Source: an uncultured marine group I thaumarchaeote (GTDB taxonomy: Archaea; Thermoproteota; Nitrososphaeria; Nitrososphaerales; Nitrosopumilaceae). Taken from it: DNA of 46,825 nucleotides. Shown piece by piece: positions 1 through 46,825 of this stretch. The stretch is taken from the NCBI GenBank assembly GCA_902566725.1, contig CACFJZ010000004.1, forward strand, positions 1 through 46,825. The letters run 5' to 3'. Both the position numbers and the translations under genes were made by a program. The notes under the pieces are model-generated. The model ran no database searches, was not told the origin of the DNA, and saw nothing but the letters and a program-made list of their open reading frames with translations. Each line of letters starts with the position of its first letter. The stretch's first letter is position 1.

Positions 1-765
1 CCTGAATCAATGATTAACATTGATGATTTTTCAGCTGATGATAGACTTGTACACATTGTAGTGAGTCAAAAAGAATTACAACAAATTTTTTCAAACAATG
101 AGTTTAGTGAAAATAAAATTACAATGACAGTAAAGCCTGAAAGTGATTTGCCATTGTCTGGTGTAACAGAAAATGGACAATTCAAAGTTAATTTATGGTG
201 GGATAATGAATTGAAATCTGGACAGAAAGCAGTTCTTTATTTTGATGTTTTAGATACATTCCTCAAAGATAGACCCATTGCTGCATCATATGACTTAAAG
301 ATTCTTCATGAGGGAAAACAAATTAGTGAAACCAGTGGTGTAAGTTTAGATTCAAAAACACAAAGCAATAGTTATGAATTTTTGATTCCAGAAGATGTAT
401 CTGGAATTATTAGTATCAAGTTTGAAAAATTATCCGATAGTAGTGTAGCCAATTTAGAAATTCCATTAATTGTAGATAGAAAAGATTCAACATCAGAATA
501 CCAAATTCCAACATGGGTGAAAAATAATGCGGGATGGTGGGCAACAGATCAAATACCAGATTCTGCATTTATCGATGGAATTGAATTTTTGATAAAAGAT
601 GGACTTATTGTGGTGCCAATTTCTGAATCTCAATCAGAAGAAGATTCATCAATTCCTAAATGGATTAAAACTAATGCGGGATGGTGGGCAGATGGACAAA
701 TTGATGATAAAACATTTGCAACAGGCATTGAGTTTTTGATAAAGATTGGACTTATTGCCGTTTAA
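1..765 (+). CDS. Secreted thaumarchaeal repeat protein, 5' end cut by window
   Basis: The reading frame is open from the first base, so the true start lies outside and the ATG at 10 is probably internal. The visible part begins with a beta-rich domain of about 160 residues. Two near-identical repeats follow, at about residues 164-201 and 215-250, each built as an IPxW start, an NAGWWA core, a short acidic turn and a GIEFLIKxGLI end. This tryptophan-rich repeat is common in secreted thaumarchaeal proteins; its function is unknown to me. The protein stops right after the second repeat, and its last 14 bases overlap the tail of the convergent cyclophilin gene. No enzyme motif is visible. Confidence 0.75.
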   Translation, partial: PESMINIDDFSADDRLVHIVVSQKELQQIFSNNEFSENKITMTVKPESDLPLSGVTENGQFKVNLWWDNELKSGQKAVLYFDVLDTFLKDRPIAASYDLKILHEGKQISETSGVSLDSKTQSNSYEFLIPEDVSGIISIKFEKLSDSSVANLEIPLIVDRKDSTSEYQIPTWVKNNAGWWATDQIPDSAFIDGIEFLIKDGLIVVPISESQSEEDSSIPKWIKTNAGWWADGQIDDKTFATGIEFLIKIGLIAV

Positions 766-2341
766 TTCTGTTTTTAATTGCAATTATTGCAGCTGCTGGT
801 GCTACAAAGTACATTCCAATGTTTAGGAGAATTATTCCTATACCATATCCTAAGATTTCTTGCTCAGAATCTACATCAACATAGTTGAGTAGTGTTAGTG
901 AGGTTAACATTGGGGTTAGTGTTACTTTGACTGCTTCTTTGAATACTGGGTTTTCTCGTTCATAGTCAGCAACTGCTGGTGAGAATGAATAGTAGAATTG
1001 GTTGAATCCTGTCATAAATGCAGTACCAGATTGTGTTGTCATTACTTTACCATCTCTAATTTCTCTCAAGAATTGTACTTGTGGTGCCATTTCAGAACCG
1101 TATGCTGCAGTTGCAATTAGACAACCGCCACCATCTACTGAGTTGGTTTGGTCTTTCCATTCTTCCATAGTAATATTGTCATCAGGATTTTCTGATAAAG
1201 TTGAAAGTGTTTCAAAAGAATTAATCATATCATTAAACAGTGCATCTTGTGCGAAGTAATTTTCCAGTGTATTCATGTATTGAAGTTGATATAGTTTATT
1301 ATTATCATGGATTAATGCTGTGGCAAAAGCTATCTCTATAATTTCATCATTTTGATTTTCAAAATTTGCTTTGGTTATAAACAAATGTGCGTCGTATTCA
1401 TTGGCCACTATACGTGATTCATTTTCTATTACAAGAACACCCTGATCAATTAATGGTTGGATTTGATTTTTGAAATTTTCAACGTCTTGTTCTAGATCTA
1501 GTTCAGATTTTGAGATAGTTACAGTTAGAGCAGGACTCAAATTTCCAGTTTTAGGTCCTGCAACAACAATATTAGGAGTATTAGGATCTACACGAGGAGG
1601 AGTTTGTATAATCCAACCTTGAGGAGTGTTAAATGATACCCCATACTCTGTATTAGTATATTTACCACCACTTGTTTGCATTGGAGGTTTGTGTGTCGTA
1701 CTAGGATCATTGAGAGTTGGTAAATTAGGTAGATCAGAACGCTGAACAACTTCTACTTCAGTAATTATTGCCAATCCTGCATTGTTAGGGGCATCAGCCC
1801 CAGGTCCATCAAATCCAGTTACAGACTTCAGAGTTTCCAAAGATGCAATTCTATCTAGTGTTTCAAAACTTTCATCAGAAATTATTCTTCCAAAAACTGT
1901 GTATTGACCATCAAGAAAATGTGAGTTTTCATGTACGATGAAAAATTGTGACCCTGCACTGTTAGGATCAGATGAACGTGCCATGGAGACAATCCCCCTA
2001 TCATGTTTGATCTTATTGAACTCTGCATCTATTGCATAACCAGGATTTCCTTGTCCCCATGACTCAATAGATACATTAACATCTTTAGTACCTGGATCGC
2101 CTCCTTGAATCATAAATCCATTTATTATTCTATGAAATATTGTTTCGGTGTAAAATCCTTCTTCAGATAATTTGATGAAATTTTCAACGTGATTTGGAGC
2201 AACATCAGGGAAGAATTCTATTAACATTTTTCCACTTGGAGTTTTAATAATTACAATTGTATCTTCATAATCTGCAAAGGCATATGGTACAAAACAAATT
2301 AAGAATAAGGAAAATGTCATGGAGAATAATAATTTGTTCAT
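752..2341 (-). CDS. Secreted cyclophilin-type peptidyl-prolyl isomerase with PsbP-like and CFI-box C-terminal domains
   Basis: Predicted to isomerise X-Pro bonds of proteins outside the membrane. Residues 1-24 form a signal peptide ending near AFA. Residues about 26-195 are a cyclophilin domain with the FHRIINGFMIQGGDPG and GSQFFI motifs. Residues about 225-375 resemble a PsbP-like domain (YGVSFNTPQGW opening). The C-terminal 130 residues start with GGGCLIATAAYGSE, the so-called CFI-box seen in exported archaeal and bacterial proteins, and end in a hydrophobic segment followed by basic residues, so the protein is probably membrane anchored. The domain order is unusual. The cyclophilin call is firm; the PsbP-like call is moderate. 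Confidence 0.85.
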   Translation of the reverse strand: MNKLLFSMTFSLFLICFVPYAFADYEDTIVIIKTPSGKMLIEFFPDVAPNHVENFIKLSEEGFYTETIFHRIINGFMIQGGDPGTKDVNVSIESWGQGNPGYAIDAEFNKIKHDRGIVSMARSSDPNSAGSQFFIVHENSHFLDGQYTVFGRIISDESFETLDRIASLETLKSVTGFDGPGADAPNNAGLAIITEVEVVQRSDLPNLPTLNDPSTTHKPPMQTSGGKYTNTEYGVSFNTPQGWIIQTPPRVDPNTPNIVVAGPKTGNLSPALTVTISKSELDLEQDVENFKNQIQPLIDQGVLVIENESRIVANEYDAHLFITKANFENQNDEIIEIAFATALIHDNNKLYQLQYMNTLENYFAQDALFNDMINSFETLSTLSENPDDNITMEEWKDQTNSVDGGGCLIATAAYGSEMAPQVQFLREIRDGKVMTTQSGTAFMTGFNQFYYSFSPAVADYERENPVFKEAVKVTLTPMLTSLTLLNYVDVDSEQEILGYGIGIILLNIGMYFVAPAAAIIAIKNRIKRQ

Positions 2342-2416
2342 AAAAATGGAAATTTCATCTATAATAAAAATTAGATCTGCAGTTAACTTTTAACGATCCA
2401 TTTTTCAAGTTGTTTT

Positions 2417-2917
2417 ATGGTATTTGATGAGAAAATTCATACACATCTAATGTCCGTATGGCGAGAGTCAAAATCATTTTTTGGTGTAGGCGGTAAAGAA
2501 GGAATGTTACTCTTAACAGATAATCATTTTATTTTTCTAAAAAGAACTGAACGAATGAAAAAATGGTGGGGGGCTGCAACCAAAAGACAAGTAGTTACTT
2601 TGTTACAAAATAATAATACAATTCTTCGACATGACGGATATGATGAAAAAGATTTGGAAATTGATCTGGAAGAAGTCAAATCAAAATATATCAGCAAGAT
2701 AACATTTGACAATATTTTAGAAATTGGTGAAGAAGAAAAAACATGGGGCAGTGTATTAAAAATTACAGCTGTAGAAGATGGAAAGAAAAAGCAATATGAT
2801 TTTTCAATTGTGCAAGACTGGGTAAATTATCCAATTAAAGATCCTACAAAATATCTTAGAGTTAATTGGACACCATGTATTGACTATATTAAATCAAAAC
2901 AAAGAGTAACAAAATAA
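2417..2917 (+). CDS. Conserved hypothetical protein, possibly PH/GRAM-like fold
   Basis: A soluble 166-residue protein with no signal peptide or membrane segment. The pattern GxGGKEGMLLLTDNHFIFLKR near residues 24-44, followed by alternating strands and a final helix after a VNWTPCIDYIK stretch, resembles bacterial PH or GRAM-like domains in which a strand reads as a 'turn-on-the-display' hairpin. That is a pattern impression only. The gene ends 1 base before cbiE starts and is probably cotranscribed with it. No catalytic residues can be named. Confidence 0.6.
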   Translation: MVFDEKIHTHLMSVWRESKSFFGVGGKEGMLLLTDNHFIFLKRTERMKKWWGAATKRQVVTLLQNNNTILRHDGYDEKDLEIDLEEVKSKYISKITFDNILEIGEEEKTWGSVLKITAVEDGKKKQYDFSIVQDWVNYPIKDPTKYLRVNWTPCIDYIKSKQRVTK

Positions 2918-2918
2918 G

Positions 2919-3617
2919 ATGAACAAAGTTTTTGCTGTTGGAGTAGGTCCAGGTTCACCAAAATATGTTACAGATATTGTAAAAGAAGTAATATCACAAT
3001 GTGACGTTGTAATTGGCTATGGTTATACGATAAAAACAATTGAAGAATATGTCAAAGGAAAAAGAATTCTTGAAGTAACAATGCAGAATCAAGAAGATGC
3101 ATATCAAGAAATTGCAAAAGAGGGCAATCATACAATCCTCGTTCCATTTACAGGTGATGTTAATTTTTCAGAATCAGAAGTTGTTGATAGGCTAATTGAG
3201 ATTTATGATGAAGTTGAAATCATTCCAGGTATTAGTTCAACTCAAGTTGCAGCATCACGTGCTAAAGTTCCAACAGATAAATCAAAAGTCATCACCATGC
3301 ATATTTCAACTTCAATAGAAGAGAAAAAATTAGAATTACTAAAAGCGTTAATTGATGGGTATAGTGTAATTTTAGTTCCAAGACCTTGGCCTAAAGTTCC
3401 AGAGAAACATTTCATGCAATCTGAAATTGCAATATATTTGAAAGAAAAAGGATTTGAAACCTCAAAGATGAAAGTTCATGTCTATGAATCAATTACTACA
3501 GAAAATGAAACTAGTTTTGAAGGAACAGTGGAACAGTTAGAAGGAAAGGAGTTTTCAGATCTTTCAGTAATGGTGTTTAATCAAGCAACACTTGAATCAT
3601 ACATCAATTTTGAGTAG
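2919..3617 (+). CDS. cbiE: Cobalt-precorrin-7 C5-methyltransferase (CbiE)
   Basis: Predicted SAM-dependent methyltransferase of the anaerobic cobalamin pathway. The N-terminus carries the GVGPGSPKYVT motif of tetrapyrrole methylases, followed by CDVVIGYGYTIKTIEEY, typical of the CbiE branch, and an IIPGISSTQVAASR motif near residue 100. The 232-residue length fits a stand-alone CbiE without the CbiT domain. Thaumarchaea are known cobalamin producers, which supports the call. It follows the PH-like gene by 1 base and precedes the HEPN-type gene by 2, so the three may form one transcript. Another precorrin methylase is possible but less likely. Confidence 0.8.
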   Translation: MNKVFAVGVGPGSPKYVTDIVKEVISQCDVVIGYGYTIKTIEEYVKGKRILEVTMQNQEDAYQEIAKEGNHTILVPFTGDVNFSESEVVDRLIEIYDEVEIIPGISSTQVAASRAKVPTDKSKVITMHISTSIEEKKLELLKALIDGYSVILVPRPWPKVPEKHFMQSEIAIYLKEKGFETSKMKVHVYESITTENETSFEGTVEQLEGKEFSDLSVMVFNQATLESYINFE

Positions 3618-3619
3618 TT

Positions 3620-4030
3620 ATGCAAAAAGGTCCTTCTGCTCAAAAACTTCAAAAGATTTTAGAAACTACAAACGAACGTGATTTGTTCCTAGTCGGTCAT
3701 ATGTATATTGAAAACACCATTGATAGAATTTTGGAAAAAAAATTCAATATTCCTCCAAAATCAATTGATAGTACATTATTCACATCAAATCTAAAAATGG
3801 ATATACTTACAGAATCTGGTTTGATAAAAGGAAATTTGAAAAAAAATGTAGAATTAATGTCAAGAATTCGAAATAGATACGCTCACAAATTAGAACCAAA
3901 TGAACAAAGAATTGGAAACTACATTAGAGAATTAAGTTATTTGGGTGGTGCTACTGCAGGAACAAAAAAATTTGAAAAGTATAGAGTTTGTGTCATACGA
4001 ACCTTTACTGCACTAGAAAAAATGTTGTAA
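3620..4030 (+). CDS. HEPN-like/MltR-like small protein
   Basis: A soluble helical protein of 136 residues. The R84-N-R-Y-A-H89 sequence matches the R-x4-H signature of HEPN ribonuclease domains, and the surrounding helices (a long N-terminal helix with E..IDRILEKKF, then KKNVELMSRIRNRYAHKLEP) match that fold and the related MltR-like family. HEPN proteins often cut RNA and pair with a nucleotidyltransferase antitoxin, but no such partner lies beside this gene; its neighbours are cbiE and an AN1 zinc finger. Whether it is an active nuclease cannot be told from sequence alone. Confidence 0.55.
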   Translation: MQKGPSAQKLQKILETTNERDLFLVGHMYIENTIDRILEKKFNIPPKSIDSTLFTSNLKMDILTESGLIKGNLKKNVELMSRIRNRYAHKLEPNEQRIGNYIRELSYLGGATAGTKKFEKYRVCVIRTFTALEKML

Positions 4031-4060
4031 ATTTATTAGAGAAAAAATCTATCTGAAAAC

Positions 4061-4282
4061 ATGAAACCAGAAAAATGTGCATATTGTGGAGATATGGTAG
4101 ATATTCCGTTTGAATGTACATATTGTAAAGATCCATTTTGTGACGAACATAGACTTCCAGAAGATCATCGATGTGTGAAATTAACAGTATTAAGAGCAAA
4201 AAAATTTGGAGAAAGAAAAGTAATCCGAGATGGCGGACCGGGTTCGAGTAAATTTAAAAGATTTTTTGGAAGATTTCGTTAA
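4061..4282 (+). CDS. AN1-type zinc finger protein
   Basis: A 73-residue protein whose first 40 residues give a complete AN1 ligand set: C6, C9, C19, C22, C27, H30, H36 and C38. The remaining tail is strongly basic (RAKKFGERK and FKRFFGRFR), which suggests nucleic-acid or ribosome binding. AN1 fingers in eukaryotes occur in ubiquitin and stress pathways; the archaeal role is not settled. It is transcribed with the upstream HEPN-like gene (30-base gap) and its stop abuts the end of the convergent membrane protein gene at 4283. Confidence 0.8.
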   Translation: MKPEKCAYCGDMVDIPFECTYCKDPFCDEHRLPEDHRCVKLTVLRAKKFGERKVIRDGGPGSSKFKRFFGRFR

Positions 4283-4597
4283 TCAGTATTCTGCTTTAGT
4301 AGGATCAAGTTTTGTACGTTTAGCTTGAAAGAATAATGTGGCAGCTAGTGCTAGCATTACCACAATTGACATCCACAGTGGTTCAACATGTGAATATTCT
4401 TCTCTAGTAACTATTAAAGCAGGAAATACAACATAAATTATCGATAAGATGATCATCGCAACTCCTTGAATTGATAATTTTTTCCATGATGAGAGTTTTA
4501 TTCCCCTACTGATTAATTCTATAATTCCAAGAGCTATGAACGGATAGATTGTAAATGCTAAAAAATCAATGATATCTACTGAGCCAGGATGAGACAT
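4283..4597 (-). CDS. Small multi-pass membrane protein, unknown function
   Basis: A 104-residue protein with three hydrophobic segments (about residues 8-28, 39-62 and 72-92) and a short charged C-terminus. I do not recognise the family. It lies 1 base downstream of the GINS gene on the same strand, so it is probably cotranscribed; nothing else links it to replication. The ATG start was chosen because it follows the GINS stop directly. Confidence 0.6.
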   Translation of the reverse strand: MSHPGSVDIIDFLAFTIYPFIALGIIELISRGIKLSSWKKLSIQGVAMIILSIIYVVFPALIVTREEYSHVEPLWMSIVVMLALAATLFFQAKRTKLDPTKAEY

Positions 4598-4598
4598 G

Positions 4599-5150
4599 TT
4601 ATTCTTCTATTCTAACTTTTAATGCAACTCCATTTGAAATTAACGCTTGTGCATTTTCATTAGGAATTGTTGCGATATCTTCAGGTTTGAATGGACCATA
4701 TTTTTCCAAATCAACGCCCACAATTTCATCAAATTCTTTTACAAATCTAACAGTAACAGGTTTGGTTTTGTGTTTTGTAGAAGTAATTTCTAAAAATTTT
4801 GATTTTCCATTGATTATTCCAGAAATTATCATGTCTTTTCGTTCATTCATTTCATCATTAGAATCAAAAATGAATTTTTCTTCATCCGTTAAGATACTAT
4901 AAGATGATTCAGATGACATTTTTTCGAGTCTTTTATTTATGAGAAGTTCGGTTAAGCTGGTTGCAATTGTGATCATATTACTTTTAGTTTTATTTTCAAT
5001 TCCATCATATTCCTCATTTTTTAGATTACCAATGAAATTAGATAAATTTCTGAAAAAATCTGGATTAAGCTCCTGTATTTCTTCAGTTTGAAATTCCTGT
5101 AGTACAATTACATGGAGATTTTTTAGATCGAGTGATTCTAGTTCTGACAA
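4599..5150 (-). CDS. Archaeal GINS complex subunit (Gins51-type)
   Basis: Predicted part of the CMG-type replicative helicase, linking MCM and the GAN/Cdc45-like protein. The N-terminal two thirds are helical (A-domain). The C-terminal 50 residues form the small B-domain with VRFVKEFDEIVGVDLEKYGP and the FKPEDIATIP motif followed by A..LI..G.A, which is diagnostic of archaeal Gins51. The A-then-B order fits Gins51 rather than Gins23. Translation appears to start at a TTG (5148-5150), since no in-frame ATG precedes the conserved region closely. It is divergent from glnA and lies about 11 kb from the candidate origin. Confidence 0.75.
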   Translation of the reverse strand: MSELESLDLKNLHVIVLQEFQTEEIQELNPDFFRNLSNFIGNLKNEEYDGIENKTKSNMITIATSLTELLINKRLEKMSSESSYSILTDEEKFIFDSNDEMNERKDMIISGIINGKSKFLEITSTKHKTKPVTVRFVKEFDEIVGVDLEKYGPFKPEDIATIPNENAQALISNGVALKVRIEE

Positions 5151-5209
5151 TTTTATACAAAGTTAATCTTAAATGGTACGTTTAATTCTTTTAGCTTGAA
5201 GTTAGAAAA

Positions 5210-6670
5210 TTGCCGTATAAAGTAATAGGTGGTAAGGCCACACAAGTGAAATATTCTTCGGATGAAGTATTCTCTAGAATAAAACATGAAGATATAAAAT
5301 TCATAGACCTTCAATTCACAGGTTTAACAGGAAGATTCCATCACACAACAATTTCAGCAGATACATTTACTCCACAACAGATGGAGGATGGATTACCAAA
5401 GTTAGATGGTTCATCTATTGTAGGTTTTACAGATATTGCAGATTCGGATTTAATTCTAAAACCAGATCCAAGTACATTTGCAATTATTCCTTGGGTGAAA
5501 GAAAAGAAAACTGCCAGGTTGCTATGTGATGTTTATTGGGGAGGAGATAGAGGACGTTTAGAAAGTGATCCTAGAGGCATATGTCAGAAAGCTGAGAAAT
5601 ATGTAACAACGCAAGGATTTGATTACAGTACGTGGGGACCAGAAGTTGAATTCTTTGTATTTGACAAAGTTCATTGGGATGTTTTAACACCATACAAAGG
5701 TCAATCTTACTCAATTGAATCTGCAGAAGCACCTTGGAGTCAGGAAGGGACTGGTTATCCAATGGGATTACAAGAAGGATACTATCCAAGTACACCATCA
5801 GACACACTTACACCATTTAGAAACGAGTGTGTTGATGTTTTGAATGATAATTTTGGAATTTTATGTGACAACCACCATCATGAAGTTGCAACTGCAGGAC
5901 AATGTGAAATCGATATAAAATACGATTACATGACAAATGCTGCAGATGGTGCACAGTCATACAAGTATGTCGTAAGAAATGTTGCAGCAGGATTTGGCAA
6001 AGTAGCTACAATGATGCCTAAACCAATTTCTATGGATTCAGGTTCGGGTATGCACACAAACGTTAGTCTATGGAAAAAAGATGTGAATACATTTTATGAC
6101 AAAGATGAAGAATTAGAATTAAGTCAAACGGGTCGTTATTTCTGTGGAGGAGTAATGGAACATGCTAAAGGATTAACAGCGATTACAAATCCTACAACCA
6201 ACTCATATCACAGATTAGTTCCAGGTTATGAAGCACCAGTTTACATTGCATGGAGTTCAAGTAATCGTTCTGCAACAATTAGGATTCCCGGACATTTCAA
6301 GGGAGAAAAATATGCATTTATGAAAAGAATGGAATATCGTGTTCCTGATCCTGCATCAAATCCATATCTAGTATTTTCAGCTGTATTGGCTGCAGGATTA
6401 GATGGTGTTAAGAAAAAGATTGAACCGGGTGATCCAGTTAAAGAAGACATTTACAAAATGACAAAATCAGAAAGAATCAAACGAGGAATTGATACGTTAC
6501 CTGCAAATCTTGGAAGAGCATTAGATGAATTAGAAAGTGACAGAAAGTATCTAGCACCAATATTTGATAGTGAAGTTTTAGATAAGATCATAGAGTTGGA
6601 AAGAAGAGATCATAGAGAAATTGCAATCAGACCTCACCCACATGAATTTTATCTATACTTTGATGTATAG
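5210..6670 (+). CDS. glnA: Glutamine synthetase, type I
   Basis: Makes glutamine from glutamate, ammonia and ATP, the main entry of ammonium into biomass. The 486-residue length is usual for type I. Visible motifs include the beta-grasp N-terminus (LTGRFHHTTI), the metal-binding EVEFFVFD, GQCEIDIKYD, MDSGSGMHTNVSLWKKD, NPTTNSYHRLVPGYEAP and the RIPG substrate loop. The gene appears to start with TTG at 5210; the homologous N-terminus begins immediately there. It is divergent from GINS across 59 bases. The neighbourhood does not include a PII gene. Confidence 0.95.
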   Translation: MPYKVIGGKATQVKYSSDEVFSRIKHEDIKFIDLQFTGLTGRFHHTTISADTFTPQQMEDGLPKLDGSSIVGFTDIADSDLILKPDPSTFAIIPWVKEKKTARLLCDVYWGGDRGRLESDPRGICQKAEKYVTTQGFDYSTWGPEVEFFVFDKVHWDVLTPYKGQSYSIESAEAPWSQEGTGYPMGLQEGYYPSTPSDTLTPFRNECVDVLNDNFGILCDNHHHEVATAGQCEIDIKYDYMTNAADGAQSYKYVVRNVAAGFGKVATMMPKPISMDSGSGMHTNVSLWKKDVNTFYDKDEELELSQTGRYFCGGVMEHAKGLTAITNPTTNSYHRLVPGYEAPVYIAWSSSNRSATIRIPGHFKGEKYAFMKRMEYRVPDPASNPYLVFSAVLAAGLDGVKKKIEPGDPVKEDIYKMTKSERIKRGIDTLPANLGRALDELESDRKYLAPIFDSEVLDKIIELERRDHREIAIRPHPHEFYLYFDV

Positions 6671-6673
6671 AAT

Positions 6674-7060
6674 TTAGTTAAATATAGAACGTTCACTAAT
6701 TTCATGAATTAAAATCACAGATAAGACCATCATTCCCAGCCCAGATAATATCATTATTGACTTAAACCTCTGTATTTTTACTCCAAGGAAAATTAGAATT
6801 CCTCCTGCAAGACCAAGGAAAATTATAAGCATCCCAAGAATTACTGTTTCGGATTGAACACCTAAAGTAAAAGGAGTAAATATTCCTGAAAGTAATGCGG
6901 CGAGAGCTATAACGTATGCATATTTTGTTCCTGACAGAATGACGGACTTTAAACTAATTGGTGTTTTTGATGAAATTGGATTTTCTGTAAATTGTTTTTC
7001 TTTCTCTGTTTGAGATGAATCTGATTTTTGTTTATCAGACCATCTTCTGTGTTTAACCAT
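6674..7060 (-). CDS. Predicted three-pass membrane protein, unknown
   Basis: The first 40 residues are hydrophilic and rich in Ser, Lys and Gln. Three hydrophobic helices follow at about residues 46-66, 72-94 and 101-119. No family is recognised. The gene is convergent with glnA (3-base gap) and lies downstream of the thermosome gene on the same strand (43-base gap), so read-through from the strong thermosome promoter is possible. Confidence 0.6.
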   Translation of the reverse strand: MVKHRRWSDKQKSDSSQTEKEKQFTENPISSKTPISLKSVILSGTKYAYVIALAALLSGIFTPFTLGVQSETVILGMLIIFLGLAGGILIFLGVKIQRFKSIMILSGLGMMVLSVILIHEISERSIFN

Positions 7061-7103
7061 GATAATTTAGAATGAATATGTGTTGATTAAAATTTTTGGT
7101 AAC

Positions 7104-8798
7104 CTACATTCCCATTCCAGGTGGCATTCCCATGCCGCCCATACCTGGCATACCGCCCATACCACCCATATCAGGCATTCCGCCTTCAGCACCTGGTGGG
7201 GGACCTGCAGATTTTGCGGTTGCAATTACATCATCGATTCTAAGAATCATGCATGCAGCTTCTGTGGCTGCTGAAACAATTTGATGTTTCACTGCGAGTG
7301 GTTCAATAATATCAGTTGATTTCAAATTTCCTACTTTACCTTTCATTACATCAATACCTGTCCATTTCTCACCTTTGGTTTGTTTTGAACGTAAATGTGT
7401 TAAAGTATCAATTGGATCCATTCCTGCGTTTTCAGATAATGCTAAAGGAATTGCTTCTAGTGCTTCAGCAAACTTTTCTGCTGCTAGTTGTTCACGTCCT
7501 TGAAGTGATTTTGCCCAGTTTCTAATTTTAGTTGCCGCATATGTTTCAGGAGCTCCACCACCTGCTACAATTGATGGTAATTCCATTACATCTCTTACAA
7601 CCATAAGTGAATCATGAACTGAACGCTCTACTTCATCGACAACTCTTTGTGAACCTGCACGTAATAGTAGTGTAACAGATTTTGGGTGTCTACAACCTTC
7701 AATGAAAACCCATTTGTCTTCTTCAACTTTCTTTTCTTGAATTGAAGATGCTGAACCCAAGTCTTTTTCAAATAAGTCATCTAGATTAGTTACAATTCTT
7801 GCGCCTGTTGCTTTTGCAAGTTTAGATAAATCACTTTCTTTAACACGTCTAACTGCTAAAATTCCAGCCTTTGACAAATAGTGTTGTGCCATGTCATCAA
7901 TTCCTTTTTGACACAAAACTACGTTTGCGCCAGAACCAATAACTTTGTCAACCATTGTCTTGAGCATTTTATTTTCTTCATCTAAGAATGCTTTCATCTG
8001 TTGTGGGTTTGAGATGTTAATTTTTGCATCAGTTTCAGTTTTGTTAATTTCAAGTGCTGCATTTAGAAGTGCAATTTTTCCTTCTGTTATTTTCTTTGGC
8101 ATTCCAGAATGAACTATTTCTTTGTCAAGTACAATTCCTTGAATAATTTTTGAGTCTTTAATTGAACCACCTGCTTTCTTTTCTACTTTAATATCATCAA
8201 CGTCAACAGTAAATTTGTCGCCATTCTTTTCAGCAACAGCCTTTACTGCTTTGACAATCATGTCTGCTAATTGTTCAGAATCTTTTCTAACTAGTTTAGT
8301 TTGCATTGATGTTTTTGCAATTTTTAATAGAATAGCATTATCAGTTGCTGAAACTTTATCTGCAATTTGATCTAAGAACTCTTTTGCTTTTCTTCCTGCC
8401 TTTCTATAACCATCAACAATGATTGTTGGGTGTACATCTTGTAGTACAAGTCCTTCAGCGTGTTCTAGCAATGCACCTGCTAAAACAACTGCAGATGTTG
8501 TTCCATCGCCTACTTCATTGTCGGTAGTTTTTGAAATTTCAACAAGCATTTTTGCTGCTGGATGTTGCACATCAATTTCTTTAAGAATTGTTGCACCGTC
8601 ATTTGTAATTGTAACATCACCTAAAGAGTCAACTAGCATTTTGTCCATTCCTTTTGGACCTAAACTGGTATGAACAATATCGGCAATGATTTTAGCAGCT
8701 GCGATATTGTTTTTCTGAGCTTCTCTGCCTTTTACCTGATTAGCATCGTCTTTTAGAACAACAACAGGTAAGTTGCCTTTTGGAGTTTGTGCTGCCAT
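7104..8798 (-). CDS. Thermosome subunit (group II chaperonin)
   Basis: ATP-dependent folding machine of the archaeal cytosol, built as two stacked rings of CCT/TCP-1-like subunits. The sequence shows the N-terminal [24 protein letters not shown] and [13 protein letters not shown] motifs, the nucleotide-binding [12 protein letters not shown], the apical-domain region, and a C-terminal GGMP-type tail rich in Gly and Met. The 564-residue length is normal. A TATA element sits 26 bases upstream of the ATG, giving a leaderless transcript. Only one subunit gene is seen here; paralogues may lie elsewhere. Confidence 0.96.
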
Positions 8799-8818
8799 AG
8801 ATCAAAACGTCAAATTTC

Positions 8819-8829
8819 AAAATATATAG
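8819..8829 (-). promoter_or_regulatory. TATA element of the thermosome gene
   Basis: On the minus strand this reads CTATATATTTT, centred about 26 bases before the ATG at 8798. That spacing predicts transcription from or next to the start codon, so the mRNA would be leaderless. Position and composition fit archaeal TBP sites; strength is not known. Confidence 0.55.
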
Positions 8830-8894
8830 CTTCTTGATCAAAAATGTATGAAAAAGATCGCTGGTCTTAAATTAGGAAAATCAAGTTCAAAGTC

Positions 8895-10214
8895 ATGAGT
8901 GATTCAAACAAAGAATCGTACGATAAGGTATTTTCTAGTCTTGAAAAACATCATGAATGGTTTGATAATTCCATACCATTAATTGCCAGTGAGAACATTC
9001 CTAGCCCAGCTGTAAGAGAGGCTGTGATGTCAGATTTTGGTAATAGATATGCCGAAGGCTGGCCTGGTGAGCGAGTTTACGCCGGATGTACCTACATCGA
9101 TGAGGTTGAGATTCAATGTATGGAATTAGCTCAAAAATTATTCAAAGCCGAATTTGCAGATGTCAGAAGCGTTTCTGGTGTGGTTGCAAACTTGGCAATC
9201 TATTCTGCTTATTCAAATCCAGGCGATGTTATGATTGCATCATCAATTCCTGCAGGGGGTCACATCTCACATGGAAAGAAAGAACATTCAGGAACTGCAG
9301 GATTAGTTCACGGATTAGACATTGAATTTTTTGCATTTGATCCTGAAGAAATGACATTAGATGTTGATAAGACAAAAGCTAAAGTTGAAGATTTGAAATC
9401 ACAAGGACGATTACCAAAGATTGCAATGTTTGGTGGTTCTGTATTTTTATTCCCACATCCAGTAAAGGAACTAGCTGATTTTCTAAAAGGACATGACATG
9501 CACGTCAACTATGATGCAGCACATGTTGCAGGATTAATTGCTGGTGGAAAATTCCAAGACCCACTTAGAGAAGGAACCGACACAATGACCATGAGTACTC
9601 ACAAAACTTTGTTTGGTCCACAAGGTGGATTAGTTTTAGGATTTGAAAAACATGCCGAACCAATCAAGAAAGCAATGTTCCCAGGTTTAACAAGTAGTCA
9701 TCACATTCATCACATGGGTGCAAAAGCAGTTGCATTTGCAGAAGCTTTGGAATTTGGTAAAGACTATGCAGAGCAGACAATTAAAAATGCAAAGGCACTA
9801 GCTGCAGAACTAAACAATGTAGGATTCAAAGTGTTAGGTGAGAAAAGAGGTTACACGGAATCACATCAAACAGTTGTAAACGTTTTAGATTTTGGTGATG
9901 GTGGAACTATTGAAGCTGATTTAGAAAAAGCAAACATTATCGTAAACCGTCAATTAATTCCTGGAGATTTGAAAGCAAACCGTCACTATATGCATCCAGG
10001 TGGAATTCGTTTAGGAACTTCAGAGATTACTCGTCTTGGTATGAAAGAATCTGAGATGAAAGAAATTGCATCTTTGATAAAACAAGTTGTAGTTGACAAA
10101 AAAGATGCTGTTGAAGTTGCAAATCGAGTAAAAGAATTCAAAACTGATTTCAAAAAAACACAATACTGCTTTGATAACAAACTTGGTGCTTACGAGTACG
10201 TAAAATTACGTTAA
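8895..10214 (+). CDS. glyA: Serine hydroxymethyltransferase
   Basis: PLP enzyme that interconverts serine and glycine while charging a one-carbon carrier, in archaea a pterin. Motifs include the N-terminal IPLIASENIPSPAVREA, GNRYAEGWPGERVYAGC, the YDAAHVAGLIAGG segment and the PLP-lysine motif TMSTHKTLFGPQGG. Length 439 fits archaeal GlyA. Its stop codon shares bases with the stop of the convergent polC, a 4-base tail-to-tail overlap. It starts 96 bases from the divergent thermosome gene. Confidence 0.95.
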   Translation: MSDSNKESYDKVFSSLEKHHEWFDNSIPLIASENIPSPAVREAVMSDFGNRYAEGWPGERVYAGCTYIDEVEIQCMELAQKLFKAEFADVRSVSGVVANLAIYSAYSNPGDVMIASSIPAGGHISHGKKEHSGTAGLVHGLDIEFFAFDPEEMTLDVDKTKAKVEDLKSQGRLPKIAMFGGSVFLFPHPVKELADFLKGHDMHVNYDAAHVAGLIAGGKFQDPLREGTDTMTMSTHKTLFGPQGGLVLGFEKHAEPIKKAMFPGLTSSHHIHHMGAKAVAFAEALEFGKDYAEQTIKNAKALAAELNNVGFKVLGEKRGYTESHQTVVNVLDFGDGGTIEADLEKANIIVNRQLIPGDLKANRHYMHPGGIRLGTSEITRLGMKESEMKEIASLIKQVVVDKKDAVEVANRVKEFKTDFKKTQYCFDNKLGAYEYVKLR

Positions 10215-13200
10215 TTTACAAAATCAGTTAACAGTTGTTGTGAACCATCACCTTTTCCAAAGAGTAGTTCAATTTCATCAGATAATGTCATGATTCTTCC
10301 TTTTAGGTATGGATCAACGTCATATTTTGTGACTAGTTTCTTTGCTAATGGAAGATATTTTTCAATTGATGGTCGAGTAATTGTCTGTAGTAGTTTGTGA
10401 CCACATGTGCATTTTTGAAGTAATGGCATTCGTCTATATTTTGCACCACATGCAGTACAACGGAATTTTTGTTTTGCATATGCGCGAATGTTTCCCATAA
10501 TATCAGGAATGAGATGTGTTTGTATCAAATATGAAACAATTTCTTTTGTTTCAACAGCGTTAATGATATCTGCATTTTTAATTTGTAAGTCAAGCTTGTC
10601 AACCATTGATTCAAGTGTTGAATAGGCACTACGAGATTTTGATGAGGTTAAAGTTGTAGTTGCATGTGTAAAGAAATAATCATGGAAGATGTTTTCATCT
10701 CCTGTATCTTTTCGCATAGCTAAAGTTTCGATATTTCTGATGTCACCTGATTTCTCATGGTTGGAAGTTGACTCATAAAATGCAAGAGGGAATTTTTTTG
10801 TAACTTCAAAGTTATGTGCCTGTGTTTGTGCCTCATGTGGTAAGACGATTGGTTGAATTAACAATGGTGCGTCCATCAATCCTCCAATTTTATCAGACAG
10901 AAACTGTCTTGAAAAGTTCAGTAATGCATCTAATAACAACATGACAGAATCAGCATCACCGTCTGCGTCTCGTCTTTTTGCTGAATGCCAGATAGGACTT
11001 GCAAAGCAAACATGTGTTTTTGTGTATCCAATTAATCGTCCTGTGATACCAACAGACGTATGAGGTGCAAGACCAATTACCAAATGGCCTAGTAAGTCCT
11101 GAGTGTTTTTCAAATTATAAAATGATTGTTTGCCAAAAAATTTCTGTAATTCAAAGTCAATGTACTTTGAAACATTTACGAGATATTCTGCACTTTCTAA
11201 TGGAATGATAACATCTTGCATCTTTAATTCAATTAATTGCTCATCGTTTGTGATTGGATTTCCATCTGCATCTTTTTCATAACCAAGTTTTTTGATTTGA
11301 TCAACTGTGGTTCCAATCCAGGAAAGTTTGAAGTGTGTTAAAGGAGAGTTTGTTGCATCAAATCTTACTGTACCATCTTTGAAGACAGACAGCCCAAAGT
11401 TTTGTCTTATCAATCCCTTTTCTAGTGGCTCAGGAATTTTTTCTTGGTTGATTAGTTGTTCTACACCTTTGAATGGTGGTTTTGCACGGATTCCAAGTTT
11501 TTCTTGTGCTGAAATTAGACTTTGCTTTAATGGGAACTGTTTGTAGGAAAATCCGTTTGCATCACGCTTGCATTTCTCACAATGTGGGGTTTCTAACTCA
11601 TCTTTACAAATTCTGCAGATGTAGAATTTTGTTGTTTTATTACCACACTTGCTACAAACTATTCCAATTGATGGTATGTTACAGTCATTGCATCTACGAT
11701 TATTCAAATTTGAGAAAAATGATTCAGATGCAACTGCCGCCTTTAGAATGTCACGTGTAATACCGCCTTTTTCTGCAACAGGAAATAGAACGTGTACTGG
11801 GGGTTTCATTAAACGAGGGGCAGCCTTTTCAGGTCTTCCGATTCTTACACCAATTGATGTTGAAAACTTGTTTTTAATTTCTACACCAGAACTTACTGTT
11901 AGTAATTCTAAGACTGATTTTGAATCATCATATTGTATGGTATTTCCAAAAATTAAATGATCCAAGATTTGAACGTCAATTCCAGATATGATGATTTTTT
12001 CATCTAAAACTTTGTGAGGAATTCCAAGATTTTCAAGGATTTGTTTTTTTGACATTTCATAATGAATTTCATTTTCTGATTTTAAAATCGGATTTGTGAT
12101 TTGTTTTAGATCTTCAGTTGTGATAAAATCCCAATAATAGAGAAATTTTGGGTGTAGTGGGATTTTTAGTTCTTTTGAGAGCAAAATGGCGTCAACAAAT
12201 GTCGGAGTCTTTGTTAAAAATTCGAGTCGAGAGTCATTTTTGGAGAGTTTTGCCTTTAGATGTTCTGCCCAGACTTCTTCAACCATTGGAGTTGGAATCA
12301 ATTCTGCATTGTTTTCTAGAAAATCACCAAACGTGATTAAGATATCACCAAGGTGGAGAATTTTTTCAATGTTGTTTTTTATTTGAATTCCATGTTCTGT
12401 ATTTTGAATTTTGATAACCTCGCCTCCTTTTAATCTAACAATGGGTGTTTCAAGCGAATCAACAAAGGCAACAGTCGCACCTTTACTAGGTTTGTCAAGT
12501 TTGATTTGTGTGCCCACCGTAATGGTATGATCTAAAATTTCTGCAATTACAGGATGTAATCCTACGCTTGCAAATCCAGTGTTACATGCACGTCCATATC
12601 TGAGTCGAAATCCTCCAATTTTGTTTGGCATGGACAAAACAGATCTTCCCGTAATGACTTCTTTCATACGTTTTTCAGAAGCATCATCGCCAGTCTCTCC
12701 TTTTTGAACAGCACCTTGAATATCGTTTAGCCATTCCCAACCTTCTAGATTATACTTCTCGATTCGTTTCAAGAGTTTTTTTGATCTTCCAATTAATCCA
12801 TCATTCAATACACGTAGTGCACCACCACGTACTCTGTCAGTTTTGATTCGAGTCATGTTACGATGATTGACTACCTCATCAGGATCTGTTCCTTCGCCTT
12901 CTAATTCTACAGGCAAGTTTGAGATTACAGTTTTGATATCATCATCAGATACATGAAACTGGAAACTCTGTTTTGCTTCACTTTCATAGATTCTTAGTTC
13001 TTCTACGAATCTTCCTGTCTCATCATCAAAACAATCAGCTTGATATTTTTCGAGTCCAACTGCACGTCTCACGTGATCAGCTATTAGCATTGTGACTGCA
13101 GATTCAGTACCTCCTGCAGATCTCATTGGTCCTGCAATTGAAACTGAAAGGTATTCAGAACCATCTTTGTTATTTTTAATTTTGATTTCGCTAATTCCTT

Positions 13201-13588
13201 GTAATGGTGCAATTGTCACACCTTCAGTAACAATTGCTAAACCTACCCTAACAGCATGATCTAATCTCTCTTCCAAAGAAGCATCTGAAGATTGATACTT
13301 TCCTTCTGCTATTTCCTTTGACATGATTAGAGCAGCGTTTTCTTTTCCGAGTTTGTCTAATAGTTCACGAAGAGGCGTAGCAATGTCGATATCATGCATT
13401 TTGGCAACGCGTTCAGCCAAATCAAATGCGATTTTCGGCTCTATTATTCCAGAAGAGTCTAAAAGCGTTGATTTTGCGTCTGCTGCAGTCTCAAACTCTT
13501 TGTAAACCTGGTTTGAGAGTTCTTCGTAATAATCAGAGTAATTTTGAGGAATATTGATTTCTTTAACATAATTGGCTGTAGTCGACAT
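10211..13588 (-). CDS. polC: DNA polymerase D large subunit (DP2)
   Basis: Catalytic subunit of the archaeal family D replicative polymerase. Visible landmarks are a four-cysteine cluster region near residues 633-673 (CNDC, CSKC, CRIC, CEKC), the acidic catalytic motif RRDADGDADSVMLLL near residue 875, and a second zinc site near 1044-1064 (CTAC, CTCG). The protein ends in QQLLTDFVN, a good fit to a PCNA-interacting PIP box at the extreme C-terminus. At 1125 residues it carries no intein, unlike many euryarchaeal homologues. It follows the GGGP synthase gene by 8 bases and is probably cotranscribed with it. Confidence 0.96.
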   Translation of the reverse strand: MSTTANYVKEINIPQNYSDYYEELSNQVYKEFETAADAKSTLLDSSGIIEPKIAFDLAERVAKMHDIDIATPLRELLDKLGKENAALIMSKEIAEGKYQSSDASLEERLDHAVRVGLAIVTEGVTIAPLQGISEIKIKNNKDGSEYLSVSIAGPMRSAGGTESAVTMLIADHVRRAVGLEKYQADCFDDETGRFVEELRIYESEAKQSFQFHVSDDDIKTVISNLPVELEGEGTDPDEVVNHRNMTRIKTDRVRGGALRVLNDGLIGRSKKLLKRIEKYNLEGWEWLNDIQGAVQKGETGDDASEKRMKEVITGRSVLSMPNKIGGFRLRYGRACNTGFASVGLHPVIAEILDHTITVGTQIKLDKPSKGATVAFVDSLETPIVRLKGGEVIKIQNTEHGIQIKNNIEKILHLGDILITFGDFLENNAELIPTPMVEEVWAEHLKAKLSKNDSRLEFLTKTPTFVDAILLSKELKIPLHPKFLYYWDFITTEDLKQITNPILKSENEIHYEMSKKQILENLGIPHKVLDEKIIISGIDVQILDHLIFGNTIQYDDSKSVLELLTVSSGVEIKNKFSTSIGVRIGRPEKAAPRLMKPPVHVLFPVAEKGGITRDILKAAVASESFFSNLNNRRCNDCNIPSIGIVCSKCGNKTTKFYICRICKDELETPHCEKCKRDANGFSYKQFPLKQSLISAQEKLGIRAKPPFKGVEQLINQEKIPEPLEKGLIRQNFGLSVFKDGTVRFDATNSPLTHFKLSWIGTTVDQIKKLGYEKDADGNPITNDEQLIELKMQDVIIPLESAEYLVNVSKYIDFELQKFFGKQSFYNLKNTQDLLGHLVIGLAPHTSVGITGRLIGYTKTHVCFASPIWHSAKRRDADGDADSVMLLLDALLNFSRQFLSDKIGGLMDAPLLIQPIVLPHEAQTQAHNFEVTKKFPLAFYESTSNHEKSGDIRNIETLAMRKDTGDENIFHDYFFTHATTTLTSSKSRSAYSTLESMVDKLDLQIKNADIINAVETKEIVSYLIQTHLIPDIMGNIRAYAKQKFRCTACGAKYRRMPLLQKCTCGHKLLQTITRPSIEKYLPLAKKLVTKYDVDPYLKGRIMTLSDEIELLFGKGDGSQQLLTDFVN

Positions 13589-13596
13589 GTAGGAGG

Positions 13597-14337
13597 TTAG
13601 TTTTTGATGGCTTTGGCTATTTCGGTTAGCTTTTGTAAGTTGTTACTATCCTCAAGAAGGGTTCCAATCACTAGAGCATCTGCGCCTGCATCTGTTAATG
13701 ATTTTGCAGTATCAGCATCACGAATACCTCCACCTACAATCAAAAATCCTTGGAAAACCTTTCTTACAGTTGCAACCATTTCAGGAGTTACATTGGTTTT
13801 TGCTCCTGAACCGGCCTCTAAATAGACAAATCTCATACCAAAGAATTGAGCCGCTAATGAATATGCAGCTGCGATTTTCGGCTTATCAAATGGAATTCCT
13901 CTAACATTTCCTACAAACCATGCAGATGTTCCTTCCCCAATTACCAGATATGATGTTGGGAGTGGTTCCAGACCAAATTTGAGTACATTTGGGGCACCAA
14001 GTGCTTGTGCCTGAGTAATGTAGTATGGGTTTTCAGAGTTCATTAAGGAACTAAACAAGATGGCATCAGCCTGTGGGACAACTCCTGTAATGTTTCCTGG
14101 GAATAGAATAATTGGAATATTTACTGCTTCTTTGAGGTTCTTTACTACCTCAGCCATCTCCATTTGATCAGTTGCAGATGAGCCACCAACAAGTATTGAT
14201 GCTGCGCCTATCTCTTCTACATCTTTTGCCAGTTTTACTGCAGAATCAATTTGAGATACCTCTGAATCAATTAATACGAATAGTAATGGTGATTTTTTAC
14301 GCTCAGAAAGGAGTGTTTCCTCTACTTTTCCAGTCAT
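13597..14337 (-). CDS. Geranylgeranylglyceryl phosphate synthase
   Basis: Joins geranylgeranyl diphosphate to sn-glycerol-1-phosphate, the first step that fixes the archaeal stereochemistry of membrane lipids. It is a TIM-barrel prenyltransferase of 246 residues. Key stretches are FVLIDSE near the N-terminus, ILVGGSSATDQ, IPIILFPGN, YLEAGSGA and the phosphate-binding VGGGIRDADTA. The length is normal. It heads a likely operon with polC. A CTTAAAG box 25 bases before the ATG suggests a leaderless message. Confidence 0.93.
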   Translation of the reverse strand: MTGKVEETLLSERKKSPLLFVLIDSEVSQIDSAVKLAKDVEEIGAASILVGGSSATDQMEMAEVVKNLKEAVNIPIILFPGNITGVVPQADAILFSSLMNSENPYYITQAQALGAPNVLKFGLEPLPTSYLVIGEGTSAWFVGNVRGIPFDKPKIAAAYSLAAQFFGMRFVYLEAGSGAKTNVTPEMVATVRKVFQGFLIVGGGIRDADTAKSLTDAGADALVIGTLLEDSNNLQKLTEIAKAIKN

Positions 14338-14764
14338 GATTCCACTTCAAGGAAGACCCTTTAAGTTTTATTCAAGTACTGGTATACAGATTTGTATAGC
14401 TTTGAGCGACCCTAACAATTCCAATTTTCCGAATATTTTACGGGAAATTATCAAAAAATCACTATTTACAGAGAGACAAATTGAAATTATTTTAAAATCC
14501 AAGAATCTATCTGACGTTGAATTTACTATGACTAAAGGCGCCTATTACAGGCAGGTTTCTCAGTCTAGGGAGAAGCTCTCAGGCTTGTATTATTCCTTCA
14601 TAGTTCTAGGCGTGTTAGGCATAGTTCTTCCTGATGATATTGATGTGATATCAGACCTTTCCGAACGAATGAGTGTGATAAAAGATGGTGATGTTTTCCC
14701 TGAGAAGGAACAAGAAATCATTAGTGTGATAGAACGTGTGGTAAAGCAGACTACAGGAATGTGA
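14336..14764 (+). CDS. Conserved hypothetical protein, possible DNA-binding
   Basis: I do not recognise this 142-residue protein. It has a central basic helix pair (RQVSQSREKLSGLYYSFIVLGVLG) that might be a helix-turn-helix, then an acidic C-terminal helix. The first ATG overlaps the start codon of the divergent GGGP synthase by 2 bases and would leave no promoter room. A TTG at codon 23 (ALSD) or a later start is plausible. Codon use differs little from its neighbours. Confidence 0.55.
   Translation: MIPLQGRPFKFYSSTGIQICIALSDPNNSNFPNILREIIKKSLFTERQIEIILKSKNLSDVEFTMTKGAYYRQVSQSREKLSGLYYSFIVLGVLGIVLPDDIDVISDLSERMSVIKDGDVFPEKEQEIISVIERVVKQTTGM
14359..14365 (-). promoter_or_regulatory. TATA-like element of the GGGP synthase/polC operon
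   Basis: CTTAAAG on the minus strand, centred 25 bases before the ATG at 14337. It lies inside the 5' end of the divergent 14336 gene if that gene uses its first ATG, which suggests that gene may actually begin further downstream. Confidence 0.45.
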
Positions 14765-14765
14765 T

Positions 14766-14777
14766 TTTGTGCCTAGA
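14766..14777. repeat. Copy 1 of the TTGTGCCTAGA motif
   Basis: TTTGTGCCTAGA begins just after the stop of the 14336 gene. The 11-base core TTGTGCCTAGA occurs again at 16328-16338, at the left edge of an ORB-like box in the candidate origin, and at 39824-39834 upstream of folE. Function unknown. Confidence 0.5.
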
Positions 14778-14878
14778 AACAGTACTTGGTCTGCAATAGT
14801 GTGATGGGGTTTTGATTAATCTAAGTGTAAAATAATGTTGTCCAATCACGATAAATCACAAATTCCTCATGATATGTC

Positions 14879-15472
14879 ATGATAATTGAGATACCTGACC
14901 TTGATGTGATATTAGGACTAATTTTGGCCTTCATAGGAGGTTTGGTTACCTTATTCGTGTATTCTAAATTAAAGGCAATTTCAACCTCTAATGACCAAAC
15001 AAAGGCAGATTTGGAGCGTATGGAGTTCTATGAAAGACAGTTAATTGATCTTAAAATAAAATTAGATGCTATTGACTTGGAAAATCTTACTTTTTCGCAA
15101 GAAACACCACAAAATATTGTAAAAAATGAGGAAAAACCGGTACAAGTTGTACAAAAACAGGTAGAAATCGTGCCTGAACCAGCCCCAAATCCACCTAAAG
15201 TAGAACGTGCACCTAACATGAGCAGTGATAATATTGTTGAGGCTGTGTTGAGACTAATCACAGACAAGTCACGCACATCACGTGATATCCAAATCACATT
15301 AGGAAAGAGCCGAGAGCATATTTCCAGAACAATGAAGAAAATGACTGACGACGGATTGGTTGAAAGAAACACCAACGCCAAGCCATACAGTTACTCTATT
15401 ACCCAAATGGGCCTCTCCAAGTTGTCAGGATCTGGTTCGGTGGCCCAAACCATAGCTCCTCAGACCTCCTAA
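14879..15472 (+). CDS. Membrane-anchored winged-helix regulator
   Basis: Residues about 9-29 form one membrane helix (VILGLILAFIGGLVTLFVY). A coiled-coil segment of about 35 residues follows, then a low-complexity linker rich in Pro, Val, Gln and Glu. From about residue 118 a winged-helix domain reads IVEAVLRLITDKSRTSRDIQITLGKSREHISRTMKKMTDDGLVERN, a MarR/ArsR-like fold. The layout points to a one-component regulator held at the cell membrane. What it senses is unknown. It stands alone, followed by a short hairpin terminator candidate. Confidence 0.75.
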   Translation: MIIEIPDLDVILGLILAFIGGLVTLFVYSKLKAISTSNDQTKADLERMEFYERQLIDLKIKLDAIDLENLTFSQETPQNIVKNEEKPVQVVQKQVEIVPEPAPNPPKVERAPNMSSDNIVEAVLRLITDKSRTSRDIQITLGKSREHISRTMKKMTDDGLVERNTNAKPYSYSITQMGLSKLSGSGSVAQTIAPQTS

Positions 15473-15476
15473 TTAG

Positions 15477-15494
15477 AAAATCTTAGGATTTTTT
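15477..15494 (+). terminator. Candidate hairpin plus T-run terminator
   Basis: AAAATC and GATTTT form a 6-bp stem around a short loop, followed by more T bases, 4 bases after the stop of the upstream winged-helix gene. The stem is AT-rich and weak; a second T-rich stretch follows at about 15520-15540. Confidence 0.35.
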
Positions 15495-15552
15495 GACTTT
15501 GTTGAATTGTGTTTGAAATGTTGATTTTTTGGTGGTTTTACTAAGCTTTTTC

Positions 15553-15615
15553 ATTATAATTTATGGAATAATAATAAACATAATTAATTAATATTAGTTC
15601 ATCATAAATTATAAT
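15553..15615. promoter_or_regulatory. 13-bp perfect inverted repeat in the AbrB-like gene promoter
   Basis: ATTATAATTTATG at 15553-15565 is matched exactly by its reverse complement CATAAATTATAAT at 15603-15615. The right arm ends at the base before the ATG at 15616. The arms are 50 bases apart start to start, nearly five helical turns, and enclose an AT-only stretch with TTAATTAA. Placement over the promoter and start suggests an operator, most simply for the dimeric AbrB-type protein encoded right behind it. Confidence 0.6.
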
Positions 15616-15774
15616 ATGAGTGAGGTTCAAGAGGAATTAGTGAAGATTACTTCGGGAGGAACCATCTCAATTCCCAAACAGTTTAGGCAATATTTGGAGA
15701 TGCAGAAGGGGGATTATCTCAAAATAGGCCTGGAAGGGGACCATTTAGTAGTTAGAAAAGTGCGTATTTCTTAG
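15616..15774 (+). CDS. AbrB/SpoVT-type swapped-hairpin DNA-binding protein
   Basis: A 52-residue protein with the diagnostic pattern VKITSGGTISIPKQFRQYLEMQKGDYLKI, the N-terminal domain of AbrB, MazE and SpoVT. Such proteins dimerise and bind AT-rich operators; many are antitoxins that repress their own gene. No toxin gene lies next to it. Its last 4 bases overlap the tail of the convergent 15771 gene. The perfect inverted repeat ending at its start codon suggests self-regulation. Confidence 0.75.
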   Translation: MSEVQEELVKITSGGTISIPKQFRQYLEMQKGDYLKIGLEGDHLVVRKVRIS

Positions 15775-16172
15775 TTTTCTGACATTTTAGGAGTGGAATT
15801 TACCATCTTAATGGTCTGGTAAGCCCATTCTCTGCCTTTTTTGGCTCTTTCCACCTTGTTTTTAGAGGTAAATCTAGACAAATATGTCGAAATTACACTA
15901 AGTTTGATTGGCTCGTTGAATTCATCCTCATATCTCTCTAGAATTTCAGATGATGTGAAGCGGCCCGTAGGGTAATACTTGTCAACAATATACCAGATTT
16001 TGCCTCCTACAGACTCTGTACTTGGGCTGTTATCAGCCTCCTCAATATTCATCAAGTCCATTAATTCGAAAATTTTGAGAACTTTCTCTCTATTGATGTT
16101 GCCCTCAATATTGAACTTGTATTTAGCTCCATCCTTATCCTCGAGATCTATTCTAATCTTTTTTCCTGCCAT
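15771..16172 (-). CDS. Hypothetical protein with winged-helix-like C-terminus
   Basis: A 133-residue soluble protein. The first 45 residues form a small strand-rich domain (IRIDLEDKDGAKYKFNIEG), then an acidic linker. Residues about 55-120 (IWYIVDKYYPTGRFTSSEILERYEDEF, then VISTYLSRFTSKNKVERAKKGREWAYQ) look like a winged helix with a basic recognition helix. I do not know the family. It is transcribed away from the candidate origin and may bind DNA there, which is inference only. Confidence 0.6.
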   Translation of the reverse strand: MAGKKIRIDLEDKDGAKYKFNIEGNINREKVLKIFELMDLMNIEEADNSPSTESVGGKIWYIVDKYYPTGRFTSSEILERYEDEFNEPIKLSVISTYLSRFTSKNKVERAKKGREWAYQTIKMVNSTPKMSEN

Positions 16173-16329
16173 TCAGATCAATAAGGATCCAACCTTAACT
16201 CATCAACTGATCTTCTTAGATTTGTTAACTAACAGGTTTGTTAACATTGACACGCCTGGCTCACGCCTGAGAGAGGTTTTTGTTATTAACAATCTTAGGA
16301 TGCGGTATTACCTAAAATTATAGATTTTT

Positions 16330-16355
16330 GTGCCTAGAGTGGAAATGAAGGGGTT
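16330..16355 (+). promoter_or_regulatory. ORB-like origin recognition box 1
   Basis: GCCTAGAGTGGAAATGAAGG followed by GG closely matches the archaeal ORB pattern (CCAGTGGAAACRAAGGGG type): dyad half TGGAAA, then a G-run. Same orientation as box 2, whose matching bases lie 62 bases further on, about six helical turns. Confidence 0.65.
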
Positions 16356-16391
16356 GAGTATTCGATATTAACAGTGTTAATAGACACTTTA

Positions 16392-16416
16392 ACGCCTAGA
16401 CCGGAAATAAAGGGGT
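16392..16416 (+). promoter_or_regulatory. ORB-like origin recognition box 2
   Basis: CGCCTAGACCGGAAATAAAG followed by GGG is a second copy of box 1: 7-base CCTAGA lead, GGAAAT core, AAGGGG G-run. Differences are limited to a few positions. The two copies lie on the same face of the helix if B-form spacing holds. Confidence 0.65.
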
Positions 16417-16540
16417 CAAAATAGCCTTTTTTTACCCATTCTTCACACGTTCTTAACATTTGTTAACTGCCTTCCTGGTTTTGTTCCTTCTCTCAGACTC
16501 CTCTTTCATTTTTTTATTTTTGATACCCCACACACCTATC

Positions 16541-16555
16541 TTTCCAGTGTTTCCT
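16541..16555 (-). promoter_or_regulatory. Weak ORB-like core, possibly inverted
   Basis: TTTCCAGTGTTTCC contains the TTCCAGTG half-site of the ORB dyad, and on the opposite strand it reads GGAAACACTGGAAAG with a GGGG run 16 bases on. It could be a degenerate inverted box bordering the A/T-rich stretch. Uncertain. Confidence 0.3.
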
Positions 16556-16630
16556 TTTTCAAAATTTTTAAAATGAGAATTCATATCTATACTAATTTTA
16601 TTTTATTTATTATACAATCTAATCTATCAT
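16556..16630. other. A/T-rich stretch, candidate DNA unwinding element
   Basis: About 75 bases almost free of G and C, including AAAATTTTTAAAATG and TTTTATTTTATTTATTATAC. It is flanked by the inverted ORB-like core and the 16631 box, the usual setting of an archaeal duplex-unwinding element. Confidence 0.5.
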
Positions 16631-16650
16631 TAGAAATGAAGGTGTCTGGG
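16631..16650 (+). promoter_or_regulatory. Weak ORB-like box 3
   Basis: TAGAAATGAAGGTGTCTGGG shares GAAATGAAGG with box 1 but has a broken G-run. It lies right after the A/T-rich stretch in the same orientation as boxes 1 and 2. Confidence 0.4.
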
Positions 16651-16756
16651 ATGCGATCTGAGCGATCCGGAGTGAGTCAACAAGAACGATCAGTCTTGTG
16701 AAATAAATCAAAAAGATCAGTTGAACTGTAGTTTTGAAATAGTAAATGATCTCAAC

Positions 16757-17992
16757 ATGAGTACAACAACAATCGATCCAATTGACAGGCTCCTTGATGC
16801 GGCACAAAGCGGAAAGACCCTAATCAAAAACAGAGATGTGTTACATTTTACCCATATTCCTAACCAAATCCTTCACAGAGACCCCGAGCAGGAGAAAATC
16901 ACCCAATCACTATTACCAATTTTAATGGAATCTAGACCATCTAATTTACTGGTGTATGGCAAGCCTGGAACAGGCAAAACTCTAGTCATAAAGAAGGTCC
17001 TCTCAAAAATTCAAAAAAGGGTCGAGGAAGGCTCATTTCCAATCAAACTAGCATATACAAACGCAAAACAAGAGACCACCCTATACGGCCTTTTGGTCTC
17101 CTTTGGTAGACAATTAGGGCTGGGCAGCCAGAAAACAAACGATGAGAAGATGTGGCTCCCAAACACAGGACTATCAATTAGTGAGGTCTTCAACAGGATT
17201 CTCTATGCCTTAGACAAGAACGAGACAAACGCAGTCTTTGTTATAGATGAGATTGACTACTTGGCAGAATTAATCCAAAAAACAGGCAAAGACGTCCTAT
17301 ACCAAATCACCAGAGCAAATGAGAGGCTAACCACAGGCTCACTTACATTAATTGGAGTATCAAACGACCTGACCTTCAAAGAAAGACTTGACCCTAGAGT
17401 CATCAGTACTTTGAGCGAGGAGGAGATTATCTTCACAAACTACAACCTACCTCAAATTAGAGAAATTCTAGATGCTAGAATCGAAGTGGCCTTTGATGAT
17501 GGGGTGGTCTCAGAGGCAGCCCTAAACCTATGTTCCGCAATGGCTGGAAGAGAATCAGGAGATGCAAGACGTGCACTTGACCTTCTAAGGGTGGCATCAG
17601 AAATAGCTGAAAGAAGCCAAGTTTCAACAGTCACAGAAGATCACATACGAATGGCATCTGAGAAAATAGAGGAAAACAAAGAGGTTGTGGCACTTCGCTC
17701 ATACCCACTACACGAAAAATTACTAATTATGGCAATAATGAAATCATCAGAGATTTCTACAGGAGAGGTATATTCTACCTACAAGAATCTCTGCAAAGAA
17801 ATACGCCAAAAAGAACTCACCCAAAGAAGAGTCACTCAAATGCTCAGTGAAATCGAAATGTCCGGAATCATCTCTGGTCGTATAGTCCACCAAGGAACTC
17901 ATGGAAATACGAAAAAATTCAGAATCACAGTCTCACCAGATATGGTAAAATCTACCTTTAAAGATGAGATGCTCCTACAAGACATCCTCTAA
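16757..17992 (+). CDS. cdc6: Orc1/Cdc6 replication initiator
   Basis: AAA+ ATPase that binds origin ORB boxes and loads the MCM helicase. Using the ATG at 16757 the protein has 411 residues. It shows Walker A GKPGTGKT at 68-75, Walker B VIDEIDYL, sensor 1 GVSND, the arginine-bearing GRESGDARRALDLLR sensor 2 segment and a C-terminal winged helix (about 330-400). A TTG at 16721 would add 12 residues lacking family similarity, so the ATG is preferred. The gene lies beside the candidate origin, as in many archaea, and is transcribed away from it. Confidence 0.95.
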   Translation: MSTTTIDPIDRLLDAAQSGKTLIKNRDVLHFTHIPNQILHRDPEQEKITQSLLPILMESRPSNLLVYGKPGTGKTLVIKKVLSKIQKRVEEGSFPIKLAYTNAKQETTLYGLLVSFGRQLGLGSQKTNDEKMWLPNTGLSISEVFNRILYALDKNETNAVFVIDEIDYLAELIQKTGKDVLYQITRANERLTTGSLTLIGVSNDLTFKERLDPRVISTLSEEEIIFTNYNLPQIREILDARIEVAFDDGVVSEAALNLCSAMAGRESGDARRALDLLRVASEIAERSQVSTVTEDHIRMASEKIEENKEVVALRSYPLHEKLLIMAIMKSSEISTGEVYSTYKNLCKEIRQKELTQRRVTQMLSEIEMSGIISGRIVHQGTHGNTKKFRITVSPDMVKSTFKDEMLLQDIL

Positions 17993-18031
17993 TCTTTCAG
18001 AAATAAATACACACCAGTTCTACTCTCAACC

Positions 18032-18190
18032 ATGGGTCTATTCAATAAGAAACCCAAAAATGACACAGATTTAGAGTGTAAAATCTGTCATTTGAAATTC
18101 TCTAATCCTGAAAGAACAATGAGGCATATGGTCAAAGCACATTCAAAACCACAAAAAAAGAAAAGAATGGGGACAGGAAAATATGCTTAG
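18032..18190 (+). CDS. C2H2 zinc-finger mini-protein
   Basis: A 52-residue protein with one finger, CKICHLKFSNPERTMRHMVKAH, giving C19, C22, H35 and H40 (approximate numbering), followed by a very basic tail (KPQKKKRMGTGKYA). It probably binds nucleic acid. AAATAAATAC at 18001-18010 is placed correctly for a leaderless TATA promoter. It sits between the orc1/cdc6 and PolD small-subunit genes, in the replication island, but no direct role can be shown. Confidence 0.7.
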   Translation: MGLFNKKPKNDTDLECKICHLKFSNPERTMRHMVKAHSKPQKKKRMGTGKYA

Positions 18191-18205
18191 ATTATTTGGG
18201 ATTTT

Positions 18206-19681
18206 CTAACTAAGTGATTGTGGCTCGGCATGTTTTGGCTCGATAAAATCAGATTCTTGAACACGGAAGTCTTTTTGGAAAACCTTCATTGTTTGGAGGT
18301 TTACTATTATAGCCATTCCAGGAGTTGGGGTAATTCCCACACTTTCTTGGAAATCCGTCTGTCTTTGCCATGCACCCGAATTTACTATTAGTACTCCTTT
18401 GTACATATCAAGACCCACAAAGTGAACATGTCCTGAGTGGAAAATGTCCGGAATATCATCAATTACCATCATATCTTCAGTTTCAGGAGCAATCGGAGTT
18501 CGACTTCCATAGATAGGACTCAAATGCCGTGCTTTGAGGAAATGTCTCATTACAGCAGCCGGTTTATCATAACTTACTCCTGGTGTAGTCCTAACTACAT
18601 CATCAATTGATTGACCATGATACATCAGAACTTTAACACCATTTAGTGAGACCAAAGATGGGTTTCCCAACATGAAAAAGTTCTCTCTATCCCATAATTC
18701 TGAATTATACTCCTTAGGAATTGCTGGCTGTGGAAGCGCCTTTCTTCCAGCATCGTGGTTTCCAGAAATTAAAAAGACCTTGATATGTTTTGGTATTTTA
18801 TCTAAAACCTCAAATGTTTTTTGAAGTTGATCTTCTGTGGTTAGTTGATTTAGTGTTTTATCCTGACCTGGAAAGACCCCAACTCCATCAATCAAATCTC
18901 CACCAATAACAACAAATCTGATTTTTCTAGCAATGGGATCTGCACTTGAAATCCAATTGATAAATTCTGATAACTCTTCTTCCATGAAGAATCTACTTCC
19001 AACATGTAAATCTGATAAAAATACAGCATACGTTTCAGTTTTTGAGCGATTTGTAGTGTGCTCAGGTATGTCTGGATGATAGATGTCTTTTGCAAAAAAA
19101 CCTCCATTTTTAGCAGGAAGTACCCTAAACATTGCAAACTGGTCCATCAATAAAGTATCTGCAGCATCTTTCAAATCCCCTTCAAACACCACAATCTCCA
19201 TCGAACCGGTTGGATCCTCTAAAGTGATTTTTGTGATGTTTCTATCTGATTTTCTATCAGAAACTAATCCCCACACATACAATTCGTCATTAGTTTTTGT
19301 GATTGACTTGACTGATTCAATATCTCTGACCTTTTTTGACTCAGGTCTGTCTGACATTATCTGCTTTAGTTTGGCAAATCTGCTTGCAAACAATGCACCA
19401 TATCCTTCAACGCCTTCTGCCGAAGTGATCTTGTTTGTTGGATCTGATAAAACCTCGAATTCGACTTGATGTTCCTCATCATCCTTTATTCCCAGATAAA
19501 TCTCAAAATCTTCTTCATTTATCAAAAAGACTTTTTGTTTGGTCTTTTCTCTTACAACATCTTTGATTATTTGGCCTAATTCCTTAACATCTATCTTATG
19601 TAAAATCTCCAACGCATCCGGATGAATCTGAAATCCTTTGTTTAGAGCATAACTAACTGCCAAAGAAATTTCTTTATCCAT
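18206..19681 (-). CDS. polB: DNA polymerase D small subunit (DP1), proofreading exonuclease
   Basis: Partner of DP2. An OB-fold region lies at about residues 130-200. A calcineurin-like Mre11-type nuclease domain follows with the full metal-ligand set: D224-L-H226, GGD at 260-262, GNHD at 307-310, H355 and GHVH at 417-420. All ligands are intact, so 3'-5' exonuclease activity is expected. The 491-residue length is shorter than euryarchaeal DP1, lacking their long N-terminal extension. It converges on the C2H2 mini-gene. The large subunit is 5 kb away across the origin. Confidence 0.95.
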   Translation of the reverse strand: MDKEISLAVSYALNKGFQIHPDALEILHKIDVKELGQIIKDVVREKTKQKVFLINEEDFEIYLGIKDDEEHQVEFEVLSDPTNKITSAEGVEGYGALFASRFAKLKQIMSDRPESKKVRDIESVKSITKTNDELYVWGLVSDRKSDRNITKITLEDPTGSMEIVVFEGDLKDAADTLLMDQFAMFRVLPAKNGGFFAKDIYHPDIPEHTTNRSKTETYAVFLSDLHVGSRFFMEEELSEFINWISSADPIARKIRFVVIGGDLIDGVGVFPGQDKTLNQLTTEDQLQKTFEVLDKIPKHIKVFLISGNHDAGRKALPQPAIPKEYNSELWDRENFFMLGNPSLVSLNGVKVLMYHGQSIDDVVRTTPGVSYDKPAAVMRHFLKARHLSPIYGSRTPIAPETEDMMVIDDIPDIFHSGHVHFVGLDMYKGVLIVNSGAWQRQTDFQESVGITPTPGMAIIVNLQTMKVFQKDFRVQESDFIEPKHAEPQSLS

Positions 19682-19748
19682 TCCAAATATTGATTTGTGT
19701 TTTAATTAAATCTGTTTTACGACAAAACCTCAAATATAGATCGATGAA

Positions 19749-20294
19749 ATGGGCAACATGCTAACTTTAAGCCGTATAATCATATTCTTTATTTTTACAG
19801 CAATTTTTGCTGCCGTATATGGTTCATCTGCCATACTAAGCGAACCGACTGAAGCAGAGGTTGAAGAAATAATGGACTTTTTTGATTCCATAGTAGATAC
19901 AATAGATGGAATAGGAATCTTTGCACATAATACGACAATTGCTATTCCAATGTTCATTCCAGGTTTTGGTGTTGTATGGGGATTGTTCTCTGCATATTCA
20001 ACTGGTTTTGCATTTTCTGCAATTGCTACTGCGAATCCGGACATAGCACAAGTAAATCCTCTAGCTGTACTCTTAACACCATTTGGTTTGATGGAGGTTG
20101 GAGCATATTCAATTGCCATGTCACGAAGTGCATTACTAGCAAAGAACGTAATTCAAAAAAATTGGAATCACATCAAAAATGAAAGGAATATTGTAGCAGC
20201 TGAAATTGGAATTGTTATTGGGCTTCTATTAGTTGGTGGAATAGTTGAGATGTGGATGATTGAAACAGCTCAAGGACTAGAGGCAATAACATAA
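19749..20294 (+). CDS. SpoIIM/DUF95-like membrane protein
   Basis: A 181-residue membrane protein with hydrophobic segments at about 6-26, 65-90, 100-125 and 150-172. The stretch FIPGFGVVWGLFSAYSTGFAF followed by LLTPFGLMEVGAYSIAMSRS matches the stage II sporulation protein M family, widespread in archaea that do not sporulate. Function is unknown, possibly membrane remodelling or transport. It stands alone between the DP1 gene (divergent) and a zinc mini-protein gene. Confidence 0.75.
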   Translation: MGNMLTLSRIIIFFIFTAIFAAVYGSSAILSEPTEAEVEEIMDFFDSIVDTIDGIGIFAHNTTIAIPMFIPGFGVVWGLFSAYSTGFAFSAIATANPDIAQVNPLAVLLTPFGLMEVGAYSIAMSRSALLAKNVIQKNWNHIKNERNIVAAEIGIVIGLLLVGGIVEMWMIETAQGLEAIT

Positions 20295-20319
20295 AATACT
20301 CACTATCTCGACAATTGTT

Positions 20320-20454
20320 ATGCCAAGCATGAAATGTATCGAATGCGGAATTGGTTTCTTTTCAGTAGATGGAGGAAACAAATGTTCCAAATGTAGGCCA
20401 AGTGTATCTCAAGGTACTGAGGCCCATAGTGGATGTGGCTGTGGCAGCTGCTAA
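20320..20454 (+). CDS. Zinc-ribbon mini-protein
   Basis: A 44-residue ORF with CIEC and CSKC knuckles (residues about 6-9 and 22-25) and a C-terminal GCGCGSC cluster. Four plus three cysteines in 44 residues argue for metal binding. It follows the SpoIIM-like gene by 25 bases on the same strand. Role unknown; short length keeps confidence moderate. Confidence 0.55.
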   Translation: MPSMKCIECGIGFFSVDGGNKCSKCRPSVSQGTEAHSGCGCGSC

Positions 20455-20517
20455 ATCTTCTTTTTCATCTAAACCACGTAACGTTTTTAGACACAACGGA
20501 TTTCATAAAATTTAGCT

Positions 20518-21258
20518 TTGATACAAGATAAAGTTGTAGTAATTACAGGAGCATCTAGCGGAATTGGATATTCCACTGCTAAAGAACTTGCAAAAAAAGG
20601 CGCAAAGATAGTTGCAGGGGCACGTAGATTAGACAGATTAGAAACATTACAAAAAGAAATTACAGATGATGGTGGAGAAATCGTCATTTGTGAAACTGAT
20701 GTTACCAAAAAAACTGATTGTGATAATTTGGTAAAACAAGCTCTTGATAAATTTGGAACAGTAGATGTTTTGGTAAATAACGCAGGATTAATGCCTCTTA
20801 GTTTTGTGAAATCACTAAAAATAGACGAATGGGATCGAATGATAGACGTAAACATCAAAGGTGTTCTGTATTGTACTGGAGCAGTAATCCCTACAATGAC
20901 TGAGAAAAAGTCAGGTCACATAATCAACATTTCATCTGTTGCAGGAAGAATTGTTTTTCCAGCAGGAAGTGTTTACTGCGCAACCAAACATGCTGTAACT
21001 GCATTTTCTGAAGGTTTGAGACAAGAACTTAGTGTAAGAAAAAACATTCGAGTTACAAGCATAGAACCTGGTGTTGTACAGACTGAATTAACAAATACAA
21101 TCACTGAAGATTCCCTACAAGGATTCATTGAAAAAGGTAAACAAATGGAAGCATTACAAGCAGATGACATATCAAACGCAATAATCTTTGCAATCGATGC
21201 ACCAAATCACATGAACGTCAATGAAATTCTAATTAGACCAACTACACAAGATCACTAA
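20518..21258 (+). CDS. Short-chain dehydrogenase/reductase (classical SDR)
   Basis: NAD(P)-dependent oxidoreductase with unknown substrate. It has the cofactor motif TGASSGIG at about 9-16, NNAG near 90, the catalytic serine in NISSVAG and the YCATK (YxxxK) pair. Arg residues after the second strand (ARRLDR) suggest NADP preference. It starts with TTG at 20518. It is a paralogue of the SDR at 44214, sharing nearly identical motif text. Length 246 is typical. Confidence 0.88.
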   Translation: MIQDKVVVITGASSGIGYSTAKELAKKGAKIVAGARRLDRLETLQKEITDDGGEIVICETDVTKKTDCDNLVKQALDKFGTVDVLVNNAGLMPLSFVKSLKIDEWDRMIDVNIKGVLYCTGAVIPTMTEKKSGHIINISSVAGRIVFPAGSVYCATKHAVTAFSEGLRQELSVRKNIRVTSIEPGVVQTELTNTITEDSLQGFIEKGKQMEALQADDISNAIIFAIDAPNHMNVNEILIRPTTQDH

Positions 21259-21492
21259 TTATTCAGAACTAGTTTCTTTATCTCTATTCATATGTCCTAA
21301 CAAAGCTTTGATCTCTTTTCCCATATTGTTAGGATCTTTTTCTAAATCTAACTTTTCAGTTATGGTATCTTTTAGCTGTAAATTCTCTAATTCAATTCGT
21401 CTTTTTTCAACACAGTGTAAATGATCACTATCTGTTGCTGAAATTCTTTTACAAATAGAACATGTTCCCATGGTACAGTTTAGTGACGCCAC
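21259..21492 (-). CDS. Small putative zinc-binding protein
   Basis: A 77-residue protein with CTMGTCSICK and HLHC spacing in its first 30 residues, which could form a small zinc site, followed by a charged helical tail. Translation may start at the second methionine (MGTCSICK), giving about 70 residues. It abuts the stop of the SDR gene tail to tail and its 5' end lies about 35 bases from the tRNA gene. Function unknown. Confidence 0.5.
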   Translation of the reverse strand: MASLNCTMGTCSICKRISATDSDHLHCVEKRRIELENLQLKDTITEKLDLEKDPNNMGKEIKALLGHMNRDKETSSE

Positions 21493-21526
21493 GATTTAAT
21501 TATTTCACATTCTGTTTGATGCTTGA

Positions 21527-21601
21527 GGGAACGTCGTCTAGTTTGGCTATGATGCTAGTCTGGGGGGCTAGAGGTCGGAGGTTCGAATCCTCCCGTTCCC
21601 A
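21527..21601 (+). tRNA. tRNA-Pro (anticodon GGG)
   Basis: The acceptor arms GGGAACG and CGTTCCC pair in 7 bp and the discriminator is A at 21601. The anticodon stem CTAGT/GCTAG closes a 7-base loop whose bases 21562-21564 are GGG, read as proline. The T arm contains GGAGG-TTCGAAT-CCTCC. CCA is not encoded, so it must be added by the CCA-adding enzyme encoded 1.3 kb away. No intron is visible. Its 3' end touches the stop of the convergent kinase-glycosylase gene. Confidence 0.95.
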
Positions 21602-22969
21602 TTATCCTATTGAATTAATTCTTTGACTCTTCCAAATGTACCAACACGCAATACTGCGATTTGGTTTCCACCTTGCAGCATACTTTTCCAAAGTTATTGG
21701 GCTCGGTAATTCTTTTAATGAAAACATATCTCTAATTCCTTTTTGAATTCCTAAATCTCCAACAGGAAGTATGTCTGTTCTTTGTAGACAAAACATAAGA
21801 TAAATTTGTGCAGTCCAATTCCCAATTCCTTTGATTTTTGTTAACTCTTCGATAACTTGCTCATCACTTAACTTGGAAATTTTTCTAAAATCAATTTCTT
21901 TTTTGAGTACGAGTTTTGCTAATCCCTTTATGTAATTGATTTTGGTACCTGAAATTCCAATATCTTTTAATTTTTTATCCGTTGTATTGTAAACTTGTTT
22001 TGGGGTAGGAAACTTTCCATACAATTTTAGGAATCTCTTCGTAATTGCAGAGGCTGATGCTTCTGATAATTGCTGATAAATTATTGCCTCAACTAGTGTT
22101 TGAAATGGATTCTTCGTTATGCGCATACTACAAGGACCAATTCTTCTTATCAGTGGCTGTAATTTTTTATCTGAACGTAATAATGAAACCTGTTCTTCAA
22201 ACCTACCTGGGCTCTGTAATTTCAAACCTATAGTAATTTTCTCAAAATTTTCTAGTGTTGGATTTTTCTTATACTGACGAATTAGATCAATTATTGTTTT
22301 CTTTGTAGGAAGTTTTACTTTTTTTTGAATAATTTTTGCTAATCCTGTTCCAATCAGAATAGCTTGCGATGCACCTGTTACATTTGATGGTTTTCTATCT
22401 AAACTCGAACTTTCAAAATCAATAATCGTGTTTCTATTTTTACTAACAATAACATGTTTGTCTATTGTGCTTAGCTCTCCATGGTCTAGTCCCGCGTCAT
22501 CTAAAAGATAACATTCTCTTAAAACATTGTTTAAGACTGAACGAATTTCTTGAGATTTTGTTTCAGGCTTTTTTGCCCAATCAATAATTTTTTCACCTTC
22601 AATGTACTCCATTATCAAAAAATTTTTTGAATTTTTAACAAATTTTGGACCAATGTCTAGCTTATTTGCAGCTTTTAGTAATTTAGCTTCATTTGTCATA
22701 TTTTTTCTTGGCGAATCTACTCGTCGAATTTTTAATGCATAAACACCAGAATTATTTTTTGCAAGAACAACCATACCAACATATCCTTTTCCAAGTATAC
22801 GACATTTTTCAATTTGTAATGGACCTGTAAATGAAACATGAGTTATGCCCAGTTTCTTTAATTCTTTCAATCGTTTTTCCACTTCAGTTTCTTTTGCTTT
22901 AGGAAAACACAGAATTTTTTTGTAAGGTTCTTTTTTGAAAGCACTAATTGGTTGAAAATGTTGTGTCAT
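21602..22969 (-). CDS. Fusion of an archaeal Ser/Thr kinase-like domain and an AlkA-type DNA glycosylase
   Basis: Residues about 40-205 form a RIO/Bud32-like kinase domain: glycine loop LGKGYVG (59-65), K80 in YALKIRR, E94, hinge IMEYIEG, DHGEL at 162-166 and metal motif DFE at 184-186. Residues about 265-455 form a helix-hairpin-helix GPD glycosylase: IIYQQLS (297-302), hairpin IKGIGNWTAQ (379-388) and catalytic D405 in LPVGDLGI, as in 3-methyladenine glycosylase II. The reading frame is continuous, so both activities sit on one chain. It overlaps cca by 26 bases and is the last gene of the ligT-cca transcript. Confidence 0.85.
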   Translation of the reverse strand: MTQHFQPISAFKKEPYKKILCFPKAKETEVEKRLKELKKLGITHVSFTGPLQIEKCRILGKGYVGMVVLAKNNSGVYALKIRRVDSPRKNMTNEAKLLKAANKLDIGPKFVKNSKNFLIMEYIEGEKIIDWAKKPETKSQEIRSVLNNVLRECYLLDDAGLDHGELSTIDKHVIVSKNRNTIIDFESSSLDRKPSNVTGASQAILIGTGLAKIIQKKVKLPTKKTIIDLIRQYKKNPTLENFEKITIGLKLQSPGRFEEQVSLLRSDKKLQPLIRRIGPCSMRITKNPFQTLVEAIIYQQLSEASASAITKRFLKLYGKFPTPKQVYNTTDKKLKDIGISGTKINYIKGLAKLVLKKEIDFRKISKLSDEQVIEELTKIKGIGNWTAQIYLMFCLQRTDILPVGDLGIQKGIRDMFSLKELPSPITLEKYAARWKPNRSIACWYIWKSQRINSIG

Positions 22970-24284
22970 CAGTAGTTATCAGTTTTGAAATGCTCTTTTT
23001 AACAGATGTGCTTTGTTTGTCTTTTCCACTTTTAATTTTAAAACCACTTTTGAAATCAGGTCTTAATCCTTTTGGAATTCCAGAATCATTCATGTGATTT
23101 TTTATCAAATCATTAAGGTATGATTTAGCATTTTCATATCTGCGTGTTTGTAATGATTGTAATTTTCCTTCTTTATCTGTCCACATCAGTTTTGATTTTT
23201 TTGAATTAGTATGAATGAATTTTGTTGAAAAATCACTAGAAAACACATCCGGACCAGTTCTAATTTCATTTTTTGAAATTGCTAATGACTCTAACAAGAA
23301 TAACAAACTCGCATTTGTTTCATCATATGCAACTGCATCACTTCTTAGAACGTTAAATCCTTCTTTAATCATTTGAGATTCAAGAGAACTTACAGCTCGT
23401 TTAATCTGACCATAAATGATATCGTCACTTCTTTTTTTGTACTTGAAACTTACAACCAATGTATTTTTAGCCAATTCTACAGCGATCTTATTTTTTGATT
23501 TTTCTTTAAAGTATGAGATTGAACTCTTCTTTAAGAAATTTCTAGCAATTAAAATGAAATTTGTAACATTATGAATTGAAATTGCAGCACCCAAATTCCT
23601 ATTCCTATCTATTGGATCTATTATGACTATGGTTGAATCAAACTTTCTTGGCGATTCGCCAATCATTTCATTATTTTTCAATTTTGAGATTTTCTTTAAC
23701 ACATTTTCAAAACTTCCCAAATAGTAAACTAGAACTTCACAAACATAACCACTAAATCCTTGTTTAGCAATTTCTGCCCCATACATTCCATTAATTTTTA
23801 AAAAACATTTGAGAATTCTAATATCATCTTTCATTGAACCAGTTAATCTTTGACTCATAAATTCAGTATGAAATGTTGATCTGTCTGCAGCACTTTTCCA
23901 TTCACCTTTTTTGATATCATAACACGGAACAACGTTTATTCCAACTCCATCAATATCAGCTTCGACAAATGGATGTTCAGAGTATCTCACATATGGTTTA
24001 AATTTTTTTAGTGAATCAAAACCAATTTTTTTACCAATTGTTTCAAAATTTTTTTCTGATGTTGATTTTTTAAATTTAACAAAGATATCTATATCAATTT
24101 TTTCTGGCGTCCACGTTTCTTTTGCATATGAACCACCAAAATGTACTGATACAACTGATTTTTGCTTTTCAGCTTCTTTGTTTACCAAACTAAAAACCTG
24201 ATTAGCAATTTTGTCAACCTTTTTCCTTTGTGTATTATTTGGAATTGCTATTTGTTTTGATTTTTTTATTACATCACTTTTCAT
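22944..24284 (-). CDS. cca: CCA tRNA nucleotidyltransferase, archaeal class I
   Basis: Adds or repairs the 3' CCA of tRNAs without a nucleic-acid template. The nucleotidyltransferase head shows HFGGSYAKETW at 48-58 and the paired acidic residues DIDIF at 64-68, then the tail-domain features of archaeal class I enzymes. Length 446 is normal. It overlaps ligT by 4 bases upstream (ATGA-type) and the kinase-glycosylase by 26 downstream, so the three genes are translationally coupled. The nearby tRNA-Pro lacks encoded CCA, consistent with need for this enzyme. Confidence 0.92.
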   Translation of the reverse strand: MKSDVIKKSKQIAIPNNTQRKKVDKIANQVFSLVNKEAEKQKSVVSVHFGGSYAKETWTPEKIDIDIFVKFKKSTSEKNFETIGKKIGFDSLKKFKPYVRYSEHPFVEADIDGVGINVVPCYDIKKGEWKSAADRSTFHTEFMSQRLTGSMKDDIRILKCFLKINGMYGAEIAKQGFSGYVCEVLVYYLGSFENVLKKISKLKNNEMIGESPRKFDSTIVIIDPIDRNRNLGAAISIHNVTNFILIARNFLKKSSISYFKEKSKNKIAVELAKNTLVVSFKYKKRSDDIIYGQIKRAVSSLESQMIKEGFNVLRSDAVAYDETNASLLFLLESLAISKNEIRTGPDVFSSDFSTKFIHTNSKKSKLMWTDKEGKLQSLQTRRYENAKSYLNDLIKNHMNDSGIPKGLRPDFKSGFKIKSGKDKQSTSVKKSISKLITTDDTTFSTN

Positions 24285-24820
24285 CTTGCATTAACCTCCA
24301 GTAAATCTGAATACTCTGGCCCCTTTGGACTTAAAACGCTTTTTTTTAATTTAATTTTTGATATTGTCTCAGTACCAAACTCCATAGTCTCAAAATCTCT
24401 CATAATTGATGAAACATTCTCAATTCTCTTTTTTACTCTAAAAACTGTCAAATGTGGTTTGAATTTCTTATCTTTTTCAAAACCAATTGTTGTTAATTTC
24501 TTTCCTATTTCGTTTGCTAAATCAGTTAATTTTTCTGCACCATCCTTCTCCAACCCAATCCAAATTACTCTAGGGGTTCTCAAATTTGGAAATCCTCCTA
24601 CATTTTTCAATAATACTTCAAATTTTGGAAAAGATATCTCATTTAACAAATCTTTGACTTGTTGACATTCTGCATCATCGATTTCTCCTAAAAATTGTAA
24701 AGTAAAATGAATCTGATTAACTCTTGTAGGCTTTGCATCAATCTTTACATTTTTTTGAAATGTCTGAATTTTTTCTAATATTTCTTTATTTGAAATTTCA
24801 ACTGCAATGAATACTCTCAT
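24281..24820 (-). CDS. thpR: RNA 2',3'-cyclic phosphodiesterase (LigT/ThpR)
   Basis: 2H phosphoesterase that opens 2',3'-cyclic phosphate RNA ends, also seen as 2'-5' RNA ligase in vitro. The two family motifs are H38-F-T40 (HFTLQFLG) and a second HLT near residue 143 (HLTVFRV). Length 179 is typical. First gene of the ligT-cca-kinase/glycosylase set; LigT next to CCA enzyme is a recurrent archaeal pairing that suggests a shared role in tRNA end processing or repair. Confidence 0.9.
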   Translation of the reverse strand: MRVFIAVEISNKEILEKIQTFQKNVKIDAKPTRVNQIHFTLQFLGEIDDAECQQVKDLLNEISFPKFEVLLKNVGGFPNLRTPRVIWIGLEKDGAEKLTDLANEIGKKLTTIGFEKDKKFKPHLTVFRVKKRIENVSSIMRDFETMEFGTETISKIKLKKSVLSPKGPEYSDLLEVNAR

Positions 24821-24884
24821 ACAAAATTAAAGATTAGTAATTATTTATCGCTACCTTCATAGACTAGTCAATCAAAAATAATCT

Positions 24885-25433
24885 GTGTCAAAATTAGTTG
24901 TGTGTCTTACTGGTATGCCAGGTGCAGGAAAATCAACAATCGTTTCAAAATTAAAAGATCAGGGATATGAAACTTTTAGTCTTGGTGATGGTGTAAGAGC
25001 AGAAGCTAAAAGACAAAATCTAGAACCGACTGGTGAAAATTTAGGAAGATTAATGCTTGAACTTCGTGAGAAAAATGGTCCCGGTGCTATTGCAGAATTA
25101 ATTAAAGATTCAATTCAAAATTCTTCCCATGAAATTATAATTATTGATGGTATACGTTCTATACATGAAATTAATGTTCTAAAACAAACTGGAAATGTTA
25201 AACTTTTAGCAGTACATGCATCCCCTGATACTAGATTCAAGTTTCTTAGTGAACGTAAAAGGTCTGATGATCCACTAACAAGAGAAAAATTTGAAGAACG
25301 TGACAATAGAGAAATTGGTGTTGGATTAGAAGAAATAATTGATCTTGCTGACGATTCAATTGAAAACAATAATGTAACAATTGATGATATGGTTTCTTCA
25401 GCTAGCGGAATTTTTCAAAAATGGATTGAATAA
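24885..25433 (+). CDS. UPF0200 P-loop kinase-like protein
   Basis: P-loop protein with GMPGAGKST at 9-17, a LID-like RKRSDDPLTREKFEERD segment and a DGIR motif, matching archaeal UPF0200, related to dephospho-CoA and nucleotide kinases. Substrate unknown. Starts with GTG at 24885. The stop TAA shares its last base with the ATG of the UPF0201 gene, and the two families are fused in some archaea, so they very likely act together. Confidence 0.8.
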   Translation: MSKLVVCLTGMPGAGKSTIVSKLKDQGYETFSLGDGVRAEAKRQNLEPTGENLGRLMLELREKNGPGAIAELIKDSIQNSSHEIIIIDGIRSIHEINVLKQTGNVKLLAVHASPDTRFKFLSERKRSDDPLTREKFEERDNREIGVGLEEIIDLADDSIENNNVTIDDMVSSASGIFQKWIE

Positions 25434-25816
25434 TGAATCAAAAAACAACCATCCAAATATTTTGCCAAATTAATCCTTCTGAGGATCCTGAAAAAGTCAA
25501 ACTCGCCGTGAATAATATATTTCCTGATATCGAATTAGAAATATCTGAAACTCAAATTGTAGGTAAAACAAACAACTACTCAGTCTTATCACAAATTTCA
25601 AAATCGATCCATGAAAAAAACATCAAAAACACATACCAACGAATTCTAAAAAACAACAATGATGGTGATTCAACTTGGTTTTATCTTAACAAACAAGCAG
25701 CCTTTGTAAACACTGTAGCCCTATGTAGTGAAGCAAATGAATCATCGCTGGGCCCAATTAAGGTAATTTTACGCTCAAATGATATTGAACAAGTCATAGA
25801 ATCAATCACAAATTAA
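25433..25816 (+). CDS. UPF0201 family protein
   Basis: A 127-residue protein with INPSEDPEKVKLAVNNIFPD at the start and a conserved TWFYLNKQAAF stretch followed by GPIKVIL, as in archaeal UPF0201 (COG1325-like) proteins, which have been suggested to bind RNA. It overlaps the UPF0200 gene by one base. Role in the cell is unknown. Confidence 0.78.
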   Translation: MNQKTTIQIFCQINPSEDPEKVKLAVNNIFPDIELEISETQIVGKTNNYSVLSQISKSIHEKNIKNTYQRILKNNNDGDSTWFYLNKQAAFVNTVALCSEANESSLGPIKVILRSNDIEQVIESITN

Positions 25817-25885
25817 CTATTTCAAGCCATTTTGAGAGCTTTTTTTTAGTTCAGTTATGAAAAATCTATTTTTACAGGATTTAGC

Positions 25886-26173
25886 ATGAAAGTACAATTA
25901 GCAATAATTGGTGCAGTATTAGTTGCAGGAGGAATCTTATTCTTACCTGAAACAATGAATCAATTTCCTGCTGGTGCTGCTGTAGTTGATGCACTAGTTG
26001 CAGATGTTACTAGCATCAAAGAATACAATACACACACAAATCAAGTTGGTGATACATTGTATGATGTAGGACTAAAAGCTGGTGATACAGTAGTTGATGT
26101 TGCAGGTCAAGTTGAAAATACCATTGATGAAACAGAAATTCCTGAAATTGACTTCTTAAAACTAGAAGAATAA
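25886..26173 (+). CDS. Small exported or membrane-anchored hypothetical protein
   Basis: 95 residues with an N-terminal hydrophobic helix (VQLAIIGAVLVAGGILFLP) followed by an acidic exterior region. No charged anchor at the C-terminus. I do not recognise the family. It has its own gap of 69 bases upstream and is convergent with the RNase Z gene (1-base gap). Confidence 0.6.
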   Translation: MKVQLAIIGAVLVAGGILFLPETMNQFPAGAAVVDALVADVTSIKEYNTHTNQVGDTLYDVGLKAGDTVVDVAGQVENTIDETEIPEIDFLKLEE

Positions 26174-26174
26174 T

Positions 26175-27071
26175 CTAAATCTCAATTTCAAGCAGATCTT
26201 TTGCAGCAATAACTGATTCATGAATCTGTTTTGCCTCATCTAACAATACAGATTCATCATTATATCTTGCTGAAAAATGAGTTAAGATTAGATTTTTTAC
26301 ATTGGCATTTTTTGCCAGCTCAGCTGCTTCTTTTGCTGTTCCATGGTTTGTTTCTATTGCTCTATCTTTTAGATCAATTGAAAATGTACAATCAAAACTC
26401 AAGTAATCACTATCTGTAAAGAAATCCTGCAGTTTTTCAGTTGGTCGTGTGTCTCCTGATATTCCAATTTTTTTACCTGGTCTTTTCTCTCCGGTTACTT
26501 GTGATGAATCAATCTTTACGCCGTTGACTTCAACAGGATTCCCATTTTGTAGCTCCTGCCACATCTTTCCTTCTGGTATTCCCAATTCTTTTGCTTTTTC
26601 AGGATAAAATACTCCTGCTCTTTCATTTTCTTCAAAACGATAAGAAAACGCAGGAATTCCATGTTGTGCTTCACAGCAACTTATTCGATATTTTTTTTCC
26701 TTAACTACATTACCTTCTTCTACAATTGTTATGAAAACTGGAAATGGTAATCCAAAATTTAAAACTTTGATGTTCGCTGTAATGAATTCTTCAATTCCTG
26801 CTGGACCATAAATTTCTAAACTCTCTGTTCTTTTTTGCATTGACATTGTTTGTAATAATCCTAAAATTCCTAAACAATGATCTCCGTGAAGATGAGTAAC
26901 AAATATTTTCATTTTTTTATTCCATGGTAATCCTGCTTTCAAATATGCAACTTGTGCACCTTCTCCTGCATCAAACATCAGCACTTCATTATCTCTCACT
27001 AAACAAATACACGTTAACGAACGTTCTGGTGTTGGTGCAGCAGCAGATGTGCCAAGATAAACTAATTTCAT
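26175..27071 (-). CDS. rnz: Ribonuclease Z (tRNA 3' endonuclease)
   Basis: Metallo-beta-lactamase fold nuclease that trims the 3' trailer from tRNA precursors so CCA can be added. The metal motif is H60-L-H62-G-D64-H65, with GTSAAAPTPER at the N-terminus, AQHGIPAFSYRF, GDTRPT and LTHFSARY ahead of the C-terminus. Length 298 fits the short form. It probably leads into the 27082 gene only as a neighbour: prs lies upstream on the same strand with a 10-base gap, so the two may share a message. Confidence 0.93.
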   Translation of the reverse strand: MKLVYLGTSAAAPTPERSLTCICLVRDNEVLMFDAGEGAQVAYLKAGLPWNKKMKIFVTHLHGDHCLGILGLLQTMSMQKRTESLEIYGPAGIEEFITANIKVLNFGLPFPVFITIVEEGNVVKEKKYRISCCEAQHGIPAFSYRFEENERAGVFYPEKAKELGIPEGKMWQELQNGNPVEVNGVKIDSSQVTGEKRPGKKIGISGDTRPTEKLQDFFTDSDYLSFDCTFSIDLKDRAIETNHGTAKEAAELAKNANVKNLILTHFSARYNDESVLLDEAKQIHESVIAAKDLLEIEI

Positions 27072-27081
27072 AATATTATTT

Positions 27082-27957
27082 TCATTTTAATGCATCGGCA
27101 ATAACTCTTGATACGTCTACCTTTCCTGATTCACCTGGAATTGTATTTGTGCTGACGATTTGAGAAACTCCTGCCTTTTTGATCTTTTTTGCAGCATCAT
27201 TAACCAACAATGCATGAGTACATGCAACAAAAACACGTTTGCATTTTTGTTTCTTTAAGAATTGAGTGGCTTTCACAATACTTCCTCCAGTACTAATCAT
27301 ATCATCGACCAAAATCAAATCTCTATTTTTTACATCAACCTTGTCTGAAAGTATGTTCACTTTGCCGGTTTTTCTATCTCTATGTTTCTTTAATGCAATA
27401 AAATCAGTTTTCAAAAGATTTGCAAATTTCTCAGCTCTTTCTTGTCCTCCCATATCTGGTGATACGACTAGTGGATCCTTCATTTTTAATTTCTCGAAAT
27501 GTTTTACCAAAACATTCATAGCTGAAATATTCTCTGAAGAAATTTTCAATTCTTTTAATGCTAATTTACTGTGTATGTCTACTGTTAGAACTTTTTTTAC
27601 ACCTGCAGATTTGAGTAATTTACCAACTACTCCAATAGTAACTATTTCGCCTCCAAGGAACTCTCTATCTTGTCTTGCATAACCCATGTAAGGAATAACT
27701 GCATAAACTTTTGAAGAAAATTTTTGAATTTTAGAAACGATACTCAATAACTCTAAGAGATTTGAATCAACTGGTGGGTATGTTGATTGAACAACTACTA
27801 CAACACTCTTTTTTGGAATTTGATTAATCGTTATTTTGCTTTCTCCATCTGGGAAAACCTTCTTTTCAGTTTTAATATAAGGTGATTTCAGTCTTCTTGC
27901 AATTCTCTTTGCTAAATCAGTTGAAGCATTTCCTGAAACTACTGTAAACTTTACCAT
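27082..27957 (-). CDS. prs: Ribose-phosphate pyrophosphokinase (PRPP synthetase)
   Basis: Makes PRPP from ribose-5-phosphate and ATP for nucleotide, histidine and archaeal tetrahydromethanopterin synthesis. Motifs: KKVFPDGESKITI, YMGYARQDREF, DIHSK, VVSPDMGG and the PRPP loop LILVDDMISTGGSI. The 291-residue length matches archaeal Prs (shorter than bacterial). A 10-base gap separates it from rnz downstream. Confidence 0.94.
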   Translation of the reverse strand: MVKFTVVSGNASTDLAKRIARRLKSPYIKTEKKVFPDGESKITINQIPKKSVVVVVQSTYPPVDSNLLELLSIVSKIQKFSSKVYAVIPYMGYARQDREFLGGEIVTIGVVGKLLKSAGVKKVLTVDIHSKLALKELKISSENISAMNVLVKHFEKLKMKDPLVVSPDMGGQERAEKFANLLKTDFIALKKHRDRKTGKVNILSDKVDVKNRDLILVDDMISTGGSIVKATQFLKKQKCKRVFVACTHALLVNDAAKKIKKAGVSQIVSTNTIPGESGKVDVSRVIADALK

Positions 27958-27982
27958 TAAATCAACGAATCAAAACGGATTC

Positions 27983-28594
27983 TTAAGTTTTCGTAAGATT
28001 ATTTTTGAATCTAATCTCTTTTCTTTTGTGGAAATAACTTACGGCTGCTACTATACTTACTCCAACAATCTGTATAACCAGCCAGTCTAATCCTTGAAAT
28101 GACACTGTTTCAAATGTAAATGGTGAAAATAATGGGAATTTTGTATCTGAATTGAATGCAACATCAGCTAAGAAAATATCAAATGCAATATGTGATAAAA
28201 CTGCTCCAAACGCAACAACACAAACTCTGATATCCTTTCCTCGTGTTATAACAAAAAACACTATTGATACAATAACTGCAAATGGAATAGAATGACTCAT
28301 TCTTGAGACTAACTCTATATCTAAAAATTGTAACAAATGATCCGAATCTAAGAAAATTGCAAAACTTCCGCCCAGTATGATATATCTGATACTTAGTGTT
28401 CCTAACCCAATTATTGCTCCCCAGAAAACATGACCAAGAACATGCTCATATGTTACATTACTCACAACTAGTGGATTTCCAATCACTATAGTGAATTCAC
28501 TTTCGGGAAAGAATGCACCAATCATTGAGAATGCAAATGAGACCGTTGCAAAAATTATCGAGTTTTTTAATACAAATTTCAGAATCTTCTTCAT
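27983..28594 (-). CDS. YdjM-like membrane metal-dependent hydrolase family protein
   Basis: 203 residues with about five membrane helices. Conserved acidic and histidine residues inside the bilayer region, FLDSDHLLQF, SRMSHSIPF and SHIAFDIFL, match the YdjM/DUF457 family annotated as membrane-bound metal-dependent hydrolases. The substrate is unknown. It is transcribed after the MscS gene (35-base gap). Confidence 0.7.
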   Translation of the reverse strand: MKKILKFVLKNSIIFATVSFAFSMIGAFFPESEFTIVIGNPLVVSNVTYEHVLGHVFWGAIIGLGTLSIRYIILGGSFAIFLDSDHLLQFLDIELVSRMSHSIPFAVIVSIVFFVITRGKDIRVCVVAFGAVLSHIAFDIFLADVAFNSDTKFPLFSPFTFETVSFQGLDWLVIQIVGVSIVAAVSYFHKRKEIRFKNNLTKT

Positions 28595-28629
28595 ATCGTG
28601 AACAAAATTTCTGAATAAATTAATGATTA

Positions 28630-30372
28630 CTATTCATCTGCAGATTCGCCACGACCTAAATCACCCATTCCATATTCATCCATTACTTCTTTACGCTTGG
28701 AATCTAGTTGACTAATCTCTTGTTCTTCACGTTTTTCATCACCTTGGTAAACGGTTCGAATTGGCCATGGAATTCTAATGTCATATTTCTTGAACTCTTC
28801 GTACATGATTAGGCGCATATCGCTTTTTGTTTTGAATTGTGCACCATAATCTCGAACATAAACCCACATTGAAAAGTCCAAAGCAGAATCATTGAATTTA
28901 TCAAATCTCACGACTGGTTGTGTTACATCTACGTGAATATCTTTATCACAACCACAACTAGGTTTGTTGTCTTCAAGATATGGACATCTGTTTTGTCTTA
29001 CTAGATGTCTTCCTTTAGCATCTATAGCTTCAATCATTGCGCGCTTTCCAATCTTTACTAAAATTGATGTAACTTGTCTTGGATTATTCAAATACGAAAC
29101 ACCTACTTTTACAACTGCAGGAACAAGTTTGATCTCTTTTGTATAATTAATTATTTCTGCACTAACTAATTGTCTGGTTGGAATTATTGCAACTGATTCA
29201 TTTAATCCATGACGAATGTATGTTACTCTTGGTGTAATCTTATGGACATATCCATTATATCCGCTCTCTAACTGTACTCTGTCTCCTTCTTTTACAACTT
29301 TATCTTTTCTAATTAGAATATATGAAAAATAATTCTCTAATGTTTCTTTTAATGCAAGACCAACACCAAATGCAAGACCACCTGTTGCAGTAGCTAAAAC
29401 TATTAAATCAACTTGCCACCATGATACAACTCCGATAATAACTCCCACAAAAATTAGAATTGGTAATACTTGCTTTGCTGATTTTGGAACTCCTTCTTTT
29501 TGTTTTCTTGAATGACCTGGTGGTTTATTTCCAGATATGATTGGGTCAAATCCTGAATTTCTTTTTTGTTCTCTCCAGATATCTATTGGGTAAATTTCTT
29601 CGGGAATTACTCCTGGAAATAATTTTCTTCCAGATACATTATTCCCGCTTATACAATAATTGAAATATTTTTCATATTTCTTACGTTCAGATTTTTTCCA
29701 TTCTTCAAATGGGTCTTTGACATTTTTTTCGTAACTTCCAACCGGATTTCCTTGTGATGTACGAAAGCTTTCAAGATACTGCAGCCCTTCTTCTGACTGC
29801 ATGTATGTTGCAAACTCCTCGTCAGTCAAATCATCTGGTTTTTGTTGTGGGGGAATCCATTTGTATAATTTATGAAACAAATCACCATCATCGTCAGGAA
29901 ATCCTCTCATCTCTCTCCATGCATCAAAATCTTCACGTTCCAAAACCGAACTATCGCGTTTTGTAAGTGCTATTGGAACTAATTGTGAAATCGTATATCC
30001 AATGACTAGAATGTTTAGTGTATTGAGCATCTTTGCAAATACTTCACTTGGTGCAAGTTCGCCTTCCACTTGTGGAATCATTGATTCTTCATCAAATAAC
30101 TCAAAGACCTGAATGTACATGTTAACTGATGAAATTAAAGCAATTGCTAAAAACGGCAAAATTATTTTTCTTGCAAATCTTGCAACATGGGGTCTAACAT
30201 GATTAAATTTTTGAGTCTTTACCCAGAAAGAGAATTTTCTATAAACAAGACTGATCCCAATAATCCCAATAACTAATCCAATAACTGCTAATTGCAGAGA
30301 AACTGATGATGCGATCAGTTGGGAAACTGTATCAAACTGACCAACCGAGATTTCAGTAATTTCTTCTGCCAT
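28630..30372 (-). CDS. MscS-family mechanosensitive ion channel
   Basis: Predicted to open under membrane tension and release solutes. Hydrophobic helices occur near residues 27-47, 70-90 and 110-132, then a charged cytosolic stretch of about 160 residues, then two helices, the second being the pore-lining segment TATGGLAFGVGLALKETLENY, followed by the beta domain (GDRVQLESGYNGYVHKITPRVTYIR) and an alpha/beta domain. A CPYLEDNKPSCGC motif in the C-terminal domain could bind metal. The long insert before the pore makes it longer (580) than typical MscS. Confidence 0.85.
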   Translation of the reverse strand: MAEEITEISVGQFDTVSQLIASSVSLQLAVIGLVIGIIGISLVYRKFSFWVKTQKFNHVRPHVARFARKIILPFLAIALISSVNMYIQVFELFDEESMIPQVEGELAPSEVFAKMLNTLNILVIGYTISQLVPIALTKRDSSVLEREDFDAWREMRGFPDDDGDLFHKLYKWIPPQQKPDDLTDEEFATYMQSEEGLQYLESFRTSQGNPVGSYEKNVKDPFEEWKKSERKKYEKYFNYCISGNNVSGRKLFPGVIPEEIYPIDIWREQKRNSGFDPIISGNKPPGHSRKQKEGVPKSAKQVLPILIFVGVIIGVVSWWQVDLIVLATATGGLAFGVGLALKETLENYFSYILIRKDKVVKEGDRVQLESGYNGYVHKITPRVTYIRHGLNESVAIIPTRQLVSAEIINYTKEIKLVPAVVKVGVSYLNNPRQVTSILVKIGKRAMIEAIDAKGRHLVRQNRCPYLEDNKPSCGCDKDIHVDVTQPVVRFDKFNDSALDFSMWVYVRDYGAQFKTKSDMRLIMYEEFKKYDIRIPWPIRTVYQGDEKREEQEISQLDSKRKEVMDEYGMGDLGRGESADE

Positions 30373-30445
30373 CTACTATTTTTTCTAATGATCCTGAACT
30401 TAAGTTATGAATTTGTCTTAGAGTTTACAAAAAAGTGTCAAATTT

Positions 30446-30455
30446 TTTATAAATA
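30446..30455 (+). promoter_or_regulatory. Strong TATA promoter of the aminomutase-like gene
   Basis: TTTATAAATA is a near-ideal archaeal TATA box. It predicts a start near 30477 and a leader of about 40 bases, one of the few leadered genes here. An AGAGGT word lies in the leader but 17 bases before the ATG, too far for a usual ribosome site. Confidence 0.6.
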
Positions 30456-30516
30456 TAGCCTTGATTCACCCGTATCTGATCCCAAAGTTTAACAGAGGTT
30501 TTACCATACTATACTA

Positions 30517-31890
30517 ATGGCACAAGCCAATCAACAACAATCTGTTTGGAAGGTAGATTCATCACCTGCGATCCAATCGTATACGCTTGCAAATCTCAGA
30601 AAACTACCACAATTGGAAAATTTTTCAGAAGAACAGATCTTTGAAATGGAGGTAGTTGGAAACGTTCTGCCATTCAAGGCAAACAACTACGTTGTTGAAC
30701 AACTAATTGACTGGGATAATGTCCCAGGCGATTCCATGTTTAATTTGACATTTCCCCAAAAAGGTATGCTAAAGCCAGAACATTACGATATGATGGCCTC
30801 TGTTTTGAAAAACAACCCGGATAGAAAAGAAATTCAAGAAACAGCAAACAAAATCAGATTACAATTAAACCCACATCCAGCTGGTCAAATGGAACTAAAC
30901 GTTCCAGTTCTAAAAGATGGAACCAAGCTTTATGGAATGCAACACAAATACAAAGAAACCTGCCTTTTCTTCCCTAGTCAAGGTCAAACCTGTCATGCAT
31001 ATTGCAGTTTTTGTTTTAGATGGCCACAGTTTGTTGGAATGGACGAAATGAAATTTGCAATGAAGGAAGGTGACGATTTAGCCCAATATGTAAAAGAACA
31101 TCCAGAAATTTCAGATATACTGTTTACTGGTGGAGATCCAATGATTATGAAGGCAAGTCTGTTTTCTGCATATATCGATAAACTGTTAGACGCAGATTTA
31201 CCAAATCTCAAAACAATTAGAATTGGAACAAAGGCATTATCCTACTGGCCATACAAATTCACATCTGACGGTGATTCTGAAGAAACCCTTGAGACATTTA
31301 GACGAATCACCTCAAAAGGAATTCATGTGGCATTAATGGGTCACTTTAACCATCTTGCAGAACTAAAAACCGATGCCGTAAAACTTGCAATCAAAAAGGT
31401 TCGTGAAACTGGAACACAAATCAGAACTCAATCTCCATTGCTTACTAACATTAACGATGATGCTGATATGTGGGCACAGATGTGGCAAAAACAGGTAGAA
31501 CTTGGGTGTATACCATACTACATGTTTGTTGTTAGAGATACAGGTGCACAACACTACTTTGGTGTACCTTTAGTCAAAGCACATCAAATCTTCCAAAAGG
31601 CAATTCAAAAAGTCAGTGGACTTGGGAGAACTGTTAGAGGACCATCAATGTCTGCAACACCTGGCAAGGTACAGATTGATGGAGTTGCTGAAGTAAATGG
31701 AACCAAAGTTATGGTTTTCAGAATGTTACAGGGAAGAAACCCAGAGTGGGTTAATCGTCCATTCTTTGCAAAATATGATGAAAACGCAATTTGGCTTGAT
31801 GATCTTAAGCCTGCCTTTGAGGACAAGTTCTTCTTTGAAGATGAACTAGACCAAATCAAAGAGCAAAAGATGAAAACTATGACAAGTTAA
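30517..31890 (+). CDS. Lysine 2,3-aminomutase-like radical SAM enzyme
   Basis: The iron-sulfur motif is C159-x3-C163-x2-C166 (CHAYCSFC), and TGGDPM near residue 207 is the SAM-binding GGD region of the KamA family. The PLP-lysine segment reads SATPGKVQIDG instead of the usual Gly-rich PGGGGK. Family members move the amino group of lysine (KamA), of glutamate, or of elongation factor P lysine (EpmB). The substrate here is uncertain; beta-lysine for osmoprotection is one option. Single gene, strong promoter. Confidence 0.82.
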   Translation: MAQANQQQSVWKVDSSPAIQSYTLANLRKLPQLENFSEEQIFEMEVVGNVLPFKANNYVVEQLIDWDNVPGDSMFNLTFPQKGMLKPEHYDMMASVLKNNPDRKEIQETANKIRLQLNPHPAGQMELNVPVLKDGTKLYGMQHKYKETCLFFPSQGQTCHAYCSFCFRWPQFVGMDEMKFAMKEGDDLAQYVKEHPEISDILFTGGDPMIMKASLFSAYIDKLLDADLPNLKTIRIGTKALSYWPYKFTSDGDSEETLETFRRITSKGIHVALMGHFNHLAELKTDAVKLAIKKVRETGTQIRTQSPLLTNINDDADMWAQMWQKQVELGCIPYYMFVVRDTGAQHYFGVPLVKAHQIFQKAIQKVSGLGRTVRGPSMSATPGKVQIDGVAEVNGTKVMVFRMLQGRNPEWVNRPFFAKYDENAIWLDDLKPAFEDKFFFEDELDQIKEQKMKTMTS

Positions 31891-31915
31891 AATATGGATT
31901 TTATTGTGATATAAT

Positions 31916-32245
31916 ATGCGAAAAGAATTTGTTGTAATGAGAATTGATGCAGCACCAGATGGTGCTCCATATGTTCTGGTTACCTTATCTTTAGCAAAAG
32001 ACATGTCAGAAGGAAATCAACCTTCAAATCCATCTACACCAAACATTATGGGATTTTCAAATATGGATGACATGATGAAAAACCTCAACAAAATGATTGC
32101 AGGTGGAGGAATGGGTATGATGGGCGGTGGCGCTCCAGGAACAACTTCTATCAAGTTGGACATGCACGAGTACAAACAACTAGGATTATCTGTTGGCGAT
32201 AAAGTAAACCTCGATATCTCAAAGGCTGAAGCACTAGGCGTATAG
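31916..32245 (+). CDS. Conserved hypothetical protein, Gly/Met-rich middle
   Basis: 109 residues: a strand-rich start (FVVMRIDAAPDGAPYVLVTLSLA), a Met- and Gly-rich linker (MIAGGGMGMMGGGAPG), then a strand-rich end (GLSVGDKVNLDISKAE) that resembles a swapped-hairpin or translation-protein barrel motif. I do not recognise the family. It follows the aminomutase-like gene by 25 bases. Confidence 0.6.
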   Translation: MRKEFVVMRIDAAPDGAPYVLVTLSLAKDMSEGNQPSNPSTPNIMGFSNMDDMMKNLNKMIAGGGMGMMGGGAPGTTSIKLDMHEYKQLGLSVGDKVNLDISKAEALGV

Positions 32246-32279
32246 ATCTATTTAAAAATCTGAAATTTCTGTTATTTTC

Positions 32280-32378
32280 ATGGGCGATAAGTCTGAAGAA
32301 GCACTTCAAAACCTCAAGATGGAACTAGATACTTACAAAGAAAAAATAAAATCCATATTTTCAAGATCAAAGAAGTAG
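32280..32378 (+). CDS. Possible micro-protein
   Basis: A 32-residue ORF (MGDKSEEALQNLKMELDTYK... ending FSRSKK) that would form a single amphipathic helix. It lies 34 bases after one gene and its stop is 4 bases before the hemerythrin start, on the same strand. Too short to be sure; conservation across related genomes would decide. Confidence 0.4.
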   Translation: MGDKSEEALQNLKMELDTYKEKIKSIFSRSKK

Positions 32379-32382
32379 AATT

Positions 32383-32922
32383 ATGAGTGCTAGTGAATTT
32401 CTACGCAAAGAGCATGAAGAAATAATGCGTCTTGAAAAACTGGTCACAAAATGTTCAAAATCTCTCTATGATGGTAAAGACGTACCATTTTCTCACATTG
32501 ATAAGATTAATTTTCTAATTGCTGAATTTCTAGATTCCATCCATTTTACAAGAGAAGAAGGCTCATACTTTCCATGCGTTGCATCATATGATCATCTAAA
32601 TCAAGAAATTCGTGCTTTACTAATTGAACATGAGTTTAGCCGAAATATTGCAAAGCAAATTTCAGAAAATCTCAAGCAATGGAAAAAGGGTCTAAACAAG
32701 AGAGAGCCTGTTGCCCGATTCCTTAGAACATACTCTATCTTTCTAATAGATCATATGAAAAAAGAAGAACAATTCTTTGAAAAGGCAGAAAAAGAGATTC
32801 TTTCAAAAGAAGAAGAACAAGAAATGTTAGAGCAATTCCAATCAATTTCTGCGATCGCTGAAAAGGTAACTTCTCTTCTAGAAGATATTGATTATCTAGA
32901 AGAACAAGATTGGGCAAAATAA
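32383..32922 (+). CDS. Hemerythrin HHE-domain protein
   Basis: Predicted four-helix bundle with a di-iron site that may bind oxygen, NO or iron. The ligand set is visible as H10-E in the first helix, HFTREE in the second, LIEHEF in the third and DHMKKEE in the fourth. Length 179 is typical of stand-alone HHE proteins. A role in oxygen or NO sensing is plausible for an ammonia oxidiser but unproven. APS kinase follows 33 bases downstream. Confidence 0.8.
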   Translation: MSASEFLRKEHEEIMRLEKLVTKCSKSLYDGKDVPFSHIDKINFLIAEFLDSIHFTREEGSYFPCVASYDHLNQEIRALLIEHEFSRNIAKQISENLKQWKKGLNKREPVARFLRTYSIFLIDHMKKEEQFFEKAEKEILSKEEEQEMLEQFQSISAIAEKVTSLLEDIDYLEEQDWAK

Positions 32923-32955
32923 CATTCTTAAACGGTAATTTCTCTTTCATTTTCA

Positions 32956-33468
32956 ATGGCCTTTTGTTTATGGATGACTGGATTACCTTGTTCAGGTAAG
33001 ACCACTATTGTAAGAAAACTTGCTGAAACCATACCAAACTTGGCTATACTAGATGGCGATGAACTAAGAGAATGGTTCTCACCAAAAGATTTCTCAAAAG
33101 CAGCAAGAGATGAACACAACAGAAGAGTTGCTCATTTATCAAAATTGCTCCTAAAACACAACGTTCCAATGGGCGTTTCACTAATCAGCCCATACAAGGA
33201 AAACCGTGCAAATGCAAGAGAGATTATTGGTGATGATACAAAGTTCTTTGAAGTTTATGTCAATGCATCACTAGCACAATGTGAAGAAAGAGATGTCAAA
33301 GGAATGTATGCAAAAGCCCGCTCTGGAGAGATTAAGGGATTTACTGGAATTGACGACCCATATGAGGCACCAGATAATGCTGATTTAGTACTAGACACTG
33401 AGAATAAATCTCTTGATGAGAGTGCTGCAGAAGTTTTAGAATTTTTGAAATCTAAGAATCTAATCTAG
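32956..33468 (+). CDS. cysC: Adenylylsulfate (APS) kinase
   Basis: Phosphorylates APS to PAPS, the sulfate donor for sulfation or reduction. Walker A GLPCSGKT at 9-16, the ILDGDELREWF segment, the lid HNRRVAHLS and the product-binding GFTGIDDPYEAP are all present. Length 170 is normal. No sulfate adenylyltransferase is seen in this window. Its end overlaps the convergent CysQ-like gene by 17 bases. Confidence 0.93.
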   Translation: MAFCLWMTGLPCSGKTTIVRKLAETIPNLAILDGDELREWFSPKDFSKAARDEHNRRVAHLSKLLLKHNVPMGVSLISPYKENRANAREIIGDDTKFFEVYVNASLAQCEERDVKGMYAKARSGEIKGFTGIDDPYEAPDNADLVLDTENKSLDESAAEVLEFLKSKNLI

Positions 33469-34270
33469 ATACAGCATCTAATGCTATTTGATGAACCAAT
33501 CCATTTGTTACCAATATGCCATTTTCATGATTTACGGATTCTGTATTGTAGACCATTTCCTTGCCTGAAATATCTGTCATCTTTCCTCCAGCTTCAGAAA
33601 TTATGCAATTTGAGGCACAGGTATCCCATTGCTTCATCTTGTTTGTTGTGGTAACATAAATTTCAGCCTCTCCAGATGCAATCTCTGTCACTTTGAGCGA
33701 ACTTCCAATACTTGTGACAACTGAAATCTCCATTTCATCTAACAATTTTTTTTCCTTCTCAGATAGGTGATGTCTGCTGACCAGAGCATGACAGTTTTGT
33801 ATCTCTGACATCATTGTAACCTCAATTTTCTCCCATTCCTCATCATGACAAAATGCACCTTTTCCAGATTCAGCCAAATACATCTTCTTTTTTGTAGGCC
33901 AGTAAATCATACCTAAAACTGCTTTCTGATTTTCAACTAATCCCACCATTATGGTAAATTCTCCAGTTTTGTTTACAAAATCAGTTGTTCCATCTAAAGG
34001 ATCTACAATCCAAACCTTTTCTTCAGATAATCTCTTTTTATCATCAGCATCTTCTTCAGATAGAACTGTAATTCCAGTTTCTCCCAAAATCTCTTTGAGA
34101 ATTTTATTGCTTTCTATGTCTGCCTGAGTTATAGGCGAATCATCTTCTTTTTTCTCGGTTGAAAAATCTGTTTCATAAATCTCAATAACCTTTTCTCCTG
34201 CTCTAACTATTCCCTCGAGAATTCTTCCTAATTCTGGTTGATTTGAACTAAACGGTAATTCACTAATCAT
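33452..34270 (-). CDS. cysQ: Inositol monophosphatase family, probable PAP phosphatase (CysQ)
   Basis: Metal-dependent phosphatase with E72-E73 in VLSEEDA, the signature WIVDPLDGTTDF at 88-98 and a C-terminal WDTCASNCIISEAGG. The family includes inositol and fructose-1,6-bisphosphate phosphatases as well as CysQ, which breaks PAP to AMP. Location tail to tail with APS kinase favours CysQ. It overlaps the upstream 75-residue membrane protein by 8 bases. Confidence 0.8.
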   Translation of the reverse strand: MISELPFSSNQPELGRILEGIVRAGEKVIEIYETDFSTEKKEDDSPITQADIESNKILKEILGETGITVLSEEDADDKKRLSEEKVWIVDPLDGTTDFVNKTGEFTIMVGLVENQKAVLGMIYWPTKKKMYLAESGKGAFCHDEEWEKIEVTMMSEIQNCHALVSRHHLSEKEKKLLDEMEISVVTSIGSSLKVTEIASGEAEIYVTTTNKMKQWDTCASNCIISEAGGKMTDISGKEMVYNTESVNHENGILVTNGLVHQIALDAVSRLDS

Positions 34271-34490
34271 TTTTCAAATCTCTATTTGCCAATTCAGGTT
34301 TTAGAGTCCATGCTACTGCTAGACCAACAAATGGAATTGATATCAATCCTGTCATTTGTACAATAATCAATAGTTGTTGTTGTGCCACATCTGGAACTGT
34401 AATGAGCCATGGAAGCGGCAATGACAATATGAACCAGATTCCTACCAAAAGCCCAACTATCTCAATTCTCTGTTTTTTCTTAGCATTCAT
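34263..34490 (-). CDS. Two-pass small membrane protein
   Basis: 75 residues with hydrophobic helices at about 12-32 and 40-62 and a cytosolic basic start (MNAKKKQR). It overlaps cysQ by 8 bases on the same strand, so translation is coupled. Function unknown. Confidence 0.55.
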   Translation of the reverse strand: MNAKKKQRIEIVGLLVGIWFILSLPLPWLITVPDVAQQQLLIIVQMTGLISIPFVGLAVAWTLKPELANRDLKND

Positions 34491-34524
34491 GATAAATTCA
34501 CTCTGTTCTCATCAAATTTAATTC

Positions 34525-34983
34525 TTAGAGTTTTATCTCGAACGTCCATTTTCTATTGAGTAGGTAATTAAATGCACTAGCAGACCCAATTGCTATTACT
34601 GCCGCATACAAGTAATACAACGCAAAATTCTCTACAAGAACGAATGTTAATCCTAACTGTATACACATTCCTACCACACTCACAATGAAAAATTTTATGT
34701 AACGTTGAATTGTTTTAGGTTCGGCAATTTCATTTTTGAAGGTCCAATATCTATGCAAGAAAAAATTATTTGTAATTGAAACAGCAATTGCAATTCCTTG
34801 TGACAATATATACCAGATTCCCAAAAAATCAGTTAGGATATACAATAATCCTAAATTAATAGCAACCCCGATACCTCCTACCAAAAAATACTTTATTGTT
34901 TGTGCCATGAATATCGAAAACTTGCTTTTCTTCTCATCCTCGATTGTCATGTCCCTGTTGATTTGACCTTCTATAATTAACAT
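34525..34983 (-). CDS. GtrA-family membrane protein
   Basis: Four membrane helices with the family pattern IKYFLVGGIGVAINLGLLYIL at the start, NNFFLHRYWTF in the middle and a matching FNYLLNRKWTFE at the end. GtrA proteins assist transfer of lipid-linked sugars across the membrane. The ATG at codon 12 (34948-34950, MTIEDEKK) may be the true start. No glycosyltransferase is adjacent. Confidence 0.85.
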   Translation of the reverse strand: MLIIEGQINRDMTIEDEKKSKFSIFMAQTIKYFLVGGIGVAINLGLLYILTDFLGIWYILSQGIAIAVSITNNFFLHRYWTFKNEIAEPKTIQRYIKFFIVSVVGMCIQLGLTFVLVENFALYYLYAAVIAIGSASAFNYLLNRKWTFEIKL

Positions 34984-35045
34984 CTGATCTGATCAATTAT
35001 AATTTTCAAAAAAACCTAGTTTTTTTGTAAAAATTAGCAATATGT

Positions 35046-35053
35046 CTTAAATA
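35046..35053 (+). promoter_or_regulatory. TATA promoter of the structured RNA
   Basis: CTTAAATA sits about 26 bases before the first structured bases at about 35076, the spacing expected for an archaeal transcription start. Confidence 0.5.
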
Positions 35054-35075
35054 TGATAAAGACATATAGAATTTA

Positions 35076-35203
35076 ATGCGGAAGGATGTAAATCCTATCG
35101 ACTAAACTTGCGTGGTCCTGCAGAGCAGAAATAGAGTCAACAGCACAATTGTGCCGACAAGTGAGGGAATCTCACATTGCTTTGCCGAAGGGCCACGCCC
35201 CCA
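35076..35203 (+). ncRNA. Structured non-coding RNA, unassigned family
   Basis: A G/C-rich island in AT-rich DNA with no ORF. It folds as follows: hairpin AGGAT-GTAA-ATCCT (35083-35096, GNRA loop); a 9-bp stem GCGTGGTCC (35110-35118) with GGGCCACGC (35190-35198); an 8-bp stem GCAGAGCA (35120-35127) with TGCTTTGC (35178-35185); and, inside a three-way junction, hairpins GCAC-AATT-GTGC (35143-35154) and GTGAG-GGAAT-CTCAC (35161-35175). Two pairs are U.G or G.U on the plus strand and would be A.C on the minus strand, so the plus strand is transcribed. I do not match it to 5S, SRP or RNase P RNA. The exact ends are estimates. Confidence 0.75.
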
Positions 35204-35213
35204 TTAATTCAGC

Positions 35214-35684
35214 CTAGATACTTCTGTCCAATTTTTCTATGCTTATGCTGACTGAACCATTCAAATTTCCCTCACGATTGATAACAATCTCATAATTGTC
35301 TCTTTCTGAAACTGTGAAAAATTTCTCTCCAATATACTCCCAAGTATAATATTTTGAAATTCCAGTATCAACCAAACTTTTCTCCAAATAGAATTCTTGT
35401 TCAAAAATTTGATATCCATCTTCACTCATTATTCTCAAATTCAGTAGCTCTGGAGAATCTCCCATTGGGACAAACCCAATTTCATAGGTACCTTTTCCTA
35501 AAATTCCAACCTCACTTCCTATAGTTGGTAAATCTTGAAATTCCGGTCCAGATATTCGAATATCCCAAATCCCGGAATTGAGACTTTCTTCCTCTGCGCC
35601 TGGATTTGCAATAGCCCCATATGCTATTGAAACGGCAACTGCAGCAGCTGCTATTCCTACCACAATTGCTGATTTTTTGGCCAT
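35214..35684 (-). CDS. Membrane-anchored extracellular beta-rich protein
   Basis: 156 residues. A basic start and a hydrophobic helix (AIVVGIAAAAVAVSIAYGAIA) act as signal or anchor, then a strand-rich outside domain with no cysteines. It may resemble eight-stranded beta-sandwich domains such as GOLD-type, but I cannot assign it. A GCTATAATT box 27 bases upstream suggests leaderless expression. Its stop lies just beyond the structured RNA. Confidence 0.6.
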   Translation of the reverse strand: MAKKSAIVVGIAAAAVAVSIAYGAIANPGAEEESLNSGIWDIRISGPEFQDLPTIGSEVGILGKGTYEIGFVPMGDSPELLNLRIMSEDGYQIFEQEFYLEKSLVDTGISKYYTWEYIGEKFFTVSERDNYEIVINREGNLNGSVSISIEKLDRSI

Positions 35685-35803
35685 ATCCTAGGCATGAATT
35701 TTCCTAATTATAGCCATTTTGTCATATTCTAGTCATACAATTTCTATGATTAGTGAACCATTATTCACACCTGAAATTAATAACATATTTCAAAACACTA
35801 CGC

Positions 35804-36466
35804 ATGGCAAGTTTCCAAGACAAATGGTCAGCTCCACAAAAGCAAGGATTCATGGATAAACTCGGTGATACCTTCAAACCAAAAGGCTCACTAAAACCAA
35901 GAGTCGAACAGGCTGTAAAACGATTACAGGCTCAAATCGGAAAACTAGATGCCATGACACAAAAACTCCAAGAAAGAGACCAGAAAATTTTCCAAAAAAT
36001 TGTCGCTGCTCAACAAGCACACGACACCTATTCCAGTAAAGTATTATCAAACGAACTAGTTGAGGTTCGCAAAGTTAACAAAATCTTATCCAACGCCAAA
36101 ATGGGCTTGGAGAGAATTGAATTAAGATTAACCACCTTCCACGACTTGGGCGATACAGTTGTCACCTTAATGCCAACAATCGGTCTAATGAACGGACTCA
36201 AATCATCACTTGTTAAATTCATGCCAGGTGCAGACCAAGAGATTGGTAGAATGACTGAGATGTTAGGTGGATTAATGACTGAAACCTTCAGCAGCAGTGA
36301 ATCATCATCATTCGGAGTTTCAGAAGCAACCAACGCTGAATCTGACAGCATCCTAGCAGAAGCAGCAGCAGTCGCAGAATCACAATCAGGACAACAATTC
36401 CCATCCGTTCCATCAAGCGGATTGGAGCAATTTAACGTACCAACTTCTGAATCAAAATTTATGTAA
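35804..36466 (+). CDS. ESCRT-III-like cell division protein (CdvB paralogue)
   Basis: Snf7/CdvB-family protein expected to form filaments that constrict the membrane at division. Using the ATG at 35804 it has 220 residues. A basic first helix (SLKPRVEQAVKRLQAQIGKLDAM) is followed by a long charged helix with QKIFQKIVAAQQAHD, then LSNELVEVRKVNKILSNAKMGLERIELRL, an IELR segment typical of CdvB-like proteins, then a Ser-rich tail. No C-terminal winged helix is present, so it matches CdvB1/B2-type paralogues rather than the CdvA-binding CdvB. CdvA and CdvC are not in this window. Confidence 0.8.
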   Translation: MASFQDKWSAPQKQGFMDKLGDTFKPKGSLKPRVEQAVKRLQAQIGKLDAMTQKLQERDQKIFQKIVAAQQAHDTYSSKVLSNELVEVRKVNKILSNAKMGLERIELRLTTFHDLGDTVVTLMPTIGLMNGLKSSLVKFMPGADQEIGRMTEMLGGLMTETFSSSESSSFGVSEATNAESDSILAEAAAVAESQSGQQFPSVPSSGLEQFNVPTSESKFM

Positions 36467-36471
36467 ATTTT

Positions 36472-36969
36472 CTAGAAACTAGAAGTTTTTCGTGACTCTT
36501 TGAAAGTAGAAATTCTCTTTCCTTCGTCTTCTATGATTTTGTCGATTCCAGATAACTTGTCTCTCATTGATGAGATTAGAGATCCTACCTCATCAGCCTC
36601 AGTCTCAACTGCATTTCTCTTCTGGGTAAGATGTTGAATTCCTTGTGTTTCCTCATCGATATAGTCTGAAACCTTCATCAACTTCTCTTTCAAATTTTTA
36701 ATATCAACTGATTCTTCTTCGATTTCCTTTTCGAGATTAGTTCTCTTTTCTTTTAGATTGGCAATCAATCCTCCAACATAGTCAATTGCCTCTTCTAGTT
36801 TGGCTCGTTTGTTCATCAGTGAGGAAATTCCAATATCTGAATCTGATGATGGAGCTTCTACCTGTGATTCAACATTAGATTCTGCTGTTTCCTGAGTAGA
36901 TTGTTCTTCATATTCGGCAGGTCGCTCTTGAACCATCTCGCCGCCCTCTTCTTCTTTGAATTTATCCAT
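36472..36969 (-). CDS. Long coiled-coil protein facing the CdvB gene
   Basis: 165 residues from the ATG at 36967-36969 (a start at 36981 would add four). The first 50 residues are acidic and disordered. Residues about 55-160 are one heptad-rich coiled coil with repeating LxxKxxxLExxI units and several IxxL turns. No catalytic motif. It ends 5 bases from the convergent ESCRT-III gene. A structural or scaffold role next to the division protein is an inference from position. Confidence 0.65.
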   Translation of the reverse strand: MDKFKEEEGGEMVQERPAEYEEQSTQETAESNVESQVEAPSSDSDIGISSLMNKRAKLEEAIDYVGGLIANLKEKRTNLEKEIEEESVDIKNLKEKLMKVSDYIDEETQGIQHLTQKRNAVETEADEVGSLISSMRDKLSGIDKIIEDEGKRISTFKESRKTSSF

Positions 36970-37023
36970 AAATCCAGTCACGAATTAACTTCATTTTCCT
37001 CAAATAAAAACATGAAAGGATGA

Positions 37024-37045
37024 ATTTTACACACATTTTACACAC
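37024..37045. repeat. Exact tandem 11-mer
   Basis: ATTTTACACAC occurs twice back to back (37024-37034 and 37035-37045), one helical turn apart, in the shared intergenic region between the coiled-coil gene and the divergent winged-helix operon. Possible regulator site; see also the 12-mer pair at 37118. Confidence 0.6.
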
Positions 37046-37117
37046 ACGAAAAAATACAATTTTCCGCCCCCGCCACCAAAATTGTCATTTTTGGTCGATT
37101 TTTAGCCGTTTCAAACC

Positions 37118-37141
37118 CGTTCCGCTATGCGTTCCGCTGTG
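37118..37141. repeat. Tandem 12-mer upstream of the winged-helix operon
   Basis: CGTTCCGCTATG is followed by CGTTCCGCTGTG, differing at one base. The unit spans just over one turn of DNA and ends about 18 bases before the CATAAAGC TATA candidate (37160-37167), which in turn sits about 25 bases before the ATG at 37188. Position upstream of TATA fits an activator site. Confidence 0.6.
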
Positions 37142-37187
37142 AAATTTCAAAATGTCCCTCATAAAGCTGGGGTTCGTATACTAGACC

Positions 37188-37475
37188 ATGTCAAAACAAC
37201 AATACAGATCCGAGATGGGAATTATGGGAGACATTTTAGATGTTACCATGAATGGGGGCCAACAAGGAGTAATTGTATCTGCAATCTCCAGAAGGGCAAA
37301 TCTCTCTCACTATGCTGTTCTTGATAAGTGTGAAAAACTCATCAACGCAGGCTTAGTTGAGACAAGAAGAGACGATAGAAACCGCAAATTCATGATTACT
37401 GAAAAAGGTCTAAAATTCTTTGATGAATTCAAAAATTTCCAAAATCTCCTAGAATCGATGAATCTGAGGTATTAG
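37188..37475 (+). CDS. Winged-helix transcriptional regulator
   Basis: 95 residues, one winged-helix domain: IMGDILDVTMNGG then VIVSAISRRANLSHYAVLDKCEKLINAGLVETRRDDRNRKFMITEKG, matching small archaeal regulators of the HTH_45 type, and a final helix that would serve for dimerisation. It starts the operon with the membrane winged-helix protein. Regulation by itself through the tandem repeats upstream is plausible. Confidence 0.8.
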   Translation: MSKQQYRSEMGIMGDILDVTMNGGQQGVIVSAISRRANLSHYAVLDKCEKLINAGLVETRRDDRNRKFMITEKGLKFFDEFKNFQNLLESMNLRY

Positions 37476-37564
37476 AAATGAACCAAGAGTCAGTTTGCTG
37501 TGGTTGGTTGGAAGATTCCAAGAATGATGGAATGCTTTTAAGCCCAACCGAAGCCCTGATTTTG

Positions 37565-38518
37565 ATGGCACGGGTACACATGGCAGCTTTCGTCCTAATT
37601 CTGCTTGCAATGTCCGTACCGCTACAGCACTCTTTTGGCTCAACTCGAACCCTCGATTTTTCTCTTTTTCCTGATGGGTCTACACATGTTACTTATTCTT
37701 TAGAATCTGATCCATTTCTACCTGATACCGAAGTTTCACTTTATGGTGATTCTTTTGAAAACCTTGTAGCCCAAGATGAAAATGGATTTCTTTTAACAAC
37801 TCAATCTGAAAATAATATATTACAAGTTGAGACTCTGGGGTCTTCAAACATTTTAATCAATTATGATACATATTCGTTAATCTCAAAGGATGGAAAGATA
37901 TGGTCTTTTGAGGTAGATTCTCCAGTTGAGTTCAATGTCATAATGCCACAAAACTCTGTTATTGTTGGAATGTCAACATTTCCAATTGATATGGGAGTTG
38001 AATCTGACAGAACCAAAATCCTACTTCCAAGTGGAATGGCTGAAATTACATACTTTTTAGCAGTAGCAGAATCTTCTCAGGTTTTACCACCTACTGAAGA
38101 AACTACTGTACCTCAAGATGGAGATGATACAATGGTTTATGCTGTTGCAGGTGGAGCAATTGCAGCAATTGCTGTGGGTGGAGCAATTGCCATGAAGATG
38201 AAAGGTAAATCAAAACCAGTAACCACTTCTGCTCCTCAAACCACTACAACTAGTGTAAAAGAAGAGGAGGACTTCGACATTGAAAAAGCAATGGACAAGC
38301 CTGATTTGAGAGAAGACGATAAAGAAATAATCAAATTTATTCATGAAAATGGCGGTAGCGCCTTAGAAAGTGATCTTAGAAAGAAATTCCTTTTACCTAG
38401 AACCACAATGTGGAGGGCAGTGAAAAGATTGGAAAGACATGGTTTAATTGAAATCACTAAAAAAGACCAACAAAATCTCATAAAATTAACAAACGTGGAG
38501 ACTGACAACAATGAATAA
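37565..38518 (+). CDS. Membrane-spanning protein with outside sensor domain and cytosolic winged helix
   Basis: The ATG at 37565 gives a signal-type helix directly (MARVHMAAFVLILLAMSVP), so I prefer it over the ATG at 37478, which adds 29 hydrophilic residues. An outside beta-rich domain of about 165 residues follows, a Pro/Thr linker, one membrane helix (VYAVAGGAIAAIAVGGAIAM), a basic inside stop, and a C-terminal winged helix (DDKEIIKFIHENGG...TTMWRAVKRLERHGLIEI). It looks like a one-component transmembrane receptor-regulator. It overlaps the next gene by 8 bases. Confidence 0.78.
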   Translation: MARVHMAAFVLILLAMSVPLQHSFGSTRTLDFSLFPDGSTHVTYSLESDPFLPDTEVSLYGDSFENLVAQDENGFLLTTQSENNILQVETLGSSNILINYDTYSLISKDGKIWSFEVDSPVEFNVIMPQNSVIVGMSTFPIDMGVESDRTKILLPSGMAEITYFLAVAESSQVLPPTEETTVPQDGDDTMVYAVAGGAIAAIAVGGAIAMKMKGKSKPVTTSAPQTTTTSVKEEEDFDIEKAMDKPDLREDDKEIIKFIHENGGSALESDLRKKFLLPRTTMWRAVKRLERHGLIEITKKDQQNLIKLTNVETDNNE

Positions 38519-39593
38519 AATCTATGGAATTATTGCAATTTTTGCATTTGCAGGCCTCTTGATTCCAACATATGCGATTCAAGTTGAAGCTGCATCTGGC
38601 TTGGATTACATGTTAACAATTGCTGAGAATGCAAAACGATATGTCAAATCAAACATTGATCAAATGGATAACAACAATACACAAGACTGGAAGAATAGAC
38701 AAGCAGTACTTGAAATATATGACAAGAGTGCTGATGAGATAGATCAACTATCAAATGCTATAGAAAACGGAGATGTAAAGTCTGCAAGAGAACATTTCAT
38801 TTCTGCAATGGGAAAACTCAAACAAATCAGCCAAATGTTAAACCAAATTGCTGAAAACAAGGCAGCTGCAGCAGCATTACCTGATCATTCTCAAATAATC
38901 AAAAGATATGAAATGAATTATCAGAAACTACGACAAATATCAGACAAACTAGGTGCAAACATTGACTTCTCAGAAATGGAAAGTCTACTTTCACTTGCAA
39001 AACAAAATTCTCAAAGAGGTGAATCTGATAAAACAAAGCAAACGATTGATCAAATTGCTCTAAAAGGACTACAAATCTACAAATCTCTTCAATCAACTAA
39101 TGAAAAAAACAAAATAATTCGTGCTCAAGCATTAGCCGAACGCTATGTTGATAGAATTGATACTCTGATAGTACAAGCTAAAACTGCAGGACTATTAGAT
39201 CATGTTGAACAACTAGAAAAGACAAAAAACCATCTTTCCACAGCAAACTCCACATCTCAAATTACAAAAACCATCCGAATAGTAATCACAATTCATAACG
39301 ACATTAATCAAATCAACAAAAACAATCTTCAACAGATAGATGTTGATGAAATTAAACTATCTCATATTCAGAAAATTAAGACCGAACTTGGTCAACTAGA
39401 AACCAGAGCAAAATTACTTCATTCTGACGCCATAGATAGCAACAAGGCTCTTTACTATGTAGAAAAAGCACTCACCATAATTGATAATGTGAAAAATAAT
39501 TTAGATTATCCAGAAGGTAAGATAGATGCTAAACTAAAACAAATAGAGCGATTATTAGAAGCGGCTGAGAAGATCGTACAAGAGTCAACATAA
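38511..39593 (+). CDS. Secreted all-helical coiled-coil protein
   Basis: 360 residues. A signal peptide (MNKIYGIIAIFAFAGLLIPTYA) is followed by about 330 residues of long amphipathic helices rich in Gln, Asn, Lys and Glu, in four or five segments (DQLSNAIE..., QIAENKAA..., LRQISDKLG..., LETRAKLLHSDA...). No cysteines and no membrane helix after the signal. Unknown family. The start codon lies within the end of the membrane regulator gene, so the two are cotranslated; it could be the partner that the receptor senses. Confidence 0.7.
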   Translation: MNKIYGIIAIFAFAGLLIPTYAIQVEAASGLDYMLTIAENAKRYVKSNIDQMDNNNTQDWKNRQAVLEIYDKSADEIDQLSNAIENGDVKSAREHFISAMGKLKQISQMLNQIAENKAAAAALPDHSQIIKRYEMNYQKLRQISDKLGANIDFSEMESLLSLAKQNSQRGESDKTKQTIDQIALKGLQIYKSLQSTNEKNKIIRAQALAERYVDRIDTLIVQAKTAGLLDHVEQLEKTKNHLSTANSTSQITKTIRIVITIHNDINQINKNNLQQIDVDEIKLSHIQKIKTELGQLETRAKLLHSDAIDSNKALYYVEKALTIIDNVKNNLDYPEGKIDAKLKQIERLLEAAEKIVQEST

Positions 39594-39625
39594 ACTTCAT
39601 ATAGATTTCAATCTCGTTTTTCAAT

Positions 39626-39823
39626 ATGACTTCAAAAGCAATTATTCTTGGTGTTGGATTACCAATGGTAATTTTTGGTGCATTTATTGCACTTCTCATA
39701 GCACCAATGGCTGAAGGAGTAGAATCAACAATTGAGTTTGTTGGAAGCCTAATTGGAATATTGGGTGTAGTCTTTATGATCTCAGGTTTGTTCTACAAAA
39801 AAGAAATAATTGTACAAGAATAA
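39626..39823 (+). CDS. Small two-pass membrane protein
   Basis: 65 residues with hydrophobic helices at about 4-26 and 34-55 and a C-terminal KKE anchor. It may be the last gene of the regulator operon (32-base gap). Function unknown. Confidence 0.55.
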   Translation: MTSKAIILGVGLPMVIFGAFIALLIAPMAEGVESTIEFVGSLIGILGVVFMISGLFYKKEIIVQE

Positions 39824-39834
39824 TTGTGCCTAGA
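39824..39834. repeat. Copy 3 of the TTGTGCCTAGA motif
   Basis: TTGTGCCTAGA follows the stop of the small membrane gene directly and lies 13 bases upstream of the folE TATA box, in a place where a regulator or a terminator element could act. See 14766 and 16328. Confidence 0.5.
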
Positions 39835-39846
39835 GAATCCACATCG

Positions 39847-39855
39847 TTTAAAATA
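39847..39855 (+). promoter_or_regulatory. TATA box of folE
   Basis: TTTAAAATA is centred 27 bases before the folE ATG, indicating a leaderless transcript. Confidence 0.5.
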
Positions 39856-39877
39856 ACCTTCTAAATCATTTTACAAC

Positions 39878-40417
39878 ATGGATAAAGAACGTGTCAAGAA
39901 ACTAGTTCGAGAATTAATTATTGAACTTGGCGAAGATCCTACTAGGGAGGGTCTAAAAGACACACCTAGACGTATCGCTGATGCATATGGGGAAATCTTT
40001 TCTGGATATGACTCTGATTCTGAATTATCGGTTCAATTCTCAGAAGACTCTGAGATGGTAGTTGCAAAAAATATTCAATACTATTCAATGTGTGAGCACC
40101 ACATGCTTCCTTTCTTTGGTAAAATCCAAATTGCCTACATTCCAAATGGAAGGGTCTTCGGCATTTCAAAACTAGTAAGAGTTGTAGAAAAATATTCAAA
40201 GAGACTCCAAATCCAAGAAAGAATTACAAAAAATATTGCAGATGAAATTTACGCTCAGGGTGTAAAAGGAGTTGCAGTAATGGCAGAAGGTGAGCATCTC
40301 TGTATGAAGATGAGGGGCGTCAGAAATGATGCCAAAGTGACATCATCTGCATTTAGAGGAGTATTTGAGGATCAAAAAGCCAAAGAAGAACTACTAAAAG
40401 CCATTCAAAACAAGTAA
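39878..40417 (+). CDS. folE: GTP cyclohydrolase I
   Basis: Opens GTP to dihydroneopterin triphosphate, the first step toward archaeosine/queuosine precursors and pterins. Zinc ligands C72, H75 (MCEHHMLPFFG) and C142 (EHLCMKMRG) are all present, and DTPRRIADAY is intact, so it is the zinc-dependent type IA. Length 179 is typical. QueC, a later enzyme of the same deazaguanine route, lies 360 bases on. Confidence 0.95.
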   Translation: MDKERVKKLVRELIIELGEDPTREGLKDTPRRIADAYGEIFSGYDSDSELSVQFSEDSEMVVAKNIQYYSMCEHHMLPFFGKIQIAYIPNGRVFGISKLVRVVEKYSKRLQIQERITKNIADEIYAQGVKGVAVMAEGEHLCMKMRGVRNDAKVTSSAFRGVFEDQKAKEELLKAIQNK

Positions 40418-40460
40418 GATCCTATCAAAAATTAAATAATCCCCCAATCAGGAATTTATC

Positions 40461-40775
40461 ATGCCAGCACGAAATAACGTACATGTTCCAAGTGAATCAT
40501 GGCCATTTTTCAGTTGGTATGTTATCGAATTTGCAGTTGTAATCTCAATTGCAGTTGTAATTGGCTGGCAAACAAGTCCACTCTTTGAAGATTCTGTTGT
40601 TATGTATGGTTGGGAATGTGAACAAGTATCACAAATAACTGACTGTTCTACGAGCGATGAACCAGAGATGCAGCAAACAATGCTCAACTGGATATTTTGG
40701 GGAATTGTAGGTATGGTCTTTGCTGCATGGTATTTGGGAATTCGTAGACTAGTCTGGAAGAGAAAAGTACTATAA
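40461..40775 (+). CDS. Two-helix membrane protein with outside cysteines
   Basis: 104 residues: a helix at 17-40, an outside loop with two cysteines (WECEQVSQITDCST) that could form a disulfide, and a second helix at 75-95 followed by RRLVWKRK. The topology and the loop resemble small accessory subunits of membrane complexes, but no match can be named. Confidence 0.6.
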   Translation: MPARNNVHVPSESWPFFSWYVIEFAVVISIAVVIGWQTSPLFEDSVVMYGWECEQVSQITDCSTSDEPEMQQTMLNWIFWGIVGMVFAAWYLGIRRLVWKRKVL

Positions 40776-40777
40776 TC

Positions 40778-41452
40778 TCATTTCAAATATTTCGTTTTAT
40801 CTTCAATCTTTGCTTTTGCAAATGCTATCTTTCTATTATTACAGGATTCACATTTTCCACATTGCATCTTTCCGCTAAGATAACAACTCCATGTCTTGAA
40901 GATTTCATTTCCTAAAACCTTGTAGCCTTTTTTTATCAAATCACTTTTTGAAATATTTTCTGAATATGGAGACCAAATCTTAATCTCTTTCCTAATTTTA
41001 TTTTTAATTCCATCATGTTCGCCTTGGTTTAGAGCGGTCTGAATTTTTCTAGTAAATTCTGGTCTACAGTCTGGGTATTTTGTATCTCCTTTTTGTGCTC
41101 CATATGCAACTAGTTCTGCATTTAGGGTAAATGCCCATGCAGTAGCAATTGAGAGAAAAATTGCATTTCTGATTGGAACTACAATTGAATATTCAAACGA
41201 ACTAGGCATTTTCTTCTTCGTACTTGTCAAAACATTACTCTCCCCATACAACTCCTTCATGAATCCGATATCGAGAATTTTGTGCTCCTTTAGTTTGAGT
41301 AATCTTGCTATGCGCTTTGCAGCCTTTATCTCCTCAGATGCTCTCTGCCCATATGCAAACGTAATCCCATAGAGTTGGTAGCCTTTTTTCAAATATGATA
41401 CCATACACGCTGAGTCTAAACCTCCACTGAGAATAATTACGGCTTTTTTCAT
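40778..41452 (-). CDS. queC: 7-cyano-7-deazaguanine synthase (QueC)
   Basis: Converts carboxy-deazaguanine to preQ0, the base inserted into archaeal tRNA before conversion to archaeosine. PP-loop LSGGLDSA at 8-15 and a C-terminal zinc site with CYLSGKMQCGKCESC are visible. Length 224 is normal. It is separated from thrB by 3 bases on the same strand. Confidence 0.93.
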   Translation of the reverse strand: MKKAVIILSGGLDSACMVSYLKKGYQLYGITFAYGQRASEEIKAAKRIARLLKLKEHKILDIGFMKELYGESNVLTSTKKKMPSSFEYSIVVPIRNAIFLSIATAWAFTLNAELVAYGAQKGDTKYPDCRPEFTRKIQTALNQGEHDGIKNKIRKEIKIWSPYSENISKSDLIKKGYKVLGNEIFKTWSCYLSGKMQCGKCESCNNRKIAFAKAKIEDKTKYLK

Positions 41453-41455
41453 TTG

Positions 41456-42376
41456 TTACCTTCTGATTACTGGACCTTTACTTGGTTTACAAACAAAAAC
41501 ACTAGATTCTTTTTTTGCATCTTTGAATCCACGTTTCATTGCATTAGAAATTTTTTTTGAGTCATGCTTTTTGTCTGTAAATGCAATGACTGATGGTCCT
41601 GCACCACTGATTGTAACTCCATATGCACCTGCTGCTAAAGCATTTTTTTTCACCTTATCAAATCCAGGAATCATATGTTTTCTAGCTGGCTCAACAATTA
41701 CATCCTGGACTGACGTTCCAATTAATTCTGAATTTTTCTGTGAAAACCCTGCAACTATTCCTGATGCATTTGAGATATTTTTCACCATATCCGATAATGA
41801 AACTTTTTTTGGAATTGCGCCTCTTGAAACTTTAGTTTTCTTTGCAGGGACCTTCAATTCGGGTACTGCTACACACAAAACCAAGTCATTTGGAGGTTGC
41901 ATCTTTACAACTTGCAAAGGTTTTGTTTTTACTATCACAAAACCGCCTAATACAGAAGCTGCAACATTATCATAATGTATTGTGCCTGCACTAGCTTTTT
42001 CACCAATTCCAGCAAATTCAACCAATTCTGCATCACTTAACTTCAAATTGTATAGTTTATTCATACCAACTGCACATGCAGCTGCAGAAGCTGCACTACT
42101 GCCCATTCCAAATCCTGCTGGAACATTTTTCTTAATTTTAATTTCTATCCCATCTTTTAGTTTGAACTTTTTTTTCATTGCAGAGACAACTAATCCTGCA
42201 GTATTTTTTGATGGGCTTAATGGAATATTATCTGAACTTACAATAATGACTCCTTTTCCTTTTTTTGTTAATACAACATTATCGTATAATGCATCTAATG
42301 CCATTCCAAAAACATCAAATCCTGGTCCCAAATTTGCAGTAGAACATGGAGCACGAACAGTTACTGATTTTGCCAT
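41456..42376 (-). CDS. thrB: Homoserine kinase
   Basis: GHMP-family kinase of threonine synthesis. The PSTANLGPGFD-type start (CSTANLGPGFDVFG), the ATP motif VPAGFGMGSSAASAAA near residues 85-100 and the C-terminal GAYGVTISGAGPSV are all present. Length 306. Its ATG shares one base with the stop of the GPN-like gene upstream. Confidence 0.93.
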   Translation of the reverse strand: MAKSVTVRAPCSTANLGPGFDVFGMALDALYDNVVLTKKGKGVIIVSSDNIPLSPSKNTAGLVVSAMKKKFKLKDGIEIKIKKNVPAGFGMGSSAASAAACAVGMNKLYNLKLSDAELVEFAGIGEKASAGTIHYDNVAASVLGGFVIVKTKPLQVVKMQPPNDLVLCVAVPELKVPAKKTKVSRGAIPKKVSLSDMVKNISNASGIVAGFSQKNSELIGTSVQDVIVEPARKHMIPGFDKVKKNALAAGAYGVTISGAGPSVIAFTDKKHDSKKISNAMKRGFKDAKKESSVFVCKPSKGPVIRR

Positions 42377-43146
42377 TAGTCCTCTACCTCTTCGCCCAAG
42401 TTAATAGTTCTGCTTAGGGCACTTTGCAAATTTACCATTCCATCTCCTGTTGCATTAGATACAGGTATCATGTCTTGTTGAAAATCATTTCTATTAATAC
42501 TAGATAACATGTCTGAAACTAGAGAAAACGTATCTCCATTAATCTCTCCTGCAAGATCTGCTTCTAATCGTGAGTCTGTACCTGACCAGCTTAGAACCTG
42601 TTCCAATTTTTCTTGAATCAAATCGGTTTTGGTGATAACATTCACTGTTGGCAATCCTAATCGTAATCGTATTGATGTTGAAAGTAACATGAGTGATACA
42701 AAATTACTTGGAGTTGAAACCATTGTTCCATCAAACAAAAACAGGTTCATTTTTTCTTCAGCTTCAAAGTTTTGTACAAAGAAAGGACCACTTTGTCTGT
42801 ATGCAAACAATTCAATCTGCCCTGGTGTATCAACTATTAGATAATCTGGATTAATTGTATCTGCTTCTTTTTGTATCTCATCAATTTTTGTTGCAATCAA
42901 ATCATTTGCCATTATCAATGAACCATTTGATCCCAACTCATATTCTTCCATCAATGTATTGACATCCACATAATCCCTGACATCAATATCTGGAGAATAA
43001 GGCAAACTTGCAACTCCCGGATCTAAATTCAGTGTAATCGGAAATGTGGCATTTTTTGCATAATATTCTTTGATTTTTGAAGTCAGTAATGACTTTCCTG
43101 CCCCTGCTGTGCCTGTAACAAAAATAACTTTCAATGGAATCGACAA
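42376..43146 (-). CDS. GPN-loop-family GTPase with variant loop
   Basis: P-loop TGTAGAGKS at 11-19, NLDPGVASLPYSPDIDVRDYV at 40-60 and a Walker B-like DTPGQIELF. The family's GPN loop is here G72-S73-N74 (LGSNGSLIM) rather than Gly-Pro-Asn. Eukaryotic relatives help assemble RNA polymerase; the archaeal role is open. It is the first gene of the GPN-thrB-queC transcript. Confidence 0.85.
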   Translation of the reverse strand: MSIPLKVIFVTGTAGAGKSLLTSKIKEYYAKNATFPITLNLDPGVASLPYSPDIDVRDYVDVNTLMEEYELGSNGSLIMANDLIATKIDEIQKEADTINPDYLIVDTPGQIELFAYRQSGPFFVQNFEAEEKMNLFLFDGTMVSTPSNFVSLMLLSTSIRLRLGLPTVNVITKTDLIQEKLEQVLSWSGTDSRLEADLAGEINGDTFSLVSDMLSSINRNDFQQDMIPVSNATGDGMVNLQSALSRTINLGEEVED

Positions 43147-43193
43147 AAATTCTTTTTTATTCGCTTATATTTGAATCTCTTAAAATTTGAGCA

Positions 43194-44210
43194 ATGAACT
43201 GGAGACTAGCAGTAATACCCGTAACCCTAATTCCTATCATAATTATCGCAATTCAGTTTGATATCGAAGCAGACGATGTTTTTGCAATTGGCGTTATACC
43301 TTTCACATTGGCTGTCATTGCAATCATGGCAAAACTTGGATTGCAAGGATTAAAACTTGCATACATTGCACGAACCTTTCTTGGCCCATTTGATTCTATA
43401 AAACGATTAACTGCTATGCGTGTTGGCAGCGAATTTATCAAATTTACAACTCCAATGTTTGTTGGAGCAGAGTTTGCAGTAATTTACTATATGACAAAAA
43501 AAGGAATATCTACATCACGAGCATCTTGGGTTGCTCTTTTAGATATTGTAACTGAAGTTTTCGCAGCAGGTGTGCTTTCAATACTTGCAGGAATTTTAGC
43601 AATATATGCGGGTGCATATGTTGTCGGTGCTGTAGTTTTAGGAACAGCTGTTCCAATTACTGGACTATGGATTGTTTTGTTCTTCTTGTCATCAAAACGC
43701 ACATTTGCACTACCACGAGTAATTTCATATCTTGTAACTACTCTGGGAAAAGAACGCGGTGAAAAATATGTTAAACAAACCAATGGCTGGATTGAAGACG
43801 TTTGTATAATGAGTAGAGAAAATCTTCACTCTAGTAAATCAAAAAAAGTATTCACAGTTGGATTCTTCGTATCAATTGTATCTTGGATTTGTTATGGAGT
43901 ATCATTTTTGGTAATTGCAAATGGTGTAGGTTACGCAGTAGAATTTTTTGATTCAGTAATGGCAGTAATGGGTGCAAATGCAATTGCAAATCTACCTATT
44001 ACTGTAGGCGGTTCAGGATTGGCAGAATTTGGAATAATTGCTTATCTAAATAATTTAGATCCATTCAATTTCGCAGCAGATGTTGATTCATTACAATGGA
44101 ATGCTGTAATTGGATGGAGAATTGCTACATACTACGTACCAATTGCTGTCACATGGATTTTGCTGGTAAAACTGGCACTAAGTAAAATTAGTAAACCAAA
44201 CTCTGCATGA
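43194..44210 (+). CDS. UPF0104/flippase-like integral membrane protein
   Basis: 338 residues with about eight membrane helices. The FGxxIPFTL-like start, SEFIKFTTPMFVGAEFA and the late NAIANLPITVGGSGLAEFGII motif match the lysylphosphatidylglycerol-synthase transmembrane region (UPF0104) family. Substrate unknown; lipids or sugar-lipids are suspected. Followed at 3 bases by an SDR gene. Confidence 0.78.
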   Translation: MNWRLAVIPVTLIPIIIIAIQFDIEADDVFAIGVIPFTLAVIAIMAKLGLQGLKLAYIARTFLGPFDSIKRLTAMRVGSEFIKFTTPMFVGAEFAVIYYMTKKGISTSRASWVALLDIVTEVFAAGVLSILAGILAIYAGAYVVGAVVLGTAVPITGLWIVLFFLSSKRTFALPRVISYLVTTLGKERGEKYVKQTNGWIEDVCIMSRENLHSSKSKKVFTVGFFVSIVSWICYGVSFLVIANGVGYAVEFFDSVMAVMGANAIANLPITVGGSGLAEFGIIAYLNNLDPFNFAADVDSLQWNAVIGWRIATYYVPIAVTWILLVKLALSKISKPNSA

Positions 44211-44213
44211 GAA

Positions 44214-45014
44214 ATGAATTTTGAAAATAAAGTTGTAGTAATCACAGGTGCATCTAGTGGAATTGGTGAAGCAGCTGCTGAACAATTTGCAAAAAAAGGT
44301 GCAAATTTAGTTCTGGTTGCACGAAGAAAGGAAAAACTAGAACAAGTTGAGAAAAATCTCAGTAAGTATTCAGTAAAAATTCTGATTTGTGTTTGTGATG
44401 TTTCTGATAAAGATCAGGTAAAACAAATGGCTGACAAGACAATTGAAACATTTTCCAAAATTGATATTCTAGTAAATAATGCAGGATTTGTCATATATGG
44501 AAATGTCAAAGAATTATCCATTGAAGATATAGAATCTCAAATGAAAACAAACTATTTTGGTACAATTTACTGTACAAAGTCATTTCTCCCGTATCTCCTA
44601 AAACAAAACTCTGGACACATTGTTAATGTGGCATCTGTTGGTGCAAGCTTTGGCGTACCTGGAATTGCTTCATATTGTGCAACAAAATATGCAATGCTTG
44701 GATTTTCTGAGGGACTAAAACATGAACTTCATAATACAGGCGTAGGAGTGACTGTTGTAAGCCCGATACAAGTTAGAACCAGTCTTTTTGATCATCCTTC
44801 ATTCAAAAATTTTACATTAAACGCAACCGGTATATCATTAAGTTCTGAAACTGTTGCAAACGCAATAATCAAAGCATCAAACTCATCTAGACTGGAAATC
44901 GTTGTACCATCTTTTGTACGAATTGGAATATGGTTTAAACAAACCTTCCCATTTTTGATTAATCCTATAATTGGAAGCGCTTTTAGAAAGCAGCTTGATA
45001 AAAGAGAGTCTTAG
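44214..45014 (+). CDS. Short-chain dehydrogenase/reductase, second copy
   Basis: Classical SDR: TGASSGIG at about 10-17, VARRKEK, NNAG, a serine in NVASVGASFG (the catalytic site reads Val-Gly-Ala-Ser) and YCATK. Length 266. Highly similar in motif text to the SDR at 20518 but with a longer hydrophobic C-terminus (IGIWFKQTFPFLINPIIG) that may touch the membrane. Its last 4 bases overlap the convergent 45011 gene. Substrate unknown. Confidence 0.85.
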   Translation: MNFENKVVVITGASSGIGEAAAEQFAKKGANLVLVARRKEKLEQVEKNLSKYSVKILICVCDVSDKDQVKQMADKTIETFSKIDILVNNAGFVIYGNVKELSIEDIESQMKTNYFGTIYCTKSFLPYLLKQNSGHIVNVASVGASFGVPGIASYCATKYAMLGFSEGLKHELHNTGVGVTVVSPIQVRTSLFDHPSFKNFTLNATGISLSSETVANAIIKASNSSRLEIVVPSFVRIGIWFKQTFPFLINPIIGSAFRKQLDKRES

Positions 45015-45376
45015 ACGTTTTCGTCTATTACTTTAATCTCAGCAACTTCGTACTGGATAATTTCTTTTAGATTAATTCCTTGTTCTGCTAAATAATCCAC
45101 TGTTTGTTTGCTTAGTTTTGCTTTTAGTTCATTCAACTTGAACTCACAAACAACACCTTTCATCAAATCGTTTAGGTTAACATCTTTTCCAAGATTTAAT
45201 CCTTCTAGAATTGATGTTCCTTGTACTGATTCGTATAATTGCAAATCTACTTTTTTCTCATCTTCGTTGATATCCAAAATGTAACCAGATTGTGTCATTG
45301 CTTTTGGTTTACCAAATTTTGGTGATTCTAATTCTTTATTGATCTCTTCTGGAATCTCGTCCTTTTTTTTAGCCAT
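45011..45376 (-). CDS. Conserved hypothetical protein
   Basis: 121 residues, charged and soluble. A strand-rich middle (AMTQSGYILDINEDEKKVDLQLYESV) and helical end. I do not recognise the family. It lies 12 bases after the zinc-ribbon gene on the same strand and probably shares its message. Confidence 0.55.
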   Translation of the reverse strand: MAKKKDEIPEEINKELESPKFGKPKAMTQSGYILDINEDEKKVDLQLYESVQGTSILEGLNLGKDVNLNDLMKGVVCEFKLNELKAKLSKQTVDYLAEQGINLKEIIQYEVAEIKVIDENV

Positions 45377-45388
45377 TTTTATTCAAAA

Positions 45389-45769
45389 TTATGCTTCTTT
45401 GTCTTTTTTGCTCTTTTGCCACCAATCTAGATAATCATACTGTTTATCTGATTTTGTGCTTTCTTTACGAGATAATTTGTATCTGATATCGCTAACTTGT
45501 TCTCTTGTAGCATATAGGCCACACCTTTTGCAAATGAAGTGTTTAGTTGCAGGATCTAATTTCATAACAAATCCTAAACCTTCTGAATCAATCTCATCTT
45601 CCATTTCACGATATGGAGGAGCTCTAAATTCAAAACCTGGTTCTTGTTCTTCAGCGTTAAATTCTGCCTCTAGCTGTTTCTTTCTCTTTGCTATTTCTCT
45701 ACTAACACATTCAGGGCAGTTTACCAATATCGATTTTCCTTGTATTTTTACATAAGAGTGTTGCTTCAT
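45389..45769 (-). CDS. Zinc-ribbon protein of unknown function
   Basis: 126 residues with two CxxC knuckles far apart, CPEC near residue 18 and CKRC near residue 85, which together can form one zinc ribbon. The part between is acidic. The start ATG lies 18 bases after the candidate structured RNA on the same strand, so the RNA could be its leader. Transcription or translation accessory role is possible but unproven. Confidence 0.6.
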   Translation of the reverse strand: MKQHSYVKIQGKSILVNCPECVSREIAKRKKQLEAEFNAEEQEPGFEFRAPPYREMEDEIDSEGLGFVMKLDPATKHFICKRCGLYATREQVSDIRYKLSRKESTKSDKQYDYLDWWQKSKKDKEA

Positions 45770-45786
45770 TTCTGAGATCTAAAATG

Positions 45787-45852
45787 ACTGATGCGCGGAT
45801 TAACTCTTCATCCCTTTCGGTCAGTTCGCCCATCGACAAACCGCGCACCAGT
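45787..45852 (-). ncRNA. Candidate structured RNA or leader element
   Basis: On the minus strand ACTGGTGCGCGG (45852-45841) pairs with CCGCGCATCAGT (45798-45787) in a 12-bp helix with one G.U pair, which would be an A.C mismatch on the plus strand. The 42-base interior contains CTGA, CC-GAAA-GG and GATGA, resembling a box D'/C' or kink-loop that L7Ae might bind. A TATA-like AAAAAATAATAG at about 45876-45888 predicts a start near 45856. It could be a stand-alone small RNA or a leader of the zinc-ribbon gene. Confidence 0.6.
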
Positions 45853-45878
45853 ACATGTGTATTATTTTTTGAAAGCTA

Positions 45879-46825
45879 TTATTTTTTGTCTTCTAAAATT
45901 TCAGATACAATTTTTGCTGTATTATCAACCCCATTTCCATTGAAATTTTTTGAAAATTGCTTTACAGAATCAACAAATTCATCATAATTTTCATACATTT
46001 CTCTTACTGCCTGAACTATTTGCATTCTATTTTGTGCAAATAATCCAAGTTTCTTCTCTTTTGTCCATTCTATCTGATTTGTGTGTTCATCATAAATTGG
46101 AATTCCAATAATTGGTTTTGCATGACTACCTAAAATTTCTCCCATTACTGTATGTGAGCCATTTACTACTGCATACTTACAAGAATCTAGAACTGTTTCT
46201 TTCTCTTGTTCTGAAAGAAATCCCTTGTCAATTTGAATCCAGTCTATATTTTTTTCATAGGCTTCAGAAATTGAATATTGTTTACCATCTTTATCTAACA
46301 CTTTGTCAATACTTGGATCATCTCTTGCATGAGAAACAATTCTTTTTTCCTTTTTCATTTCAGGTTGATGAAATGCTTCTTCATATCTCTCACCAGTTCC
46401 ATCGTTAGTTGATTTATTTCCGGTTCTCATCCAATAACCAAAAACAGAACCTGAAATTAATTTCTCTAGATCAGTATCTTTGCTCCTTTCAATATTTTTA
46501 TTGGTTGTAAAATGACCCACGTATGTCACTTTATCTTGAACTACTTTTGTAAAATTTAAATTATATTCACACATTGTGTACGGTGGTTCTGAATCTGCAA
46601 CTAAAATTCTAGATGCTTTTGAGATCTGTTTTGCAACAAATTCTAACGCAGGTTTAAAGTATACTCTTGATTTCCACAACTTTGGCTTGAATTGATTAGT
46701 TACGAACAAACTTGTTATGTTTCGTCTTTCTGCTAATACGTTTGAACCCATATCTCCATCATTAATCACTAAATCAAATCCAATTTTGTTGTAAAGTTTA
46801 CCTTCATTTTTGAGATAGCTAGAAA
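45879..46825 (-). CDS. GT-B glycosyltransferase-like protein, N-terminus cut by window
   Basis: The frame is open past the window end (reading ...GKLYNKIGFDLVINDGD), so the ATG at 46767-46769 is probably internal. The C-terminal part has the nucleotide-sugar binding pattern YAVVNGSHTVMGEILGSHAKPIIGIPIYDEHTNQ of MurG/UGT-like GT-B enzymes and a terminal helical segment. The middle region with VVQDKVTYVGHFTT also fits. Donor and acceptor are unknown. Confidence 0.7.
   Translation of the reverse strand, partial: SSYLKNEGKLYNKIGFDLVINDGDMGSNVLAERRNITSLFVTNQFKPKLWKSRVYFKPALEFVAKQISKASRILVADSEPPYTMCEYNLNFTKVVQDKVTYVGHFTTNKNIERSKDTDLEKLISGSVFGYWMRTGNKSTNDGTGERYEEAFHQPEMKKEKRIVSHARDDPSIDKVLDKDGKQYSISEAYEKNIDWIQIDKGFLSEQEKETVLDSCKYAVVNGSHTVMGEILGSHAKPIIGIPIYDEHTNQIEWTKEKKLGLFAQNRMQIVQAVREMYENYDEFVDSVKQFSKNFNGNGVDNTAKIVSEILEDKK

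Follow-up and report, generated by a model that had tools for sequence, protein, structure and literature searches.

An ArkI-type RNA kinase domain and an AlkA-type DNA glycosylase domain joined in one gene of marine Nitrosopelagicus archaea

The fusion gene and its neighbours

The stretch of DNA analysed here, called the window, comprises 46,825 nucleotides of contig CACFJZ010000004.1 from an uncultured marine group I thaumarchaeote of the family Nitrosopumilaceae. On its minus strand, positions 21602-22969 form a single uninterrupted open reading frame of 455 amino acids with no internal stop. A sequence-only reading of this DNA had proposed that the frame joins a domain of kinase fold to an AlkA-type glycosylase with the core motifs of both intact, and this is borne out by the frame itself and by Pfam matches. 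From the alignment and the structural model, the kinase extends over about residues 1-251, the linker over about 252-257, and the glycosylase over about 258-455. The features of the gene and of its two neighbours are as follows.

21602..22969, minus strand: ArkI-AlkA fusion gene, 455 codons and stop (single open frame; equal length in 14 genomes; dN/dS well below 1 in both domains)
22217..22969, minus strand: ArkI-type RNA kinase domain, residues 1-251 (sequence, profile, alignment and structure matches)
22775..22795, minus strand: P-loop LGKGYVG, residues 59-65, in which K61 and G62 correspond to K32 and G33 of TkArkI (alignment)
22454..22483, minus strand: catalytic loop HGELSTIDKH, residues 163-172, where TkArkI has HGQ...KH (alignment)
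22412..22420, minus strand: metal-binding DFE motif, residues 184-186, in which D184 corresponds to D149 of TkArkI (alignment)
22199..22216, minus strand: short linker, residues 252-257 (slightly relaxed selection near the junction; confidently modelled)
21605..22198, minus strand: Mag1/AlkA-type HhH-GPD glycosylase domain, residues 258-455 (Pfam, PDB sequence match and structure match)
21791..21835, minus strand: helix-hairpin-helix IKGIGNWTAQIYLMF, residues 379-393 (alignment)
21755..21757, minus strand: catalytic aspartate D405, within VGDLG, which lines up with VGDVG of 2h56 (alignment)
22944..24284, minus strand: archaeal CCA-adding tRNA nucleotidyltransferase, overlapping the fusion gene by 26 nt (Pfam PF09249 and PF21133; order conserved)
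24281..24820, minus strand: ThpR/LigT RNA 2',3'-cyclic phosphodiesterase, overlapping the CCA gene by 4 nt (Pfam PF02834; order conserved)

Throughout the order, almost every sampled neighbourhood shows the gene order ThpR, CCA-adding enzyme and ArkI, and ArkI itself is nearly universal among the sampled genomes. Just downstream of the fusion gene, furthermore, we noticed a frame of 77 codons that contains a CxxC motif (window 21259-21492, minus strand); similar sequence also follows the kinase in two genomes, G022 and G027, both of which are without AlkA.

The full 455-residue chain was found, from its first residue on, in 14 Nitrosopelagicus genomes including the window's own, and the 13 other full-length homologues are 75-96% identical to the window protein. 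A fifteenth carrier, G013, has a broken N-terminus, with a 428-residue frame that matches from residue 90 on. The carriers include a complete single-contig genome of 1,232,128 bp (G025), and the named records for the fused loci, mostly Candidatus Nitrosopelagicus, were deposited independently by separate projects. Pairwise dN/dS was about 0.05-0.19 in the kinase half and about 0.04-0.12 in the glycosylase half, pointing to purifying selection on both, with selection among the fused genes slightly relaxed around the junction of kinase and glycosylase. A conserved start codon at this junction was sought among the fused genes and none was found, for which reason separate translation of the AlkA half from an internal start was rejected. 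Also, a frameshift or a lone error, which the sequence-only reading had named as grounds for doubt, was looked for and is absent: such an origin of the frame is rejected by the 14 intact homologues, one of them on a complete chromosome. The structure predicted for the full chain has a mean pLDDT of 94.9 and a pTM of 0.88. As far as the sequence tells, the fusion is a real chain and is maintained as one protein.

Identity of the kinase half

In searches of the PDB, the best match of the kinase half was TkArkI, from Thermococcus kodakarensis, with E 5e-16 when the single sequence was used and 3.8e-28 when a profile of 18 homologues was used. The profile search placed 8yv4 and 8yv5 next, both of which are labelled in the structure search as the G. 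acetivorans RNA kinase Ark1, so that the solved kinases nearest in the profile search, namely TkArkI and Ark1, are both RNA kinases. The model of the kinase half also matched these structures (TkArkI, Z 21.1 over 207 residues; Ark1, Z 17.9 over 168). ArkI, an archaeal RNA kinase, transfers phosphate to the 2'-OH of tRNA U47; the ArkI of N. viennensis, which is mesophilic, is active in E. coli lacking trmB and tapT (PMC9095486).

In the ArkI family, DFE replaces the DFG of protein kinases (PMC9095486), and in TkArkI HGQ replaces HRD. DFE stands in place of DFG in all aligned rows examined, the window protein included. At the HRD position HG is kept, and the third residue is E where TkArkI has HGQ; of the 34 unfused homologues of the order, 32 also have E here and the other 2 have Q. 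The C-terminal YKR motif reads YKK in the window protein, YK being invariant and the third position variable across the order. Mutants have revealed which residues of TkArkI matter, loss of R95 having only a mild effect (PMC9095486), and when the mutant-tested residues were mapped by alignment, 11 of the 14 were identical in the window protein (K32, G33, K51, E65, H130, K137, D149, N160, T162, Y200 and K201, in TkArkI numbering), while Q132 is replaced by E, R202 is replaced by K, and R95 is not conserved. Of the ArkI hallmarks HGE/HGQ, DFE, NxT and YK, the kinase half carries the last three, and the first in its HGE form.

The sequence-only reading had called this half a RIO/Bud32-like kinase. 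The kinase fold stands, as does a match to the broad Pfam family RIO1 above cut-off (residues 88-186, E 1.3e-6; Pkinase fell below its cut-off), but ArkI is the nearest relative. The NCBIfam scores of the window protein are far below the cut-offs (28.9 bits versus 125 for arch_bud32, and 15.8 versus 480 for Rio1, NF041310), and the true Bud32 and RIO1 are present as separate genes elsewhere in the genus; a Bud32 or RIO identity was therefore rejected. Sequence and fold together identify the kinase half as an ArkI-family RNA kinase by descent and not as a protein kinase.

When the tRNAs of the complete genome G025 were read automatically, U47 was found in 14 of the 17 five-base variable loops, which means that substrates for ArkI exist; U47 is common in tRNAs generally, and its presence is thus weak evidence. 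KptA is the known eraser of the 2'-phosphouridine 47 mark. When 61 genomes of the order were searched, of which 28 are near complete, no KptA/Tpt1 was found, and the phosphate mark on U47 may be irreversible or be removed by something else.

Identity of the glycosylase half

The Pfam family HhH-GPD matched residues 293-435 above its curated cut-off (E 1.3e-17), and residues 253-451 of the model matched Mag1 and Mag2 of S. pombe with Z of about 25 and 32-33% identity. The catalytic aspartate, D405, is invariant in the alignment, which has 8 rows of fused and 28 of separate AlkA, and the hairpin motif is kept too. While the complete genome G025 has two further HhH-GPD genes, they are only weakly like that of the fusion, which carries the sole AlkA-type gene of this genome. 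From this sequence and structural evidence, the C-terminal half is identified as a Mag1/AlkA-type helix-hairpin-helix glycosylase with its catalytic aspartate intact.

Distribution and origin of the fusion

AlkA of the fusion type is carried by 78 of the 161 sampled genomes of the family, and outside Nitrosopelagicus a fused frame occurs in only a single genome, G076. Comparison of the domain order among relatives, which the sequence-only reading had proposed as a check, thus gave a divided answer: the halves are fused in Nitrosopelagicus but are encoded by separate adjacent genes in eight other genera. In these eight genera arkI and alkA adjoin in 19 sampled loci (a count that leaves out G013, a fusion), always on the same strand and never in the same frame, and in the loci read the stop codon of arkI abuts or overlaps the start codon of alkA, for example GTGTAATGG. 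In two further genera, namely Nitrosotalea and another, a gene of about 450 codons for a cation-efflux-like membrane protein, identified by eye from the sequence, is inserted between arkI and alkA (L041:7109-8467; L088).

The fused clade of Nitrosopelagicus is supported in both the ArkI tree (SH-aLRT 96) and the AlkA tree (99). Three close relatives of this clade (G022, G027 and G008) have the kinase alone, and no AlkA relic was found after the kinase in G022 and G027. The second fusion frame, that of G076, is placed elsewhere in the trees; it has 498 codons (L080:3707-5086), lies in a GC-rich genome, and is known from this one genome only, unconfirmed. No other fusion was found outside Nitrosopelagicus in a 398-genome sample of the phylum. 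G076 belongs to the same genus as G031 (a chromosome of 2,045,086 bases); we take the genus to be Cenarchaeum and G031 to be Cenarchaeum symbiosum. G031 also has a second ArkI-like stretch of degenerate appearance (L110:2411-2926), with 37-39% identity and one stop.

Since alkA stands on its own right behind arkI in eight genera, with stop and start touching, the most likely origin of the fusion is a coupled pair of genes in which the arkI stop was lost and the frame changed slightly. By this route, the ThpR-CCA-arkI operon of the family would already have had alkA as its next gene, coupled in translation, and the loss of the stop together with the frame change would have joined the two genes in the streamlined Nitrosopelagicus lineage. 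If the frame of G076 is counted, the fusion has possibly arisen twice.

Function of the fused chain

We consider it probable that the fusion is a bifunctional enzyme, made from coupled operon genes, in which an ArkI tRNA kinase and a Mag1/AlkA DNA glycosylase act independently. The N-terminal half would phosphorylate the 2'-OH of U47 in tRNA at the expense of ATP, and the C-terminal half, as a monofunctional glycosylase, would flip alkylated purines, for example 3-methyladenine, out of the DNA and remove them; the main consequence of the fusion would be co-expression of the two activities at 1:1. While the identity of the families follows from sequence and fold, it is the activities and their independence that we infer, and two independent enzymes in one chain are most likely. 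A functional link between the halves, for example joint work on damaged tRNA, may nonetheless exist; it is conceivable because the adjacency in eight genera and the possibly two fusions exceed chance proximity. Two points weigh against the preferred reading: ArkI is important for hyperthermophiles in tolerating heat, whereas the fusion belongs to cool plankton, and the eraser KptA was absent from all 61 genomes searched. No paper was found when the literature was searched for ArkI together with a glycosylase.

Alternatively, one half might now be a non-catalytic module; the kinase, for example, could be an arm that binds nucleic acid on behalf of the glycosylase. In favour of this, known relatives of both domains are nucleic-acid binders, and the model of the full chain has high confidence, but all 8 fused rows examined retain the catalytic residues of both halves, barring conservative changes, and purifying selection on the two halves is similar; we regard this alternative as unlikely. 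It is quite unlikely, also, that the glycosylase half acts on RNA and removes damaged bases from tRNA as a quality control. The operon partners are all tRNA or RNA enzymes, and arkI and alkA adjoin in eight genera and are fused in one or two lineages, which would fit such a role, but the domain has an ordinary Mag1/AlkA fold whose nearest relatives act on DNA, a DNA role would be left vacant in G025 given its sole AlkA-type HhH-GPD gene, and our literature search turned up no AlkA acting on RNA. In an extended form, the fusion would be a tRNA guardian: its AlkA half would cut alkylated bases out of RNA, and its ArkI half would mark tRNA that is intact, or stabilise it. We hold this to be quite unlikely as well; if it is true, the AlkA family would include a base-excision enzyme directed at RNA.

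The sequence-only reading had suggested phosphorylation control of base repair, or self-phosphorylation; the kinase half would then phosphorylate the glycosylase half or other repair proteins. The physical fusion and the kinase fold are what speak for this idea, but the ArkI features, the matches to RNA kinases and the tRNA operon speak for a kinase of RNA, many genomes including the three close relatives of the fused clade have the kinase without an adjacent glycosylase, and we found nothing that points to phosphorylation of the glycosylase; we hold the idea to be very improbable. As for an assembly or sequencing artefact, the presence of two separate genes in relatives of other genera might suggest one, but the frame recurs at full length in 14 genomes, which stem from independent projects and one of which is a complete chromosome; this refutes the idea and reduces its chance to practically nil.

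The architecture of the chain is new, and its parts are known. A widely distributed thaumarchaeal "protein kinase" is re-identified as a member of the ArkI tRNA-kinase family, and this family is placed in an operon of tRNA enzymes that is conserved throughout the order, also in the cool plankton of the open ocean, where no eraser was detected. The job of ArkI outside hot environments becomes a testable question. Furthermore, a natural gene fusion links a tRNA modifier with an enzyme of DNA alkylation repair, and does so in Nitrosopelagicus, abundant ammonia-oxidising archaea of the sea.

Comparison with known systems

In terms of the kinase half, the closest known systems are TkArkI (PDB 7vnx) and G. 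acetivorans Ark1 (PDB 8yv4), with which the fusion shares the kinase fold, the HG of the HGQ/HGE motif, the DFE, NxT and YK motifs, a length of about 220-250 amino acids and an archaeal distribution; unlike them, the fusion has HGE and not HGQ, carries a glycosylase at its C-terminus and belongs to cool marine plankton, not to a hyperthermophile. The glycosylase half shares an HhH-GPD fold of about 195 residues and the catalytic aspartate with Mag1, Mag2 and the AlkA-like enzyme of Bacillus halodurans (3s6i, 4b21 and 2h56), and, like them, it lacks the separate domain that E. coli AlkA has at its N-terminus; only in the fusion, however, is the glycosylase attached to an RNA kinase. In the Nitrosopumilaceae with separate arkI and alkA, finally, the same families follow the ThpR and CCA genes in the same order as in the fusion, but as two proteins encoded mutually out of frame with touching stop and start.
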